NCBI GenBank assembly: GCA_019636815.1
Contig: JAHBWT010000002.1
Coordinates: 1-64,000, forward strand
DNA length: 64,000 nt
Source of the DNA: Nitrospira sp.
GTDB lineage: Bacteria; Nitrospirota; Nitrospiria; Nitrospirales; Nitrospiraceae
Direction of reading: 5' to 3'
Part shown: piece after piece, positions 1 to 64,000 of the stretch
How positions within the stretch are numbered: position 1 is the first letter of the stretch
Layout of the letters: each line of letters starts with the position of its first letter
The notes under the pieces: model-generated
The model's database searches: none
The model's input: the letters and a program-made list of their open reading frames with translations, nothing else
Told to the model about the DNA's origin: nothing
Made by a program: the position numbers and the translations under genes

Positions 1-1
1 C

Positions 2-67
2 CATCCCATCCTGGCCAGCATGCCGGAGACGCGGTATCTGAAGTGTTTTATCGTCCAGGTGTTTTAA
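2..67 (+). CDS. 3' end of an unidentified upstream gene (partial)
   Basis: The frame beginning at base 2 is open from the window edge and ends at TAA 65-67. It gives a 21-residue C-terminus that begins HPILASMPETRY. It is on the same strand as the cyanase gene, which starts about 130 bases later. Nothing can be said about function, and a chance open frame this short is quite possible. Confidence 0.3.
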   Translation, partial: HPILASMPETRYLKCFIVQVF

Positions 68-198
68 CAGGTTGTTGGCGCGACCATCTCCTTCCGGTTG
101 CGTCCGAGCCTGTATGAGACGCTAACAGTCCATCTCTTTTCCGCAGGGTCTCGTGTTAATAGTTGCAGAGATCTCTTTTCATTTCATCGGAGGTCGAC

Positions 199-639
199 AT
201 GGAGAAAGAAGCGATACGCAGCAAGATCAAGGCAGCTCGGCTCGAGAAGAAACTCACGATCGCCGATGTCGCGAAAGCCGTCGGCAAGAACTCCACATTC
301 GTGGCGGCGGCGCTGAACGGCAATCACCGGTTTACCCCGGAGGAAGCGGCGAAGGTCGGCAAGCTCCTGGGTTTGGACAACGAGATTGTCCGGTCCTTGA
401 GCCGCTTTCCGGTACGCACGGATCTGCCGAACATGACAGACCCGTTCAAGTACCGGTTGCTCGAAATTGTTGGCGTGTACGGCGATTCTTTGCGTGAGAT
501 GGCGAACGAGATGTTCGGCGACGGGATCATGAGCGCGATCGATTTCACGTTGGACATGGAAAAGGTCACCGGCAGCCAGGGTGAAACTCGTTGCAAAATC
601 ACGCTGAACGGCAAATGGCTCGAGTATAAGTCGTTCTGA
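199..639 (+). CDS. cynS: cyanate hydratase (cyanase)
   Basis: This 146-residue cytoplasmic enzyme would catalyse bicarbonate-dependent breakdown of cyanate to carbamate/ammonia and CO2. The N-terminal half (about 1-75) is a helix-turn-helix-like domain, and the C-terminal half is the catalytic cyanase fold. The E. coli catalytic triad Arg96/Glu99/Ser122 is matched with correct spacing by R86 and E89 (in YRLLE) and S112 (in MSAIDF), after GDGI. The length is close to the 156-residue E. coli enzyme. The ATG at 199 is chosen over an in-frame ATG at 163 because GGAGG lies directly upstream of it. There is no cyanate transporter or carbonic anhydrase in the visible neighbourhood. Cyanase is known in Nitrospira, where it can supply ammonia. 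The assignment is firm. Confidence 0.95.
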   Translation: MEKEAIRSKIKAARLEKKLTIADVAKAVGKNSTFVAAALNGNHRFTPEEAAKVGKLLGLDNEIVRSLSRFPVRTDLPNMTDPFKYRLLEIVGVYGDSLREMANEMFGDGIMSAIDFTLDMEKVTGSQGETRCKITLNGKWLEYKSF

Positions 640-868
640 CGAGCGGTTTACTTCGCATGCCTGGCCGGTCTGATCGATTTCATCATACGGATGAGAATAC
701 GCTCACGCGGGTGATGGGCTAGCGCCGGCAGGGCAGTGGCACAAGCAGAAAAAGTTTTGGGTGTGTTGCGACGCGGACGAACGCGGATGAGTAGATGCCA
801 TTGCGCAACGAGCCAAGCCTTCACGCAGTAAGGACAACCAGCGTCTCTCTTCCAAAGGTGGTCACGCC

Positions 869-1627
869 ATGATGCCCGCTGTTCCTCCATTCACCAGTGA
901 ACAGGCGTCGCTGTTAATGCGCTTCCTCTCTTCCCCGCAGCGTCCCAAAGGCACCTTGACCTATCCGCAATTGGCGGGATTCTTGTTCAGTTTGGCGAAC
1001 GGACCGGAGTTGATTCCGCCCTCTGAATGGATTCCACTGGTCTTCAACGATCAGGAGGCTCTGTACGAAAACATGGAAGAAGCGGAGCAGGTGCTCCAGA
1101 CCATGATGGCGCTCTACAACGATTGCCTTCGTGAGCGAACGGGGGGAACCATGACTCTCCCGCCGAGGTGCGAGATCAGACCCTGGCCGATGGACAACCT
1201 GACGGCTGATGCGCCGCTGAGTCAATGGGCGCAAGGGTTCGGCGTCGGCTATGACTATCTGGCGGAGGTGTGGGATGCATACACGCCTGATGAACTTGAT
1301 GAGGATCTCGGGGCATTGCTGATGACGCTCACATTTTTCAGCTCACCGACACTCGCCGAAGCATATTATCGGGAGGGAAGTAAAAAGAGTACTCTCGATC
1401 AGCTTGCCAAGTCTGTGGTGGAAATCTTTTCCGAGGCCATGCGTGAGTATGCGCATCTGGGACGGTCGATCTATCAAGCGCGGCTCGAAACGGGCGATCT
1501 CGATCAAGAACCCTCGCGCCGCACCAAAATCGGCAGCAATGATCCCTGTCCTTGCGGCAGCGGGAAGAAGTTTAAGAAGTGCTGTGGTAGGAAGAGTGGT
1601 GCGGGCTCTGGCCCCGTGTTCCACTGA
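869..1627 (+). CDS. YecA/UPF0149-like protein with C-terminal SEC-C zinc motif
   Basis: This is a 252-residue soluble protein. Residues about 10-180 resemble the helical UPF0149/YecA family, with a conserved [13 protein letters not shown] segment. The C-terminus carries a SEC-C metal-binding motif of the form [13 protein letters not shown], as found in SecA and YecA. The family is thought to bind zinc and to associate with the protein-export or ribosome machinery, but its exact role is not settled. It stands alone between cynS and a small membrane protein. The start at 869 is preceded by a GGTGG sequence. The family call is good and the function is open. Confidence 0.85.
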
Positions 1628-1703
1628 TACGCGCTGCGTTGGGGCGTTCGTTCTCTTCGACTTCCGGACAGACATATCGGTGGGTTTCGTCTATACTCCG
1701 GGC

Positions 1704-1919
1704 ATGTCGAATCACCCTGATTCTGCCCGAGGCGCCCTCTTCTCAGCTGAGGCCCGCCGAAAATTCTACGAAGGCCATCGTTCCCTGGCCCTCTTCATGG
1801 TTCTGGTTGTGTTCGCTGCTCCGTTTGCCGGCCTCTACGTGGCTGGGCTCCTCGGTGTGGTGGTGGGGGTGTTGGTTTCTGCCGCAGCCTATGTACTCAC
1901 GCCCTATCTCTGGCGATAG
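1704..1919 (+). CDS. small two-helix membrane protein
   Basis: This is a 71-residue protein of unknown function. A short polar N-terminus (about 1-28) is followed by two hydrophobic stretches, about residues 29-45 and 46-66, which read as a helical hairpin in the inner membrane. The open frame extends further upstream, but that part overlaps the SEC-C gene; the ATG at 1704 is the first start outside it. The pattern resembles the small DUF485-like or YnaJ-like membrane proteins, but I do not recognise the family. Confidence 0.5.
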   Translation: MSNHPDSARGALFSAEARRKFYEGHRSLALFMVLVVFAAPFAGLYVAGLLGVVVGVLVSAAAYVLTPYLWR

Positions 1920-2019
1920 ATCAGAGGCTGGCTTGGGTGGATAACCGCGTTTCCGCGAATCCGATGGGTCTCATGCCCTTCGCTGTCAATCAGGAGAGGA
2001 GAAGGTTCTGGCGAGCGGC

Positions 2020-3435
2020 TCACGCGGCTGCAGCTGGGTGGAGCTTAGTATGGTGCAGGCGATTGAGCCCGTCGAGGGCCGCAGTGCGATAGCACTCGGC
2101 CATGGTGGGGTAATTGAAGACATTGTGGACGAAGTACTCCACCGTGCCTCCATACGTCAGGACCGATTGACCGATATGAATCAGTTCGGTCGCTCCTTGG
2201 CCGATGATATGAACCCCGAGCAGCGCATGCGTGTCCCGGTGAAAGATCACCTTTAAGAAGCCGTGGAGCTCGCCGCTGATGTGGCCTCGCGCCATTTCTC
2301 GGAACAGAGCCCTTCCGGTGGCGTGCGGGATGCCGGCGGCGGTGAGGTCTTCTTCGGTCTTTCCCACCATTGAGACCTCTGGAATGCTGTAGATGCCGTA
2401 TGGAATCACTTTGATCTCGTGGGCATCGGGAACTTGAAAGGCATGACAGGTGGCGAGGCGGCCCTGTTCCATCGCGGTCGCGGCGAGTGCGGGGAAACCG
2501 ATGACATCGCCTGCTGCATAGATATGCGGGATCGCGGTTTGGTAGTGGGCGTTGACGGGGAGTTGCCCCTGCCCGTCTGTGGCCAGTCCGATGGTCGAGA
2601 GATTCAACGCTTCCGTATTGCCGATCCGCCCCATGGTGTACAGCAACATGTCGGCTGTCACGATGTCACCATTCTGTAATTGAACGGCCGGGCGGTTTGA
2701 GCCATCAATCATAACATTCAGATGCTCTTGCCCCAGCCGTATCACCACACCGTTCTCCTGCATCTGAGTCACCAGCGCCGCCGCGATTTCCTGATCGAGG
2801 AACCGCAACATCTGATTGCGGCGGTCGATGAGCGTGACCGTGATCCCGAAAGCGGCCAGCATCGAAGCATATTCAGTTCCGATGACACCGCCTCCGACGA
2901 CGATGATGCTGGCGGGATGCTTCATCGTGTGCAGAAACGAGTCGGAATCGCAGATCATCACATCGTCGAACGGTATCTCCGAGGGGCGGCGTGGTCGCGA
3001 CCCTGTCGCGAGGACGACGATCGAGGCGCGGATCTGATCGACCGTTCCGCCCAGTCGCGTGATACTCAATGTATGAGGATCGACAAAGCTCGCGGTGCCC
3101 CGGAGAATCTCGATCTTGTTCCGCTGTAATTGGTGGCTCACCACGCCGACCTCGGTTTCGATGACCTGATCTTTACGCGCCATGAGATCGGGGAGGCTCA
3201 GCCGCCGCGTGAGCTCCGCTCCCAGCTGGGGCAATCCTCGCCGCCCTAAACCGTGAAGGTATTCGATGGTGTCCTTGAGGGTTTTGCTTGGTAAGGTGCC
3301 GGTGTTGAGCGAGGTGCCGCCCAATTGCGATGCCTGTTCGATCAGGGCCACCCGTTTGGATAACTTCGCCGCTTGAACAGCCGCTTTCTGGCCGGCTGGT
3401 CCGCTGCCGATGACCACCATGTCATACGATCGCAT
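2020..3435 (-). CDS. sthA: soluble NAD(P) transhydrogenase (SthA-like flavoprotein)
   Basis: This 471-residue FAD-dependent pyridine nucleotide-disulfide oxidoreductase family member likely transfers hydride between NADPH and NAD in the cytoplasm. The N-terminal FAD site GSGPAG is near residue 10, and a second Rossmann site VGGGVIGTEYA lies near the middle. The second FAD motif is the YAAGDVIG segment, and the C-terminal dimerisation domain is present (PTMAECYR). In place of the CxxxxC redox disulfide it has GGTSLNTGTLPSK, so both cysteines are missing, as expected for a transhydrogenase rather than a lipoamide or mercuric reductase. The ATG at 3435 has a GGGGAG ribosome site; an in-frame start 69 bases upstream lacks one. 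It is a single-gene unit. Confidence 0.85.
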   Translation of the reverse strand: MRSYDMVVIGSGPAGQKAAVQAAKLSKRVALIEQASQLGGTSLNTGTLPSKTLKDTIEYLHGLGRRGLPQLGAELTRRLSLPDLMARKDQVIETEVGVVSHQLQRNKIEILRGTASFVDPHTLSITRLGGTVDQIRASIVVLATGSRPRRPSEIPFDDVMICDSDSFLHTMKHPASIIVVGGGVIGTEYASMLAAFGITVTLIDRRNQMLRFLDQEIAAALVTQMQENGVVIRLGQEHLNVMIDGSNRPAVQLQNGDIVTADMLLYTMGRIGNTEALNLSTIGLATDGQGQLPVNAHYQTAIPHIYAAGDVIGFPALAATAMEQGRLATCHAFQVPDAHEIKVIPYGIYSIPEVSMVGKTEEDLTAAGIPHATGRALFREMARGHISGELHGFLKVIFHRDTHALLGVHIIGQGATELIHIGQSVLTYGGTVEYFVHNVFNYPTMAECYRTAALDGLNRLHHTKLHPAAAA

Positions 3436-3643
3436 GAAGAATCTCCCCTGCCTCTTCCACCGGTCTGCTGCACGTACGATAGCCTGGCGTCTCCCACTCG
3501 CCAAGAAAATAGCGGATGTGTGAAGCCGACCTGGCGAAGCCGGCCGGCCAGGTCCATGCTTCGCTCGCGGCGAACAGGAGCGATGTCATGAGGCTGCGTT
3601 GACCTCTTGAATAGGTGTCGAACAGGTTGTATGGTATGTCCTT

Positions 3644-4102
3644 ATGGGGCAGCGTTGTACCATTCATGGGTATGGCAGGTGGCTTCTGGGTGCCGGTATC
3701 GCTATCAGTATCAGTTTGAGCGTGTCCCTTCCCTATGCCGGTGCGGACGGTGACGGACATTCTGCGATTGGGTCTTCGGATTCAGACATGCCGGCGCCTG
3801 CCGCCATCGCCACGGAGACTGACAAGAGATGGATGTCGTCAGCCTCGATGCCGGGAGATGGCAAGTTGCTCCTACGGACTCTTCCGACTGTGTCGAAACC
3901 AATTTCGATGGGAAGCACGACGCTGATGCCGTATATCGGCGCGGGGTTCAGCGGGGGCTACGCCACCGAGGTAGATCGCTTGCTCAATACGACACTGTCT
4001 GCTCCGTTATCTTCCTTCAGTGCTGCCGATGTCGGATTAAAAAGCCTGGCCGGACAAATGATCCCGAATGAGGTCCAGGTCGGCATCCGATTCCCATTCT
4101 AA
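3644..4102 (+). CDS. small exported protein of unknown function
   Basis: This is a 152-residue protein with a likely signal peptide: a positively charged start, a hydrophobic stretch at about 14-30 and a cleavage-like ending near PYAGA. The middle is rich in Ser, Ala and Asp. The C-terminal 60 residues contain PYIGAGFSGGYATE and end in VGIRFPF, a terminal aromatic pattern seen in outer-membrane beta-strand proteins. I recognise no family. It is transcribed divergently from the transhydrogenase with about 200 bases between them. Confidence 0.5.
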   Translation: MGQRCTIHGYGRWLLGAGIAISISLSVSLPYAGADGDGHSAIGSSDSDMPAPAAIATETDKRWMSSASMPGDGKLLLRTLPTVSKPISMGSTTLMPYIGAGFSGGYATEVDRLLNTTLSAPLSSFSAADVGLKSLAGQMIPNEVQVGIRFPF

Positions 4103-4169
4103 TCGACGTCCATCTGACCGCTCCGCGCAAGAAGTCTACTCTCTACTCCTGAAGAATCGAGGAGATATC

Positions 4170-4220
4170 GTGAAATGGTTTTTGGTTGCCTCCGTTGGCT
4201 TAGCCACAGGTTCTTGTTGA
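4170..4220 (+). CDS. tiny lipoprotein-signal peptide ORF, possibly a truncated entericidin-like gene
   Basis: A GTG start preceded by GAGGAG at six bases opens a 16-codon frame that reads as a complete lipoprotein signal peptide (MKWFLVASVGLATGSC) and stops with TGA immediately after the lipobox cysteine. After the TGA the same frame stays open for 14 more codons (GASKIDRVG...). This looks like a small entericidin-type lipoprotein gene with a stop at the mature N-terminus. It may be a decayed gene or a chance ORF. Confidence 0.3.
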   Translation: MKWFLVASVGLATGSC

Positions 4221-4281
4221 GGAGCTTCAAAAATCGATCGAGTGGGGAGAGCAGTGTTCTGAGGATAGTCTAGGCACGGGG

Positions 4282-4326
4282 AAGAAACGGCATAGGCAGG
4301 AGAGACTCCTGCCTATGCCGTTTCTT
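4282..4326 (-). terminator. 21-bp perfect hairpin, likely terminator of the minus-strand exported-protein gene
   Basis: Two arms of 21 bases, at 4282-4302 and 4306-4326, are perfect inverted complements around a 3-base loop. The hairpin begins eight bases beyond the stop codon of the minus-strand gene at 4334-4747. Read on that strand, the second arm ends in TTTCTT, a weak T-rich tail. The position and stem suggest a transcription terminator. Confidence 0.55.
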
Positions 4327-4333
4327 GGCACGA

Positions 4334-4747
4334 TCATTTTCCCACTTTCAGCAGCCAGCCATCGGTCTTGTCACAGCCACCAGGGCCGTTGGCGAAAACG
4401 TTGAGTCGAATATAGCGACCCGTCGCGCTCTCCGGCAGTTTGCCCTTGACCAGGAACCCGTTGTTAATGGCTTTCACCGTGACGGGAACTTTTTCTTCCT
4501 TGATCTTCACGGTGATGCTTGACTGAGTGGCGGCTTTGGATATGAGAAGTGAAAACTCCGATTTCGGCGCGACTTCCACATTATTCTTCTCGACGGAGAA
4601 CGGTGCAGGCGTGAAGGATGAGAAGATCACCTGGGTGCAAGGATCAGTACTGCTTGCGTCCGGGCCGGCTTCGTATGCCCACACATTGCTGAACGCACTG
4701 CACGCACTGATTGTAACAACGAGCCGGAAAATAGTTCGTAGAGTCAC
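4334..4747 (-). CDS. small exported protein of unknown function
   Basis: This is a 137-residue protein with a typical signal peptide (about residues 1-24, ending near NVWA). The mature part has two cysteines, one in STDPCTQV and one in GPGGCDKTDG, which could form a disulfide. The remaining sequence is rich in beta-strand-like stretches. GTG at 4747 is taken as the start because GAGGGG lies eight bases upstream; no ATG is better placed. It is monocistronic and is followed by the strong hairpin at 4282-4326. No family is recognised. Confidence 0.6.
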   Translation of the reverse strand: MTLRTIFRLVVTISACSAFSNVWAYEAGPDASSTDPCTQVIFSSFTPAPFSVEKNNVEVAPKSEFSLLISKAATQSSITVKIKEEKVPVTVKAINNGFLVKGKLPESATGRYIRLNVFANGPGGCDKTDGWLLKVGK

Positions 4748-5218
4748 GGTTATGCCCCTCTGTATAATATGATGGTGGATGATGATCTGGCGTTGACTGA
4801 CCGGTGATATTGTAACGCCTGCGCTTGAAAAAACAACCCCCTTCTTGTCGGTTTCTCAGCAAATCGCACCAGCCGATTCCGTGACAACGTTTATCAACCA
4901 TCAACCGACCCTTGAGCGAGGGGGCTGCACTCATGGCTCAAAAGCCACCACGTGGATCTATGGCTGCCGCATGGATAATCTCCTCATTCTTCTTGCTGGT
5001 GCCGAAGAGGAGTTGCGTCGCTCGAAAAATACGTGTACAAGCTCTTTTCCAACGAGCACAAGTCTGATGCAGCGAACTCGCAAAACTCTGCATGGCACGA
5101 CTTTTCAGATGCCGCAAACCTTCAAGAGCTCCTCACCAACCGCCGCGTCTCCGTGACGTGTTCTCACATCCTGGTTTCTTGAGTTCTCTGCCGGTCCGGC
5201 ATTGTGAAGGGGGAAGCA
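4748..5218. other. intergenic region with a possible frameshifted small gene
   Basis: There is no convincing intact gene here. An ATG at 4933 with GAGGGGG upstream opens a 44-codon frame containing a hydrophobic segment (WIISSFFLLVP). A neighbouring frame, open from about 5000 to TGA 5180-5182, reads like ordinary protein (SLEKYVYKLFSNEHKSD and onward). Joining the two would need a single-base change near 5000-5012. This could be a small decayed gene. The sequence just before 5219 provides the ribosome site of the WYL regulator. Confidence 0.25.
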
Positions 5219-6205
5219 ATGCCGCGTAATGACCAGGCCGTTCGGCAACTGACCGTGCTCAAGAAACTGGAATCGTCGAGGCATGGACTCACGCTGGAAC
5301 AACTCGCCGAAGGGCTCGATCCTTCGGCCACGCGCCACCCACGAACGCTGCGCCGAGATCTGGACGCGATTGAATCGGCCGGGTATCCGCTTCTGACCGA
5401 GCGGGTCGACGGGAGGACACGGTGGAAGCTCCTCGATGGAATCCGCAGTACTCCAGCGCTTCGGTTGTCACCCACTGAACTGATGGCCCTGACCCTCAGC
5501 CGGCGGCTCATCGCGCCGCTCGAAGGCACAGCCCTGCATGCGTCGTTGCAGTCGGCTTTAAACAAAGCCGCGGCAGTGCTTCCGCCGGAAGGGCTGGCGC
5601 TGGTCCATCAACTCGAAGGCACGTTTTCAGTCGGACTCGGCCCGCACAAACGCTACAAGCGCCACCGGGAGATCGTCGAGCGCGTCACCCGGGCCATCAC
5701 CGATAAGAAACGTATCCAGGTACGCTATGAGTCCGCTTCGCGTGGGCGTACAACTCGCCGGGAAGTCGATCCCTACCGGCTGTGGTATGCCTCCGGCGGC
5801 CTCTACCTGATCGGCTACTGCCACCTGCGCAACGAGCCGCGCATGTTCGCCGTTGAGCGCATCAAGTCTGTCACCGCTACTGATCTCCCATATCAAATCC
5901 CGCTCCACTTCGACTTCGACGCCTTCGTCGAGGACTCGCTCACCGTCATGAGGGGACCTCGTATCGAGGTGGAACTCCAATTCGACAAGGCCACGGCGGC
6001 CTGGGTCAAAGACCGAGTCTGGCATCCGAGTCAGCAGCTCCAACGGCTCCCGGGCGGCAAACTACGAATGACCTTGACCGTCGCCGACAGCCGAGAACTC
6101 GTCGGATGGGTGCTGAGCTTCGGCAGCGGTGTCCAGGTGATAAACCCGGAGACGTTGCGTCATGCCGTACAGCAGGAGGCCCGGAAGATCGCCGCGCCGG
6201 TGTGA
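5219..6205 (+). CDS. WYL-domain transcriptional regulator
   Basis: This is a 328-residue regulator. Residues about 8-65 form a DeoR-like winged helix-turn-helix (RTLRRDLDAIESAGYPL), and residues about 155-235 are a WYL ligand-binding domain (VDPYRLWYASGGLYLIGYC...). A C-terminal WCX extension runs to the end. WYL proteins sense ligands, possibly nucleotides, and often control defence, DNA repair or CRISPR genes. The ATG at 5219 has an AAGGGGG ribosome site at good spacing; the in-frame GTG at 5204 does not. It lies about 2.6 kb upstream of the cas operon on the same strand with other genes between, so regulation of cas genes is only a possibility. Confidence 0.88.
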   Translation: MPRNDQAVRQLTVLKKLESSRHGLTLEQLAEGLDPSATRHPRTLRRDLDAIESAGYPLLTERVDGRTRWKLLDGIRSTPALRLSPTELMALTLSRRLIAPLEGTALHASLQSALNKAAAVLPPEGLALVHQLEGTFSVGLGPHKRYKRHREIVERVTRAITDKKRIQVRYESASRGRTTRREVDPYRLWYASGGLYLIGYCHLRNEPRMFAVERIKSVTATDLPYQIPLHFDFDAFVEDSLTVMRGPRIEVELQFDKATAAWVKDRVWHPSQQLQRLPGGKLRMTLTVADSRELVGWVLSFGSGVQVINPETLRHAVQQEARKIAAPV

Positions 6206-6372
6206 CCTTGGATGTCCAGACTGGCTGTGGCGGCAAAGCTTGCAGACCCGCGCAACTCCGCGAAATTTGTGTCGGGAAGATCCGGCGGAAAAAATTGCAG
6301 GAAGGGACCTTGGATGTCACATCGTTGTGGGACACTGTCGCTCAACGATCACTGCACACAAGGAGACATGTC

Positions 6373-7064
6373 ATGGCACAACATCCGAACGTGCGGTATC
6401 CGGCAAATCGGGAAATGATGTTCCGGCGGCCTACGTCACACTGATTCTCGACGAAACTGGGTCGATGCAGGATTGCAAAGGAGCCGCTATCGCGGGAGTC
6501 AATCAGTACTTCAAAACGCTCCGGCAGATGCCTGCGAGAGGCCGCTTGACCTTGACACTCTTCAATTCCGGGAAATTGGAAGTGCGTCACCGCAACAAAT
6601 CGGTGGCTTTGGTGCCCGAACTGACGGCGCAGACCTACCAACCGGCGGAAGGGACGCCTCTGTACGATGCCATTGGCAGAACACTGGCCGCCGCAGGGAA
6701 GGAAGCCTTGCAAGAAACCAAGAAGCTCTGCGTCATTCTGACTGACGGATTGGAGAATGCCTCGCGCGAATACACCAGGGATGGCATCTCTCGCATGATC
6801 AAGGAGTATGAACGTCAAGGTTGGATCTTCGTCTACCTTGGGGCCGACCATGATGCCTGGGCGGCCGGAGGCGATCTCGGCATCGCCGGTGACAATACCG
6901 TCCAATTCTGCAGGCGGGACACCGGTCAGGTCTTCGACCGGCTTGCCGAGGCGACCAGTACATTTCTCTGTGCCGATTCGGCCAGGCCGGGACAGGGATT
7001 TTGGAAAAACACTGGGAAGGGGAGCCAGAAACGCTCGGAAACGAATACCCCGAACGGTGAGTAG
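6373..7064 (+). pseudogene. von Willebrand factor A domain protein, apparently frameshifted near its 5' end
   Basis: The vWA domain is clear: VTLILDETGSM holds a MIDAS-like DxTxS, followed by NQYFKTLRQ and CVILTDGLENAS, ending near residue 230. The best start, ATG 6373 with AGGAG seven bases upstream, reads MAQHPNVRYPANRE and then runs out of frame to a stop at 6442. The vWA frame itself has no ATG between the end of the WYL gene and the domain, although it is open from 6162. A one-base indel at about 6400-6417 would join the two and give a protein of roughly 230 residues. It may be a real pseudogene, a sequencing error, or a gene using a non-standard start (a GTG near 6325). vWA proteins bind metal and protein partners; its partner here is unknown. 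Confidence 0.7.
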
Positions 7065-7081
7065 GGCCAGGGAGGCACGCC

Positions 7082-7555
7082 ATGATCGAGCGCATAGCCA
7101 TCGTCCTAATCGTACTCTATCAGGCCGACGTCGCCGTGGCCGAGATAGGGTTCGACGAACGGTACGAGCGGGACTACAACATTTTTAACCCGGTTCAGCA
7201 GTATCCGCCGGATAATCCGCTCAATCCTGCAAATGCCTATCATCCGGACAGCACCTTCAATCCCGTCAACCGGTACGATCCCGGTAATCCCGCAAATCCA
7301 GTGAACAAGTATAGCCCGAACAACCCGTTCAATCCGGTGAATCAGTATCATCCTGACAATCCACTGAACCCGGCGAACAAATATAACCCTGACGTGCCGT
7401 TTGAGCCGTTGGATAAAAGGGGGAGCCGGGGACAAAAACATGGTAATGGCCGAAACGAGGCAGGCGAGCGTCTCTACCTTCCGGTGTCGGCGGCGTGGAG
7501 CACGTACTGCAGTTCGCCTTGGAGGCCAAGCTGGTCCGCCCAACTCCAAAGATAG
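7082..7555 (+). CDS. exported protein with tandem 12-residue Tyr/Pro/Asn repeats
   Basis: This 157-residue protein has a short signal peptide (about 1-20, ending VAVA). Residues about 34-110 consist of six successive 12-residue repeats of the form Y-x-P-D/G/N-N-P-L/F/A-N-P-V/A-N-x, for example YHPDNPLNPANK. GGGAGG precedes the ATG. The last 27 codons overlap the minus-strand nucleotidyltransferase gene and read like antisense sequence (many Trp, Ser, Arg), so the natural C-terminus may have been lost or frameshifted after GSRGQKHG. The repeat looks like an extended, proline-rich surface or periplasmic spacer. No function is assigned. Confidence 0.6.
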   Translation: MIERIAIVLIVLYQADVAVAEIGFDERYERDYNIFNPVQQYPPDNPLNPANAYHPDSTFNPVNRYDPGNPANPVNKYSPNNPFNPVNQYHPDNPLNPANKYNPDVPFEPLDKRGSRGQKHGNGRNEAGERLYLPVSAAWSTYCSSPWRPSWSAQLQR

Positions 7556-8046
7556 TCAAGATCGACGTGTAAGTGAGGATTCTTGATGATGCCCAGCATA
7601 TCCTCAAAATCACGAGGACGACCAGCCTTGAGCTTAAGGAGAATCAGGTCCTCCGGACTGCAGACATACAGGGAGACGCCGAGAAGCTGCAGCGCCTGTC
7701 TGCGAGCAAGTGCCGATTGGGACTGGCGATCGTTCGCGAAGAGAAGGTCCAGAGGAATCGTAGGGTAAGAACGATGAGTCAGACGCATCACGACATCCCT
7801 GGCCATCGGATTGTGCTCCAGCCAGGTCTCGTCGATCCGAAACTCGTGAGCACGCAACGCATCGATCAGTTCGGTGCGAGCGGGCATGTCTGCGAGTACG
7901 AGCAGGTCAATATCGTTGGTGGCGCGAAGACGGCCCCACGCATTGACGGCCAGCGCGCCGACGAGGCAATACGGGCTTGATGGTGGAAGTGCTGTGACAA
8001 TGGCGTGAAGGTAATCGGCGAACGAGTCGTGGCTAGCGGGCGACAT
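7474..8046 (-). CDS. nucleotidyltransferase (AbiEii/MNT-like), second gene of a two-gene module
   Basis: This is a 190-residue protein of the nucleotidyltransferase superfamily. The core motif is LVGALAVNAWGRLRATNDIDLLV (G30, then D45 and D47 as metal ligands). A later PEDLILLKLKAGRPRDFEDM segment is typical of the AbiEii-like toxin group, which add nucleotides to RNA or proteins. ATG 8046 is chosen because it sits 14 bases inside the preceding gene, giving translational coupling; the longer frame runs through that gene. Together with 8033-8308 it forms a likely toxin-antitoxin or defence pair beside the CRISPR locus. An internally deleted relative with the same 14-base overlap is found at 16990-17437. 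Confidence 0.75.
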   Translation of the reverse strand: MSPASHDSFADYLHAIVTALPPSSPYCLVGALAVNAWGRLRATNDIDLLVLADMPARTELIDALRAHEFRIDETWLEHNPMARDVVMRLTHRSYPTIPLDLLFANDRQSQSALARRQALQLLGVSLYVCSPEDLILLKLKAGRPRDFEDMLGIIKNPHLHVDLDYLWSWADQLGLQGELQYVLHAADTGR

Positions 8047-8308
8047 CGGCCTCGCGCGACATGGCGGCGGGTCGGTCGATCGGTGAAATGCGGCGGAAGG
8101 GGTTGTCGAAAGGAGGAGGGCACGGGAGGGGCGACAGTCCCAGTGCCTGGGCACAAGCCTTCGACCATCGTTGCATGGCATCGGAGAGACGGCAGCACTC
8201 CACGATGCCTTGTTCGGGTGTAGGCGCGTAGTCAGCCGCACTGATCTGTGCCGCGCTCACGTGGAGCTTGCGTAGCCAGATGGGCGGATTGGCAGGGTCG
8301 AAGCTCAT
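8033..8308 (-). CDS. small partner protein of the nucleotidyltransferase module
   Basis: This 91-residue protein is encoded immediately upstream of, and overlapping by 14 bases, the nucleotidyltransferase. It contains a central helical part (PEQGIVECCRLSDAMQRW) and a proline-rich tail. Its position, size and overlap match the small partner that precedes the second nucleotidyltransferase in this window (16990-17199), although sequence similarity between the two partners is weak by eye. An antitoxin or accessory role is inferred from context only. Confidence 0.5.
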   Translation of the reverse strand: MSFDPANPPIWLRKLHVSAAQISAADYAPTPEQGIVECCRLSDAMQRWSKACAQALGLSPLPCPPPFDNPFRRISPIDRPAAMSREADVAR

Positions 8309-8469
8309 GTCGCAGATTGTACCGCACCTACTTGGAAAGGCAAAGCGGGCAGGGGCGGTGGCCCTCTATGACGCTTGATTCCAGCAAAGGAAAATCGTAT
8401 GCCTCTTCCCAACTATGTAACGGAAACATGTACATGAAGCCGAACCTCTGCGCATGAAGTTGGAAGACG

Positions 8470-8739
8470 ATGCCGGAACATGAAGGACAACCAAAGGAAT
8501 TCGACTGGCGCCTGACCAGCTTCGAGGGTGCGCGCCGCGAACAACTGCGCTGCTGGGCGGAATTGCCGTTGGAAAATATCCTATTGGCCATCGAAGAAAT
8601 GCAGGATCTGGCTCAGCGGCTGAGTGCAGCACCGACCGGTGAACCTGGCGAATCTGGGTCTGGTTCAAGTGTCAAAGAGTCGGCGAGAGCCCAAGAAAAT
8701 GACAGGACAAAGAGGGTAGCAAATTGCGATGAACAATGA
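8470..8739 (+). CDS. small hypothetical protein upstream of cas3
   Basis: This is an 89-residue protein. Residues about 10-55 (EFDWRLTSFEGARREQLRCW, then LENILLAIEEMQDLAQRL) resemble a common small-protein type that I recall being encoded next to other toxin-antitoxin-like genes. The tail is low-complexity and rich in Gly, Ser and Glu. Its stop overlaps by 11 bases the start of the cas3-like stump at 8729, so it appears to be the first gene of the cas operon as it now stands. The function is unknown. Confidence 0.5.
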   Translation: MPEHEGQPKEFDWRLTSFEGARREQLRCWAELPLENILLAIEEMQDLAQRLSAAPTGEPGESGSGSSVKESARAQENDRTKRVANCDEQ

Positions 8740-8854
8740 AGCAGCATTTGCCCGTTGGTTCAAGCAAGCAATCGGTAATGAGTCCTATCCGTATCAAGTT
8801 CGTTTCGCGTGCCTGCTCGAAGGGTTTAAAGACGAAGATAGAAGGGCGCGATGA
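8729..8854 (+). pseudogene. N-terminal stump of a second cas3 (41 codons)
   Basis: This short frame encodes 41 residues that look like the start of a type I-G Cas3: AAFARWFKQAIGNESYPYQ matches the pattern FxxFFxxATG...PYxxQ seen at the start of the intact Cas3 next door (CEFFKAATGGFTPYDWQLQ). The fragment ends where the Walker A region should begin. Its TGA overlaps the ATG of the intact cas3 (ATGA), so translation could be coupled. Base composition here is lower in GC than in the following genes. I read it as the remnant of a replaced cas3, possibly now serving as a leader peptide. Confidence 0.6.
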
Positions 8855-11625
8855 ATTATTGTGAGTTCTTCAAGGCCGCGACTGGCGGGTTCACACCCTA
8901 CGACTGGCAGCTTCAGGTCGCCGTCGAGGGCTTGCCGGACGTACTCCCGGTTCCAACCGGGCTTGGGAAGACCGAGGTCGTACTCGCATGGGCGTGGCGT
9001 CGACTCGTAGCTGGCGAGCCGGAGCCGCTTCATCTTGTCTATTGCCTGCCGATGCGTAGCCTCGTCACGCAAACCGTGCAGCGTCTAAGGGGCTACTTCG
9101 AGGCGCTCAGAGCCACGAAGCCCGAGATCGACGTTGGCGTCCACCAGCTCATGGGCGGCGCGATCGAGGAGGAGTGGGTGGGCCAGCCTGACAAGCCATG
9201 GGTGCTCGTCGGTACGCAGGACCAGCTCCTCTCGCGTGCGCTGAATCGCGGCTATGCCATGAGCCGCTTCGAGTGGCCGGTCCACTTTGGCCTTCTCAAC
9301 AACGACTGCCGGTGGCTGATCGATGAAGTTCAGCTCATGGGGCCGGGTCTGTGGACGACGTCGCAGCTCGACTGGATGCGCAGAAAGCGGTTCCCGGTGT
9401 TGAAGCCCTGCTTGACGACGTGGATGAGCGCCACGGTCGGCACATCCTTTCTCAGCACTACCGATCGGAAGTGCGAAGAGATGAGCGAATCATCGAAGGA
9501 GCAAGCTGCGTTCGAAGAGAAGCTGAAGTCTTCACTCGACGACGACAAGGGTCTCTCCTGGTGGCGCAAGGCCAAGCGGTCCGTCGCGTGGTGGACAGGA
9601 AACTCCGAGACACAAGGATCCACAAGAAAGAAGACAAAGTCCACGCAGGGCGCGATCACACCCGAGGCCATCGCCCAGGCTGTGATGCAGGAGCATATGG
9701 CAGGCGAGCTCTCGCTCGTCATCTGCAACACGGTTGACTGGGCGCGCGCTGTATTCCGCGACTTGTCGGTGGAGCACCGGGTTCTCCTCACCTCGCGATT
9801 TCGGCATGAAGACCGCGCCAAACACGAGCAACGTCTCCTCGGTTTCGATGCCAACCGAAAGGCGGGCAAGTTGCCGGAGAACGACCCGGGTCTTATCTGT
9901 GTCAGCACGCAGGTCATCGAGGCGGGCGTGGACATCTCGGCGCATCGTCTGTGGTCCGAACTCGCGCCGTGGCCTTCGATGCTCCAGCGCCTGGGCCGTC
10001 TGAATCGAAAGGGAGACGATCAAGAGGCGCGTGCCTGGGTTTGGGAGACGCCAAAGGAGGGCGGGAACAAGAAGGCGGAGCGCATCGGACCGTACGAGGC
10101 CGCCGACATCGAGCGCACCAAGAAGCTCGTCGATACCTTTGCGCCGCTTTCCAGAGAGAAGGCGTTCTCGGAGGCCATCGCCAACCTGAACAAACAGTGC
10201 GAAAAGGATGTGCGCGAGGCGTTGCGGCCCAAGCCAAGCCCCCTACCGCGCGCACTCGATGTCCACGGCCTGTTTTCGACCGAGCGAGACGTCCACGGCG
10301 GGTTCACCGACGTCAGTGCGTTCGTTCGCGGTACCGACCCCGACGTCGATGTGACGGTGTTCTGGCGTGACTGGTCGGGCGACAGCCCCCCGCGTGGCGA
10401 GGACCTCGATGGACCCCTGCTGGAGCCAGCGAAGGAAGGCTGCCCCGTCTCCTTCATCCGTGTCCGGAAGATACTGGAAAGCAGCAAGGGCAAGGCGTGG
10501 TTGTGGGACGACGAGAACAACCGCTGGGAGCGCGTGAATCATTGGGACATCCGCCCCGGCATGCTCGTCATGCTGAAGCGCGACGTCGGCGGTTACGACG
10601 TGACCGAGGGTTGGACTGGCGACAGGTCGAACACCCTTGTCGAAGTACCGCGCGCCGGGCGTGGTGAGACCCTGCGAGACGATGACTGGACCGAGATTGG
10701 CTACTGGTCGAGGCTCGAAGACCACTTGAAGGACGCGCGAAGGGAGGCGGAGAGTCTGTGCACAGCGCTCTCGCTGACGGGGCAGACACGAGATGCTGTA
10801 GTGGAAGCCTCGGGGCTTCACGACATCGGCAAGGCGCATCCGCAGTGGCAGGCGGCGTTGCCCGATTGCTCAGGCATCCCCGACGCGGTACTCGCCAAGA
10901 CGCCTCGTGTACTCGGGGTTGATATCACCGCTCCCAGCGCTGTCGCAGGGGTGGAGGCACAAGTCCATCTGCTGAGGTCGAACGCGCTTCGGCTCTCAGA
11001 TGGGAATGGACACCGTGGTCTCGTGCGCCTGCGCTGGGCGCTCGACGGTACCAAGCTCAACGAAGCAGAGCGGGAGACTCTGAAACAACTTACTGGAGTA
11101 CGCTGGGCAGGCGATGTCCCGTTTCGTCCCCGCCTGCGCCACGAGGTCGCCTCGGCCCTCGCGATGTGGCGGAAGTATCGTGATGGGGGTGCCAGTTACC
11201 CGGCTCTGGCGGTCTATCTGGCTGCCACACACCACGGAAAGGCGCGGACCGTGCTGCGATCGACGCTCGGTGAAGGAGACGACGTCTTCGGCGTACGAAA
11301 CGAGCCGAGCACGCTGGTGATCGGCAATGACCAGTGGCCACTCGACTTCTCCATCGCGAAGGACGGCGCCCAGGGTCGCTGGGAAGGCAACGAATTCGTG
11401 CTGACCGGGTACGGCTGGACCGGCCTCGTCGCAGATCTCCTCGGACCTTGGCAGCCTGAGGAGAAGAGCGATGCCGGCGTCGTGCCGGAGACGGAGCCGC
11501 GCAATCTCGGCCCGTTCGCGTTGGCGTACCTAGAAGCGCTCGTGCGTGTAGCTGACTGGTGGGCAAGCGATCCAAAGCATGCAACGAACATTCTCAAGCC
11601 CAGCGAGGTGCGCAATGGTAGCTGA
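8851..11625 (+). CDS. cas3: CRISPR-associated helicase-nuclease Cas3 (type I-G, helicase then HD)
   Basis: This is a 924-residue interference nuclease-helicase recruited by Cascade to unwind and degrade target DNA. The SF2 helicase comes first: Walker A PTGLGKT at residues 35-41, the DExx-type box WLIDEVQLM near 157 and QRLGRLNRKGD (motif VI) near 380. The HD nuclease is at the C-terminus: GLHDIGKAHPQW near 655 and AATHHGKAR near 792. This order (helicase before HD) is characteristic of the I-U/I-G subtype. It overlaps csx17 by 11 bases. The sequence is clearly richer in GC than the flanks. The start ATG at 8851 overlaps the stop of the preceding stump. Confidence 0.93.
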   Translation: MNYCEFFKAATGGFTPYDWQLQVAVEGLPDVLPVPTGLGKTEVVLAWAWRRLVAGEPEPLHLVYCLPMRSLVTQTVQRLRGYFEALRATKPEIDVGVHQLMGGAIEEEWVGQPDKPWVLVGTQDQLLSRALNRGYAMSRFEWPVHFGLLNNDCRWLIDEVQLMGPGLWTTSQLDWMRRKRFPVLKPCLTTWMSATVGTSFLSTTDRKCEEMSESSKEQAAFEEKLKSSLDDDKGLSWWRKAKRSVAWWTGNSETQGSTRKKTKSTQGAITPEAIAQAVMQEHMAGELSLVICNTVDWARAVFRDLSVEHRVLLTSRFRHEDRAKHEQRLLGFDANRKAGKLPENDPGLICVSTQVIEAGVDISAHRLWSELAPWPSMLQRLGRLNRKGDDQEARAWVWETPKEGGNKKAERIGPYEAADIERTKKLVDTFAPLSREKAFSEAIANLNKQCEKDVREALRPKPSPLPRALDVHGLFSTERDVHGGFTDVSAFVRGTDPDVDVTVFWRDWSGDSPPRGEDLDGPLLEPAKEGCPVSFIRVRKILESSKGKAWLWDDENNRWERVNHWDIRPGMLVMLKRDVGGYDVTEGWTGDRSNTLVEVPRAGRGETLRDDDWTEIGYWSRLEDHLKDARREAESLCTALSLTGQTRDAVVEASGLHDIGKAHPQWQAALPDCSGIPDAVLAKTPRVLGVDITAPSAVAGVEAQVHLLRSNALRLSDGNGHRGLVRLRWALDGTKLNEAERETLKQLTGVRWAGDVPFRPRLRHEVASALAMWRKYRDGGASYPALAVYLAATHHGKARTVLRSTLGEGDDVFGVRNEPSTLVIGNDQWPLDFSIAKDGAQGRWEGNEFVLTGYGWTGLVADLLGPWQPEEKSDAGVVPETEPRNLGPFALAYLEALVRVADWWASDPKHATNILKPSEVRNGS

Positions 11626-13759
11626 GCTGCGTCTCCCGGTGCTGGCGCTACCTGGCCTCTCGCCCGACAGCCTTGGCAACTACCTCGCCTCGCTTGGCCT
11701 CTTGCGTGTGGTAAGTCGGAAGTGGCCGAGCACGCGCATCGCATGGCGCGACGAGGTGCTACAGGTGGTCGGCGGTCCTCCCACGCTGGATGAGCTGCTC
11801 GATGAGCTCGTGCAAGTAGCAAGTAAGCAAGCATGGAGCCCTTACGATCGGCGCTGGAAAGAAGATCAAAAGAAAGCGACCAACAAGCAGTCAGGCGACC
11901 CGCTCGCGCTCTGGCTCGCGCGAGCAGAGGAGCGCGAGCTTGAGATATTCGCCGCCCATGCCGTCCCGCATGCCCGGGTTAGCTACAACCCTCTTCTTGG
12001 TACTGGCGGTAACGCAGGCAAGCGCGCGTTCTCGGATGGCTGGAGTCGTGCGGCGAAAGTGCTGGCAAAACCTGGAAAAGAGTGCATTCGAGCGCATCTT
12101 CGCGATTTACTGTGCGGCAATGGTGTCGGTTGGCTCGTCGTCAAGGTTGACAACAAGCTGTTGAATAGCGGCAGCTGGTTTAGCGAATCGGGGGAACTCT
12201 ACAACAACGGTCAGTCGAAACCATCTCGCGTTCCTGGCCTTTCCCCTTGGGCAATGGTTCTCGCGTGCGAAGGCTTGGCGTTGTTTGCTGGTGCTGCTTC
12301 GCGTCGCCTCGGCGTTCGCGCCGGATCTGCAATCGGAGCGTTCCCCTTCATCACCCAGCCTGCGGCATCGGAGAACGCGGGCGAGGCCGGTCGCATTCTC
12401 GGCGAGGTCTGGACGCCACTGTGGAGCCGACTGATGACGCTGGCCGAGACGAGAATCCTGTTTTCGCGTGGCCGAGCCGAGCTACGCGGACGAGGCGCCG
12501 TAACGCCGGCTGCGTTTGCGACGGCTATCCGTAAGCGGGGCGTGGACGCCGGCATCAACGAGTTTCGGCGCTTCACGCTCGGCCGAACAACGAGCGCCAA
12601 CACGTTCGAGCCTCGCTTCGAGGCTCGATTCTCGCTCGATGCCGACGCTGTCGGGGCGAGCACCGCGATCTCGCTCACGCTCGAACGCGTCACCGCACTG
12701 ATCGAACAGCGCGGCTTTCCGCGCGATCGAAAAGTGGGCCAGCATTGGCGGTTCGAGGGACTTCGTGGTCCCATCGAGGCAGCGCTCCTCGACGTCGCCG
12801 CAGAGCCCAACCGCTCCGAAGCAGCCATCGCACTGCTCGACGTGGTCGCCGCCGCGCTGGATCGCATCGACCGCAATCGCAGCTTCCGTGAGGGCAAGGT
12901 CCGCTGGGAGCCGCTTCCTCTCGAATGGCTGCCTTCGCTGTTCGCAGACGAGCAACCCGGCGTCGAAGCGCGGCTCGCGCTATCGCTCGTGTCGGGGTTT
13001 CCTGATGCACTGCCATTCGCGGCGTTCCGCTTTGGCCTGGAGTGGACCAGAGACGGCAAATACGACTGGGCCACCAAGCCGCGTTGGTTCGAACATTCGA
13101 AGGTGGTCCCTGCACGCTGGGTGTGGGGACCGGGAGAACTTGCTCGTGTCCTTGGGGCGGTCCTGTGTCGACGCCTGTTCGACGGGGGCAAGTTGGACAC
13201 CACCAACACAACTCGCCCGCAAGGTCGCGCACCGCTTACCGCCAGGTTGGTGGATGTGGGTCGGTGGTTCGCTGGCGATCTGGATGAATCGCTCTTGGTG
13301 GTGTGGCTCTCGCGGCTCGCGCTCTTCGACTGGCGAACGATCCCGCAGGAAGCGCGTTCGCTCATCAGCGCGGAGACCACACCTCCGCGAGCTGATGGTG
13401 AGCTGGCTCTGCTGGGGCTCGTGCAGCCCTTCGTCGACCAGCGCCCCTTGGTCGTCCGAAACCTCTCGCCCAACGACCTTCTCTCTGACGAGACGGGCGC
13501 ACGCACGACGGAGGTGACGCGCTCGCTCGTCACGCTGATCCGTTCCTGGAACCTGGACGCCGCAATTCGACTTGCGAGCAGCCGGTACGCGATGGCTGGC
13601 GTGCGCCTCGCGTCCTTCGACGTGCCCTGGTGCGCCAGCGAACCGGACCGCCTCGTAGCGGCCCTGCTGTTCACCATTTCGGACCGCGATCGGGCGGTCC
13701 TCTTTCAACGCTGGCTTCGTCCTCGACGCCGGCAAACAGGAGGCGAAGCACATGTCTGA
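11615..13759 (+). CDS. csx17: type I-G Cascade large subunit Csx17 (Cas8g)
   Basis: This 714-residue protein is in the position and size range of Csx17, the large subunit of the I-G effector complex that recognises the PAM and target. The N-terminus LPGLSPDSLGNYLASLGLLRVVS is the typical opening of the family. Later segments include WSRAAKVL, WAMVLACEGLALFAGAASRRLG and FPFITQPAA. The ATG at 11615 overlaps the end of cas3 by 11 bases. The longer open frame begins at 11579, inside cas3, and is less likely. It overlaps csb1 by 8 bases. Codon use is strongly GC-rich: one 60-base sample at 12481 is 70 percent GC. Confidence 0.88.
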   Translation: MVAELRLPVLALPGLSPDSLGNYLASLGLLRVVSRKWPSTRIAWRDEVLQVVGGPPTLDELLDELVQVASKQAWSPYDRRWKEDQKKATNKQSGDPLALWLARAEERELEIFAAHAVPHARVSYNPLLGTGGNAGKRAFSDGWSRAAKVLAKPGKECIRAHLRDLLCGNGVGWLVVKVDNKLLNSGSWFSESGELYNNGQSKPSRVPGLSPWAMVLACEGLALFAGAASRRLGVRAGSAIGAFPFITQPAASENAGEAGRILGEVWTPLWSRLMTLAETRILFSRGRAELRGRGAVTPAAFATAIRKRGVDAGINEFRRFTLGRTTSANTFEPRFEARFSLDADAVGASTAISLTLERVTALIEQRGFPRDRKVGQHWRFEGLRGPIEAALLDVAAEPNRSEAAIALLDVVAAALDRIDRNRSFREGKVRWEPLPLEWLPSLFADEQPGVEARLALSLVSGFPDALPFAAFRFGLEWTRDGKYDWATKPRWFEHSKVVPARWVWGPGELARVLGAVLCRRLFDGGKLDTTNTTRPQGRAPLTARLVDVGRWFAGDLDESLLVVWLSRLALFDWRTIPQEARSLISAETTPPRADGELALLGLVQPFVDQRPLVVRNLSPNDLLSDETGARTTEVTRSLVTLIRSWNLDAAIRLASSRYAMAGVRLASFDVPWCASEPDRLVAALLFTISDRDRAVLFQRWLRPRRRQTGGEAHV

Positions 13760-14924
13760 AGCAGAGAAGAAGGAACTCACCCCTGCCGAGGTTCTGAAGG
13801 GCGAGTCCCCGCTCGTCCTGACGGCGACGCTTGAGCCGATCGTCGGCGATCGGTTTCAGCCGGCGGGATTCCCTGAGATCGGCCACGTCATCTACAAGGC
13901 GCCTCGGAAGGACGGTAGTATCGAGCATGTCTGCATCGTGGATAGCGCCGCGAGCATGGCCAATCACCTTGAGTCGGTCTGCCAGCGCGGCGCGCACGAC
14001 CTTGACCTCGTCGAGGAACTCGACGGCATGCCCTATATCCGCTGCGTCACGAACACGACGGAGGGCAAGGAGCCCACGAAGAACCGCGAGGTCGTCGTTA
14101 CGAGCCTCACCGAGGGCCACCGCATCGCGTCCTCGTACTTCATTGAAGGCGCTATCTTGCGCGGAGATGCTAAGGCAACGAAGGAGAACAATGACGGGAA
14201 CGACGAGCCGCTCACGCTCGAATGTGATCTCATCGACAAGTTTGGCATCGAGCTGCCCGGAAGCTCGAAAGCGCACCCACCGGCTGACAAGTGGTGGAGC
14301 GTCTTCAAGACCATTTTCGAGGTCGATCCGAACTCCCTCGTCCACGGCGTGCTCTTCCCACAGTGGCAGATCAAGATCTCGCGCGCGCTCACGGCGCATC
14401 TCGAGGCTTTCGGTGCCGGCCGCGTCGATCGCTCCGGTGTGAAGTTCGACCGGTTGGGAAAAACGACATCCGGTCAGCCGATCTTCGCGGTCGATGACAC
14501 AACCGCCGAGTCTATCCGCGCGACGTTCATCCTGGATGTGAGCCTCATCCGATCGTTTGGCCGCAAGAAGAAAGAGGATGGAAAAGAAACGCAGCTCGGT
14601 CTTTTCGAGAAGCAGCAGGAGTTCCTTGTCGCACTTGCGCTGTGGAAGGTCGAGAAACTCCTCCAGTCGCCGTTCCGCTTCAGGTCTGGCTGCCACCTCC
14701 GGCGTACGACGCTCAAGAGCGGCAAACAGGACGTGGAGATCAAGGTCGACATCCAGCAGGTAATTCGCGACGCTGCATTCCGAAGCGAAAAAACCGACGG
14801 CGCTCCTCCGATCATCACTGACGTGTTCTGGCCGCGCGAGGAGCTGTATCGGAAAGGCAAGGCCGACGAGGACAGTCAGACGAGCAATGACGACCCGAAC
14901 GAGGAGCAGGACGAGAACACGTGA
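13752..14924 (+). CDS. csb1: type I-G Cascade backbone subunit Csb1 (Cas7, GSU0053 family)
   Basis: This is a 390-residue Cas7-family protein that would polymerise along the crRNA. The opening SPLVLTATLEPIVGDRFQPAGFPEIGH matches the Csb1 pattern (L-x-x-x-L-x-P-x-x-G-x-x-x-P-x-x-F/Y). Other family-like segments are VDSAASMANHLE and LTEGHRIASSYF near the middle, and FRSGCHLRRT near the C-terminus. The tail is acidic and likely disordered. It overlaps csx17 by 8 and csb2 by 4 bases, so the block is tightly co-translated. Confidence 0.9.
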   Translation: MSEAEKKELTPAEVLKGESPLVLTATLEPIVGDRFQPAGFPEIGHVIYKAPRKDGSIEHVCIVDSAASMANHLESVCQRGAHDLDLVEELDGMPYIRCVTNTTEGKEPTKNREVVVTSLTEGHRIASSYFIEGAILRGDAKATKENNDGNDEPLTLECDLIDKFGIELPGSSKAHPPADKWWSVFKTIFEVDPNSLVHGVLFPQWQIKISRALTAHLEAFGAGRVDRSGVKFDRLGKTTSGQPIFAVDDTTAESIRATFILDVSLIRSFGRKKKEDGKETQLGLFEKQQEFLVALALWKVEKLLQSPFRFRSGCHLRRTTLKSGKQDVEIKVDIQQVIRDAAFRSEKTDGAPPIITDVFWPREELYRKGKADEDSQTSNDDPNEEQDENT

Positions 14925-16456
14925 TGCGAATCGTCCTCCGACAAGAGTTCCCACTCGGACGCTTCCACGCCACGCCGTGGCGCGTGAATCCATTCGACGA
15001 CCCGCACGGCGAGTGGCCCCCGAGCCCGTGGCGCCTGGTTCGTGCGGTGACTGCACGCTGGTACCAGTGGGCGCGGGAAGTGGAGCAGGCGCCGGACCTC
15101 GCGGAGCTCGAGCGTTTGCAGGCCGCGCTGTGCAAGAGCACGTATACGTTCCATCTCCCCGCGGACGCGCGAAAAGGCAGCCCGCTCAGGCAGTACCACC
15201 CGACTGAATTCGGATGGCGGCCAGCCGAGAAGAAGAAGGCAGGAACGCGCAGCTACGGCACGAGCCTCGTCCAGGACAACTACTGGTGCGTACCTCCAGA
15301 AGCGCCGGTCTGGTGGTTCATCGAAAGTGATTCCTGGACGCTGGAGCTCGTCAGGGTGCTCGAACAGTGCCTCGCCCGCATGGGCTACTTCGGACGAGCA
15401 GAGACGCTCACGCGGATTCGCGTTGCGACTCCGCAGGAAACCATTCCCGCCTCCAACTGTACGCTCGTCGAGAAGCGCACAGAGGGTGCGGTTCCTGTCT
15501 TGATACCACTGGAGCATGCCATGCGCATCGACATCGAACGAACGACGGACGATCCCGAGACCGTGAAGCGAACCGTGCCTCTCGGAGCGGGTGTTCTCTA
15601 CGCAGTTCGGCCATCGCGCACCGTGGCCCGTGAGCGCAAACGCGTGCCTGCGCATCGGCCCGACTGCCATCTGATGCAGTTCGCTCTTGGTTGGAACGTC
15701 GCGCCGGATTTTTGCGCGATCGTGCGGCTCACGTCCCGGTTTCGAGGCGCTGTGCTCCACGAGCTTCTGCGGCTCAAGACCGGAGATGCTTCGACGACTT
15801 GGACGCGCGTCGGTCGAGAGGTGCGCGAATCGATTGCGGATATGATCGGCAAGGACGCGAACAGCAAGCCGCTCAAGGGACACCGCCACACGGAGTTTCT
15901 GGCTTGGTGTGAGGACCGTCAGCCGACGCGCCTCGTTGTCTGGAGGGGCTTGCGTGCGTTCGATGCTGACGAGCAGGAAGCGATCCTCCTGGCCGCGTCT
16001 CGTGACATTTCTTGGGCCGCCGCTGGCTCGGACGTGGATGAGTGGAAGGTGCGCCTCGTTCCTCTGGATCGAGATGTTCCTGCGCCGCCAGGCTTCAACG
16101 GTCAAGCTTCAGTCGTCTGGGAGTCTGTTACTCCGTACGTGCCACCGCGTCATCACCTCCGAGGAGGCAAGGAGCGAGAAGGGGAGTTGATGGTCGAACA
16201 GATCAGCCGGGAGCTTCAGCGGCGCGGGATCTCGGTGCAGGTTGAGGTTAAGAGCGTAGGGCTCCCCACCTGGGTATCGGTGCACGTTCCCCGGCGGGAG
16301 GCGAACAAGCGCGCGTTCATCGGTGACCGCCGAGGGCAGATGATCCGGTTGCGGTTCGCGGCACCGGTGACCGGACCCGTCCGCTTGGGTCATTCGAGCA
16401 GCTTCGGCCTGGGCTTGTTCCGGCCGGTCCTGGAACATAGCCCTGCCTCGATCTGA
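14921..16456 (+). CDS. csb2: type I-G Csb2 (Cas5-Cas6 fusion, GSU0054 family)
   Basis: This 511-residue protein combines Cas5 and Cas6 functions in type I-G systems: capping the 5' end of the crRNA and processing pre-crRNA. The N-terminus RQEFPLGRFHATPWRVNPFDD and the segment WPPSPWRLVRAVTARWYQW are typical of the Csb2 family. The C-terminus has the glycine-rich RAMP-type ending LGHSSSFGLGLFRP. A GTG at 14921 overlaps the csb1 stop (GTGA); the following ATG at 14924 is an equally good start. Its stop overlaps the start of the csb2-like fragment by one base (TGATG). GC-rich like cas3 to csb1. Confidence 0.88.
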   Translation: MMRIVLRQEFPLGRFHATPWRVNPFDDPHGEWPPSPWRLVRAVTARWYQWAREVEQAPDLAELERLQAALCKSTYTFHLPADARKGSPLRQYHPTEFGWRPAEKKKAGTRSYGTSLVQDNYWCVPPEAPVWWFIESDSWTLELVRVLEQCLARMGYFGRAETLTRIRVATPQETIPASNCTLVEKRTEGAVPVLIPLEHAMRIDIERTTDDPETVKRTVPLGAGVLYAVRPSRTVARERKRVPAHRPDCHLMQFALGWNVAPDFCAIVRLTSRFRGAVLHELLRLKTGDASTTWTRVGREVRESIADMIGKDANSKPLKGHRHTEFLAWCEDRQPTRLVVWRGLRAFDADEQEAILLAASRDISWAAAGSDVDEWKVRLVPLDRDVPAPPGFNGQASVVWESVTPYVPPRHHLRGGKEREGELMVEQISRELQRRGISVQVEVKSVGLPTWVSVHVPRREANKRAFIGDRRGQMIRLRFAAPVTGPVRLGHSSSFGLGLFRPVLEHSPASI

Positions 16457-16848
16457 TGGAGGCCAATGTGATTCGCGAGGGGCTTTACCGTCAGGGAATC
16501 ACCGAGGCAATTGAAGAAATTTCAGAGATCGTGTTTGATCACGTCCAGTCACCCAAATTAAACAGAATGAATCATGAGCGATTTCGGGGAGCTTGTCTGA
16601 AGGATCCTGATTCGGGGTTCCCTTTCGGTTCGTCGGTGGGGCTGAACGTCGATGATAGAAGCCGGTTCATCCGTGCGCTGAGTTTCTGCAAGCGTCGCCG
16701 GAATTGGCAGACGAAAGGCCATGGCCGAATGCAGACGGTTCGCTTCGAGACTCCACGCGCGCCGAAACCGTTTGGGATCGGGAATCAGTGTCATTTCGGC
16801 CTCGGTTTGTTCGTTCCGCTACCAGATGGCACAAAGGACTTGAAATAG
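16456..16848 (+). pseudogene. C-terminal fragment of a second csb2
   Basis: This encodes 130 residues with the same ending as Csb2: PFGIGNQCHFGLGLFVPL here against VRLGHSSSFGLGLFRPV in the intact gene. The preceding VRFETPRAP aligns with LRFAAPVTG. Its first residues, IREGLYRQGITEAIEEI, can be aligned with ISRELQRRGISVQVEVK in the intact protein, so it corresponds roughly to the last quarter of Csb2, with an insert. Composition is much lower in GC (one 60-base sample at 16501 is 42 percent). The N-terminal Cas5 part is missing. I infer a resident csb2 remnant; a functional stand-alone Cas6-like domain cannot be excluded because the frame is intact and coupled to csb2. Confidence 0.7.
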
Positions 16849-16870
16849 AACACAACAGCAGGGGAGGCAT

Positions 16871-16987
16871 ATGAACAACGGGACAACCGACTGTGCCGAG
16901 CTTACACAGACGCCAGCCGTCGTCCAGATCCTCGCCGACTCCACGGTCAGCTATGCCTCCTCCCGGAATATGAAGTGTGGGAGGTGA
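16871..16987 (+). CDS. small ORF of unknown function
   Basis: An ATG with a good ribosome site (GGGGAGG, three bases before) opens a 38-codon frame (MNNGTTDCAELTQTPAV...), ending just before the next gene. No family is recognised. The sequence is unremarkable apart from two cysteines, and it may be a remnant left between cas genes. Confidence 0.3.
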   Translation: MNNGTTDCAELTQTPAVVQILADSTVSYASSRNMKCGR

Positions 16988-16989
16988 GG

Positions 16990-17199
16990 ATGGATATTCG
17001 CCGGATCGAGGTTATGGATGAGACGATGGCTGAGGTGTTGCGCCGAAAGACGCCGGCCGAACGTCTCGCGATCGGGTTTGGATTATGGCGATCGGCGCGC
17101 AAGTTGCTGTGGGGACAGTTGGCCTCGTTGCATCCGGAGTGGGATGCGCAACGGCTGGCTCAGGAGGTTGCGCGGAGGATTTCGCATGGAACTGTATGA
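16990..17199 (+). CDS. small partner protein of a nucleotidyltransferase module
   Basis: This is a 69-residue helical protein. RRKTPAERLAIGFGLWRSAR and HPEWDAQRLAQEVARRISHG are the recognisable segments; I recall such proteins commonly encoded directly before MNT-type nucleotidyltransferases. GGGAGG precedes ATG 16990 and fixes the start. It overlaps the downstream gene by 14 bases, the same overlap as in the module at 7474-8308. With its partner deleted (next entry), the antitoxin-like role inferred from context may now be idle. Confidence 0.6.
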   Translation: MDIRRIEVMDETMAEVLRRKTPAERLAIGFGLWRSARKLLWGQLASLHPEWDAQRLAQEVARRISHGTV

Positions 17200-17437
17200 C
17201 TTGTTGGCTCAAGTCGTGGAAACCTTCGAACGGCTCCGCATTCCTTATCTCGTGACCGGCTCAGTCGCCTCCATGGCGTACGGCGAGCCGCGGTTGACCA
17301 ACGACATTGATATGGTGGCCGGGATTCGGGAGATCGACATCCCTGGTCTGGTGGCCGCTATTGCAGGATGGGCAGATCGCTTGGGGCTGCGCGACATTTG
17401 GGACATGATCCAACGGCGCTTGGAAAAATCGTCGTAG
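17186..17437 (+). pseudogene. nucleotidyltransferase with a large internal deletion
   Basis: The 83-residue frame starts like a full MNT nucleotidyltransferase: PYLVTGSVASMAYGEPRLTNDIDMV contains the G-S and D-x-D motif. At about residue 59 it jumps into a typical family C-terminus (GWADRLGLRDIWDMIQRRL). Compared with the intact paralogue at 7474-8046, where DIDLLV and WADQLGL are about 120 residues apart, some 105 residues are missing. The third catalytic acidic residue and the body of the fold lie in the missing part. The deletion keeps frame, but the product is very unlikely to be an active enzyme. Confidence 0.75.
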
Positions 17438-17493
17438 CCACCTGTGTTCTTTGACAACTGAATATTTCCATCTCTCCTGCCGATAAGGGGGAT

Positions 17494-19194
17494 ATGGAGA
17501 CTGAATCATCAATGCCATCCACGGGGAGCGAAGTGCCGCTGCTCCCCGCACGGATGGTGAACGAATTTGCCTATTGTCCCCGGTTGGCCTACTTCGAGTG
17601 GGTGGACGGGGAGTTTGCCGACAACGCGGACACCGCCGAGGGGCGTTTTCACCATCGGCGTGTGGACCAAGCACCGGCGAGGAAAGCGCGGACGACTGAT
17701 GAGAAGGAATCAGGAGAGCGTACGATTCATCAACGTTCGGTCTGGTTGTCGTCGGAGCGGCTTGGCGTAACGGCCAAGATCGATCTGGTGGAGGTTGAAG
17801 GGAACGTCGTCGTCCCGGTGGATTATAAACGCGGCAAGCGTCCGCATACGGCGCAAGGGGCCTGGGAGCCGGAACGAGTTCAGCTGTGTGTCCAGGGTTT
17901 ATTATTAAAGGAGCAAGGCTATACATGCGACCGCGGGGTGCTGTACTTCGTAGGGTCTCGAGAACGAGTTGAGGTGCTTTTTGACGATGAATTGACGGCC
18001 CGCACGATCGAGTTGGTCGAGGGGATGCGGATGGTCACGCAGGCAGCCTTGGCACCGCCGCCGTTGGTGGAGAGCCCCAAGTGTCCACGCTGTTCGCTCG
18101 TAGGCCTCTGTTTGCCGGATGAAGTGGGGTGGCTGCGGACTCCACGTGAAGGAGAGGAGCCCGCTCTCCGTAAACTTGTACCAACCAATGACGATGCGCT
18201 CCCGCTTCACGTGCAGACGCCAGGCGCAAAATTGGCGAAAGACGGGGACTGTCTCAAGGTCAAGGATCGCGATGAGGTAATCGGGGAAGCTCGCTTGGTC
18301 GAAACTTCGCAGGTGGTGCTCTATGGTGCCGTCCAGGTCAGCACACAGGTCGTGCAGGAACTCTGTAAACGGGGTATTCCGCTGGTGTACTGCTCCAGCG
18401 GCGGGTGGTTCTACGGGATGACGACCGGTTTGCTCCACAAGCACGTCGAGCTTCGTCGACGACAATATGCCGTGGCGGCCGATGCGGAACGGTGTTTGGT
18501 TCTGGCTCGGCGGTTTGTGCAGGCGAAAATTTCCAACAGTCGAACGTTCCTGCGGCGCAATCATCACGCCGCTCCGGAAACTGTGATTCAGGACTTGAAG
18601 CGTGATCATGTGCAGGCCGGGGAGGCGGGCTCCTTGGCATCGTTGTTGGGCATCGAAGGAACGGCGGCACGCCGGTACTTTTCGGAATTCTCGGGCATGC
18701 TGAAGGAGGCCGAGCCTGGCGCTCGATTCGATTTCGATGGACGAAATCGTCGCCCGCCGCGCGATCCGGTCAACGCTATGTTGTCGCTGCTCTATTCGAT
18801 GCTCGCACGTGAGTGGACGGTTACGTTACAGACTGTGGGCCTCGATCCCTATCTGGGGTTTTATCATCAGCCGCGTTATGGACGGCCGGCTTTGGCGCTG
18901 GACATGATGGAGGAATTCCGCCCACTCATTGCCGATTCCGCGGTATTGACGGCCATCAACAACGGAGAGATTCACGTCAATGATTGGATCGAGCGCATGG
19001 GGTCGGTGACCTTGACACCCGAGGGGCGCCGCCGCTTGATTGAAACGTATGAACGGCGGATGAGTCAGGAAATCACCCATCCGGTATTCGGCTATCAAAT
19101 CAGCTACCGCCGGGTCCTGGAAGTGCAAGCGCGATTACTAGGGCGGTATTTGCTTGGGGAGATTCCCGAGTTCCCGGCCTTCACGACACGATGA
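17494..19194 (+). CDS. cas4-cas1: Cas4-Cas1 fusion, adaptation integrase
   Basis: This is a 566-residue fusion typical of type I-G. Residues about 1-215 are Cas4: FAYCPRLAYFEW supplies the first cluster cysteine, VVPVDYKRGK is the RecB-like nuclease motif, and CPRCSLVGLC supplies the last cysteines of the 4Fe-4S cluster. Residues about 225-566 are Cas1, with LYGAVQVSTQVVQ and the metal ligands Glu (LLGIEGTAARRYF), His (GFYHQPRYG) and Asp (LALDMMEEFRP) all present. Cas4 trims and selects PAM-containing prespacers and Cas1 integrates them. AAGGGGG-type Shine-Dalgarno sequence precedes the ATG. Composition is like the genome flanks, not like cas3-csb2. Confidence 0.95.
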   Translation: METESSMPSTGSEVPLLPARMVNEFAYCPRLAYFEWVDGEFADNADTAEGRFHHRRVDQAPARKARTTDEKESGERTIHQRSVWLSSERLGVTAKIDLVEVEGNVVVPVDYKRGKRPHTAQGAWEPERVQLCVQGLLLKEQGYTCDRGVLYFVGSRERVEVLFDDELTARTIELVEGMRMVTQAALAPPPLVESPKCPRCSLVGLCLPDEVGWLRTPREGEEPALRKLVPTNDDALPLHVQTPGAKLAKDGDCLKVKDRDEVIGEARLVETSQVVLYGAVQVSTQVVQELCKRGIPLVYCSSGGWFYGMTTGLLHKHVELRRRQYAVAADAERCLVLARRFVQAKISNSRTFLRRNHHAAPETVIQDLKRDHVQAGEAGSLASLLGIEGTAARRYFSEFSGMLKEAEPGARFDFDGRNRRPPRDPVNAMLSLLYSMLAREWTVTLQTVGLDPYLGFYHQPRYGRPALALDMMEEFRPLIADSAVLTAINNGEIHVNDWIERMGSVTLTPEGRRRLIETYERRMSQEITHPVFGYQISYRRVLEVQARLLGRYLLGEIPEFPAFTTR

Positions 19195-19197
19195 CCG

Positions 19198-19488
19198 ATG
19201 CGCCGCCACTATCTCGTTACATACGATATTGCCGATGCAAAGCGCCTGAGGCGCGTCTTCAAGACGATGAAAGGGTTCGGCGTGCATTTGCAGTTTTCCG
19301 TATTCCAATGCGATCTTCCGGACATCGATCTTGTGCAGATGAGGGCAGCCTTGACGGAGATCATTCATCAGGAGGAAGATCAGGTGCTGATCATTGATCT
19401 CGGTCCGACTGAGAGCCACCCCATTAAGCGGATCGAATCTCTCGGTCTAAAGGCGGAATGGGAGGAGCGCCGCTCGCGAGTGGTTTGA
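19198..19488 (+). CDS. cas2: CRISPR-associated endoribonuclease-like Cas2
   Basis: This is a 96-residue Cas2, the dimeric adaptor of the Cas1-Cas2 integrase. The N-terminal strand HYLVTYDIAD has the conserved acidic residue, followed by FKTMKGFGVHLQFSVFQCDL and the strand VLIIDLG. It starts three bases after the cas4-cas1 stop, so the two are co-translated. Length is normal for the family. The CRISPR leader begins directly downstream. Confidence 0.95.
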   Translation: MRRHYLVTYDIADAKRLRRVFKTMKGFGVHLQFSVFQCDLPDIDLVQMRAALTEIIHQEEDQVLIIDLGPTESHPIKRIESLGLKAEWEERRSRVV

Positions 19489-19700
19489 GTATTGCCGCTA
19501 TCCTACGCGAGCGGTCCGATGATGGATGAAGGCCGGGCAGCACTCGCTGTATGGAATGAAGACCAACATACAGTGGTATATAAAAACTGATCATAAAAGG
19601 AGGTGAGAGAGAAACGTGCAACGATCTGTCTGCGGAAGAAGACAAAGCGCTCGCAGCATGCTCCAGAACAGCTTGCTTAACGGCCAGTTGGCCAGGAGCT
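19489..19700 (+). promoter_or_regulatory. CRISPR leader
   Basis: The 212 bases between cas2 and the first repeat form the leader. It contains an AT-rich stretch (TATATAAAA near 19579) that could be the array promoter. At 19596-19606 lies AAAGGAGGTGA, a full match to the 16S rRNA anti-Shine-Dalgarno complement. This is followed at 19616 by a GTG that opens a 28-codon frame (MQRSVCGRRQ...) whose TGA uses the first two bases of repeat 1. The leader side is assigned from the adjacent adaptation genes and from the repeat's ATTGAAGC 3' end. Confidence 0.7.
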
Positions 19701-21111
19701 GATTCCACAGCAGAAATGCTGTGGCCCCATTGAAGCTCGACCGCCGTCGAATTCGTCATCTTCCGGTCATCCGGATTCCACAGCAGAAATGCTGTGGCCC
19801 CATTGAAGCTGTGGCCACTGCCCCCATATGTTCAGCGTTATTGAAGATTCCACAGCAGAAATGCTGTGGCCCCATTGAAGCAGGAATTTGACGACCTCGC
19901 TCTCTCGTTCGCGCCAGATTCCACAGCAGAAATGCTGTGGCCCCATTGAAGCAGCAGGTATGCCCTCTCTGCATCATACAAACACGAAGATTCCACAGCA
20001 GAAATGCTGTGGCCCCATTGAAGCTAAGTCCTGTGCGTCTGCCTATTCCGCCACATCCCGATTCCACAGCAGAAATGCTGTGGCCCCATTGAAGCCCGGT
20101 TAGTTGAGGCGGGTAAGGTGTTGGGAATACGTGATTCCACAGCAGAAATGCTGTGGCCCCATTGAAGCAGCGAGCGTTAGCGTTGAGCCATTGGCTCGCG
20201 CTGTGATTCCACAGCAGAAATGCTGTGGCCCCATTGAAGCAAGGTGGCGGCGGCGGAAATTAATGACGTGCTCATGGATTCCACAGCAGAAATGCTGTGG
20301 CCCCATTGAAGCATCCTGAGTGAGACTGGAGAATACTTCAACTTCTTCCGAAGATTCCACAGCAGAAATGCTGTGGCCCCATTGAAGCAGCGAACTGTTC
20401 AGGCGTGAGGTTGAAGACTTGCTGGATTCCACAGCAGAAATGCTGTGGCCCCATTGAAGCAGCTGGCTCGTCTCAGTGATGGTCCGGCCCAAGCTCGATT
20501 CCACAGCAGAAATGCTGTGGCCCCATTGAAGCGCAAGAGCCGCGTAGCGCAGGTATGACGGAGGGTGTGATTCCACAGCAGAAATGCTGTGGCCCCATTG
20601 AAGCGTTTCATTCGCGTGTCTTAAGAATGCTGCTTGGCGGGATTCCACAGCAGAAATGCTGTGGCCCCATTGAAGCGTTCCGGGCGGCACGGGAACATCC
20701 GCAAGCCGAATGATTCCACAGCAGAAATGCTGTGGCCCCATTGAAGCAGTAATAGCTCAGGATTGGCTTGAGCAAGGGCTTGTTGATTCCACAGCAGAAA
20801 TGCTGTGGCCCCATTGAAGCAGCCAATACTTACTTCTCTTGAATTCATAGGGACTCTGATTCCACAGCAGAAATGCTGTGGCCCCATTGAAGCGGCTTGT
20901 CCTGCTCCTCGTCCCAGCGCAACTCTACGGATTCCACAGCAGAAATGCTGTGGCCCCATTGAAGCGACGGTGAACATAGTGGCGGTCCTTTCTGCTTAGG
21001 CCGATTCCACAGCAGAAATGCTGTGGCCCCATTGAAGCTTTGAGCTTGAGCAACATTTCAGGGTTGGCTTGAGCCGATTCCACAGCAGAAATGCTGTGGC
21101 CCCATTGAAGC
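19701..21111 (+). CRISPR. CRISPR array, 20 repeats of 36 bp and 19 spacers
   Basis: The repeat starts GATTCCACAG and ends ATTGAAGC. It contains an 8-bp stem CCACAGCA/TGCTGTGG around a GAAA tetraloop. Twenty copies start at 19701, 19774, 19846, 19917, 19989, 20060, 20133, 20205, 20277, 20353, 20425, 20497, 20569, 20641, 20712, 20785, 20858, 20930, 21003 and 21076. All look identical, including the last. Spacers are 35-37 bases, with one of 40 (20313-20352). The ending resembles the ATTGAAAC ending of many type I repeats, which sets the + orientation. Spacers 15 and 19 share a near-identical 18-base core. Confidence 0.98.
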
Positions 21112-21153
21112 ATCTATGCAGCTACATCGAGCTGTAGGACCTGGCCGAATGCG

Positions 21154-21615
21154 CTAATCGGTCGGCGGTTCGAAGTGGCCGGAGGGGCGTTGTTGCCAGG
21201 GAACCGTGGCTTGCCGAGACTGCTTCACCAAACTCCGCAGGCTCATTTCGGCGGCGCGCAAGAGTTTGGGATCGCCGGCTTGCATGAGCGCCGTCAGAAG
21301 CACATAGAGCGATCGATCCGCTCGAGAGCCGGCGAGGATACGATCGGTCACCGGGTCGATATGAGCAGGGTCGACCTCTTCACCTTCCTCGGCATCGGCA
21401 AACAGGTGTGTGAAGGACTGGGGGTCGTCAAACAGCCAAGCTGGAGGGATGCGAAGTGCTCTGGCGAGGGCTTCAATCGTTTCTGTCGTGGGGTCCGTTT
21501 GGCCCGATTCGATTTGCTCAAGAAGGACGTTGGGGATACCTGCTGCGTCTGATAAACACTCAATGGACTGGTTTTTTGAGCGCCTCCAGCTCTGAATATG
21601 GACGCCAACCGACAT
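21154..21615 (-). CDS. XRE-family helix-turn-helix regulator
   Basis: This is a 153-residue DNA-binding protein. Residues about 5-62 form a Cro/C1-type HTH (LSDAAGIPNVLLEQIESGQTDPTTETIEALARALRI is the recognition region). The rest (about 70-153) is a helical tail without a known domain. It is convergent with the end of the CRISPR array and divergent from the coiled-coil gene at 21775. An imperfect inverted repeat in the shared promoter region may be its operator. A link to the CRISPR array is not shown. Confidence 0.75.
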   Translation of the reverse strand: MSVGVHIQSWRRSKNQSIECLSDAAGIPNVLLEQIESGQTDPTTETIEALARALRIPPAWLFDDPQSFTHLFADAEEGEEVDPAHIDPVTDRILAGSRADRSLYVLLTALMQAGDPKLLRAAEMSLRSLVKQSRQATVPWQQRPSGHFEPPTD

Positions 21616-21706
21616 GGGTCAGATGATACACAATGGGAGGGCGCGCTTCAATAAACCGTGAGGAGAATGCTACTTTTATCATTGTTTTTCAATCGCTTGC
21701 ATGTGG

Positions 21707-21736
21707 TTTTCGATTGGATGCCAAATCGAGTATAAT
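21707..21736 (+). promoter_or_regulatory. candidate promoter with overlapping inverted repeat
   Basis: A perfect TATAAT at 21731-21736 lies 39 bases before the ATG of the coiled-coil gene. A weak -35-like TTTCGA sits 17 bases upstream. Between them, CGATTGG-ATG-CCAAATCG forms an inverted repeat with a one-base bulge, a plausible operator for the neighbouring XRE protein. Confidence 0.45.
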
Positions 21737-21774
21737 GCGCGAAAGTTGTGTTGTACTGAAGGAGGTGGAGATTT

Positions 21775-22116
21775 ATGTTGGGAACAGATATTCGTGGCAT
21801 TATGGCCGAAGAGGAAGAAGTCCAGCGCCGTCAAGACGCCCTTAAATCTCTTGTGACGATGAGGGCCAAGCAACTTCGGGAGTCGTTGGATGAACGAATC
21901 AGGCGTGCACGGAGCAGCGGGGATTGGACCCAGCTTTCGAAGGAGGAGTGCGCCAGTCTGCACAAGCGGGAAAAAGCCCATCTGAAATCTCAGCTTGAAC
22001 AGTTGCAGTTCGAGCAAACCCGTACGCGAGGGAAACTGACCGCGTTGAAGCGAGCCAAGGCTCGGGCTCAGCGGATCCGCGCCGCGGAAGCCGCGTCCGA
22101 ACGAAGGCGTCGGTGA
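21775..22116 (+). CDS. small basic coiled-coil protein
   Basis: This 113-residue protein is almost entirely charged helix: residues about 10-100 are rich in Glu, Arg, Lys and Leu with heptad spacing (HKREKAHLKSQLEQLQFEQ). The tail is strongly basic (ASERRRR). AAGGAGG precedes the ATG, so good expression is expected. I recognise no family; a structural or nucleic-acid-associated role is possible. Confidence 0.55.
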   Translation: MLGTDIRGIMAEEEEVQRRQDALKSLVTMRAKQLRESLDERIRRARSSGDWTQLSKEECASLHKREKAHLKSQLEQLQFEQTRTRGKLTALKRAKARAQRIRAAEAASERRRR

Positions 22117-22171
22117 GCGGCGGGTTTGCCCTCGTTCGTCCTATTCTCTCGGGCGCGATATCGGGGCTCTA

Positions 22172-22990
22172 GTGAGTGCCGTGCCGCATCTCCGGGCCCT
22201 GACTCGCGCACAGGGTTCTCTGATCCGTCGACTTCTTCGTGATAGGAACGTCAGATCCACGGAAGGGGCGTTTGTCGTTGAAGGGGTGAAATCCTGTCTG
22301 GATTTGATTTCTCGACACGCGCCCTCCCTTCACAGCTTGGTCCTCTCCCTGCGCTATCTCCGCACTGAGACCGATGCCGATCGGCAGGCGCGATCCCAGC
22401 TGCCGGCCTGTCAGTTTGTGTGTCCGGACACCGTATTTGACAAGCTGACCGATGTCGGAATGCCGCAAGGGATGCTCGCGGTCGTCCGACAACCACGATG
22501 GGATGAAGCGCAGGTATTCAACCAGGCGAAGGTACTCGGAATCTACGCGGATCGGCTTCAAGATCCGACGAACGTGGGGGCGATCATCAGGACAGCCGCG
22601 GCGTTGAATCTTTCCGGAGTATGGCTGAGCGCCGGGTGTGCCGATCCTTTCGGCCCCAAGGTTGTCCGCGCCACGGCCGGCTCGGTTTTGAGCTTGCCTG
22701 TTTTTTGGGGGCGGGAGTTTCGGATATTTTCCTCGTATGGATGCGAAATGTATTCGGCGGTCCTTCCTTCGGCTGACATGGTCCCAATCAGGAATATTCG
22801 GAAGATTCCGAGCCGTCTCGTGATCGCCGTGGGAAACGAAGGGGCGGGGCTGGCGCCGGACGTCGTCGCGGCATCTCGCGTCAAATTTTCCATTCCACTC
22901 GCGGATGGGATGGAGTCTCTGAACGTTGCGGCCACGGCGGCGATCTCGGCATTTTATTTCTGTGGGCTGCCGCTTGACTCCGCCCTGTAG
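22172..22990 (+). CDS. SpoU/TrmH-family RNA 2'-O-methyltransferase
   Basis: This 272-residue SPOUT methyltransferase would methylate ribose in rRNA or tRNA using S-adenosylmethionine. The N-terminal substrate-binding domain includes EGAFVVEGVKSCLD. The three SpoU motifs are present: DRLQDPTNVGAIIRTAAAL (motif 1), IAVGNEGAGLAPDVV (motif 2) and IPLADGMESLNVAATAAIS (motif 3). These form the knotted cofactor site. The start is a GTG at 22172. The target cannot be told from sequence; it is closest in style to RlmB/TrmH-like enzymes. Confidence 0.9.
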   Translation: MSAVPHLRALTRAQGSLIRRLLRDRNVRSTEGAFVVEGVKSCLDLISRHAPSLHSLVLSLRYLRTETDADRQARSQLPACQFVCPDTVFDKLTDVGMPQGMLAVVRQPRWDEAQVFNQAKVLGIYADRLQDPTNVGAIIRTAAALNLSGVWLSAGCADPFGPKVVRATAGSVLSLPVFWGREFRIFSSYGCEMYSAVLPSADMVPIRNIRKIPSRLVIAVGNEGAGLAPDVVAASRVKFSIPLADGMESLNVAATAAISAFYFCGLPLDSAL

Positions 22991-23098
22991 CTCGGGAGAG
23001 ACTTCCAGGCTTTATGTCGCTATTTGAAAATGAGCTGAATTCGTCTTACTCTTATCTGTGGTGTGGAGTCGGTCAGAGTGATCGATGAGGGGGCAACG

Positions 23099-24364
23099 AT
23101 GAGGGTGGTGTTCGCTCTCGTGTGTGGGATGAGCATGGGGCTGGCCGTGGTTCCCGCGTACGCGGAATCCGCGGGCCAGGTCTACAGCCTCGACATGATT
23201 GTGGATCTGGCCTTGTCGAAGAACCCCGTAGTCTCGTCCGCGGAGGGAACGATCGAACAGCAAAAGGGGCAACAGACTGCAGCCGGCGCGTATCCTAATC
23301 CCACCGTTACCGGCTTCGGCGGCCATGGGAGCCTTCGGGACGCGGGTCGGGCGGGTATCGGAGCCGCTCTCGATCGCCAATCACTCGCCGAATACAACGT
23401 GACGCTCGGACAGCCGGTTGAATGGCCCGCGCTGCGTGCCGCGCGTCAACAGGTTGCGGATCTCGGATTCGTGACGGCCAATGTCGGGCTGCTGGAGACG
23501 CGCTTAAATTTGGCATCTCAGGTGAAGGCTGCGTTTTACGACTTGTTGCTGGCACAGCAGGGAGCCGACCTTGCGCGCCAGAATCGCGACACTGTCGAAG
23601 GCGTGGCGCGCATCGTAAAGGCGAGGGTCAAATCAGGCGAAGCGCCTCAATTCGAATCTATTAAAGCGGAAGTTGAGGTGCTCAAAGCGCGGCAACAACT
23701 GGCGCGGGCGGACAATGCGGTTCGTATCAGCCGGGTCGTCGTCGACACCTTGACCGGCGGTGCGCTAGGAGCGACGTATACGGTCCACGGCGAATTTAGA
23801 ATGGTTCCGCGGGAGTTGCAGATTGACGGGCTCATGGCCCGCATGATGGAGCAGCATCCGACCATTCAACGCCTGTTGAGGTCGGTGGAGCAATCGGAGT
23901 GGAAAATTGAGTTCGAACGGCAAGCTCGGGTGCCGACCGTGACGGTCAATGGCAGCTATTGGCGTGAGATGGGGCGGGAGGCCTTTCAAGGGGGACTCTC
24001 AGTTCCTGTGCCGCTCTGGTACCGGCGGCAAGGAGAAATCGCCGCATCGTTAGGAGCCAAGCGCCGTGAGGAAGCGGAGTTGCTCAGGGCGCGCAATGAA
24101 CTGGGACGGGCTGTCTATCAACATTACCAAGATGTCCGCACCACGGCGGAATTGATCGACGTGTTCGATAAGGGGCTGCTCAAACAAGCTCAGGAGGCGT
24201 TGAGGCTTGCGCAGTTCAGCTTTCAACAGGGGGCGTCGAGCCTGCTGGAAGTGCTCGATGCGCAACGTGTGCAACGGCAGATCCTTCTGGACTATGCCGA
24301 GGCCAGGCACGCCCTCTCCGTCTCACTGGCGCGCCTTGAGCAGGCTGTTGGAGGTACCTTGTGA
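23099..24364 (+). CDS. outer-membrane efflux protein (TolC/CusC/CzcC family)
   Basis: This is a 421-residue outer-membrane channel subunit of a tripartite efflux pump. It has a signal peptide (about 1-22, ending AYA). Two OEP repeats follow, with long coiled-coil helices (ARQNRDTVEGVARIVKARV..., and a second set near LLKQAQEALRLAQFSFQQG with SSLLEVLDAQRV). The ATG at 23099 has GAGGGGG upstream and removes a 12-residue extension. Its stop overlaps the adaptor gene's GTG by four bases. First gene of a three-gene metal efflux operon. Confidence 0.92.
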   Translation: MRVVFALVCGMSMGLAVVPAYAESAGQVYSLDMIVDLALSKNPVVSSAEGTIEQQKGQQTAAGAYPNPTVTGFGGHGSLRDAGRAGIGAALDRQSLAEYNVTLGQPVEWPALRAARQQVADLGFVTANVGLLETRLNLASQVKAAFYDLLLAQQGADLARQNRDTVEGVARIVKARVKSGEAPQFESIKAEVEVLKARQQLARADNAVRISRVVVDTLTGGALGATYTVHGEFRMVPRELQIDGLMARMMEQHPTIQRLLRSVEQSEWKIEFERQARVPTVTVNGSYWREMGREAFQGGLSVPVPLWYRRQGEIAASLGAKRREEAELLRARNELGRAVYQHYQDVRTTAELIDVFDKGLLKQAQEALRLAQFSFQQGASSLLEVLDAQRVQRQILLDYAEARHALSVSLARLEQAVGGTL

Positions 24365-25575
24365 AGAGTCTGCTCGACCTGATGCGAACTTCTTCGCTGG
24401 GCAGGAACCGAGGATTGTGCGGGTTGGTTCTTGGTCTGGCGGTGATGGGCGCGGGGTGTGATGGGACGCCGACCGATGTGGTGGCCAGTAAGTCGACGCC
24501 TGTGAACACGACACCGGGGATTATTTCGCTCTCGGTGGAGGAATCGTCACGAGTCGGGCTTGTCGTCCAGCCGGCGGCGCGCAGCGATTTTCGAACGTAT
24601 CGGGATTTCCCCGCGAGTGTTCAGCCGAATCAACGGAACATGGCGGACATTACGGCGTTGGTTCGAGGGCGAGTCGTCGACGTGTACGGTGACCTCGGCC
24701 AAGAAGTCAAGGCGAATGCTCCGTTGGCGATTTTATACAGCAGCGAATTGGGTCTCGCCCAGTCGGCCTATTTGAAGGCGCGAGCCAAACTGCATGTCGC
24801 GGAGCAAGCCTATGGCAGAGCGAAGTTCCTGCTGCAGGAAAAAGTGATCGGCGAAGCGGAAGCGCAACGTCGACACGCGGAACTGTTGAGCATTCAGGCC
24901 GAAGCCAATGAGTCGAGGGATCGACTGAAGTTGCTCGGCATGAGCGCCGAGGAACTGCGTCGCCTCGATCGGAGTCGTGAGATTCGGTCCGTGGTGCCGA
25001 TCGTCGCGCCGTTTGCCGGTCGCATCATCGGGCGCAATCTGACGCGAGGCGAAGTCGTCGAGACCACGGAAAATCTGTTTGTGATCGCGGACCTCTCGGA
25101 AGTGTGGATCCAAGCCAACATTCCCGAGAAAGATATCCCATTCGTCCATTCCGTCCATGCGTCCGGTGGGACCCAGGTCGAGGTGCGGATCAACGCCTAT
25201 CCCAAGGAAACGTTCAAGGGCGCGATGACCTATGTCGGAGATGTGCTGGATCCTGTGACGCGCACGATGCAGCTGAGGATTGAATTGCCGAATCCGGACG
25301 GACGACTCAAACCAGAAATGTTCGCCACGATTCGACTGTTTTCAGAGGGCCAGCCCGATCTGTTGGTGGTGCCGGAGGCGGCATTGCAACGTGATCAAGG
25401 CCGAACCTTTGTCTTCGTGCAGCGCAGCGAGAACGAATACGAATTGCGCGAGGTCCGCATCGGTGAATCCAACGGGACGTTGATCTCCATCCTCGGCGGC
25501 CTGAGCGAAGGAGAACCGGTCGTGATACACGGCGCCTTTGTCTTGAAATCCGAGTTGTTGAAGAAACCCGTCTGA
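24361..25575 (+). CDS. RND efflux periplasmic adaptor (CusB/CzcB-like) lipoprotein
   Basis: This 404-residue membrane-fusion protein links the pump to the outer-membrane channel. The N-terminus ends in VMGAGCDG, a lipobox, so it is probably lipid-anchored. A barrel-sandwich/biotinyl-lipoyl-like part (VRGRVVDVYGDLGQEVKANAPL) is followed by an alpha-hairpin (LAQSAYLKARAKL...), a beta-barrel (VWIQANIPEKDIP) and the membrane-proximal domain. GTG 24361 overlaps the preceding stop, and its own stop overlaps the pump gene's ATG. No His-rich metal-binding N-terminal extension is seen. Confidence 0.92.
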   Translation: MKSLLDLMRTSSLGRNRGLCGLVLGLAVMGAGCDGTPTDVVASKSTPVNTTPGIISLSVEESSRVGLVVQPAARSDFRTYRDFPASVQPNQRNMADITALVRGRVVDVYGDLGQEVKANAPLAILYSSELGLAQSAYLKARAKLHVAEQAYGRAKFLLQEKVIGEAEAQRRHAELLSIQAEANESRDRLKLLGMSAEELRRLDRSREIRSVVPIVAPFAGRIIGRNLTRGEVVETTENLFVIADLSEVWIQANIPEKDIPFVHSVHASGGTQVEVRINAYPKETFKGAMTYVGDVLDPVTRTMQLRIELPNPDGRLKPEMFATIRLFSEGQPDLLVVPEAALQRDQGRTFVFVQRSENEYELREVRIGESNGTLISILGGLSEGEPVVIHGAFVLKSELLKKPV

Positions 25576-28500
25576 TGGTCTCTCGCCTCCTCGACATTTC
25601 TCTGCGCCAGCGAATGCTCGTCATCATCTGCGCGGTCGTCATGGGGGCCGGAGGGGTCTACGCCTTTCGAACCATCCCGATCGACGCCTTCCCTGACGTG
25701 ACCAGTGTCTTGGTCCAGGTTGTCACGAAGGCTCCCGGCCTTTCGCCGGGTGAAGTCGAACGCTTGGTCACCTACCCGATCGAGCTTCAGCTGACGGGTG
25801 TGCCTGCCCTCACAGAAATGCGATCGCTGACGAAGGTCGGTCTCTCGCTCATTACGATCGTATTCGATGACTCGATGGACATCAACCTGGCTCGACAGCT
25901 GGTGCTCGAACGACTGCTCGAAGTCGAGGAGCAACTTCCCCGAGGAGCCGAGCCCATGCTGGTGCCGAATAGCACGGGGTTGGGCGAGGTGTTCCAGTAT
26001 TATCTGGAGGACGGGCGGGAAACGGCTGTGAGCCAGGAAGTCGAGTACCAGCGTTTGATCGAACAGCGAACGATTCAAGATTGGGTCATTCGCCCCATTC
26101 TGAAAGGCACGCCGGAAGTCATCGACGTCAATTCGATGGGTGGCTACGTCAAACAGTATCAGGTGTTGGTCGATCCCGGTCTGCTGCGGAAATACAGCCT
26201 TACGCTCCGTGATGTGTTCAACGCCGTGTCCAGAAATAATGCCAACGCCGGCGGCAATATTCTGGAAAAGCACGCCGAGAAATATATTGTGCGAGGGATC
26301 GGTCTGATCCACTCGCTTCACGATATCGAGCGCATCGTCGTCAAGGAAACCAGTGGAACTCCTGTCTACGTCTCGGACGTGGCTCACGTGGTGATCGGTC
26401 ACGCGGTGAGGCATGGAGCCACGGTGCTGAACGGCGAGCGTGAGGTCGTGAGCGGGATCGTGCTGATGTTGCGAGGGGGCAACGCGCGGGATGTCGTCGA
26501 AGGACTCAAAGCGCGAATCGACGACATTCACACGAAGAATTTGCTGCCGAATGGATTGCGGATCGTGCCGTTTTACGACCGCATTGAATTGATCACCGCG
26601 GCGCTGAATACCGTCTACAAGTCGCTGGCGGAAGGGGTGGCGCTCGTCATCTTCGTGTTGTTCTTGTTTCTTGGGAACTTGCGCAGCGCGCTGATCGTCG
26701 TCGGCACCTTGATGTTGGCCCCGCTCGCGACGTTCATCGTCATGGGGCAAATCGGATTGACGGCGAATCTCATGTCTCTGGGAGGGTTGGCCATCGCGAT
26801 CGGCATGATCGTCGATGGGTCGGTCGTGGTCGTGGAAAATGTGTACCGCCACCTGTCTCACCGTTCAGCTGCCGCAATACCCAGGCTTCAGCTCGTGACG
26901 CAGTCCGTGAAAGAAGTGGGACAGCCGGTCGTATTTGGGATTCTGATCATTATCTTGGTGTTCTTCCCTCTCTTGTCTCTTCAGGGGATGGAGGGCAAGA
27001 TGTTCAAGCCGCTGGCCTATACCATCATGATCGCATTGCTGGTCTCTCTCGTCTTATCGCTCACGCTCTCCCCAGTGCTCTGCTCATTGATGCTCAAGCA
27101 GGGAAGCGAAGAAGATCCGTGGATCATCCGACAAGCGAAACGCCTCTATGCCCCCGCCCTTCGATGGGCGCTTGGACACCGGACCGTGGTGCTGGTTCTC
27201 GCGGTCGGCGCGTTGATCGGCGCATTGGCGTTGGTGCCGTCGCTGGGAACTGAATTTATCCCGATTCTGAATGAAGGATCGCTGGCTCCGCAAACCATTC
27301 GTCTTCCGAGTGTGTCGCTGCCGGCCTCGATCGAGATCGAAAAACGCATGCAGCAGGCGATTATGGAATTTCCGGAAGTGGAGATGGTCGTCTCGAAAAT
27401 CGGACGAACGGAATTGGGGAACGACCCCCAGGAGCCGAACGAGAGCGATCCGGTCGTCCGGCTTCGGCCGCTCGACCAATGGACGACGGCGAAGACCAGG
27501 CCGGAGCTCGTCCAAAAATTCCGGGAGCGATTGATCAGTGTGGCGGGAGCGACGTTCCTCATTAGCCAACCGATTCAACAACGGGTCGACGAGTTGATTT
27601 CCGGTGTGCGGACGGAGGCCACCGTCAAGTTGTTCGGCGACGACCTGGAGATGCTGCGGAACAAGGCACAGGAGATTGCCGAGGTGTTGGAAACCGTTCG
27701 AGGTGTGCGGGATATCAAGGTGGAGCAGTTATTCGGACAGCCGTATCTCACGATCGATATCGACCGCGGCAAGATCGCCAGGCATGGGATCAATGTGTCC
27801 GATATCCGGGAGATCATTACGACCGCCATCGGCGGAGAAGTCGCCACGCGCGTGTATGAAGGGCAGCAGCGGTTCGAGCTTGTCGTGCGGTTTCCTGAGC
27901 GATATCGGGACAGCGTGGAAACGATCAGCAATATTCGGGTGAGCGATCATGCCGGCGCGCTGATTCCTCTGGCGGACTTGGGCGTCGTGCAGTTGGAAGA
28001 GGGCCCTGGTCGCATCAGCCGCGAGCAGCTTCAGCGGTATGTATCGATCGGCTTCAACACACTGGGTCGGGACATCGGCAGTTTGGTCGCGGAGGCGCAG
28101 CGGAAAATCGAGCAACGCGTGGATCTTCCCATCGGGTACAAAGTGATATGGGGTGGATCGTTCGAGAACATGGAACGAGCCATGGCTAAGCTGCAAATCA
28201 TCGTCCCGATCACGATTGCATTGATCTTCTTGTTACTCTATTCGACCTTCAATTCCCTTCGTCAGGCGGCTCTGATCATCTTGAACTTGCCGTTTGCCTT
28301 GATCGGCGGGGTGGTGGCGCTCTGGCTGACGAAGGAATACCTCAGCGTGCCGGCGTCCGTGGGGTTCATCAATCTTTTCGGCGTGGCCGTGTTGAACGGG
28401 ATCGTGCTGGTCTCCTATATGAACAAGCTGCGCGACGATGGCCATAGCCTGGATGAAGCGGTGACGTCGGGGGCGTTACTGCGATTGCGCCCTGTCCTCA

Positions 28501-28802
28501 TGACTGCATTGGTCGCGCTGTTGGGTCTTGTTCCACTGGCCTTTGCTCAAGGGATCGGGTCCGAAGTGCAGCGGCCGCTTGCGATCGTCGTCATCGGCGG
28601 CCTGGTGAGTTCGACCCTGCTGACGCTGATCATGCTACCGGTGCTCTATCGTTGGCTCGAAGGGAGCTCGCAGGGATCGATGCCTGTCGGCGATCCTCAC
28701 GGAAGAGCGATCCGTGACTCGCAGGATCCTGACAGTGGTGCTTCTCATGGCGACCGTGAGCCACGACTCTCCCGCCATCCGGGCGGCCTACCGTCGGCGT
28801 GA
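25575..28802 (+). CDS. heavy-metal efflux RND pump (CusA/CzcA family)
   Basis: This 1075-residue inner-membrane proton-driven pump has the usual 12 membrane helices and two large periplasmic loops. TM4 reads AIAIGMIVDGSVVVVENVYRH, with the Asp and Glu of the proton relay. The first Asp of the CzcA DFG motif is Ala here, as in CusA-type Cu/Ag pumps, so specificity is unclear. Other family segments are GTEFIPILNEGSL and LRPVLMTALVALLGLVPLA. The last 40 residues are polar and unlike the family, possibly extra sequence. It is the third gene of the operon; a cytochrome c follows. Confidence 0.93.
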   Translation: MVSRLLDISLRQRMLVIICAVVMGAGGVYAFRTIPIDAFPDVTSVLVQVVTKAPGLSPGEVERLVTYPIELQLTGVPALTEMRSLTKVGLSLITIVFDDSMDINLARQLVLERLLEVEEQLPRGAEPMLVPNSTGLGEVFQYYLEDGRETAVSQEVEYQRLIEQRTIQDWVIRPILKGTPEVIDVNSMGGYVKQYQVLVDPGLLRKYSLTLRDVFNAVSRNNANAGGNILEKHAEKYIVRGIGLIHSLHDIERIVVKETSGTPVYVSDVAHVVIGHAVRHGATVLNGEREVVSGIVLMLRGGNARDVVEGLKARIDDIHTKNLLPNGLRIVPFYDRIELITAALNTVYKSLAEGVALVIFVLFLFLGNLRSALIVVGTLMLAPLATFIVMGQIGLTANLMSLGGLAIAIGMIVDGSVVVVENVYRHLSHRSAAAIPRLQLVTQSVKEVGQPVVFGILIIILVFFPLLSLQGMEGKMFKPLAYTIMIALLVSLVLSLTLSPVLCSLMLKQGSEEDPWIIRQAKRLYAPALRWALGHRTVVLVLAVGALIGALALVPSLGTEFIPILNEGSLAPQTIRLPSVSLPASIEIEKRMQQAIMEFPEVEMVVSKIGRTELGNDPQEPNESDPVVRLRPLDQWTTAKTRPELVQKFRERLISVAGATFLISQPIQQRVDELISGVRTEATVKLFGDDLEMLRNKAQEIAEVLETVRGVRDIKVEQLFGQPYLTIDIDRGKIARHGINVSDIREIITTAIGGEVATRVYEGQQRFELVVRFPERYRDSVETISNIRVSDHAGALIPLADLGVVQLEEGPGRISREQLQRYVSIGFNTLGRDIGSLVAEAQRKIEQRVDLPIGYKVIWGGSFENMERAMAKLQIIVPITIALIFLLLYSTFNSLRQAALIILNLPFALIGGVVALWLTKEYLSVPASVGFINLFGVAVLNGIVLVSYMNKLRDDGHSLDEAVTSGALLRLRPVLMTALVALLGLVPLAFAQGIGSEVQRPLAIVVIGGLVSSTLLTLIMLPVLYRWLEGSSQGSMPVGDPHGRAIRDSQDPDSGASHGDREPRLSRHPGGLPSA

Positions 28803-28858
28803 TCATGGTCCAAGGTAAAGTGCGAATCACTATGCATATGCGGGGGGAGGGTCTGGAG

Positions 28859-29197
28859 ATGATGTTGAGCGTGATTCTTGTCGCTGCAGCAATGGGACTG
28901 CTCGGGATTGCCGCGCAGGCGAAGGCTGCGCCAGGACATGATGAGCAATCGACAGGGAAAAAGATTTTTTCCAGGCATTGCGCGGGTTGTCATGGGCCGG
29001 AGGGGAAAGGTGATGGGTATATGATGCTGGGGCCGGACCCGGCGAACCTTACAAGGCCCTCGACCAGGCAAAAGTCCGACGCGATACTGCTCCAAACCAT
29101 CCACGAGGGAAAACCAAACATGCCATCCTGGAAGCTTCGGTTGTCGGAAGAGGACAGCCGAGCCGTATTGGCCTACATCCGGATGCTGACAAAGTAG
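28859..29197 (+). CDS. small exported single-haem cytochrome c
   Basis: This is a 112-residue class I cytochrome c. A signal peptide (about 1-23, ending AKA) is followed by the haem motif CAGCH near residue 42. A methionine ligand is likely in KPNMPSW (about 90) and the final helix is AVLAYIRMLTK. GGGGGAGG lies 8-10 bases before ATG 28859; earlier in-frame starts down to GTG 28799 overlap the RND gene and lack this. It would carry electrons in the periplasm. Its position after the metal-efflux operon may be accidental. Confidence 0.85.
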   Translation: MMLSVILVAAAMGLLGIAAQAKAAPGHDEQSTGKKIFSRHCAGCHGPEGKGDGYMMLGPDPANLTRPSTRQKSDAILLQTIHEGKPNMPSWKLRLSEEDSRAVLAYIRMLTK

Positions 29198-29422
29198 AGA
29201 GGCCTGGCTGAAGCTCCTATACGATGCGTCTCGTGAGTTGATCCCACGACACCGTCAGTCACCACTTTCCTCGCGCCCATTCCGTCGACTCCCGACAGCC
29301 ATGACGAGAGCTGGATTACTCAACGATCCGCCTTCAAGAATACGAACTCTACTGAACGCTGTACGACGGCAACCGACGAAAGGGTGTAGATCCGCGTAGG
29401 AGAGGACGACCGACGGAGATGA

Positions 29423-29498
29423 TGGTGCCGAGGGACAGAATCGAACTGTCGACACCAGCCTTTTCAGGGCTGTGCTCTGCCAACTGAGCTACCTCGGC
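29423..29498 (-). tRNA. tRNA-Phe (GAA)
   Basis: Read on the minus strand, the 76-nt cloverleaf has a 7-bp acceptor stem GCCGAGG/CCTCGGC, U8-A9, a D arm GCTC/GAGC, an anticodon stem CAGCC/GGCTG with loop CTGAAAA (anticodon GAA) and a T arm GACAG-TTCGATT-CTGTC. The discriminator is A and the CCA end is encoded. No duplicated 3' end marking an integrated element was seen nearby. Confidence 0.97.
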
Positions 29499-29655
29499 AC
29501 CTTAGGCGTACGATCGCCCGGCGCATCTTACCAAGGTCGTGCATCTGACTTCCACATCTTTTCGCGGCAAGGCGTTTTTCAGAAGGATACAAAATCGTAG
29601 GACCTCCGATCGTGCCTGCGGTTAGCGGAGTCGACCGAAGGTATAGTCACGTATG

Positions 29656-30339
29656 TTAGTCTGGCGTGGAGCCAATATGATGCGCGTGAACCAGGAGCTT
29701 CTGTCGATTCGAGACGCCGACCTTGTCGAAAATGCTGGTGAGATGATGGCGTACCGTACTGTCGGAAATGGACAGCTGGTATGCGATGTCTTTATTCGAA
29801 AGTCCTTGGCGTACCAATCCGATCACTTCCCGCTCCCGCTCGGTCAGTGCGTCAGGCCAGACGGCAGGCCGTGTTTCAGTAGTGGGGTGTATTTTGGAGA
29901 CTTCTCGCTGGCTGGCGAATCTCGTTCCATTCCGTTCTGGAAAGGCATCGTTATGAAAAGGTGAGTACAGCGCATCAATCGCCGCAAGCACGACCTTCGG
30001 CGGTTGAACTTTCAGGATCACGCCGTCGACCCCATATTCTATAGCCTCACGCATACGTTCCTTGTCCTCGAACCCACTGAATGACAGGATTTTGATTTTC
30101 GGGGCCGCCTCTCGCATTAGTTTGATCGCGCCGATAACGTCTCGTTCGGTCTCCATATCCAAGATGACCACATCTGGACGATGCTCTGGGAGGAGCACAT
30201 CAGGCGTCATTCGCTGGTATGGGTGCACTAGAAACCGGGGAGTTTCTCTAGATTCGAAAATTTGCTGCAAGCCGAGGCTCACGACATGGTAGCTGCTGAT
30301 AATTGCGATCGTGAGCGCTGGAACCATGGTATCGGTCAT
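29656..30339 (-). CDS. LuxR/NarL-type response regulator with atypical receiver domain
   Basis: This is a 227-residue regulator. The receiver domain (about 8-125) has the phospho-acceptor-like Asp in VVILDMET and the Lys in VILKVQPP, but the usual acidic pair after strand 1 is replaced (IAIISSYHVV). This suggests weak or no phosphorylation. The C-terminal LuxR HTH (about 165-220) is intact: LTEREREVIGLVRQGLSNKDIAYQL. It is divergent from the polysaccharide locus across a 780-base gap and may control it. A 17-bp tandem duplication repeats its ribosome site and start codon. No histidine kinase gene is adjacent. Confidence 0.85.
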   Translation of the reverse strand: MTDTMVPALTIAIISSYHVVSLGLQQIFESRETPRFLVHPYQRMTPDVLLPEHRPDVVILDMETERDVIGAIKLMREAAPKIKILSFSGFEDKERMREAIEYGVDGVILKVQPPKVVLAAIDALYSPFHNDAFPERNGTRFASQREVSKIHPTTETRPAVWPDALTEREREVIGLVRQGLSNKDIAYQLSISDSTVRHHLTSIFDKVGVSNRQKLLVHAHHIGSTPD

Positions 30340-30370
30340 GATGCTTCCCTATTCATGATGCTTCCCTATT
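30337..30370 (-). repeat. 17-bp tandem duplication of ribosome site and start codon
   Basis: The 17 bases at 30337-30353 are repeated exactly at 30354-30370. Read on the minus strand, each copy holds GGGAAG and an ATG. The upstream copy opens a six-codon frame (MNREAS) whose TGA overlaps the regulator's own ATG, so a short coupled leader has been created. Confidence 0.75.
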
Positions 30371-31118
30371 ATTGGGTGATAGCTAGTCAGGGAGATTGTC
30401 GAATCGTGTTCGGTCATCATGTCTACTCAAAGAGAATTTAGTGAATGGATCGATTTGAACTACGGGGCCGGATGAAGGCACACAGGTTCAGCAGGTCCGC
30501 TAGGGTTCTTGGAAACCGCATGCCGGAGTCTAGATAGCCTGCCGAATGCTCCCAGCGTCCATCCAGGAAAACCTCCGTAGACAGCTCACGTAATTTCTTC
30601 TGCCATCTGGTTCACGAAGCTCCTTTGTCTACCCCTAGATAGGGCTAAATGCTATCAATCATTAGTAGGGGATAGAGGGTGATACCACATCGGCACATGT
30701 AACGAACACTCAGACTCAAGTTCGATTGATGAATACATGATAATTAGGATGTTTGTCCTAATTAATTGGTATTTATAGGCTATTTTGACCAATATTAAAA
30801 TGTATAAACGAACAATTTCTAGATATAGCTCCTGCATTATCAATGTATTTATCCACTTTAGTGCTATTGAAAAACATCTATTAGCATATAAGTGCCTAAA
30901 TATTAGTCAGATGGTATGAGGACTGTCGCACCTGCACGTCTACTGGCGTAGTGTGCCTACGCAAAAACTAGACATTTGTCTGTTGAATAGATCCATAAGG
31001 CCCTGTATATACGATCGCCCTGTATTGCCTGTACACAATGCCATACAGGCCAGTACTTGCAGGACGAATACGGTCCATTGATTTTGAGAAAAGAGAATGG
31101 GGCCAACGGGGCGAAGCT
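30371..31118. promoter_or_regulatory. AT-rich regulatory region ahead of the polysaccharide locus
   Basis: No gene is supported in this 748-base stretch. From about 30640 to 30960 it is strongly AT-rich. At 30741-30764 a perfect 9-bp inverted repeat TAATTAGGA/TCCTAATTA surrounds TGTTTG. At 31002, 31019 and 31028 the hexamer CCTGTA occurs three times, with its complement TACAGG at 31044; the last two form a 7-bp inverted repeat GCCTGTA/TACAGGC. These are candidate operators or promoter elements for the antiterminator gene at 31119. Confidence 0.5.
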
Positions 31119-31670
31119 ATGCCTACCATCTGTCAAGAAGAGCAGGTTGCGAGGGAGGCAGAGGAGACAGCATTGCAGACCAATCTCCGGTGGTATGCCC
31201 TTCAGACACATTCGCATCACGAAAAACAGGTGCGGGACCGGCTGCAGGCCGGTGGGATTGAGCCGTTTCTTCCGTTAAGCAGACAACGCCGCCAATGGTC
31301 CGACAGAAAGGTATGGACAACGTTACCGCTGTTTCGCGGATACTGCTTCGCCAGGTTTGCCTTAAATAATAGTCTGGCTATTCGTAGGACTCCAGGTGTC
31401 GCGCGGATCGTTGGCATCTTGAAACCAGAACCCATTCGTGACGAAGAAATCGCAGTGCTCCAGCAGGTCGACTCGGCTGATTGTACGATCGAACCATGCA
31501 ACTATTTTGTCGAAGGCACCTGGGTTGAAGTGATACAAGGCCCGTTTGTCGGCCTCCGTGGGCAATTCGTGAGACAGACGAAGCATCATGGGTTGGTGAT
31601 CCGCGCCTCCCTCATTCAGCAGGCAGCGCTCATCCACATCAGAGCCGACGAAGTCGTACCTATACAGTAA
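31119..31670 (+). CDS. NusG/RfaH-family transcription antiterminator
   Basis: This is a 183-residue specialised NusG paralogue. The NGN domain (about 22-125) includes RWYALQTHSHHEKQVRDRL and the aromatic segment LFRGYCFARF. The C-terminal KOW domain (about 135-180) includes GTWVEVIQGPFVGLRGQFV. Such proteins bind RNA polymerase and let it read through long capsule or O-antigen operons. The position at the head of a 33-kb polysaccharide locus fits this. ATG 31119 is chosen near GGGGCG; an in-frame ATG at 31038 would add 27 non-family residues and overlaps the CCTGTA sites. Confidence 0.88.
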   Translation: MPTICQEEQVAREAEETALQTNLRWYALQTHSHHEKQVRDRLQAGGIEPFLPLSRQRRQWSDRKVWTTLPLFRGYCFARFALNNSLAIRRTPGVARIVGILKPEPIRDEEIAVLQQVDSADCTIEPCNYFVEGTWVEVIQGPFVGLRGQFVRQTKHHGLVIRASLIQQAALIHIRADEVVPIQ

Positions 31671-31737
31671 GCTGACGCCTCACTTCTCCATCGATTTCCT
31701 TCACTATCGTCTGTCCACAGTATTGTGGATGGTCTGA

Positions 31738-32019
31738 ATGCCAAGGTTGCCCATTTCTGAAGATCAGATCAAGGCTGTACTCTCGGAGTTAACTACCGGA
31801 CGTACGGTCCGAGAGGTTTCTCGCGAGCATGGGGTCTCCCCAAACACTTTGTATCGGTGGCGAGCGAAGTTTACGAACGGACAGCAACCGAATGATAGTG
31901 TGCGGCTACATTCATTGGAAGCCGAAAATAGGCGTCTGAAGAAAGAATTCGCTGAGCTCACACTCGATTATGCGACACTCCGGGCAGCGTTGATCAGGGA
32001 TGTGATGGGAGACTGTTAA
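31738..32019 (+). CDS. IS3-type transposase OrfA-like HTH protein, stand-alone
   Basis: This is a 93-residue protein matching the first ORF of IS3-family elements: an HTH (VREVSREHGVSPNTLYRWRAKF, about 24-46) and a leucine-zipper-like helix (LEAENRRLKKEFAELTLDYATLRAAL). No OrfB with a DDE domain follows and no terminal inverted repeats were seen. It is either an IS remnant or a captured DNA-binding protein. Lying between the antiterminator and the export genes, it could act as a regulator of the locus. Confidence 0.7.
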   Translation: MPRLPISEDQIKAVLSELTTGRTVREVSREHGVSPNTLYRWRAKFTNGQQPNDSVRLHSLEAENRRLKKEFAELTLDYATLRAALIRDVMGDC

Positions 32020-32062
32020 GTGTTGGCAATTGGGCTCAACCTCAGACCAAGATAGAGAATTG

Positions 32063-32701
32063 ATGATCATTGTAGCCAGGAGTAGGCAGAGGATGCGTGC
32101 CTTACTCAGCTGGATGTTCGTCGCCTTTGTACTACTTGTGGCGGCGGGATGTGCCCAGCAGAGGGTGGATTATATGGTCCAGCTGACAGCCCCGTCTGAT
32201 TTTTTGCTCGGGCCGGAAGATGTGCTGAAAGTGACGGTCTGGAAGAGTCCGGATCTGTCGGGTGAGGTGACGATTCGTCCGGATGGCACGATCACCATGC
32301 CGCTTATCGGGGATGTGCCGGCGGCTGGTCTTACCGCCAATGTTTTGGCGAAGCGTATCGCGGACCTGCTTATGGAATACATGTCATCTCCAATTGTCAC
32401 GGTTCAAGTCAAGGAGGTCAATAGCTATTTCATCTACGTCATGGGAGAAGTTGTGAAGCCGGGGAAGTATCCGCTGAAGTCGTATGCCAACGTGATGCAG
32501 GGCATTTCGCTGGCGGGCGGATTCGCCCCCTTTGCGAATAAGAACAAGATCAGAGTGTTGCGCAATGTGAGCACTGGTTCCGAAGGGCATGAAGAAAAAC
32601 ACCAGATCCAAATTCCGGTGCGCTATGACGACATTTTAAAAGGCACCGCCGTACCGGGTAACTTTGTTCTATTGAGCGGCGATGTCATCGTGGTGCCGTA
32701 A
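32063..32701 (+). CDS. polysaccharide export lipoprotein (Wza/BexD family)
   Basis: This 212-residue protein has a lipoprotein signal ending LLVAAGC near residue 32. The Poly_export domain follows (LLGPEDVLKVTVWKSPDLSGEVTIRPDGTITMPLIGDV) and a SLBB domain (YVMGEVVKPGKYPL...). Wza-like proteins form the outer-membrane channel for polymer export. It is shorter than E. coli Wza (379 residues) and has one SLBB domain, as in many exopolysaccharide systems. The start is uncertain: 32063 or ATG 32093 (MRALLSWMF) both keep the signal peptide. The next gene follows at once. Confidence 0.88.
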   Translation: MIIVARSRQRMRALLSWMFVAFVLLVAAGCAQQRVDYMVQLTAPSDFLLGPEDVLKVTVWKSPDLSGEVTIRPDGTITMPLIGDVPAAGLTANVLAKRIADLLMEYMSSPIVTVQVKEVNSYFIYVMGEVVKPGKYPLKSYANVMQGISLAGGFAPFANKNKIRVLRNVSTGSEGHEEKHQIQIPVRYDDILKGTAVPGNFVLLSGDVIVVP

Positions 32702-34048
32702 TTGAATGCCAGATGGCTGGTTGCGCATATGGCATCCCTCATTCTTGGGATGGGCTTTGGATTATGTTCGGTAGGTCAGGCGCAGATGGGTGGAGGAGGG
32801 ATGGGCGGAGGAATGCCGACTATTCCTGGAACAGAATTTGGTGGGGCGACTGACCCCAGTTCGATTCGGGTAGGAGAGGGGTTGAATGTTGTTCCCTCGG
32901 TCCAAGTTTCACAGCGATACGACAGCAATGTGTTTTTTGCACCGAAGAGCCTGCTTCAGGGACTGAATCCGGAAGATTTTGTTACGACGGTCGTGCCCCA
33001 AGTCAGAGGGTTATATACTGATCATGAACACCTGGTGAAGCTGAACGTAGTGGTGGGGGCGGTCGGCAGTTATTATGTGAACAATACCGGCCTCAGTTAT
33101 GTGGGTGCGAATGTCGGCGCAGTTCTGGACATGAGCGATCTGTTGAGCCGATGGAGGCCTGGAGCGAAGTGGACGGTGTCCGATACGTTTTTTTACAGCC
33201 CTCAACCCCCAGCATTTCTTCTAGGAGGTCCATCAGGGGAACAGGCAAATCCGTTGGTGGCAGGGTTTCAGGCATATCGGACCAATACCAGCTCCAATAG
33301 CGTCAACACTCTGTTTGAGCTTCCGGTCAGCAAGACTGTGAAATTGAGCGGGAGCTACACCAATAGTTTTATTCGTTATGGGGCATCGCAAGTCCCGGGT
33401 GCCCCTACCCTGATTAGCCAAAACCTCCATGCCTATACCGCTGGTCTTTTAAAGGAGGTTTCCCTTTACGACACTGTGAGGGCAGACTTCACTGGTAGCG
33501 AATTTGACCTTGGTGGACTGGGAACATTTAGCGCAAGAGGCGCTACCCTGGGCTGGATTCACAGGTTTACCCCTACCATTAGCCTTAACGCGACCGGTGG
33601 GGCACAAGTGCTGTCGGGGGAATTGAACGGGGTGTCCTTTTCCTCGACGATTGCACCAGTCGGTAGTCTTGCCATCCATTTGAAGGATAATACGACGTTT
33701 ATTACTCTCGGATACCGCTCCGGTATTACTCCGTCGTTTCAGTCCCAAGCAGCGGCTCTGCTCAATCACACGGTGTCGATCAACATAACTCAAAATACTC
33801 CGATCCGTGATCTGGTCGGTCTGCTTGGAGCGAACTATAGTGTCGCCAACGAGTATGGGGCGAATTCAGGAACAGCCTTCTCCTGGACCACGGTGGGAGG
33901 AACGGCTGGTCTGCGGTATCGGGCCACCCAGAAACTGTTTCTCACCCTGACCTATAGCTACCAAAACGTTGATAATGCATTCGGAGAGACGCGTTTTGCG
34001 TACGACCGGCACGTCGCCCAGCTGAGTCTGGCTCAGGCCTTCTACTGA
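32702..34048 (+). CDS. outer-membrane beta-barrel protein of the polysaccharide locus
   Basis: This is a 448-residue exported protein. A TTG start directly after the wza stop gives a signal peptide ending near GQAQ, followed by a glycine/methionine-rich stretch (about 28-42). From about residue 65 alternating patterns typical of beta strands continue to the end, and the last residue is Tyr (SLAQAFY), as usual for outer-membrane barrels. It resembles the surface-locus barrel proteins found next to wza/wzc in exosortase and capsule loci. A later ATG at 32729 is an alternative start. A role in polymer secretion is inferred from position. Confidence 0.7.
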   Translation: MNARWLVAHMASLILGMGFGLCSVGQAQMGGGGMGGGMPTIPGTEFGGATDPSSIRVGEGLNVVPSVQVSQRYDSNVFFAPKSLLQGLNPEDFVTTVVPQVRGLYTDHEHLVKLNVVVGAVGSYYVNNTGLSYVGANVGAVLDMSDLLSRWRPGAKWTVSDTFFYSPQPPAFLLGGPSGEQANPLVAGFQAYRTNTSSNSVNTLFELPVSKTVKLSGSYTNSFIRYGASQVPGAPTLISQNLHAYTAGLLKEVSLYDTVRADFTGSEFDLGGLGTFSARGATLGWIHRFTPTISLNATGGAQVLSGELNGVSFSSTIAPVGSLAIHLKDNTTFITLGYRSGITPSFQSQAAALLNHTVSINITQNTPIRDLVGLLGANYSVANEYGANSGTAFSWTTVGGTAGLRYRATQKLFLTLTYSYQNVDNAFGETRFAYDRHVAQLSLAQAFY

Positions 34049-34097
34049 AGACTCGCAATATCGCTCACATGCAACTCAATTTAGTGGCAAAGAGAAA

Positions 34098-36479
34098 ATG
34101 AGCGTGTACGAAATCGAGCAGCAAACTGAGCCCAATCTACAGGCAGAGCCGTTGTCGGTGCTGATACGGCAACATTGGGACAATATCGTCCGTCGGAAAT
34201 GGGTCGTGCTCGGCTCAGCTGTGGCAGGGGTCGCGATTGCCGCGATCTTGTGTGTAATCCTGCCCAAAAGTTATCGTTCCAGCACCCTGATCCTGATTGA
34301 AAACCAGAAAATCCCTGAGGACTACGTCAAGGGTATCGGAGGGGCCAACATCGAACAGCGCCTGACGATGATACACCAACAGGTGATGAGCCGGACGTTC
34401 CTGGGTCAGATTATGGACGAATACAAGCTCTATGAGGACAAGGTTCGGAGGGAAGGGCTTGAGCCGGTCATTGAGGTATTGCGCAAAATGATCAAAGTGG
34501 AGACCGTAGGCACCCCCGGTGGATCGGGTAAGAGTGTCGAGGCGATCACCATTTCATTCGCCCACGAAGATCCGACCACAGCCATGAACGTGACGGCGAA
34601 GCTTGCTTCGTTATTCATCGAGGAAAACATCAGGTCACGCGAGCAGCTCGTGACGGGTGTCACGGTTTTTCTGGAGCAAGAACTGCACGACGCAAAAAAG
34701 TCGTTGGAGGCGAAAGAGCGTGCCATCAGTGAATTCAAGACTCTCTATGTCAACGAGCTTCCTGAACAGAAGGAGGCGAACCTTAGGACATTGGATCGAC
34801 TACAAATGGACCTCAACACCACTGTAGAGGCGTACCATAGCCTCACTGCTCGGCAGAGCCTTTTTGAAAAGGCTGTAGCGCAGTATGAACAGTACGAAAT
34901 GAAAGACGGTACGACGGGTCAGCTGAGGCCTCAGAGGAATCAGCCTACTCAAGATCCCCTGGTCACTCGCTTGGGTGAACTGCAAAAGCAACTTACGACA
35001 TTGATGGCGACGTACAAGGACACCTACCCGGATGTCGTCATCCTAAAGGAGGAAATCACAAAACTGGAAGCTCAAATAGCTGAACAAGCTCAGATCGCTG
35101 AGCAGAAGAAGCGTTCCCAGCCGGAAGAACCTCAACCGGATCACATCGGGGGGGGAGCGAGAGTACTTGACCCACAGCTGCAGAGGCTTTCGACACAGAT
35201 CGACGAGTCCAAACTGGAGATTACGAACCTCAAGGCAAAAGAAGCCCGAATCATTCGGGAAATGAAGGACATTGAGGGAAGAGTCCAACGGACGCCGTCG
35301 CGTGAACAACAATTGATGATCCTGATGCGCGACTACGAAAATATGCAGAATAACTACCAAGCATTGCTGAATAAACGATTGAACGCCCATGTGGCGGAAA
35401 ACCTTGAGAAGCGTCAGCAGGGAGAACAGATCCGTGTGCTGGATCCAGCCAATCTTCCTCAGAAGCCGGAAAAGCCGAATCGATTGCTGATTATGTTCTG
35501 GGGCCTGATAGGAGGAGGCGGACTTGGTGTCGCTCTGGCGCTAGGAATCGATCAATTGAATCCGACGTTCAAGCGGCGCGAAGAGGTGGAAGTCTTGCCC
35601 GACATTCACGTGTTGGCGACCATACCGCAGTTCTTCACTGTGAGCCCTCAAATCAGCGCGATGTCAAAGACCGGTCTTCGGGTGGCCGGCGATCATAGCT
35701 CCACCGTGCCGGCTGTGAACATGGCGGCGAAAGGTATGCCCTGGGCCTCATACGAAAACGGGAAGGAGCCGAATCTTGCCGGCCTGAATTTGATCGCCAA
35801 GTGGCAGCCTCGTTCCATTGCCGCCGAACAATACCGGATGGCAGCTACCAAACTGACCCTCTCTACCGAGGGGCGCCATTCCACAGTTGTCGAAATCACC
35901 AGTGCGTTAATGGGCGAAGGTAAGACGACGACGGTGGTGAATCTGGGCTACACCATTGCGCGAGACCTTGGAAAAAAGACGCTGCTCATCGATTGTGACT
36001 TTCAACGGCCGGCTCTTCATCATTATGCCAGGGTTCCAGCTCGATCTGGATTGATTGAATTCTTGGATGGCCAGGCATCACTCGATGAGTGTTTGTCGGT
36101 GATCGACGAGTCTCCATGCTCGATCCTGGCGGTCGGCGGAACGGGCGGCGAAAGGAACGAACTGGCGAGGATTCAACAGCTGAAAGCGATCTTGCCCGAA
36201 CTTCGTGCGCAATTTGGGTATCTCATCATCAATACGCCACCTGTCTTGTCTAGCGCGACGATGGGAATCTTGGCGAGCCTGGCTGATGAGCTGGTCGTGG
36301 TGATCCGTGCAGGATATTCGCCCAGACATCTGGTGCAAAAGGCCTTCACGATGCTGGGCTTGACGGGACAACGGCAAGTGATTCTCAACTGGGTCGATGC
36401 GCACAGCATGGCGCACCATATATACGGATATACCATGCCCTACGGTCGGAATCGCGTAGTTGAAAGCATGAGGCAGTAG
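34098..36479 (+). CDS. polysaccharide co-polymerase / BY-kinase (Wzc-like)
   Basis: This 793-residue inner-membrane protein has an N-terminal Wzz domain. The first membrane helix is about 34-56 (VVLGSAVAGVAIAAILCVIL), a large periplasmic coiled-coil region runs to about 450 and a second helix is about 458-478. The cytoplasmic kinase domain has Walker A GEGKTTT near 610 and Walker A' LLIDCDFQRP near 632. The C-terminus has only a small tyrosine cluster (YGYTMPYG). It controls chain length and export together with Wza. No separate phosphatase gene is seen. Confidence 0.92.
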   Translation: MSVYEIEQQTEPNLQAEPLSVLIRQHWDNIVRRKWVVLGSAVAGVAIAAILCVILPKSYRSSTLILIENQKIPEDYVKGIGGANIEQRLTMIHQQVMSRTFLGQIMDEYKLYEDKVRREGLEPVIEVLRKMIKVETVGTPGGSGKSVEAITISFAHEDPTTAMNVTAKLASLFIEENIRSREQLVTGVTVFLEQELHDAKKSLEAKERAISEFKTLYVNELPEQKEANLRTLDRLQMDLNTTVEAYHSLTARQSLFEKAVAQYEQYEMKDGTTGQLRPQRNQPTQDPLVTRLGELQKQLTTLMATYKDTYPDVVILKEEITKLEAQIAEQAQIAEQKKRSQPEEPQPDHIGGGARVLDPQLQRLSTQIDESKLEITNLKAKEARIIREMKDIEGRVQRTPSREQQLMILMRDYENMQNNYQALLNKRLNAHVAENLEKRQQGEQIRVLDPANLPQKPEKPNRLLIMFWGLIGGGGLGVALALGIDQLNPTFKRREEVEVLPDIHVLATIPQFFTVSPQISAMSKTGLRVAGDHSSTVPAVNMAAKGMPWASYENGKEPNLAGLNLIAKWQPRSIAAEQYRMAATKLTLSTEGRHSTVVEITSALMGEGKTTTVVNLGYTIARDLGKKTLLIDCDFQRPALHHYARVPARSGLIEFLDGQASLDECLSVIDESPCSILAVGGTGGERNELARIQQLKAILPELRAQFGYLIINTPPVLSSATMGILASLADELVVVIRAGYSPRHLVQKAFTMLGLTGQRQVILNWVDAHSMAHHIYGYTMPYGRNRVVESMRQ

Positions 36480-36609
36480 ACGTCGAATCGTCCTCACAGC
36501 CGCATCAGTTCTTACTCCTCGCAATAGTTCCGCTTCTTCTTTCTATATCAGATGGATTCGATGGCCATGCGTTTGGTTGTATGGCGTTTCACATCATGAG
36601 GAGAATTCT

Positions 36610-37218
36610 ATGGAACACGCAACGAAACGAGCAACCAGCAAGACGGTGCTGGACACCGAGCATAACGGTAAACTGGCCGACCATCTGCTACGTCACACTG
36701 CGGAGTCGCAGGGAAATGCGGTGCCGATCAATGGGTACCTCTGCATCGCGTCCGATGTGAAAGTCGGGATCAACGTCAAGTTTTCCAAGTTCGTCAACCT
36801 CTACGGATGTGAAGTGGGTGATGACACCAAAATCGGGGCGTTTGTCGAGATTCAAAAGAATGCCAAAGTCGGCAAACGATGCAAAATATCGAGCCATACA
36901 TTTATCTGCGAGGGCGTGACGATAGAAGACGAAGTCTTTGTCGGACATAACGTCACGTTCGTGAATGACACCTTCCCTCGCTCCACCACCGCAGCAGGCA
37001 CGTTGCAGACCGAGGCGGATTGGAAAGTCGAAACCACATTAGTGAAACGAGGTGCATCGATCGGGTCCGGCGCGACGATTCTTGCCAATGTGGTGATCGG
37101 AGAACAGGCACTGATCGGGGCCGGTACGGTCGTCACAAAGGATGTACCGTCGTATGCTGTCGTCGCAGGGAATCCAGGTAGGGTGGTGCGTTATTTTAAC
37201 TCAAGGGGGCAGCAATGA
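36610..37218 (+). CDS. sugar-nucleotide N-acetyltransferase with left-handed beta-helix (WbpD-like)
   Basis: This is a 202-residue hexapeptide-repeat acyltransferase. Repeats begin at about residue 38 (VKVGINVKFSKFVNLYGCEVG) and run to the typical ending GAGTVVTKDVPSYAVVAGNPGRVV. The segment FVNDTFPR matches WbpD/WlbB proteins, which acetylate the 3-amino group of UDP-GlcNAc3NA. GAGGAG precedes ATG 36610; an in-frame start 33 bases earlier is not supported. Four-base overlap with the aminotransferase gene points to joint action (WbpE then WbpD). A second WbpD domain is found in the fusion protein at 53966. Confidence 0.85.
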   Translation: MEHATKRATSKTVLDTEHNGKLADHLLRHTAESQGNAVPINGYLCIASDVKVGINVKFSKFVNLYGCEVGDDTKIGAFVEIQKNAKVGKRCKISSHTFICEGVTIEDEVFVGHNVTFVNDTFPRSTTAAGTLQTEADWKVETTLVKRGASIGSGATILANVVIGEQALIGAGTVVTKDVPSYAVVAGNPGRVVRYFNSRGQQ

Positions 37219-38420
37219 GTACCGATAAGATCCCGTTCCTGGATCTGGTCACGGTTCATCGTGAGTTGCAAGATGAACTGGTTGAGGTGCTGACAACTGC
37301 GCTGAAGAGCGCTGGGTTTATCGGCGGGCCGATGGTGCAGGGATTCGAAGAAGACTTTGCACGATTCTGCGAGGTCAGATTCTGCGTCGGTCTGGGCAGC
37401 GGTACTGACGCCCTTCGGTTTGCCTTGATGGCCACCGGTGTGAAATCCGGTGACATCGTCATCACGGTTCCCAATACATTTATTGCCACGACCGAAGCTA
37501 TTTCTCAAGCGGGCGCTCAACCGGATTTCGTCGACATCGATCCAAGAACGTATGCGATGGATCCCGGTAAGTTGCGTCAGTACCTGGAGCACAAGTGCAG
37601 GCGGAATACGAAGACAGGACAAGTCATTCACAATGCGACCGGCAAGCCGGTAACGGCCGTCGTTCCCGTCCATCTGTATGGGCAGATGGCGGACATGGAT
37701 ACGATTGTGGAGATTTGCGACCACTATAACCTGAAAGTAATTGAAGATGCCTGTCAGGCACAGGGGGCAGAGTACTTCTCTGGAAAGGGCAATCGCTGGT
37801 ACAAGGCTGGCTCTATGGGGCACGCTGCCGCGTTCAGCTTTTATCCCGGCAAGAATCTGGGCGCCTGCGGCGAAGCCGGCGCGATGACTACCAACGACGA
37901 ACAGCTTGCCCAGACCTGCCGACTCTTGCGCGACCATGGGCAATCAAAGAAGTACTTCCATGACATCGAAGGTTACAACGGTAGGCTAGATGCGATTCAG
38001 GCAGGATTTCTTCGGGTAAAACTCCACCATTTGGCAAGATGGAACGAACAGCGACGACAGACAGCGGAACGTTACGATAAATTGTTCGCTGGGGCAGAAG
38101 GGCTCGTCACGATACCTCATCAGCCGAGCTGGGCGCGGTCGGTCTATCACCTCTATGTGGTGCAGGTTGAGGACCGTACTCAGCTTCAGAAGCAGCTGAA
38201 CGACGTGGGTATCGGGACAGCGATCCACTATCCGATAGCGCTGCATCTGACAAAGGCCTACGAAGGACTTGGTCTCCAGATCGGCGACTTTCCGATCGCT
38301 GAGAAAGCAGCGGCGCATATACTATCGCTTCCGATGTTCCCTGGACTGACATCGGATCAGCAAGAAAGAGTGGTGGCAGAAGTGCTGAAGGCTCTTTCTA
38401 CCACTTCATCTGTGAGCTGA
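37215..38420 (+). CDS. PLP-dependent sugar aminotransferase (DegT/DnrJ/WbpE-like)
   Basis: This 401-residue DegT/DnrJ/EryC1/StrS family enzyme makes an amino group on a keto-sugar nucleotide, probably at C3 as in WbpE. Family marks are GSGTDALRFAL, PNTFIATTEAI, EDACQAQGAEY and the PLP lysine in SFYPGKNLGACGEAG. The C-terminus ends with a normal LPMFPGLTSDQ segment. It overlaps the acetyltransferase gene by four bases. An otherwise similar but frameshifted copy lies at 55694. Confidence 0.92.
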   Translation: MSTDKIPFLDLVTVHRELQDELVEVLTTALKSAGFIGGPMVQGFEEDFARFCEVRFCVGLGSGTDALRFALMATGVKSGDIVITVPNTFIATTEAISQAGAQPDFVDIDPRTYAMDPGKLRQYLEHKCRRNTKTGQVIHNATGKPVTAVVPVHLYGQMADMDTIVEICDHYNLKVIEDACQAQGAEYFSGKGNRWYKAGSMGHAAAFSFYPGKNLGACGEAGAMTTNDEQLAQTCRLLRDHGQSKKYFHDIEGYNGRLDAIQAGFLRVKLHHLARWNEQRRQTAERYDKLFAGAEGLVTIPHQPSWARSVYHLYVVQVEDRTQLQKQLNDVGIGTAIHYPIALHLTKAYEGLGLQIGDFPIAEKAAAHILSLPMFPGLTSDQQERVVAEVLKALSTTSSVS

Positions 38421-38523
38421 GATAATACAGCCCAATCTTCATCATCATTCGCCGCTTGAGTGAGAGCAGCTGAGAGAAGGACCTGTCGCAAATAGTTTGC
38501 GCGAATAGTTTGAAGGAGTACCC

Positions 38524-39495
38524 ATGCAAATCAAAGGCAATAGGTTTTTGATAACGGGCGGCGCTGGATTGATGGGTTCTCATATCACTGATCGTCTACT
38601 GGCAGGAGGCGCTGCAGAGATCATCCTATTGGACAATTTTGTTCGTGGGAGCTTGCGCAATATTGAAGGGGCGCTGAAGGATACACGTGTACGGCTCGTG
38701 GAAGGCGACATCCGTGAACTAGATCTTCTCCGCGATCTTGCCACCGGAATAGATGGTCTGTTCCATATGGCCGCCTTGAGGATTACGGCATGCGCCGATG
38801 ATCCCAGAGGGGCAATGGAAGTGATGCTGGTCGGGACCCTCAATGTGCTTCAAACGATGGTGGAAAAGAAAGTGGGCAGATTGGTCTATGCGTCATCGGC
38901 GTCGGTGTATGGATTGGCGGATGTGTTCCCCACCAGCGAAAGCCATCATGCGTTCAACAACCGCACTCTGTATGGGACCGCCAAAATGGCCGGTGAAGGG
39001 ATGGCGCGGTCGTTTGCAGATATGTACGGCTTACAGTATGTCGCGCTGCGCTATTTTAATGTGTATGGGCCTCGCATGGACATCCACGGAAAGTATACGG
39101 AGGTGCTTATTCGTTGGTTGGAAAAGATTGCCGCCGGTGAGCTTCCCGTGATTTACGGAGATGGCCTCCAAACCATGGATATGGTGTATATCGATGATGT
39201 GACCGATGCCAATATCACAGCCATGGAATCGGATGTGACGGACGAAGTGTTTAATGTCGCAAGCGGGACGGAGACCAGCCTTTTGGACCTGCTTCAAGCG
39301 GTGCTGAGAGTTACCGGATCGACCCTCACGCCGCAGTTTTTGCCGGCACGTTCGGTCAATCCGGTCCCACGGCGACTCGCCGACACGGGGAAAGCGGAAA
39401 ACTTGCTTGGTTTTAGGGCGAAAGTCGGTATTGAAGAGGGATTGAGTCGCCTCATCGACTGGCGACAATCAGTCCTTGCCCGCAAAGAGGCCTGA
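38524..39495 (+). CDS. NAD-dependent sugar-nucleotide epimerase/dehydratase
   Basis: This 323-residue extended short-chain dehydrogenase has the cofactor motif TGGAGLMGS (about 12-20), the catalytic Ser-Ser-Ala-Ser region (YASSASVYG) and the YxxxK pair YGTAK near 147. The segment RYFNVYGPRMD is typical of UDP-glucose 4-epimerase-like enzymes. AAGGAG lies seven bases before the ATG. The substrate cannot be fixed; GalE-like or UDP-GlcNAc epimerase activity is most likely. Confidence 0.88.
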   Translation: MQIKGNRFLITGGAGLMGSHITDRLLAGGAAEIILLDNFVRGSLRNIEGALKDTRVRLVEGDIRELDLLRDLATGIDGLFHMAALRITACADDPRGAMEVMLVGTLNVLQTMVEKKVGRLVYASSASVYGLADVFPTSESHHAFNNRTLYGTAKMAGEGMARSFADMYGLQYVALRYFNVYGPRMDIHGKYTEVLIRWLEKIAAGELPVIYGDGLQTMDMVYIDDVTDANITAMESDVTDEVFNVASGTETSLLDLLQAVLRVTGSTLTPQFLPARSVNPVPRRLADTGKAENLLGFRAKVGIEEGLSRLIDWRQSVLARKEA

Positions 39496-39602
39496 CAGGA
39501 TGCTGAAAAAGTCTGCCAGCGGCGTTCTCGCCTCGCTCAGAGGCTCAACGTACCGAAGCGTACGCCTTGTGCTCAACACTTCCGCTTAAGGACGTCCACG
39601 CC
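39496..39602. repeat. candidate interspersed intergenic repeat, truncated
   Basis: The stretch after the epimerase stop (GATGCTGAAAAAGTCTGCC and following, with a CGTAC/GTACG inverted repeat at about 39550-39565) looks like a family of intergenic repeats I recall from Nitrospira-type genomes. Only one copy is in this window, so repetition cannot be shown here. It ends just before the next gene's ATG. Confidence 0.35.
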
Positions 39603-40850
39603 ATGATTCCTATCGCGAAACCATTCGTCGGAGAGGAAGAAGCTGCCGCAGTAAAAGATGTCCTCCTTTCAGGCTGGCTGACGCAAGGGCCAAAGGTCAA
39701 ACAGTTCGAGGAGGCCTTTGCCTCGTATGTCGGAGCCCCATACGCCTGTGCCGTTTCGAGCTGTACGACCGCCCTACACCTCGCGCTTCTTGCAGTTGGC
39801 GTAAGACCAGGGAATGTCGTCATCACAGTCAGCCACTCCTTCATCGCCACAGCTAATGCAATTCGCTACTGTTCTGCCGAACCGGTGTTTATCGATATCG
39901 ATTCACGGACATACAATATGTCTCCGCAATGCCTGGAGCAATGTTTGCGTGAGGCATTCAATGTGGTCGATGGGAAACTCTACTATCGCGATGTCGCACG
40001 ACTCGCCGTCGGCGAATCACCTCTATGTCATCTTGTCGCCAAAACACAGCGTGGAGGAAAAGGTGAGATGGGCCGGGTCGCGGCCATTCTACCGGTGCAT
40101 CAAATGGGCATGCCATGCGATCTACCAGCCATTCTGTCCATCGCCGGTCAATTCCAGCTACCTGTGATCGAAGATGCAGCATGTGCGATAGGAAGTGAAA
40201 TCCAGATTGCCGGCCGGTGGGAAAGGATCGGGAAACCCCATGGTGATATTGCCTGTTTCTCGTTTCACCCACGAAAGCTTGTTGCCACCGGCGATGGGGG
40301 AATGATCACCACTGCCAACGCCGAGTACGACAACAAGTTTCGTCTGTTGCGTCAACATGCCATGAGCGTACCGGATACCGTCAGGCATAGTGCGAACAAA
40401 GTCATTTTTGAAGACTATGTCACGACGGGATTTAACTACAGAATGACCGATGTGCAGGCTGCCATAGGGATTGAACAACTCAAGCGGTTGCCCGGTTTTT
40501 TGGAACAGCGGAAACAGCTTGCTGCCTTGTATCGTGAAAAATTGAAGACTATCTCCTGGCTGGAGACCCCCCATGAAGCGTCATCTTGCAAAAGCAATTG
40601 GCAGAGCTATCCTGTCAGGGTACTAGACCATGCACCAGTGAGTCGCGATGTCCTGATGCAGTGCCTCCTCGATTCTGGCATCTCGTCACGCCGTGGGATT
40701 ATGAATGCGCATCAAGAACCTCCATACAGTGCACATCCTGCATTGAAGCAATCCGAAAAAGCGAGAGACTCGGTGATCCTTCTGCCGCTCTATACGGGCA
40801 TGACTCAAGCGGAAGTGGAGTCCGTTATCCAACGACTCAGCAATGTCTAA
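39603..40850 (+). CDS. PLP-dependent sugar aminotransferase (DegT/DnrJ family)
   Basis: This is a 415-residue family member with AVSSCTTALHLALLAVG, SHSFIATANAI, IEDAACAIGSE and the PLP lysine in SFHPRKLVATGDGGM. It differs enough from the WbpE-like protein at 37215 to have another substrate; the VITVSHSFIAT and GMITT segments resemble PglE/PseC-type 4-aminotransferases. A PglD-like acetyltransferase follows with an eight-base overlap, so the pair likely makes a 4-acetamido sugar, as in bacillosamine synthesis. The ATG at 39603 removes 12 residues of non-family sequence. Confidence 0.9.
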   Translation: MIPIAKPFVGEEEAAAVKDVLLSGWLTQGPKVKQFEEAFASYVGAPYACAVSSCTTALHLALLAVGVRPGNVVITVSHSFIATANAIRYCSAEPVFIDIDSRTYNMSPQCLEQCLREAFNVVDGKLYYRDVARLAVGESPLCHLVAKTQRGGKGEMGRVAAILPVHQMGMPCDLPAILSIAGQFQLPVIEDAACAIGSEIQIAGRWERIGKPHGDIACFSFHPRKLVATGDGGMITTANAEYDNKFRLLRQHAMSVPDTVRHSANKVIFEDYVTTGFNYRMTDVQAAIGIEQLKRLPGFLEQRKQLAALYREKLKTISWLETPHEASSCKSNWQSYPVRVLDHAPVSRDVLMQCLLDSGISSRRGIMNAHQEPPYSAHPALKQSEKARDSVILLPLYTGMTQAEVESVIQRLSNV

Positions 40851-41499
40851 GCAGCTGCTGCTCTTTCCCTTCAGTGGAAACGCAAGGGAAGCTCTCATCT
40901 CGATTTTTGCGATCAACAGCATTCGACCAGAATGGGAGATCGTAGGATTTTTTGACGATGACCACTCTGTCCACGGGAACGACTGTTGCGGCACAAAGGT
41001 ATTGGGTGGCAGGGAATTGCTGGGCGCTTATGACGGTGCATACGTCCTGGCAGTTCCTGGTAGCCCAAAAGGATACTTGAGACGTAAGGCCATCATCGAC
41101 GGTTTGTGTCTCGACAAGTCTCGCTTTGCAACGATTATTCATCCCTCGGTGATGCGAGCGCCTGACGCGACAATCGGGTACAACACCTTGTTGATGCCCA
41201 ATGTCTTCGTCAGTTGCGGGAGTCGGATTGGAAATCACTGTATCGTTCTGCCGAATACGGTTCTCGCGCACGATAGCAGCATCGGCGATTATGGGTGTAT
41301 CGGTTCCAATGTATCGATTTCAGGTTCGGTCGGCATTGGGCCAGAGTGTTATATCGGGTCAGGTGTCAAGATACGTGAAAATATTCGAATTGGGGAACGA
41401 ACCCTTGTCGGATTGGGTTCAAACGTTCTTTCGGATATTGAACAGGGGACTGTAGCAGTTGGAAATCCAGCGAGAGCAATCAGGAAATGTGCTTCCTAA
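40843..41499 (+). CDS. sugar O/N-acyltransferase, PglD/NeuD-like
   Basis: This 218-residue protein has a small Rossmann-like N-terminal domain (QLLLFPFSGNAREAL..., GFFDDD) and a left-handed beta-helix of hexapeptide repeats from about residue 95 to the end. The catalytic-like His is in NTVLAHDSSIGDY. The ending VAVGNPARAIRK is typical. It overlaps the preceding aminotransferase by eight bases, supporting acetylation of that enzyme's amino-sugar product. Confidence 0.88.
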   Translation: MSKQLLLFPFSGNAREALISIFAINSIRPEWEIVGFFDDDHSVHGNDCCGTKVLGGRELLGAYDGAYVLAVPGSPKGYLRRKAIIDGLCLDKSRFATIIHPSVMRAPDATIGYNTLLMPNVFVSCGSRIGNHCIVLPNTVLAHDSSIGDYGCIGSNVSISGSVGIGPECYIGSGVKIRENIRIGERTLVGLGSNVLSDIEQGTVAVGNPARAIRKCAS

Positions 41500-41674
41500 A
41501 AGTATTCGGACCGACCTCACTTGGGAACAAGCGTGTCGGGTTGCTCTCCACATCAATCAAGTGAAAATGATGAGAGGCTTGTTGTTACGCTTGAGCCTTA
41601 GTCAGCTTTGCTGAGCTCGTGCCCGCCTCATTCAACAGCCTTAACGGTCGGAAAGGCCACGTCTTATCACACTT

Positions 41675-42247
41675 ATGCGTAACCACTTCGTCATGACACT
41701 ACTGGCTTTGCTCTTTTTCCTCTCTGGGTCTGCACAAGCTTTACCACCGATTGCTATTTCAGTAGAAGACCTGCAATCGCTACAAACAGAGGCAGTTCGG
41801 GGCAACGCGGACGTGCAGAACAAGCTCGGGAAGTTATACTTTTTAGGTCAGAACGTCCCGCAGAACTCCTCAACAGCGAGCGAATGGTTCTAGAAATCTG
41901 CAGCCCAGGGCAATACGGACGCACAGAACAACCTCGGGTTCTTGTATGAAAAGGCACAGGGCGACTATGCAAAGGCCAAGGAGTGGTATGAGAAAGCCGC
42001 TGCTCAGAAGCATGCGGCAGCGCAGTCCAACCTTGGATGGCTGTATGCCAACGGGCGGGGTATTCCGCAGGACTATGTGCGGGCATACATGTGGTGGAAC
42101 CTTGCAGCTGCCCATTCAACCGGTAAAGAAGAGGAATCAGAAGAATCCGTCCTAGATAAGGTCGTACGCCGAATGACTCCTGGGCAGATCGCAGAAGGTC
42201 AGCGACTATTGCAACAGTGTCAGGCACAGCAGCTTGTGGGCTGCTGA
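41675..42247 (+). pseudogene. exported Sel1-repeat protein interrupted by an in-frame TAG
   Basis: The frame starts with a signal peptide (about 1-23, ending AQA) and enters Sel1 repeats (AVRGNADVQNKLGKLYFLGQ). At 41891-41893 a TAG interrupts the repeat between ASEWF and KSAAQGNTDAQNNLG. The same frame then continues through two more repeats to TGA 42245-42247. With one sense codon it would be a continuous 190-residue protein. Sel1 proteins bind other proteins and often sit in the periplasm. It is either a nonsense pseudogene or has a sequencing error. Confidence 0.8.
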
Positions 42248-42782
42248 GTGAGGTCCCCTGTCTCCATCTCACACCATGTTGTTCTGGGTTCCCTTGTTGG
42301 TCGGCGACGATGGGGCCGAGTGATCTTCGGGCGCGTGTGCCGCAGACGTCAGAAATAAGGGAAGCGCGTGCGCAAGGAAAAGTCCGGCTTCACGACAACC
42401 CCTATCTGGTGTGTTCGTGGCTCTAAGGATACGTATGACTATTGAGGATGGAGGTGATCGATTGGTTAGAGAAGGCGGTACGAGAGGGGAAGAAATGGTT
42501 GAAGGCTGGTCCACAGCTGGTGCCGCCGTAAGAGTTGCGGAGGCCGACATCTGAGATCGATGGCGTAGGAACTCCTTTAAGGCAGACCCCCTTCGGCCCC
42601 TCACATCATGCTAGCGTTCACCCGTACCACGACAAACGATGGGATCGCCTATTGGAGGAAGAAGAGCCATGTGCGCACGATAGGAGAGCAAGTTGCAGTG
42701 TGTGGCCTTAATGGGCGTGGTTATGTATGAGTACTCACTTTGGAAGTTTCTGCCGTCACTCGTTCGAGAAAGAATAGAGGGG
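42248..42782. other. intergenic region with a possible micro-ORF
   Basis: No ordinary gene is supported here. At 42448-42531 a 27-codon frame encodes an amphipathic-looking peptide (MEVIDWLEKAVREGKKWLK...), led by TTGAGG, a weak ribosome site. The region before it reads open in pieces in several frames but without family-like sequence. The last 90 bases lead into the lipoprotein gene. Confidence 0.3.
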
Positions 42783-44213
42783 ATGAGTAGGCGTCCATTG
42801 GTTGTATTAGCCTTCATTCTGTCGGTATATCCGGGATGCACCGGATCGCATCAACAAGATGCGCCGCCGGAAGCTGAAACTCCGATCCCGACGAACACCG
42901 GGACCACGAATCTCACGGTCGATGGCGCTCATATGTTCCAGACGATGGATGGGATGGGCGTCAACCTCAATGCCAATAGCTGGAATGGGGGGCAACTCGC
43001 CCCCGCCCTCAATCTGTTGGTCACAGCGAATGGTGCATCTTTGATACGGGTCATCCGCGACCCGATGGATTGGGTCACGAGCGAGTCCGTGATTCCGGAC
43101 CTACACAGTCTGGATCCCTTCACGTTACAGCAGGTGTACGAAGCCCCTAAGATGAAAGATATTTGGAACACGATTAGCGCGCTGAACCAGCTCGGAGTTC
43201 GCGGCAATCAGATCATTCTCAATTTCATGGGGTGGACGCCGACTTGGATGGGTGGTAGCGGTGCCTTTGGCGGACCGAGTTATATTACCGCGGGAAAGGA
43301 ACCACAATTCGCCACAATGGTCGCCTCGCTGATCTACTACGGTCGCAAGGTCAGGAACCTCGACTTCCTGTTGCTGACTCCCTTAAATGAGTCCGACCAC
43401 GACTGTCGGGAGGGACCCTGTGTCGATGCCAGCCAATATGTCACGATCCTCAAGGCGCTGATGACAGAACTGGATACGATGGGACTCAGCGACATGCGTC
43501 TTGTCGGGCCGGATACTGCGAACATCAGCACCGGCAGGGGATATCTCTCTCTGATGATGGCGGATAGTCTCGTGGCCGGACGAGTCGATCACATCGGCGA
43601 GCATACATATGGCACTTCAGCTAGCCCAGGCGCACCGTTCCCGTCCAAGAGCTATTGGCTGACGGAATCGGCGGCAGCATGTGGAAGTTGCGACTCGGGG
43701 GGCACGGTAAGCGGTGGTGAGTGGAATTTTGCCAGGGCCACCACGGAATACTTTCTCACCGACGTGGCAAACGGCTACTCCGGCATTCTCGTCTATGACG
43801 CCTACGACAGCTTTTATTACCACCACAACAATTTTGGCTTCTGGGGTCTTCTGGCCTTCAATCAGCAGACCGGAATCTACACACCCCGTGCTCGATTCTA
43901 TGCCAACGCGCAGCTGAATCGGTTTATTCGCCCCGGGGCTGTGCGGATCGGTGTGGACCATTCCATAGCTGGGGTGACTGTTGTGGCGTTCTTCCATCCA
44001 ATCAGCGGGCAAGTGTCGATCGTCGGTCATAACACGAGCGCTTCGCCGGTCACCATAAACGGTCTGCTGCAGAATCTTCCCATCGTAAATTCGCTTGCCC
44101 TCTACCAAACGAGCGCTTCATTGCACTTGCAGCAGGGGGCGAATATTTCGGTTGTCGGGGGTGCGTTCACTGTGTCTATTCCGGCAGATACCTTCTACTC
44201 GATGACGAATTGA
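42783..44213 (+). CDS. GH30-like glycoside hydrolase lipoprotein
   Basis: This 476-residue protein has a lipoprotein signal (LSVYPGC near residue 18). Its body resembles clan GH-A enzymes of family 30: DGMGVNLNANSW at the start of the barrel, the acid/base Glu in LLTPLNESD (about 200) and the nucleophile-like Glu in SYWLTESAA (about 290). A C-terminal beta domain (about 395-476) completes the family layout. It may cut or edit the exported polymer. The start is uncertain: an earlier ATG at 42726 would place 19 residues before this signal peptide. Confidence 0.72.
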   Translation: MSRRPLVVLAFILSVYPGCTGSHQQDAPPEAETPIPTNTGTTNLTVDGAHMFQTMDGMGVNLNANSWNGGQLAPALNLLVTANGASLIRVIRDPMDWVTSESVIPDLHSLDPFTLQQVYEAPKMKDIWNTISALNQLGVRGNQIILNFMGWTPTWMGGSGAFGGPSYITAGKEPQFATMVASLIYYGRKVRNLDFLLLTPLNESDHDCREGPCVDASQYVTILKALMTELDTMGLSDMRLVGPDTANISTGRGYLSLMMADSLVAGRVDHIGEHTYGTSASPGAPFPSKSYWLTESAAACGSCDSGGTVSGGEWNFARATTEYFLTDVANGYSGILVYDAYDSFYYHHNNFGFWGLLAFNQQTGIYTPRARFYANAQLNRFIRPGAVRIGVDHSIAGVTVVAFFHPISGQVSIVGHNTSASPVTINGLLQNLPIVNSLALYQTSASLHLQQGANISVVGGAFTVSIPADTFYSMTN

Positions 44214-44609
44214 TGGCTACCCGTGGATAATCGCCCATAAGAATGTATGCCCAGCTTCTAGAGGTGGTCGTCTGCGATAAAAGCATTGTGGAGTTGGCTT
44301 CGGGTGTTAGGCCGTTATCCGAGGGTCCGAGTAACGACAGAAGTGGATGCAGTAGTATCCGACACCTTTCAGAATAAATTCATTTGGTTCGGGTCCTGTG
44401 GGGCCATTTCATCTGAAGCCATTTCAGTAAGCCTTGGAAGGAGCGGCACTTTTTTGACCGGCGTGATCACCAGTGCGAACTCCATCCCTTGAGCGAAGAT
44501 CAACCTGCCAGCATGCATCGGCCCCTCCCGGTAATGACTGGGAAGCCTACCGAAGAGCAGGTCGAGAGTTCAAATCGCTAACACCACTATTCGAAAGGAA
44601 AGTGTCATC
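44214..44609. other. intergenic region, nothing recognised
   Basis: There is a 396-base gap between the GH30-like gene and the large DUF4082 gene. A 68-codon open frame at 44286-44492 has no family-like features or good ribosome site. The last 20 bases provide GAAAGGAAAG as ribosome site for the next gene. I see no clear terminator or promoter. Confidence 0.4.
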
Positions 44610-47600
44610 ATGAAAAAACAGCTTGGTGGCGTAGCTGAGTGGTTGCTAACGGTGTTTTTCATCACATTTCTATTGTCTGTATTTCCAGTCGGAGAAGCAT
44701 CAAGCTCATGCTCGTCACCTGCGAATCCCATCGAAGCAGAAAATTGTCTGCCAGGCACGCCAAGCAGCACGTGGGACATCCCCAGCGCAGTCGGTGACAC
44801 TACGATCCAGGGTTTTGCAACGGATATGAGTGTGAACGTGGGAGGCACGGTCCATTTTAAAGTCAACTCGAACACCTCCAACTACAAGCTTGATATTTAC
44901 CGCATGGGCTATTACGGCGGGATGGGGGCTCGAAAAATTACGACCGTGAATCCTATTGCCTTCCCCCAGCAACCGCCTTGTATTTATGCTGCACTCACGG
45001 GGTTGACCGATTGCGGAAACTGGATGGAAACAGCATCATGGGACGTACCGGCTAATGCGGCTTCGGGGATTTATTTTGCCAAAGCCATCCGTAATGACAC
45101 GGGCGGTGCCAGCCACATTTTCTTCATTGTTCGTAATGATGCCAGTCATTCTGACATCCTTTTCAAAACCTCGGATGCCACCTGGCAGGCATACAATACC
45201 TATTCGCAGAACTTTTACGGCTGCCCTGGGGGTAATTGGAACTCGGATTGTCGAGCATTCAAGATCAGCTATAACCGCCCTGTCTACACACAAGCGTTCG
45301 AAGACGATTCCTATGTCTACCACGCCGAGTATCCGATGGTTCGTTGGTTGGAGGCGAACGGCTACGACGTCACCTATTTTACCGATGTGGACGCAGATCG
45401 CAGTGGCTCGTTGATCCTGAATCATAAGTTGTTTCTGTCAAATGGCCACGACGAATACTGGTCAGGGCATCAGCGGGACAACGTAGAAGCAGCGCGCAGC
45501 GCCGGGGTCCATTTGGCTTTCTTTAGTGGGAATGCGGTCTATTGGAAAACGCGATGGGAGAGCAGTATCGATGGCGCTGGCGTGCCCTACCGCACGCTCG
45601 TCTGTTACAAGGAAACGTGGGCCGACGCCGTCATCGACCCGAACAATCCGCCAACCTGGACCGGCACCTGGCGCGACCCACGCTTCAGCCCTCCAGCTGA
45701 TGGTGGACGCCCAGAAAATGCGCTGATGGGTACCTGGAGCCGAATTGTGGGGCCCTATATTGGCACCATAACGGTTCCCCAGTCTGACGGCAGGATGCGC
45801 TTCTGGCGCAATACCGATCTCGCGACGCTGAATCCCGGGCAGACCGCCACCTTAGCTTCCGGGTCTCTCGGGGATGAGATAGATGCCGATGAAGACAACG
45901 GTTTTCGCCCAGCCGGCCTATTCCACCTCTCCACCACTACTGGGATCGGCTCGTCCTACATACTGCTCGACTACGGGAGTACCGTTGGTCCGGGCACCAT
46001 GGTCCACCACCTGACATTGTACCGCCACACCAGTGGATCACTGGTATTCAGTGCGGGCAGCTACAACTGGGCTCGGGGACTGGATGCCGGTAACATCCGT
46101 ATGCAGCAGGCCACCGTCAACCTCTTTGCCGATATGGGGGTCCAGCCGTCGACCAGACAGCCAGGACTTGTGCCGGCTACCGCTTCTACTGATCAGGTTG
46201 CTCCAAACTCGAGCTTCACTGCTCCAGCCGCTGGTTCCTCTGTCACAGAGGGAACGAGGGTAACCATTGCCGGTACGGCTGTGGATAGCGGGGGAGGGGT
46301 CGTGGGTGGAGTCGAAGTCTCGACGGACGGAGGAACGACATGGCATCCAGCTACGGGCCGTGAGAGCTGGAGTTATAGCTGGAAGCCGACGACTGTGGGT
46401 TCCACAATCATCAAGAGTCGAGCGGTTGACGACAGCGGCAATCTGGAGTCCCCTTCGGCGGGTATGGGCATGACCGTTGTTGCGGCTCCTCCAGTATGCC
46501 CGACATGTGGATTTTGGTCTGACTCGACAATCCCTGACATGGTAGACGCGGGACCCGACAGCCCGGTGGAGCTGGGATTGCAGTTCCGCCCTACTGTAAA
46601 TGGCACTATTACCGGCGTCCAATTCTACAAGGCGAGCACCAATACCGGCACCCACGTCGCCAATCTCTGGACGAGCAGCGGCACCTTGTTGGCGACCGCC
46701 ACGTTCACGGGGGAGACCGCTTCCGGCTGGCAGCAGGTGCTCTTCGCGAGTCCGGTGTCCATCACTGCCAATACGATCTACACCGTCTCCTACCACGCCC
46801 CCAACGGCCACTACAGCGCCGACGCGAACTATTTTCCGACGACCGGCGCGGACAACTCCTTGCTCCAGGCCATTGCCGGCGTCTACGCGTATGGAGCCAC
46901 CAGCGATGCTCCGACCCAGACATATAACGGTACTAACTATTGGGTGGATCCACTATTCAACGCTGGTCCCGCGCCGACACTGTCCTCCATTGTGGTGACC
47001 CCGGCTAATTCCACCATTTCGACAGGGAGCACGCAGTCCTTCACTGCGATCGGGACCTATTCCAATGGCAGCACGCAGAATGTGACGAGCCAAGTTGCGT
47101 GGACGTCCTCCAGCACGAGCGTGGCTACGATTAGTGGTGGCGGTGTTGCCACCGCCGCCAATGCTGGTAGCACCACGATCTCGGCCACACTGGGAACGAT
47201 CATCGGCAGCACGCCTCTGACCGTGCAGGCGACCCCGCTGACGATTACCACGACCTCCTTGCCCAATGGAAGCTTGAATGTGGTCTATACGGCTACACTC
47301 GCAGCTAGCGGCGGAGTCACGCCCTATACTTGGTCGCTCAACAGCGGGGTTCTGCCAGCGGGTCTGGTACTTGCCGGCAGTACAGGGATTATCTCCGGAA
47401 CGCCCACGGCGACCGGCACATTTAACTTCACCGCACGGGTGACGGCGGCGAATGGGCAATCGGTCACCAAGTCCTTGAGCATTGTCGTGAGCACGGTTGC
47501 CACACTCTGGCCCAGCACGACGGTCCCTGGTGTGGTGGCTGCCGGAGACACCAATTCGGTAGAGCTGGGGGTGAAATTCCGCTCTGATGTAAACGGCAGC

Positions 47601-47981
47601 ATCACCGGTATCCGCTTCTACAAGGCGAGCACCAATACCGGCACCCACGTCGCCCACCTCTGGACAAGCACTGGCACCTTGTTGGCGACCGCCACGTTCA
47701 CGGGGGAGACCGCTTCCGGCTGGCAGCAGGTGCTCTTCGCGAGTCCGGTGTCCATCACCGCCAATACGATCTACGTGGCGTCCTACCATGCGCCCAATGG
47801 TCGTTACAGCATCGACAGTAACTACTTCGCGACGACGGGGGTGAACAACCCTCCGCTCCATGCCCTGGCCACCGGCGTTTCCGGTGGGAACGGCGTCTAC
47901 GCGTATGGAGCCACCAGCGCGTTTCCAAACCAGACGTGGAATGCATCCAACTATTGGGTGGATGTGGTGTTTCAGCCGTGA
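44610..47981 (+). CDS. large secreted protein: dimethylformamidase-like domain plus Ig-like and two DUF4082 domains
   Basis: This 1123-residue exported protein has a signal peptide (about 1-31). Residues about 40-510 resemble the N,N-dimethylformamidase beta-subunit C-terminal-like family (YKLDIYRMGYYGGMGAR, FLSNGHDEYWSGHQRDNVEAA, FFSGNAVYWKTRWE). Next are a Ig-like segment (about 525-625), DUF4082 copy 1 (about 635-785), a BIG2-type domain (about 790-870), a putative-Ig He_PIG-like domain (about 875-960) and DUF4082 copy 2 (about 965-1123). The two DUF4082 copies share a 159-base stretch that is nearly identical in DNA. Cell-surface or matrix attachment is likely; the catalytic role is unknown. 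Confidence 0.8.
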   Translation: MKKQLGGVAEWLLTVFFITFLLSVFPVGEASSSCSSPANPIEAENCLPGTPSSTWDIPSAVGDTTIQGFATDMSVNVGGTVHFKVNSNTSNYKLDIYRMGYYGGMGARKITTVNPIAFPQQPPCIYAALTGLTDCGNWMETASWDVPANAASGIYFAKAIRNDTGGASHIFFIVRNDASHSDILFKTSDATWQAYNTYSQNFYGCPGGNWNSDCRAFKISYNRPVYTQAFEDDSYVYHAEYPMVRWLEANGYDVTYFTDVDADRSGSLILNHKLFLSNGHDEYWSGHQRDNVEAARSAGVHLAFFSGNAVYWKTRWESSIDGAGVPYRTLVCYKETWADAVIDPNNPPTWTGTWRDPRFSPPADGGRPENALMGTWSRIVGPYIGTITVPQSDGRMRFWRNTDLATLNPGQTATLASGSLGDEIDADEDNGFRPAGLFHLSTTTGIGSSYILLDYGSTVGPGTMVHHLTLYRHTSGSLVFSAGSYNWARGLDAGNIRMQQATVNLFADMGVQPSTRQPGLVPATASTDQVAPNSSFTAPAAGSSVTEGTRVTIAGTAVDSGGGVVGGVEVSTDGGTTWHPATGRESWSYSWKPTTVGSTIIKSRAVDDSGNLESPSAGMGMTVVAAPPVCPTCGFWSDSTIPDMVDAGPDSPVELGLQFRPTVNGTITGVQFYKASTNTGTHVANLWTSSGTLLATATFTGETASGWQQVLFASPVSITANTIYTVSYHAPNGHYSADANYFPTTGADNSLLQAIAGVYAYGATSDAPTQTYNGTNYWVDPLFNAGPAPTLSSIVVTPANSTISTGSTQSFTAIGTYSNGSTQNVTSQVAWTSSSTSVATISGGGVATAANAGSTTISATLGTIIGSTPLTVQATPLTITTTSLPNGSLNVVYTATLAASGGVTPYTWSLNSGVLPAGLVLAGSTGIISGTPTATGTFNFTARVTAANGQSVTKSLSIVVSTVATLWPSTTVPGVVAAGDTNSVELGVKFRSDVNGSITGIRFYKASTNTGTHVAHLWTSTGTLLATATFTGETASGWQQVLFASPVSITANTIYVASYHAPNGRYSIDSNYFATTGVNNPPLHALATGVSGGNGVYAYGATSAFPNQTWNASNYWVDVVFQP

Positions 47982-48003
47982 ATAAGTTCTGATAAGCCAG
48001 CCT

Positions 48004-49551
48004 ATGTCTTCTCCACGAGAGTGCTTAATTGAAACAGCGAATATGGCCACGGAACAGAAAAATAGTTACAGCCAGATCCTGAAGTCGTCGGCATTGATCG
48101 GCGGTTCATCGGCTATCACGATCGCCGTTGGGATTATTCGCACCAAGGCGATGGCGGTGCTTCTCGGACCGGCTGGCTTCGGCCTAATGGGCGTCTATGG
48201 GTCAATCATCGATCTGGCCCAGAGCATTGCCGGCATGGGGATCAACAGCAGCGGTGTGCGTCAGATTGCCGCGGCCACAGGCTCTGGAGATACGAACCGT
48301 ATCGCCAGAACGGTGGTTGTGCTAAGGCGAACGTCCATTGTGTTGGGGATAGTCGGCGCTGTTCTTCTGGCCGCCTTTTCGTGGCATATCTCCGACCTCA
48401 CCTTTGGCACTCACGAGCGCGCGGCTGCTGTGGCAATTTTGTCACTTGCTGTATTGTTCCGATTAGTCTCCAATGGTCAGGGCGCTCTTCTACAGGGGAT
48501 GCGGCACATCTCCGATCTTGCCAAGATGAGCATACTCGGCTCTGTCTTCGGCGCGATCGCGTGCATTGTTCTTGTGTATTTCTGGCACGAAGACGGAGTG
48601 GTGCTTGCTCTTGTTGCCGTCGGCGCCATGTCTGTGGTCACCTCATGGTGGTACAGCCGCAAGATCCGGATTCAGACTCCTGTGATGACGGTATCAGAAA
48701 TAAAAGAGGAAATCACCGCACTCTTGAAACTGGGCTTCGCGTTCATGGCGAGCGGGTTTCTGATGATGGGCGCGGCCTATGCAGTGAGAATGATGGTCAT
48801 CCGCATGGTCAGTCTGGAAGCAGCCGGATACTATCAGGCTGCTTGGACCTTGGGCGGACTCTATGTGGGATTCATCCTCCAGGCCATGGGAGCGGACTTC
48901 TACCCTCGTCTCACCGCAGTTGCTCAAGACAATGATCTGTGTAACCGCCTGGTAAACGAGCAGACACACATCAGCCTACTTTTAGCCGGACCCGGAGTAT
49001 TGGCTACTCTCGTATGTACTCCTTTAATCACTACGGTATTCTATAGCAGTGAATTTCAGGTTGCAGTGGAAGTCCTCCGCTGGATCTGCCTTGGTGCAGC
49101 GCTCAGAGTAGTCACTTGGCCGATGGGCTATATCATCGTGGCCCAGGGCAGACAAACAATCTTCTTCTGGGCAGAGCTAGCTTGGACGGTCGTGAACGTC
49201 GGGCTCTCGTGGATTTGTATAAAATCTTTTGGTTTGACCGGGGCTGGCATTGCATTCTTCGGATCGTATGTGTTTCACGCAATACTTATCTACCCAATCG
49301 TCCGACACCTGAGCGGATTTGAGTGGTCTGCTGTGAACAGCAAAGCAGGCTGGCTTTTCCTTGCCTCGATCATAGTGGTGTTTTGCGGCTTTTATGTCTT
49401 GCCTCCCATTTGGGCGACTGGTTTCGGCGCATTGGCGGTGATTCTGAGTGGTGTGTATTCGCTTCGAATGTTACTCGGTCTCATCTCCTGCGACCAGATT
49501 CCCCATACCATACAGCGGTTGCTTCTGTGGTTCCGTCCGGCCACATCCTGA
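48004..49551 (+). CDS. wzx: polysaccharide flippase (Wzx/MATE-like)
   Basis: This is a 515-residue inner-membrane protein with about 12-14 hydrophobic helices. The N-terminal part (SSALIGGSSAITIAVGIIRTKAMAVLLGPAGFGLMGVYGSI) is typical of O-antigen translocases that move lipid-linked repeat units across the membrane. The start could also be ATG 48043. No Wzy polymerase with the usual large periplasmic loop is found nearby, so it must lie outside the window or be replaced. Confidence 0.9.
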   Translation: MSSPRECLIETANMATEQKNSYSQILKSSALIGGSSAITIAVGIIRTKAMAVLLGPAGFGLMGVYGSIIDLAQSIAGMGINSSGVRQIAAATGSGDTNRIARTVVVLRRTSIVLGIVGAVLLAAFSWHISDLTFGTHERAAAVAILSLAVLFRLVSNGQGALLQGMRHISDLAKMSILGSVFGAIACIVLVYFWHEDGVVLALVAVGAMSVVTSWWYSRKIRIQTPVMTVSEIKEEITALLKLGFAFMASGFLMMGAAYAVRMMVIRMVSLEAAGYYQAAWTLGGLYVGFILQAMGADFYPRLTAVAQDNDLCNRLVNEQTHISLLLAGPGVLATLVCTPLITTVFYSSEFQVAVEVLRWICLGAALRVVTWPMGYIIVAQGRQTIFFWAELAWTVVNVGLSWICIKSFGLTGAGIAFFGSYVFHAILIYPIVRHLSGFEWSAVNSKAGWLFLASIIVVFCGFYVLPPIWATGFGALAVILSGVYSLRMLLGLISCDQIPHTIQRLLLWFRPATS

Positions 49552-49706
49552 TGCTAACTGAGGATTGCTAGCCCATTTGTTTGAAGCGGAGCCGGTGAGC
49601 CTGTGACGATAACGGAATCGACTTCCTGTTGCTGAGGATTCTCATGCCGCATCGGCTCCTGCATTGCAGCATGATTGTGAACTGGCAAGTATAAGAGGCT
49701 CGCACG

Positions 49707-50714
49707 ATGAGTTCTATGGACGTGATTGTGCCTTGCTACCGGTACGGCAGGTTTTTGCGAGAATGCGTCGAAAGCGTTCTTGCCGAATCCGTTCTGGATG
49801 TTCGGGTGCTGATTATCGACGACGCTTCCCCTGACAACACGGCCGAGGTCGGTGGTCAGCTCGCGAAAGAGGATTTCCGAGTCACCTTCCTGCGGCATGC
49901 CAAGAACAAAGGGCATATTGCCACCTATAATGAGGGAATTGAATGGGTTTCTGCGGATTATATGTTGCTTCTCTCTGCGGATGACTATCTGTTGCCGAAT
50001 GCTCTACGCCGAGCGACGAACCTCATGAACGAGCATCCGGAGGTAGGATTTACATTTGGTCGAGCCATTGAGCTTCGCGATGGAGAGAGCGTACTGCAAG
50101 AGGAAATCGAGATCGACATTGACAGGAAAGGTTGGCGGATCTTGTCGGGGCTTGAATTCATTGAACTCAGCGGGTCTCACAATATTGTACATACACCTGC
50201 CGCAGTAGTCCGAACAGAACTGCAGAAACGGCTGGGAGGATATCGGGCCGAGTTACCGCACACTGGCGATATGGAGATGTGGTTGCGGTTCGCTGCACAC
50301 AGTGCGGTCGGGAAGGTGGAAGCCTGCCAAGCGGTCTACCGTCGCCATAACGACAACATGTCACTCAACTATTACAAGCGCGAGGAGAAATACTTGCCGG
50401 ATATTCAGCAACGGAAAGCTGCTCTCGACTGCTTTTTCAAAACGTGCAGCCATGTCCTGCCGAACGCTCAGCGCCTCCACCGCAAATTGTCTCGTGCGCT
50501 TGGATGCGAAACGATTGGGTGCGCTAGCGCTGCATTTAATGCCGGGAAAATGGATGTTTCCGAGGAACTCTTGGAATTAGCCCTGAGCGTGTACCCACAA
50601 ATCAAAAGATCACTGCCTTGGGCAAAACTCGCCTGCAAACGGGGTATGGGAGTGAGAACATGGCAAACTCTACAACCCATTTGTTCCTGTTTGCGTAGAT
50701 GGGGTTTGCATTAG
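49707..50714 (+). CDS. family 2 glycosyltransferase
   Basis: This 335-residue protein has a GT-A fold at residues about 3-220. VIVPCYRYGRFLRECVESVLA starts the domain, LIIDDASPDNTAE holds the nucleotide-binding acids, and LLLSADDYLLPNA is the DxD-like metal site. Acceptor-side residues include HTGDMEMWLRFA. The C-terminal 110 residues are helical. GAGG precedes the ATG. The linkage made is unknown. Confidence 0.9.
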   Translation: MSSMDVIVPCYRYGRFLRECVESVLAESVLDVRVLIIDDASPDNTAEVGGQLAKEDFRVTFLRHAKNKGHIATYNEGIEWVSADYMLLLSADDYLLPNALRRATNLMNEHPEVGFTFGRAIELRDGESVLQEEIEIDIDRKGWRILSGLEFIELSGSHNIVHTPAAVVRTELQKRLGGYRAELPHTGDMEMWLRFAAHSAVGKVEACQAVYRRHNDNMSLNYYKREEKYLPDIQQRKAALDCFFKTCSHVLPNAQRLHRKLSRALGCETIGCASAAFNAGKMDVSEELLELALSVYPQIKRSLPWAKLACKRGMGVRTWQTLQPICSCLRRWGLH

Positions 50715-50741
50715 GCTAATAAGAATAAAGATTCGAAACCA

Positions 50742-51656
50742 ATGAGTTGTCCTATAGTTCTAGCGGCCGATGTGACTTACGCCATGCAGTTGGCTACTAC
50801 CCTCCGATCGATAGTAGAGAATAATCAAACTAATTGGCCTCTTGAGGTTTATGTCCTATCGGATGGCTTTAGTGAAATAACGCGTGCCAAAGTTTTGGAT
50901 TCATTGCCGCGAGGCGCAGCTTTAATTCATTGGATGCCAGTTAGTCTTGGAATGTTTCAAGAATTTTCGACGCTGCCCTATATTTCAAAAATGACTTACG
51001 TGCGACTTTTGTTGCCGCAACTAGTCACACAATCAGTTTCGAGGGTGTTATATCTCGATGCGGATCTTCTGGTGCTTGATGATTTGACCTCGCTTATGAA
51101 AACAGACTTGGAAGGAACTGTCGTGGGCGCGGTCTTGGATAGGTGGGATTGGCAAATCAAGCGGCGAGAACCAGGACTTGAAAACGTCCCTCGAGTTCGA
51201 GACTACTTCAATGCTGGGGTTCTTCTCATCAATCTTGAACGATGGCGCAAGGAGCGGATTTCTGAAAAAGCCTTGGAATATCTCGTTCAATATCCCCTGA
51301 CACCGTTTGCTGATCAAGACGCTCTCAATGTTGCATGTGACGGCCTTTGGACAAAGTTGGATCCTCGGTGGAACTTTCATGATCACTGTGACAAGAGAAT
51401 CTTGAACATGGAGCCAGAGCAGAGGCCAGGAGTTCTCCACTTTGCCGGTCCCCAGAAACCTTGGAATTCAAGCGTTCCCAATATAAACGCCTCCTTCTAT
51501 GACACCTTTCGAAGACGAACCTGTTTCGCAAGAACACTTGGAGAAAAGGTTTGGGACATTCTCCAAGGTGGTTGGTTTCATATAAAAGAGATTTTGAGGC
51601 GCTCGGAGATTTTGAGACAGGCATGGAGATGTATTCGACATCCACTGCTGCGGTAG
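50742..51656 (+). CDS. family 8 glycosyltransferase
   Basis: This 304-residue retaining glycosyltransferase has the GT8 DxD motif in RVLYLDADLLVLDDL (about 100), the segment YFNAGVLLINLERWRK and the C-terminal metal-binding HFAGPQKPW. The family usually transfers glucose or galactose from the UDP-sugar. It starts 28 bases after the previous gene. Confidence 0.92.
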   Translation: MSCPIVLAADVTYAMQLATTLRSIVENNQTNWPLEVYVLSDGFSEITRAKVLDSLPRGAALIHWMPVSLGMFQEFSTLPYISKMTYVRLLLPQLVTQSVSRVLYLDADLLVLDDLTSLMKTDLEGTVVGAVLDRWDWQIKRREPGLENVPRVRDYFNAGVLLINLERWRKERISEKALEYLVQYPLTPFADQDALNVACDGLWTKLDPRWNFHDHCDKRILNMEPEQRPGVLHFAGPQKPWNSSVPNINASFYDTFRRRTCFARTLGEKVWDILQGGWFHIKEILRRSEILRQAWRCIRHPLLR

Positions 51657-51851
51657 GCACCTTCTTGTTTCTATGTGTGCTGAATTGAGTACTACGTGCT
51701 TTCAGTCGATGGATTTTGTAGATGGTTCGGGGAAAGATTCTGAAGCAAAAGAACCGAGTGTGCAATTCGTGAATCTGTCGAAGAGCAAGCTCCATTTGTA
51801 ACTGGATCGCAATCTAATCAGGGAAGCATTGTACACCGATATCAAAGTCTT

Positions 51852-52835
51852 ATGCCACGAATCAGCGTTGTTATACCGACATATAATCGGGGGAGATTTA
51901 TAGCCAAAGCGATCGAGAGCGTTTTACGGCAAAGCGTGATGGATCTTGAGGTTATCGTCGTTGATGACGGATCCACCGATGAGACGCGAACAGTTCTTGA
52001 AGAATATTCAGGCAGGATACGGTACATCTATCAGGAGAATGCGGGTGTTAGCTCGGCAAGAAATGCCGGTATAAGGTTGGCACAGGGTGAGTGGGTGGCA
52101 TTTCTCGATTCCGATGATGAGTGGACAAAAGACTATCTTGCCATCCAAGTGGAACAAATTGTGAAATTCCCGGCAGCTGTAGCTCATAGCACAAATGCCT
52201 TTACCATACGTCCCGATGGAGAGAGAAGCAGTCTCTTTGTTGAGTCGGGTTTCTTGAAGAGGTTCGACACAAAATCGTATCTGGCACTCGAAAGACCCTT
52301 GCAGACAATACTTACGTATGCGCTCTGGTTTTTGCAATCAACGATTGTGCGCAAGGATATTCTGCTAAACGTAGGACTTTTCGATGAGCACTTGTCTATA
52401 GCAGAAGATCTGGACATTATCGCCCGAGTTGCTATCAGAGGACCATTTACGTTTCGTAAAAGGGAATTGATCGAGGTTTACAGGCGAGAGGAATCGATAG
52501 AAAACCTCTTGGCGCAAAGCCGGAAGCGAGGCATATATCGGTACACATCTTTCGGTAAAGTATATGCCAATCTACAGAAGTCTAGTGGTCTCACTGTGAT
52601 GGAACGTGCCTCTATTGCGCGAGCGCTTAGCAGCACTCAACGTGCGCTGGGAAACGTATTGATTATGGAAGGAAGAAGAGTCGAGGCGAGATCAGCTTAT
52701 ATGCAGTCTTTGTTCTCGTATCCCTCTGGTAAGTCTCTGGTTAAGTTTGCTGGTACTTTTCTGCCCTACGCAGTTTCTCGCCTACTTGTAAGGAAGGGTA
52801 GGCCGACCTGTGCTCTGCCTTCGCCAGAAAGCTAG
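51852..52835 (+). CDS. family 2 glycosyltransferase
   Basis: This 327-residue protein opens with the GT2 fold: SVVIPTYNRGRFIAKAIESVL, VIVVDDGSTDETR and the DxD-type FLDSDDEW near 88. ENAGVSSARNAGIRLAQGEW is the usual linker. The last 90 residues are helical. Base composition here and in the preceding GT8 gene is lower in GC than in the export genes, as is common for sugar-transfer genes that move between strains. Confidence 0.92.
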   Translation: MPRISVVIPTYNRGRFIAKAIESVLRQSVMDLEVIVVDDGSTDETRTVLEEYSGRIRYIYQENAGVSSARNAGIRLAQGEWVAFLDSDDEWTKDYLAIQVEQIVKFPAAVAHSTNAFTIRPDGERSSLFVESGFLKRFDTKSYLALERPLQTILTYALWFLQSTIVRKDILLNVGLFDEHLSIAEDLDIIARVAIRGPFTFRKRELIEVYRREESIENLLAQSRKRGIYRYTSFGKVYANLQKSSGLTVMERASIARALSSTQRALGNVLIMEGRRVEARSAYMQSLFSYPSGKSLVKFAGTFLPYAVSRLLVRKGRPTCALPSPES

Positions 52836-52889
52836 GCCATTGCTTAGGAAGACTGGCCGGGCTGAGTTGTGCGTACGGTATAAGCCGAT

Positions 52890-53735
52890 ATGCGTGCTCG
52901 TGAGATCATGAATTCTCAGATTCCCAAGCGCATTATCCAAACGAGCAAGCGTCGTGATCTCAATCTCTTGGAACAAGCCGTTGGAGCCAACATGAGGCTC
53001 CTTAACCCTGAGTTCGAGTATCTGCATTTCGATGATAGGCAGGTCGAGGACTTCATCGACAAGGAATTTCCGGAATATCGAAGGGTTTTTGATTCGTTCG
53101 TCATCCCGATCCAGAAATACGATTTTTTTCGATACTTGGCGATTTATCGGTTTGGTGGCTTCTACTTTGATACGGATGTCTTGCTCGCGTCGAGCCTTGC
53201 TGACTTGTTGCCATATGAATGTGTCTTCCCGTTTGAGGCTATTACGAGCAGTACCTTTCTGCGGCAACAGTGCAATATTGATTGGGAACTTGGTAATTAT
53301 GCCTTTGGAGCGGTGGCCGGCCATCCCTTTCTGCAGGCCATCATCAACAATTGCGTGAGAGCGCAGAACGATGCTGGTTGGGCACACCCGATGGTACAAT
53401 CCATTCCGCAGCTGTTTCGTGAGGAATATCACGTCATATCGACAACTGGTCCATGGCTTGTCTCAAGAACGCTGGCTGAATTTCCAGATGCTGGTGCGAG
53501 GGTCAAAGTGCTATTCCCAGAGGACGTATGTGATCAAGCATCCTGGAACCGCTTTGGGGAGTTTGGCATTCATCTCATGACCGGCAGTTGGCGAAGGCCA
53601 AAGAGATTCTTAAAAAGACGGTTGCAGGGCTACTGGGAACTCTTTCTTCTGAAGCGATTGATGAAAGCAAGTCGGAAGCTTGGTAGAAATAGAGCGGTAC
53701 AATTTAAGACGCATGTCATATCTTCCCCAGTCTAG
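52890..53735 (+). CDS. GT32-type glycosyltransferase (DXD, OCH1-like)
   Basis: This 281-residue protein has IPKRIIQTSKRRD at the start and the core segment KYDFFRYLAIYRFGGFYFDTDVLL, in which D-T-D is the metal-binding DxD motif of the Gly_transf_sug family. Later segments are ISTTGPWLVSRTL and HLMTGSW. ATG 52908 is an alternative start. The donor is not predictable. Confidence 0.88.
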   Translation: MRAREIMNSQIPKRIIQTSKRRDLNLLEQAVGANMRLLNPEFEYLHFDDRQVEDFIDKEFPEYRRVFDSFVIPIQKYDFFRYLAIYRFGGFYFDTDVLLASSLADLLPYECVFPFEAITSSTFLRQQCNIDWELGNYAFGAVAGHPFLQAIINNCVRAQNDAGWAHPMVQSIPQLFREEYHVISTTGPWLVSRTLAEFPDAGARVKVLFPEDVCDQASWNRFGEFGIHLMTGSWRRPKRFLKRRLQGYWELFLLKRLMKASRKLGRNRAVQFKTHVISSPV

Positions 53736-53892
53736 GCGACGTTCCAGTCCTCGAGTGAGTTCTGTTCGACTCAAGATTCAAGGCGACATCTTCTGATCCT
53801 CCTCGTTGAATGCGAATAGCTTGCCTCTTCTGTACCGCTCTCTGCTAGCACACAATTCCAGGCTATGAGAACCAGCAGGTTGTAGACGGATT

Positions 53893-53925
53893 GAAGGATC
53901 CTTCATCCTGACGCATGAAGGATCA
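53893..53925. promoter_or_regulatory. overlapping inverted repeats upstream of the dehydrogenase-acetyltransferase fusion gene
   Basis: A 14-base perfect palindrome TGAAGGATCCTTCA (53893-53906) overlaps a 10-bp stem GATCCTTCAT/ATGAAGGATC (53898-53907 and 53916-53925, 8-base loop). The two structures exclude each other. The position, 41 bases before the ATG, suggests an operator or an RNA switch; this is not demonstrated. Confidence 0.4.
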
Positions 53926-53965
53926 CGCTATCGGCTTCTTTGTGCTGCGACATGAGGAGATTCGC

Positions 53966-55642
53966 ATGAAAACTATTGCGGTCATCGGGGCGGGGTGTTG
54001 GGGAAAGAATCTAGTTCGGAACTATTATGAACTAGGAGCACTCAATTCGGTGTGCGATGCGAATGGAGAAGTGCTGTCTGCTCTGCAAAAGACCTTTCCA
54101 GACGTGACCTATTCGACTAACTTCGAAAACGTATTGGCGGATAAGACCGTCAAAGCCGTGGTCATCGCCTTGCCGGCGGAAAGCCATTATGAGTTTGCCG
54201 CAAAGGCCCTGCGGGCGGGGAAGGATGTGTTCGTCGAAAAGCCGATCGCCCTCGATGTTGATCACGCTAAGAAATTGAATGCCATGTCGTTGGATGGGAG
54301 ACGGATCCTCATGGTGGGACATCTATTGCGCTACCATCCGGCATTTCTCAAGCTGAAGGAGATGGTCGACACAGGCGTACTGGGACGACTGCAGTATGTC
54401 TACTCGACCCGCCTCAGCCTTGGAAAAATCAGACGAGAAGAAAATGCGCTCTGGAGTTTCGCGCCTCACGATATTTCCATGATATTGGCCCTCTGCAATG
54501 AAATGCCTCAGTCGGTGTCTGCAGTTGGGCATAACTATCTTCATAGCCAATTGGCGGATGTGACGACCACGCACCTGTCATTCCCGAGCGGGGTGAACGG
54601 GCACATCTTCGTTTCCTGGCTGCATCCGTTCAAGGAACAAAAACTAATCGTGATCGGGCAGTCCAAAATGGCCGTTTTCGAGGACACGCAGCCGTGGGAG
54701 AAAAAAATCGCCATATATTCCCATACCATCAAATGGCAGAACGGAATACCCGTGCCGGAAAAGGCCGACCCTGAATTTGTACCACTGGAAGGGAAAGAGC
54801 CACTCAGGGAAGAGTGTCTGCATTTTCTGCACTGTATCGAGAAGAGAGAGACTCCGATTACGGATGGGCACGAAGGGTTCCGGGTATTGGAAGTGTTGCA
54901 GCGGGCTCAGAAATCGCTGGAGCAGCGAGCAGGCACAGAAAAGGGTGCTGCCGTTACAAAGAATGAAGATCCCTATTTTGTTCATCAGGCGGCGTTCGTG
55001 GATCTGCCGTGTCAGATCGGGGCCGGTACCAAAATCTGGCACAGGGCACACGTGATGAAAGGTGCGAAGATCGGCGAGCGGTGTATTTTGGGACAAAATG
55101 TCTGTGTCGGCAACGATGTGAAGATCGGCAGCAATGTCAAAATCCAAAACAATGTCTCAGTCTATACCGGGACGGAAATCGAGGACGATGTCTTCCTTGG
55201 TCCGTCGTGTGTCCTGACGAACATTACGAATCCCCGCGCAGAAATCGTGCGCCATTCCCTCTATGAAAAAACGCTGATCAAACGGGGGGCGACCATCGGA
55301 GCCAACGCCACTATCGTCTGCGGTGTAACGATCGGACGGTACGCATTCGTCGCCGCCGGCGCCGTTGTCGTCAAAAATGTGCCCGACTATGCCTTGATGG
55401 TGGGCATGCCGGCGAAGCGGCAAGGCTGGATGAGCCGGCATGGGATCAAGCTCTCGGCTCCGGACCAGGATGGAATCATGACCTGCCCGGAGAGCAAGTT
55501 CAGGTATACGGAAATGAGCGAGGGAGTCCTGCGTTGTCTGGATCTGGACGAGGAGGTGCTGCTTCCCGCAGAGATGGCCGTGGGCAAGGTGTCTTATGAT
55601 CAGCTCAAACAAGTAGTATTCGCAACTCCCTCGTCACAATGA
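53966..55642 (+). CDS. fusion of Gfo/Idh/MocA dehydrogenase and WbpD-like acetyltransferase
   Basis: This 558-residue protein joins two steps of the diacetamido-uronate pathway. Residues about 1-325 are an NAD-dependent oxidoreductase of the WbpB type (GAGCWGKNLVRNYYE, then DVFVEKPIALDVDHA with the EKP motif). Residues about 345-558 are a hexapeptide-repeat acetyltransferase of the WbpD type (IGAGTKIWHRAHVMKGAKIG..., FVAAGAVVVKNVPDYALMVG). GAGGAG fixes ATG 53966. The missing middle step (WbpE) is the next gene. WbpA and an epimerase such as WbpI are not in the window. Confidence 0.9.
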   Translation: MKTIAVIGAGCWGKNLVRNYYELGALNSVCDANGEVLSALQKTFPDVTYSTNFENVLADKTVKAVVIALPAESHYEFAAKALRAGKDVFVEKPIALDVDHAKKLNAMSLDGRRILMVGHLLRYHPAFLKLKEMVDTGVLGRLQYVYSTRLSLGKIRREENALWSFAPHDISMILALCNEMPQSVSAVGHNYLHSQLADVTTTHLSFPSGVNGHIFVSWLHPFKEQKLIVIGQSKMAVFEDTQPWEKKIAIYSHTIKWQNGIPVPEKADPEFVPLEGKEPLREECLHFLHCIEKRETPITDGHEGFRVLEVLQRAQKSLEQRAGTEKGAAVTKNEDPYFVHQAAFVDLPCQIGAGTKIWHRAHVMKGAKIGERCILGQNVCVGNDVKIGSNVKIQNNVSVYTGTEIEDDVFLGPSCVLTNITNPRAEIVRHSLYEKTLIKRGATIGANATIVCGVTIGRYAFVAAGAVVVKNVPDYALMVGMPAKRQGWMSRHGIKLSAPDQDGIMTCPESKFRYTEMSEGVLRCLDLDEEVLLPAEMAVGKVSYDQLKQVVFATPSSQ

Positions 55643-55693
55643 AGTGTGAAGCGGTGCCCAGCGTGAGCATGTAGTCCTTGAAGGAGAGCGATC

Positions 55694-56839
55694 ATGGAGT
55701 TCATTGATCTCAAAAAGCAGTATGAGCGAATCAAACCTCGAATCCATGACAGAATCAATGAAGTGCTGCGTCACGGCAAATTCATTCAGGGGCCGGAAGT
55801 CGTGGAATTGGAACAACAACTGGCCTTATTTGTGGGGGTCAAGTACTGCGTGTCCTGTGCCAGCGGCACCGATGCGTTGTTGCTCAGCCTCATGGCTCAC
55901 GAAGTAGGGCCGGGCGACGCCGTCTTCACCACGCCCTTTACGTTCATTGCGACGACGGAGGTCATCGGCTTGCTTGGTGCCACTCCGGTATTTGTCGATA
56001 TCGATCCTGAAACCTACAACCTCGATCCTGGGAAGCTTGAGCTGACGATCGCAGAAACCAAACGGGGGGAATGTCGTGTTGGTACAGGCAAACAACTCCT
56101 CAAACCGAAATGGATAATTGCCGTGGATCTGTTTGGTCTTCCTGCGGACTATGATGCTATTAACCGGATTGCAAGACAGCACGGTCTGTTGGTCTTGGAG
56201 GATGCTGCTCAAAGCCTCGGGGGCAGCTATAGAGGCAAAGAGTCGGCAACCTTGCCGACATCGCCGCCACTAGTTTCTTTCCGGCGAAGCCGCTCGGTGG
56301 GTACGGTGATGGTGGAGCGATATTCACCAATGACGAGGCACTGGCAAACAGCCTGCGCTCGCTTCGAGAGCACGGTAAGGGATCACACAAGTACGACAAC
56401 GTTCGCATCAACATCAATGGGCGGCTGGATACTCTGCAGGCTGCCATCTTGCTTTCAAAGCTGGAAGTCTTTGAAAGTGAAATCAAAATACGACAGGATG
56501 TTGCCGGACGGTATTCATCCGCGGTGAACGGGTTCGTCCAAGTCCCCTCTATCCCAGACGGTTTTGCATCAGTTTGGGCGCAATATTCTGTGGTGACGGA
56601 CCACCGAGAGGCCTACCTCAAATCGCTCAAAGAGAAAGATATTCCCACGGCGATTTACTATCCGCGCCCGTTGCACCTGCAGACGGCCATTTGCTCATCT
56701 AGGGTACCGAGAGGGGGACTTTCCCGTTGCCGAGCGGATGTCAGAACGAATCTTCAGCCTTCCGATGCACCCATACCTGACCGCACAGGATCAAGAAAAG
56801 ATCATCGCTGCGGTTAGGAATGCACACGCACAGATCTAA
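55694..56839 (+). pseudogene. DegT/DnrJ aminotransferase (WbpE-like) with two compensating frameshifts
   Basis: The N-terminal part is normal (CASGTDALLLSL, PFTFIATTEVIGLLG, LEDAAQSLGGSYRGK). At about 56240 the family sequence moves to another frame, where it continues VGNLADIAATSFFPAKPLGG with the PLP lysine. At about 56689 an extra base returns it to the original frame ([19 protein letters not shown]) and it ends at TAA 56837-56839. So one base is missing near 56240 and one extra is present near 56689. Restored, the gene gives about 382 residues and would act between the WbpB and WbpD domains of the fusion upstream. Confidence 0.9.
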
Positions 56840-56856
56840 TAGGCGAAGACCGGAGC

Positions 56857-57813
56857 ATGTATTCCATGGCCTACGGAGATGCCGCGCCATCCGCGAGACA
56901 ACCACCGACGGTAGGAGCTCTTCTTCATATCAGCGTCTGTGTGTGCACCTTCAAGCGGCCGGTCATGCTCCAGCGGTTACTGGAGAAGTTAATCGAGCAA
57001 GACACAAATGGGCTGTTTTCCTTTTCTGTCCTAGTCGTCGACAATGATCGCTCCGAGTCCGCGAGAGCTGTCGTGGAGAATTGTGCAGCTGCTTCCTCGC
57101 TAGTGATCACCTACGTTGTGGAGCCGCGACAGAATATTGCATTGGCTAGAAATAAAGCCGTTGAGAATACAAGTGGAGAGTTTCTCGCCTTCATCGACGA
57201 TGATGAGTTTCCAATCAAACGTTGGCTAGTCACATTGTATGAGGCTTGTCTGAATTTTCAGGCGGCAGGGATATTAGGGCCTGTGAAACCGCATTTTGAC
57301 GAAGCTCCTCCGACGTGGGTGATCAAGGGGAAATTCTATGAACGGCCCACGTATCCAACTGGGCTAGTCATCGACTGGCGGAAGGGTCGTACGGGGAATG
57401 TTCTGCTCCGTCGGCATGTGTTATTGGAATATGAACAACCATTCCGGCCGGAATTTCGAAACGGTGAAGACCAGGAATTCTTTCACCGTGCGATTGAAAG
57501 AGGTCATGTATTTGTTTGGTGCGACGAAGCTGTTGCCTATGAGACGGTTCCGCCTTTACGGTGGAATCGAAAGTTTCTCTTGAGAAGGGCGCTGCTCCGA
57601 GGCGCTATGGAACCACAGACTCCGGGATTCGGAGTGGGAGATGTCGCCAAGTCGATTGTTGCCGTTGCAGTGTACGGAATAGGTCTCCCATTTTCGCTCT
57701 TCGTGGGACACGATAAGTTTATGTGGTTGTTGGTACGGTTGTGCGATCATATGGGGAAGCTCCTAGCCGTCATTGGAATTAATCCGGTCCAGGAACAATA
57801 CGTGACCGAGTAA
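56857..57813 (+). CDS. family 2 glycosyltransferase
   Basis: This is a 318-residue enzyme. The GT2 fold begins at about residue 24 (ISVCVCTFKRPVMLQRLLEKL), with VLVVDNDRSESAR and the metal site FLAFIDDDEFP near 108. A family-like RQNIALARNKAVE segment precedes the DxD. Near the C-terminus (about 265-290) is a hydrophobic stretch that may associate with the membrane. It starts 18 bases after the aminotransferase. Confidence 0.9.
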   Translation: MYSMAYGDAAPSARQPPTVGALLHISVCVCTFKRPVMLQRLLEKLIEQDTNGLFSFSVLVVDNDRSESARAVVENCAAASSLVITYVVEPRQNIALARNKAVENTSGEFLAFIDDDEFPIKRWLVTLYEACLNFQAAGILGPVKPHFDEAPPTWVIKGKFYERPTYPTGLVIDWRKGRTGNVLLRRHVLLEYEQPFRPEFRNGEDQEFFHRAIERGHVFVWCDEAVAYETVPPLRWNRKFLLRRALLRGAMEPQTPGFGVGDVAKSIVAVAVYGIGLPFSLFVGHDKFMWLLVRLCDHMGKLLAVIGINPVQEQYVTE

Positions 57814-57853
57814 GCCCTTCTCTTACGGCTCCACAACATTCCTGCCCCGCCTG

Positions 57854-58921
57854 ATGATTACAAACAAGTCACACGCATATAGGTTAGAGGCGGGTTATAC
57901 CTATGGAGTCGACACAGTCGATGAGGAGTCATGGCATCATCTTCTTCGTCAATTCACCGATGCCAATATTTATCAAAGCTGGTCATACGGTCTGGTGAGA
58001 AGCAGGCGGAAGGGCATGAGCCATCTCACGTTAAAGGAAGATGGTCGGATTGTTGCGGTCGCGCAATGCAGGATCAAAACAGTTCCTCTCATTGGTGCCG
58101 GGATTGCCTACGTCATGTGGGGGCCGCTGTGGAGACTGCGGGAGAACCGCCAGGATGAAAAGGTGTTTCGCCAAGTGATCCGAGCATTGCGCCTTGAGTA
58201 TGTATGCAAAAGAGGGTTGCTTCTCAGGATCAATCTGGCTCTTTTCGAAGAGGACCATTCCTGGGCGTTGGCAATCCTGAAGGAGGAAGGATTCTTAAAG
58301 GCCAAGAACAATAGAGGATCTCGTACCATTATCATGGATCTCAGTCCGTCACTCGATGAGCTACATGATCGATTGCAGCCGCATTGGCAACGTGAACTGA
58401 AAGTGGCCAGGAAACTCAATCTGGAAATTGAGGAAGGAGTAGAGGAAGACCTGTTCGATCAATTCATCGAAATCTATAAGGAGATGGTGGCGAGGAAGAG
58501 GTTTCTCGAGCCGAACAACATTTATGAATTTCGGAAAATCCAGAGAGAGTTGCCTGCGGACCAGAAGATGAACATTATGCTTTGCAGGTCGGGCGACGGT
58601 TATTGTGCCGGAGTGATCAGCAGTGCTATCGGCTCCACCGCGATTTATTTGTTTGGCGCGACGAGCACCATTGGATTGAAACATCGGGGATCGTATCTTC
58701 TTCAGTGGAAGTTGGTCCAGAGACTAAAAGAGGCTCGCGTGTCTCAGTATGATTTGAACGGGATCAACCCCCACGCAAATCCTGGTACGTATAAGTTTAA
58801 GAGTGATTTGGCTGGAGAAAAAGGGAGAGACGTCAGGTTTGTGGGTTGCTTCGAATCGTGTGAGAATGTGGTGAGTTCGGTGTGCGTCAGCATGGGAGAG
58901 CGGTTGAGAGCGATCTGTTAA
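57854..58921 (+). CDS. FemAB/GNAT-like acyl- or aminoacyltransferase
   Basis: This 355-residue protein is of the FemAB type: two GNAT-like halves with NIYQSWSYGLVRSRRKG near 40 and, near 285, SYLLQWKLVQRLKEARVSQYDLNGINP. The last pattern is shared with proteins that add amino acids or acyl groups to cell-wall or surface polymers. In polysaccharide loci such genes are often linked to decoration of the repeat unit. It precedes the YdjC-like deacetylase by six bases. Confidence 0.8.
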   Translation: MITNKSHAYRLEAGYTYGVDTVDEESWHHLLRQFTDANIYQSWSYGLVRSRRKGMSHLTLKEDGRIVAVAQCRIKTVPLIGAGIAYVMWGPLWRLRENRQDEKVFRQVIRALRLEYVCKRGLLLRINLALFEEDHSWALAILKEEGFLKAKNNRGSRTIIMDLSPSLDELHDRLQPHWQRELKVARKLNLEIEEGVEEDLFDQFIEIYKEMVARKRFLEPNNIYEFRKIQRELPADQKMNIMLCRSGDGYCAGVISSAIGSTAIYLFGATSTIGLKHRGSYLLQWKLVQRLKEARVSQYDLNGINPHANPGTYKFKSDLAGEKGRDVRFVGCFESCENVVSSVCVSMGERLRAIC

Positions 58922-58927
58922 CGCCTG

Positions 58928-59716
58928 ATGCGAAAGCAGGTGAATGACAACTGGGAGTATCTTCGTCCGGTGGCTGGCTCTCTCATCATCAATGCTGACG
59001 ACTGGGGAAGGGATCGTTACACAACCGACCAGTCTCTAGACTGTCTCCGATGCGGGGGCGTTTCTGCTGTTAGCGCTATGGTCTTCATGGAGGATTCTGA
59101 ACGAGCTGCTATCACCGCACGGGACTTCGGAGTGGACAGCGGCCTGCATCTCAACCTGACGACTCCGTTTTCAGGACGCGGGTGCTCCTTGAGGCTCAGA
59201 GAATGCCAAGAAAAAATTGCCCGATACCTTCTGCGACACCGCTTCGCACAGGTGATGTTTCATCCGGGTCTGACTAGCGAATTTGAGTATGTCGTCAAGG
59301 CGCAGATCGATGAATTCGGCCGTCTCTACGGCATGGTCCCTACCAGACTTGACGGTCACCATCATATGCACCTTTGCGCAAACGTGATACTGCAGCATCT
59401 GCTGCCGCTAGGCAGCATTGTGAGGAGAAACTTTTCATTTGAAGCTGGCGAAAAGAGTGTATGGAACCGAGCCTATCGTGGTTGTGTTGATCGCATGTTG
59501 AAAAGACGCCACCGGCTCGCCGACTACTTTTTTTCGTTTCCACCGCTTCAACCAGACATACGTCTCAGGCAGATCGCTATGCTGGCTCGAAATTGGGTTG
59601 TCGAGATAGAAGCGCACCCGGTGAAGCAAAGCGAATATCAATTCCTGATGGAAGGTGGGATCGCTCGATTTTCGGAGGGCATACGAATAGCTACTGCTGA
59701 AGCTATGTCACGCTGA
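58928..59716 (+). CDS. YdjC/ChbG-family carbohydrate deacetylase
   Basis: This is a 262-residue protein with the family metal-binding set: LIINADDWGRD near 20 (Asp-Asp), GLHLNLTTP near 76 (His), RLDGHHHMHL near 140 (His-rich) and EIEAHPVK near 228. ChbG-type enzymes remove an N-acetyl group from chito-oligosaccharides or similar acetamido sugars. Here it probably acts on a sugar precursor or lipid-linked unit, since no signal peptide is seen. Confidence 0.88.
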   Translation: MRKQVNDNWEYLRPVAGSLIINADDWGRDRYTTDQSLDCLRCGGVSAVSAMVFMEDSERAAITARDFGVDSGLHLNLTTPFSGRGCSLRLRECQEKIARYLLRHRFAQVMFHPGLTSEFEYVVKAQIDEFGRLYGMVPTRLDGHHHMHLCANVILQHLLPLGSIVRRNFSFEAGEKSVWNRAYRGCVDRMLKRRHRLADYFFSFPPLQPDIRLRQIAMLARNWVVEIEAHPVKQSEYQFLMEGGIARFSEGIRIATAEAMSR

Positions 59717-59766
59717 AGGACAGGCGGTTCAGTTCTTAATCTGTCATCGGTAGAAATATAACGACT

Positions 59767-61584
59767 ATGCCAGGAATTGTTGGACTCCAAACTCGGATGT
59801 CTCGTGGATGGGCTGAGCCGCAGCTGAAGCGGATGGTCGAGTCCATCCAACACGAGAACTTTTACGTTGCCGGTACCTGGGCGGACGAGTCGCTGGGGCT
59901 CTACGTCGGCTGGGTTGCCAGAAAGCATTCTTTTCCCGACGGCATGCCGCTCAGGTGTGAGCAGGGTAACTTGACGCTGATCTTTTCAGGGGAGGACTTC
60001 TCTGGCCCTCAGGGTAACCAAGGTACAACAGCCTCTACTGAGCGATCTATGGGCGGTGCACCAGCCTATCTTGCGCGCCGCGCTGAGTCTGAGGCCGATT
60101 TTCCGCGCAGTCTTAATGGACGATTTCACGGTGTACTTGCCAACCGAAGGCGAAGAACTGCCACGTTGTTCAATGACCGGTACGGAATGCACCGGATCTA
60201 CTATCACGAGGCTAAGGAAGCATGCTACTTCGCAGCTGAGGCGAAGGCCATTCTTGCTGTGCGACCCGAACTGCGGAGTCTAGAGCCGCGTGCCCTCGGG
60301 GAGTATGTCACGTGCGGTTGTGTGTTAGAGAACCGCACGTTGTTTAGAGGGATTCATGTGTTGCCTGGCGCATCAACGTGGACGATGCGAGACGGTTCAG
60401 TCGAGAAGAAAGGATCCTACTTTTCGCCTCGTGAGTGGGAGGAGCAAGAGATTCTCGAACCGGAAAAGTACTATCAGGAGCTCAGGAACGTATTTGCCTC
60501 GAATCTACCTCGGTACTTTCGGCCTGGGCAACCGATCGGGCTCTCGCTAACAGGGGGATTGGATACGCGGATGATTCTTGCCTGGCACAAACCAACTCCT
60601 GGAACACTACCATGTTACACGTTCGGGGGAACCTACCGTGAATGCCGCGATGTGGTTGTGGCACGAAAGGTTGCCCGTGCGTGCGGCCAAATGCATGAGG
60701 TGATACAGGTTGGGAACGAATTCCTCTTGCGGTTTCGACGTTATGCTGAACGTACGATCTATCTGACGGATGGGTGTGCCGATGTCCGGAGGGCATCAGA
60801 CCTCTACCTCAATGAGCGTGTCCGTGCCCTCGCGCCCGTTAGGATGACCGGGAACTATGGCAGCGAGGTCCTCCGTGGATTGCGCGCATTTAAACCGGTA
60901 CAACTGTTGTCTGGTCTCTTCGAAAAGGAGCTCTCCAACCACTGCTTGCAGGCAAACGAGACGTATCGATCATTACTTCCAGGGAACCCTGTATCGTTTG
61001 CGGTGTTCAAACAAGCTCCCTGGTACCACTACGGATTATTGGCCCTTGAGGAGACTCAGGTTTCGCTACGTTCTCCTTATCTTGATAACGAAATTGTTCG
61101 GACCGTGTTTCGAGCACCGCCGTCGATGCTAGTGAGCAATGATGTGTGTCTCCGGTTGATTGCCGACGGCAGCTCAATACTTCGCAGCATTCTCACGGAT
61201 CGGGAGGTAGGTGGGGCTGGGCGGATTGGGGTCTTGTCACGAGGCCTCCATGAATTTCTAACCAAGGCAGAGTATGCATACGACTATGGCATGCCCCAGT
61301 GGGTTGCCAAAGTTGACTATGCTCTATATCCGCTTCATCTTGAGCGGCTTTTTCTAGGAAGAAACAAGTTCAACCATTACCGCGTGTGGTACCGTGATTC
61401 TCTCGCCAAGTACGTTCGCGAGGTACTCCTGGATCGATGTACGTTCTCCAGGCCATTTATTCAGAGAAATACGCTGGAGAAGATGGTGAATGGGCATCTA
61501 AAAGGAAACGCGAACTATACCAATGAGATCCATACGGTCTTAACGCTCGAACTTCTTCACCGCCTCCTCATAGACAAGCAGTGA
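59767..61584 (+). CDS. asparagine-synthetase-like protein lacking the glutaminase cysteine
   Basis: This 605-residue protein has the AsnB layout. The N-terminal Ntn-type domain is present (FNDRYGMHRIYYHE) but starts MPGIVGLQ, so the catalytic Cys2 of glutamine amidotransferases is Pro. The synthetase domain has GLSLTGGLDTRMIL near 260, a variant of the SGGxDS pyrophosphate loop. Use of glutamine is unlikely; free ammonia or another amine may be used, possibly to amidate a uronic acid of the polymer. The context of surface-polymer genes supports this, but it is inference. Confidence 0.85.
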   Translation: MPGIVGLQTRMSRGWAEPQLKRMVESIQHENFYVAGTWADESLGLYVGWVARKHSFPDGMPLRCEQGNLTLIFSGEDFSGPQGNQGTTASTERSMGGAPAYLARRAESEADFPRSLNGRFHGVLANRRRRTATLFNDRYGMHRIYYHEAKEACYFAAEAKAILAVRPELRSLEPRALGEYVTCGCVLENRTLFRGIHVLPGASTWTMRDGSVEKKGSYFSPREWEEQEILEPEKYYQELRNVFASNLPRYFRPGQPIGLSLTGGLDTRMILAWHKPTPGTLPCYTFGGTYRECRDVVVARKVARACGQMHEVIQVGNEFLLRFRRYAERTIYLTDGCADVRRASDLYLNERVRALAPVRMTGNYGSEVLRGLRAFKPVQLLSGLFEKELSNHCLQANETYRSLLPGNPVSFAVFKQAPWYHYGLLALEETQVSLRSPYLDNEIVRTVFRAPPSMLVSNDVCLRLIADGSSILRSILTDREVGGAGRIGVLSRGLHEFLTKAEYAYDYGMPQWVAKVDYALYPLHLERLFLGRNKFNHYRVWYRDSLAKYVREVLLDRCTFSRPFIQRNTLEKMVNGHLKGNANYTNEIHTVLTLELLHRLLIDKQ

Positions 61585-61678
61585 TGGACAACTGTTTGCG
61601 GAGTAGCTGCTGACAGCTCACTCTTGCTTCGAATTCGATACATCCGAGCGGATGATCGTCAAGTTGTAGGGAAGGTTT

Positions 61679-62353
61679 GTGGGACAGGACAAGGCCGCAC
61701 ACTACGACCTTCAGTATCAAAAGGAGAATTATTTTGGATATCGAGAGTGGTTATACGACAGGTATATAGCCGGATTGATCGACGTGAGTGGTTTGAATCC
61801 TGGAGCGACCGTTTTGGATGTCGGATGCGGGCAAGGGTTCTTTTCCTACCTTTTCAGTAAGCATGGAATGGTGGCCCACGGGATTGATATCTCGGAGGTC
61901 GGAATCCGAGCGGCACAACGCACCTACGGGCATAGGGGGGTTTCCTTCTCTGTGGCAGATATAGCATCCAACAATCTTTTGCGGCAGTTCGATTGCGTGT
62001 TCGCTCGCGGGTTGTCTCTGTATAACAGGCCTGATTTTTCGGACAATATTGAGGTGACAAAAAGTTTATTGAGGCTGGTGAAACCAACTGGTGTCCTCAT
62101 GTTTTTGTATTATTCCAATTGTTCATCGAAGAGAAGCGATTCCTGGCGGTATCACTCGTGGAGTGAATTGCAGAGTCATTTTAGGCAATTTCAAGGCGCG
62201 AGGTTCTACTTTTCATTTAAAATCGATACATTTCTGTTTGGACGGTATGCCTTTACGAAGTTAGGCACGCAGATAAACATGCTGATGAGCAAAGTGACCC
62301 GTAAAGGAGGCGATCTCATCTGTCTCGTAAACAAGTCGCCAGCTGGCTCGTAA
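61679..62353 (+). CDS. class I SAM-dependent methyltransferase
   Basis: This 224-residue protein has the SAM motif VLDVGCGQGFFSYLF (about 45-60), then GIDISEVGIRAAQ (acidic end of strand 2) and FDCVFARGLSLYN (motif IV-like). A GTG at 61679 is the start; no good ATG exists. It probably methylates a sugar of the repeat unit or a lipid-linked intermediate. It ends 45 bases before the deacetylase gene. Confidence 0.85.
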   Translation: MGQDKAAHYDLQYQKENYFGYREWLYDRYIAGLIDVSGLNPGATVLDVGCGQGFFSYLFSKHGMVAHGIDISEVGIRAAQRTYGHRGVSFSVADIASNNLLRQFDCVFARGLSLYNRPDFSDNIEVTKSLLRLVKPTGVLMFLYYSNCSSKRSDSWRYHSWSELQSHFRQFQGARFYFSFKIDTFLFGRYAFTKLGTQINMLMSKVTRKGGDLICLVNKSPAGS

Positions 62354-62397
62354 GTGCGGATTGTCAGCAATACGAGCTGTTATCCGGATGTGATCAT

Positions 62398-64000
62398 ATG
62401 ATTGGTATTGTTGCTGAGAGGGAATATCTTGAGGTGGTGGCCGAGTTTTTTGAACTTTTCAAAACTCCTTGGGAAGCCGCTGTACCTGATAGAAGGTATC
62501 GAGTTGTTTTGGCAACCAACGGCGATGTTGGTTGGGTCAATGCGGACGTATTGCTCATATTCGACCTAAAGGAAAATGACTTCGACCGTGCAGCGGGGAT
62601 GAAGGGGACATGGCTGCAGGGGCCTGTGGCTATTGAAGGGAGGCGAACTGCGTATCCGGTCTATCGCGGTGCTCTGGTGTTTGAGTCAGGCACCCAGGAT
62701 GGAGTCGCGACTCTTCAGGGGAGGCCAGTTGAGTATTGGGTTCAAGGAGAAGAGCGTGTGGTACGTCGAATCGGCTACCACCTGTTCGAAGAAGTTCGGT
62801 ATTTATTGAAAGAAGGTCAGCCTGCAACGTACGCTCTGACGCCGACATTGGATATCCATATCGACTTCTTAAGACAGCTCTTGATGGAGTCCAAGGTTCC
62901 TTTCATCGAGATTCCTGCAGTCCCACCCGGATACGACCATGTGTGTTGTCTGACCCACGATGTGGATTTCTTTGGAATCCGCCGCCACCTTTTCGATCGT
63001 ACGATGGCAGGGTTCCTCTATCGAGCTTCCCTTGGCACGGTGATCGACCTAGTCCGCGGTCATCGTTCCTTTAAAGAGGCCTGTCGGAACTGGGTGAGTA
63101 TTTTGTCCTTGCCCCTCGTGTTCTTGCGGGTACTTCCGGACTTTTGGCGCCCTTTTGAGGACTACGCCAAGGTAGAAGACAGAAAAAGTTCGACATTCTT
63201 CCTGGTCCCATTCAAGGGGAAGGCTGGAGTGGCCCCAGATGGTTCGCTGAACAACTGGCGAGCCACTCCATATGGCATCCAAGATGTTCGGGAAGACTTG
63301 AAGGCTGCCGCAGCTGGTGATAGCGAACTTGCCATACACGGAATCGATGCTTGGCGCGATACTGAATTGGGACGCGAAGAATTGCACCAGTTGGTATCAC
63401 TCGTGGGCCAACAGAATATAGGTGTCAGAATGCATTGGCTGTATTTTGATCACGACTCCCCCCAAAAACTCGAGAAAGCTGGTTTCGATTATGATTCGAC
63501 GTACGGGTATAACGAGGCCGTGGGGTATCGAGCGGGAACATCCCAACCGTTTCGACCAGTCGGCTGTTCGGCGTTGATTGAGTTGCCCATGACCATCATG
63601 GATTCCGCCCTGTTTTCTTCTGGCCGCTTGAGCCTCACCAGTATGCAGGCCATGTCCCTCTGCAGATGTATCATTGAACATGCACGACGAGCGGGTGGAG
63701 TAGTCGTGATCAACTGGCACGACAGGAGTCTAGCTCCCGAACGCCTTTTGGGTCGCTTCTATGCCGAGCTATTAAATGAGGTACGGGAGGGAGGGCGAGT
63801 GTGGTTTGCGAAAGTCAAAGAGGCAGTCGAATGGTTCCGTTGGCGTCGATCAATCCAGTTTTCTCGGGTTCGTTCCTCAGGAAACGACATTCAGATCAAG
63901 ATTGCCGTGCCTCCCAGTGTGGGCGGTGGAGCGTTGGTGTATGTCTATCGAGCCGGACCCTCGGGTATTGAAACGGATGAGATGCCACTTGATGGAGGCG
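62398..64000 (+). CDS. polysaccharide-deacetylase-like protein (3' end outside window)
   Basis: The frame is open from ATG 62398 to the window end (534 codons). The first 170 residues are an N-terminal domain (RYRVVLATNGDVGWVNADVL...). From about 180, HVCCLTHDVDFFGIRRHLF carries the Asp-Asp pair of NodB-type deacetylases. Further on are AIHGIDAWRD, the segment HWLYFDHDSPQKLEKAGFDYDSTYGYN and VVVINWHDRSL near 440, the usual C-terminal His. Together with the YdjC-like enzyme it suggests that the polymer is deacetylated. A weak ribosome site precedes the ATG. Confidence 0.8.
   Translation, partial: MIGIVAEREYLEVVAEFFELFKTPWEAAVPDRRYRVVLATNGDVGWVNADVLLIFDLKENDFDRAAGMKGTWLQGPVAIEGRRTAYPVYRGALVFESGTQDGVATLQGRPVEYWVQGEERVVRRIGYHLFEEVRYLLKEGQPATYALTPTLDIHIDFLRQLLMESKVPFIEIPAVPPGYDHVCCLTHDVDFFGIRRHLFDRTMAGFLYRASLGTVIDLVRGHRSFKEACRNWVSILSLPLVFLRVLPDFWRPFEDYAKVEDRKSSTFFLVPFKGKAGVAPDGSLNNWRATPYGIQDVREDLKAAAAGDSELAIHGIDAWRDTELGREELHQLVSLVGQQNIGVRMHWLYFDHDSPQKLEKAGFDYDSTYGYNEAVGYRAGTSQPFRPVGCSALIELPMTIMDSALFSSGRLSLTSMQAMSLCRCIIEHARRAGGVVVINWHDRSLAPERLLGRFYAELLNEVREGGRVWFAKVKEAVEWFRWRRSIQFSRVRSSGNDIQIKIAVPPSVGGGALVYVYRAGPSGIETDEMPLDGG

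Follow-up and report, generated by a model that had tools for sequence, protein, structure and literature searches.

Two spacers of a type I-G CRISPR array in a Nitrospira draft genome are best read as samples of a single protein-coding site in two diverged forms, a reading supported by the way their sequences overlap and by the protein motif that they encode. As judged from sequence comparison, they most likely target a small membrane-protein gene located next to a lysis-enzyme gene and belonging to the phage protein family PHROG 1544. The array is located in a stretch of 64,000 nucleotides (the window) from a 4.0-Mb draft genome (G000, contig 56).

The genes upstream of the array encode the effector proteins Cas3g, Csx17, Csb1, and Csb2 and the adaptation proteins Cas2 and Cas4-Cas1, the latter as a fusion (Table 1). 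Each of these proteins scores above its curated NCBIfam cut-off, and therefore we assign the locus to type I-G (formerly I-U). The same set of genes, 36-nt repeats, and spacers of 35-40 nt characterize the type I-G system of Geobacter sulfurreducens, from which the present locus shows no substantial difference, with csb1 here being barely over its cut-off. The repeat, GATTCCACAGCAGAAATGCTGTGGCCCCATTGAAGC, is identical in all 20 copies. Spacer 1 should be the youngest, given that the leader presumably occupies the interval from cas2 to the first repeat.

Table 1. Features of the type I-G locus and selected spacers, in positions of the window
Feature	Position	Strand	Evidence or remark
cas3g (type I-G helicase/nuclease)	8851..11625	+	NCBIfam TIGR02621, 603.7 bits (cut-off 400)
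csx17 / cas8g	11579..13759	+	TIGR04113, 456.6 bits (cut-off 150)
csb1 / cas7g	13752..14924	+	TIGR02570, 39.3 bits, barely over cut-off 38
csb2 (cas5-cas6 fusion)	14921..16456	+	TIGR02165, 102 bits (cut-off 45)
cas4-cas1 fusion (adaptation)	17494..19194	+	NF049935, 813.4 bits (cut-off 560)
cas2	19201..19488	+	TIGR01573, 41.3 bits (cut-off 24.5)
Presumed leader	19489..19700	+	inferred from its place between cas2 and the first repeat
CRISPR array	19701..21111	+	20 identical 36-nt repeats, 19 spacers of 35-40 nt
Spacer 10	20389..20424	+	possible third match to the PHROG 1544 motif (QQVFNLTPEQFA), weak
Spacer 15	20748..20784	+	minus strand reads QALAQANPELL(L), fits the PHROG 1544 motif
Spacer 19	21039..21075	+	minus strand reads AQANPEMLLKLK; same motif and strand, 10-nt shift

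Two further features of the locus were observed. Nucleotidyltransferase-like stretches were recognized by eye in the reading frames at 17018-17437 and 7474-8241 (YLVTGSVASMAYGEPRLTNDIDMV; YCLVGALAVNAWGRLRATNDIDLLV), one of which sits between csb2 and cas4-cas1. In addition, a hairpin in the repeat (window positions 19701-19736) is kept among the repeats of related I-G arrays (L174-L193) via paired changes on both sides, for example CCACAGCA/TGCTGTGG, CCACGGCA/TGCCGTGG, and CCGCGGCA/TGCCGCGG.

Spacers 15 (AGTAATAGCTCAGGATTGGCTTGAGCAAGGGCTTGTT) and 19 (TTTGAGCTTGAGCAACATTTCAGGGTTGGCTTGAGCC) share a core, TCAGGATTGGCTTGAGC at 20757 and TCAGGGTTGGCTTGAGC at 21058, in which 16 of 17 nucleotides match. 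The original prediction located this core and its ten-base shift correctly and translated the minus strands accurately as QALAQANPELL and AQANPEMLLKLK. It was also right that a single base differs within the core, but the core length is 17 rather than 18 nt. When the shift of ten is applied to the complete spacers, the overlap extends to 27 nt with 21 matches and six mismatches, which occupy positions 3, 3, 3, 1, 3, and 3 of the minus-frame codons. If the reading frame is taken from the protein family, the binomial probability that at least five of six mismatches fall at codon position 3 is 13/729 (p = 0.018). The differences had been described as exclusively synonymous-like; this description suits the five third-position changes, but the sole first-position change converts Leu to Met. 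The codon-phased differences and the fit to the PHROG 1544 motif both agree with the proposal that one protein-coding site was sampled in two diverged versions from related phages.

Database searches for the protospacers themselves were negative. No exact protospacer of either spacer was found in IMG/VR, in INPHARED, or in 236 genomes from the same order, and blastn of the two spacers against INPHARED phages gave chance matches alone (E of at least 2). Among these, the regions surrounding the Vibrio and Sinorhizobium phage matches were inspected, and nothing there pointed to a shared target. IMG/VR likewise yielded no protospacer with the peptide patterns AQANPE[LIM]L, ALAQANPE, QALAQANPEL, AQANPEMLLK, AQANPE, and QANPExLLK, and 20 GTDB contigs in which one scan located AQANPExLL were set aside as unrelated or spurious frames with no recognizable phage target. 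Patterns with up to three mismatches in the 236 genomes produced no homologue in the matches examined; those in G084 and G233 belong to a periplasmic-binding-like cellular protein and were rejected as targets. When plasmids were queried with the whole array, the part containing spacer 5 was the only one represented among the matches listed. A concatenated spacer peptide returned nothing by tblastn or in a PHROGs search. None of 606 spacers came within eight mismatches of the retrieved phage DNA, and the closest relative of the target has 22/37 and 27/37 bases in common with the spacers.

The target family was instead approached through the peptide obtained by merging the two spacers, QALAQANPE[LM]LLKLK (15 residues). 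Scanning IMG/VR with the degenerate pattern NPE[LMIF]LLKLK retrieved 11 contigs, two of which (L101 and L096) carry the pattern in a clear small membrane protein. The best match, contig L101 (AALAEANPEILLKLK), reads AALAEANPEILLKLKEAD, in which 12 of the 15 residues of the merged peptide are identical and three are conservative replacements; its residues ALAEA match even though they lie outside the search pattern. The L101 and L096 proteins are both members of phrog_1544 (E values of 6e-20 and 2e-25). As judged by alignment and profile, this family has a conserved motif, xALxxANPExLLKLKxAE, that follows the N-terminal part of the protein, and the spacer peptides fit it. We take the minus-strand frame to be right because of this fit.

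The assignment was also evaluated using a profile built on 26 relatives that had been gathered by full-length homology rather than by motif. When every spacer was translated in six frames and scanned with this profile, spacer 19 scored 23.2, a value reached by 10 of 249,938 random windows, and spacer 15 scored 14.6 in a consistent register (704 of 249,938); the registers of the two spacers agree with their overlap. These counts are on the strict side in that the random pool includes contigs fetched for the motif, and they carry no correction for how many families might have been selected, PHROG 1544 having been chosen for its motif. Independent support for this family comes from the codon-phased differences, the agreement in register, and the fact that the L101 match continues beyond the search pattern.

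PHROG 1544 has matches in 95 phage records, with Vibrio and Rhodoferax phages among the carriers of the gene. Its members are annotated as "TMhelix containing protein," "holin," or hypothetical, and the PHROGs resource lists the function of the family as unknown. A holin-like role, as named in one phage record, is putative. In most of the annotated phages examined, the gene immediately upstream encodes an endolysin, a lysozyme, or a peptidase M15, although there are exceptions, and from this location we infer that the PHROG 1544 gene may function as part of a lysis cassette. The protein has hydrophobic C-terminal helices and no Pfam match, and its AlphaFold model is poor (pLDDT 54). A representative is also present on a phage-like contig (G195:C367) of a genome from the window's own bacterial family, with a lysozyme-like reading frame upstream; the neighbors on this contig were named by eye. 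The motif ALxxANPExLLKLK is common to PHROG 1544 and the spacer target, whereas the target is seen through the spacers as 15 residues alone, and the usual place beside an endolysin gene is a property of the family.

Two explanations that would dispense with a shared PHROG 1544 target were considered. An overlap of spacers 15 and 19 by chance might be entertained given that their common core is only 17 nt. The best spacer-pair score in the array is 14, whereas the maximum in 200 Markov-simulated arrays was 13. Furthermore, a control paired spacers across arrays (606 spacers, 20 related arrays) and scored 168,285 such pairs in both orientations; not one reached the value of the spacer 15/19 pair. 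Therefore, the pair is not attributable to chance, and with its differences being codon-phased as well, we consider a fortuitous overlap very improbable. A less extreme but still improbable option is that the shared motif comes from another phage protein family, such that the match to PHROG 1544 reflects convergence on a helix-rich motif. NPE-type stretches indeed exist in the C-terminus of portal-like proteins (L004 and L068) and in a methyltransferase-like protein (L098). However, no such candidate matches both the ALA-A residues before NPE and the LLKLK residues after it, whereas L101 of PHROG 1544 does so across all 15 residues, and eight of the 10 contigs retrieved with the pattern NPExLLxLKxAE carry PHROG 1544. 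The portal-like C-termini were dropped for their poorer fit.

The original prediction had proposed looking for a shared protospacer-adjacent motif (PAM) at the two offsets. The PAM of type I-G systems is TTN (PMC9638904), and a study of MbCas4/1 reported GAA on the other strand, which corresponds to TTC (PMC10274657). At the spacer-15 offset, TTN is present in 20 of 34 relatives, compared with 6-10% as the background for the gene as a whole, counted by codon phase; the two T residues are complementary to the conserved Lys codon within LLKLK. Spacer 19, which is a real version of the site, has TTG at this offset. At the spacer-19 offset, TTN is found in only 8 of 34 relatives and depends on a Glu/Gln/Lys codon. 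Both offsets are thus TTN-compatible, and these data are compatible with PAM-guided capture at both offsets rather than proof of it.

We propose that the type I-G system took up spacers at two times, from two related but diverged phages that both would have carried the PHROG 1544 gene. Both spacers would derive from the same strand, ten bases apart, within the ALxxANPExLLKLK segment of this lysis-cassette gene, with Cas4-Cas1 presumably having picked the sites via TTN PAMs. Spacer 19 would have been acquired first, its greater age being judged only from how far it lies from the presumed leader next to cas2. Both spacers may have been needed because a spacer-15 crRNA would be mismatched at its positions 3, 6, 8, 9, 15, and 27 against the spacer-19 phage. 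Repeat sampling of one PHROG 1544 gene, whether independent or primed, is in our estimation quite probable.

Primed adaptation, which is a sub-case of such repeat sampling, is a possible but unlikely route to the second spacer. The older spacer 19 would have bound its diverged counterpart in a related phage imperfectly, and the machinery of interference and adaptation would have drawn the newer spacer from the immediate neighborhood of this counterpart, making the overlap a consequence of the first spacer rather than of independent sampling. Primed spacers in type I-F systems cluster near the priming protospacer (PMC4117759), and here the two spacers share a strand, with the newer one by position lying within 10 nt. 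The occurrence of overlapping or shifted pairs in 3 of 19 further related I-G arrays also favors priming. However, the literature examined holds no demonstration of priming for type I-G, and primed spacers spread far beyond 10 nt, such that the ten-base offset is not specifically predicted. Moreover, scoring mismatches in the first ten positions of spacer 19 would require the second phage.

The pairs in these three arrays (L183, L185, and L186, all from the same order) differ in their resemblance to that formed by spacers 15 and 19. Spacers 19 and 56 of L183 match at 19 of 20 overlapping bases and thus have one difference, as in the core described above. Unlike spacers 15 and 19, spacers 4 and 12 of L185 (on opposite strands) and the shifted spacers 13 and 15 of L186 are exact over their overlap, and therefore one phage could be the source of each pair. 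L186 (G100:C3:77500-83500) also contains a duplicated block of about seven spacers, with a second copy of spacers 11-14 and 16-17 appearing as spacers 18-21 and 23-24. A comparable case has been described for Desulfofustis, where spacers 01-103 and 02-11 correspond to one protospacer in a conserved phage gene (PMC10370329). There, as here, one host holds two spacers against one conserved site, but the Desulfofustis spacers are reverse complements of each other, whereas ours are diverged versions on the same strand with a 10-nt shift.

A broader possibility is that type I-G systems of the order repeatedly capture spacers at the conserved NPExLLKLK site of the lysis-cassette gene, because TTN PAMs would be provided there on the antisense strand by conserved Lys and Glu/Gln codons. 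This proposal, which we consider doubtful, would take in spacers 15 and 19, possibly spacer 10, and spacer 1 of L193 (G212:C25), an I-G array from a different genome of the order. Spacer 10 has a profile score of 12.7 in the spacer-15 register, a value that about 1% of random windows reach, and its plus frame is also open. The L193 spacer (FATRLQDLGVDY) scores 18.9 with the PHROG 1544 profile, at a position slightly downstream of the motif. In a set of 606 spacers, a score this high would be expected about 0.14 times.

Two other spacers of the array match host DNA. Spacer 14 (20677-20711) is identical over 35/35 positions to the host genome at G000:C1:35895-35929 on the minus strand (L169, 9896-9930), inside a 900-aa reading frame resembling an acyl-CoA synthetase/acyltransferase. 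The 5' flank of this self match is GCG, not TTN, and therefore the self target probably escapes cleavage. Spacer 5 (20025-20059) runs antisense to a gene for tRNA-Leu(UAA). The corresponding host gene (G000:C100:34496, L173) has a TTT PAM and mismatches the spacer at 6 of 35 positions, including positions 8 and 9, and phage tRNA-Leu genes also match this spacer in part.

Because overlapping pairs are present in several related I-G arrays, the spacer 15/19 pair is ordinary in kind. It most likely represents, as far as the sequences indicate, a tidy though unremarkable record of repeated attack by related phages, to which the present analysis adds a proposed gene. The array proved readable at the protein level, such that spacers without any database match gave a coding frame, a measure of divergence, and probably the target gene of the source phages. 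The site also illustrates concretely how conserved codons can provide PAMs at one position in phages that have diverged, a point relevant to why CRISPR systems target conserved genes.
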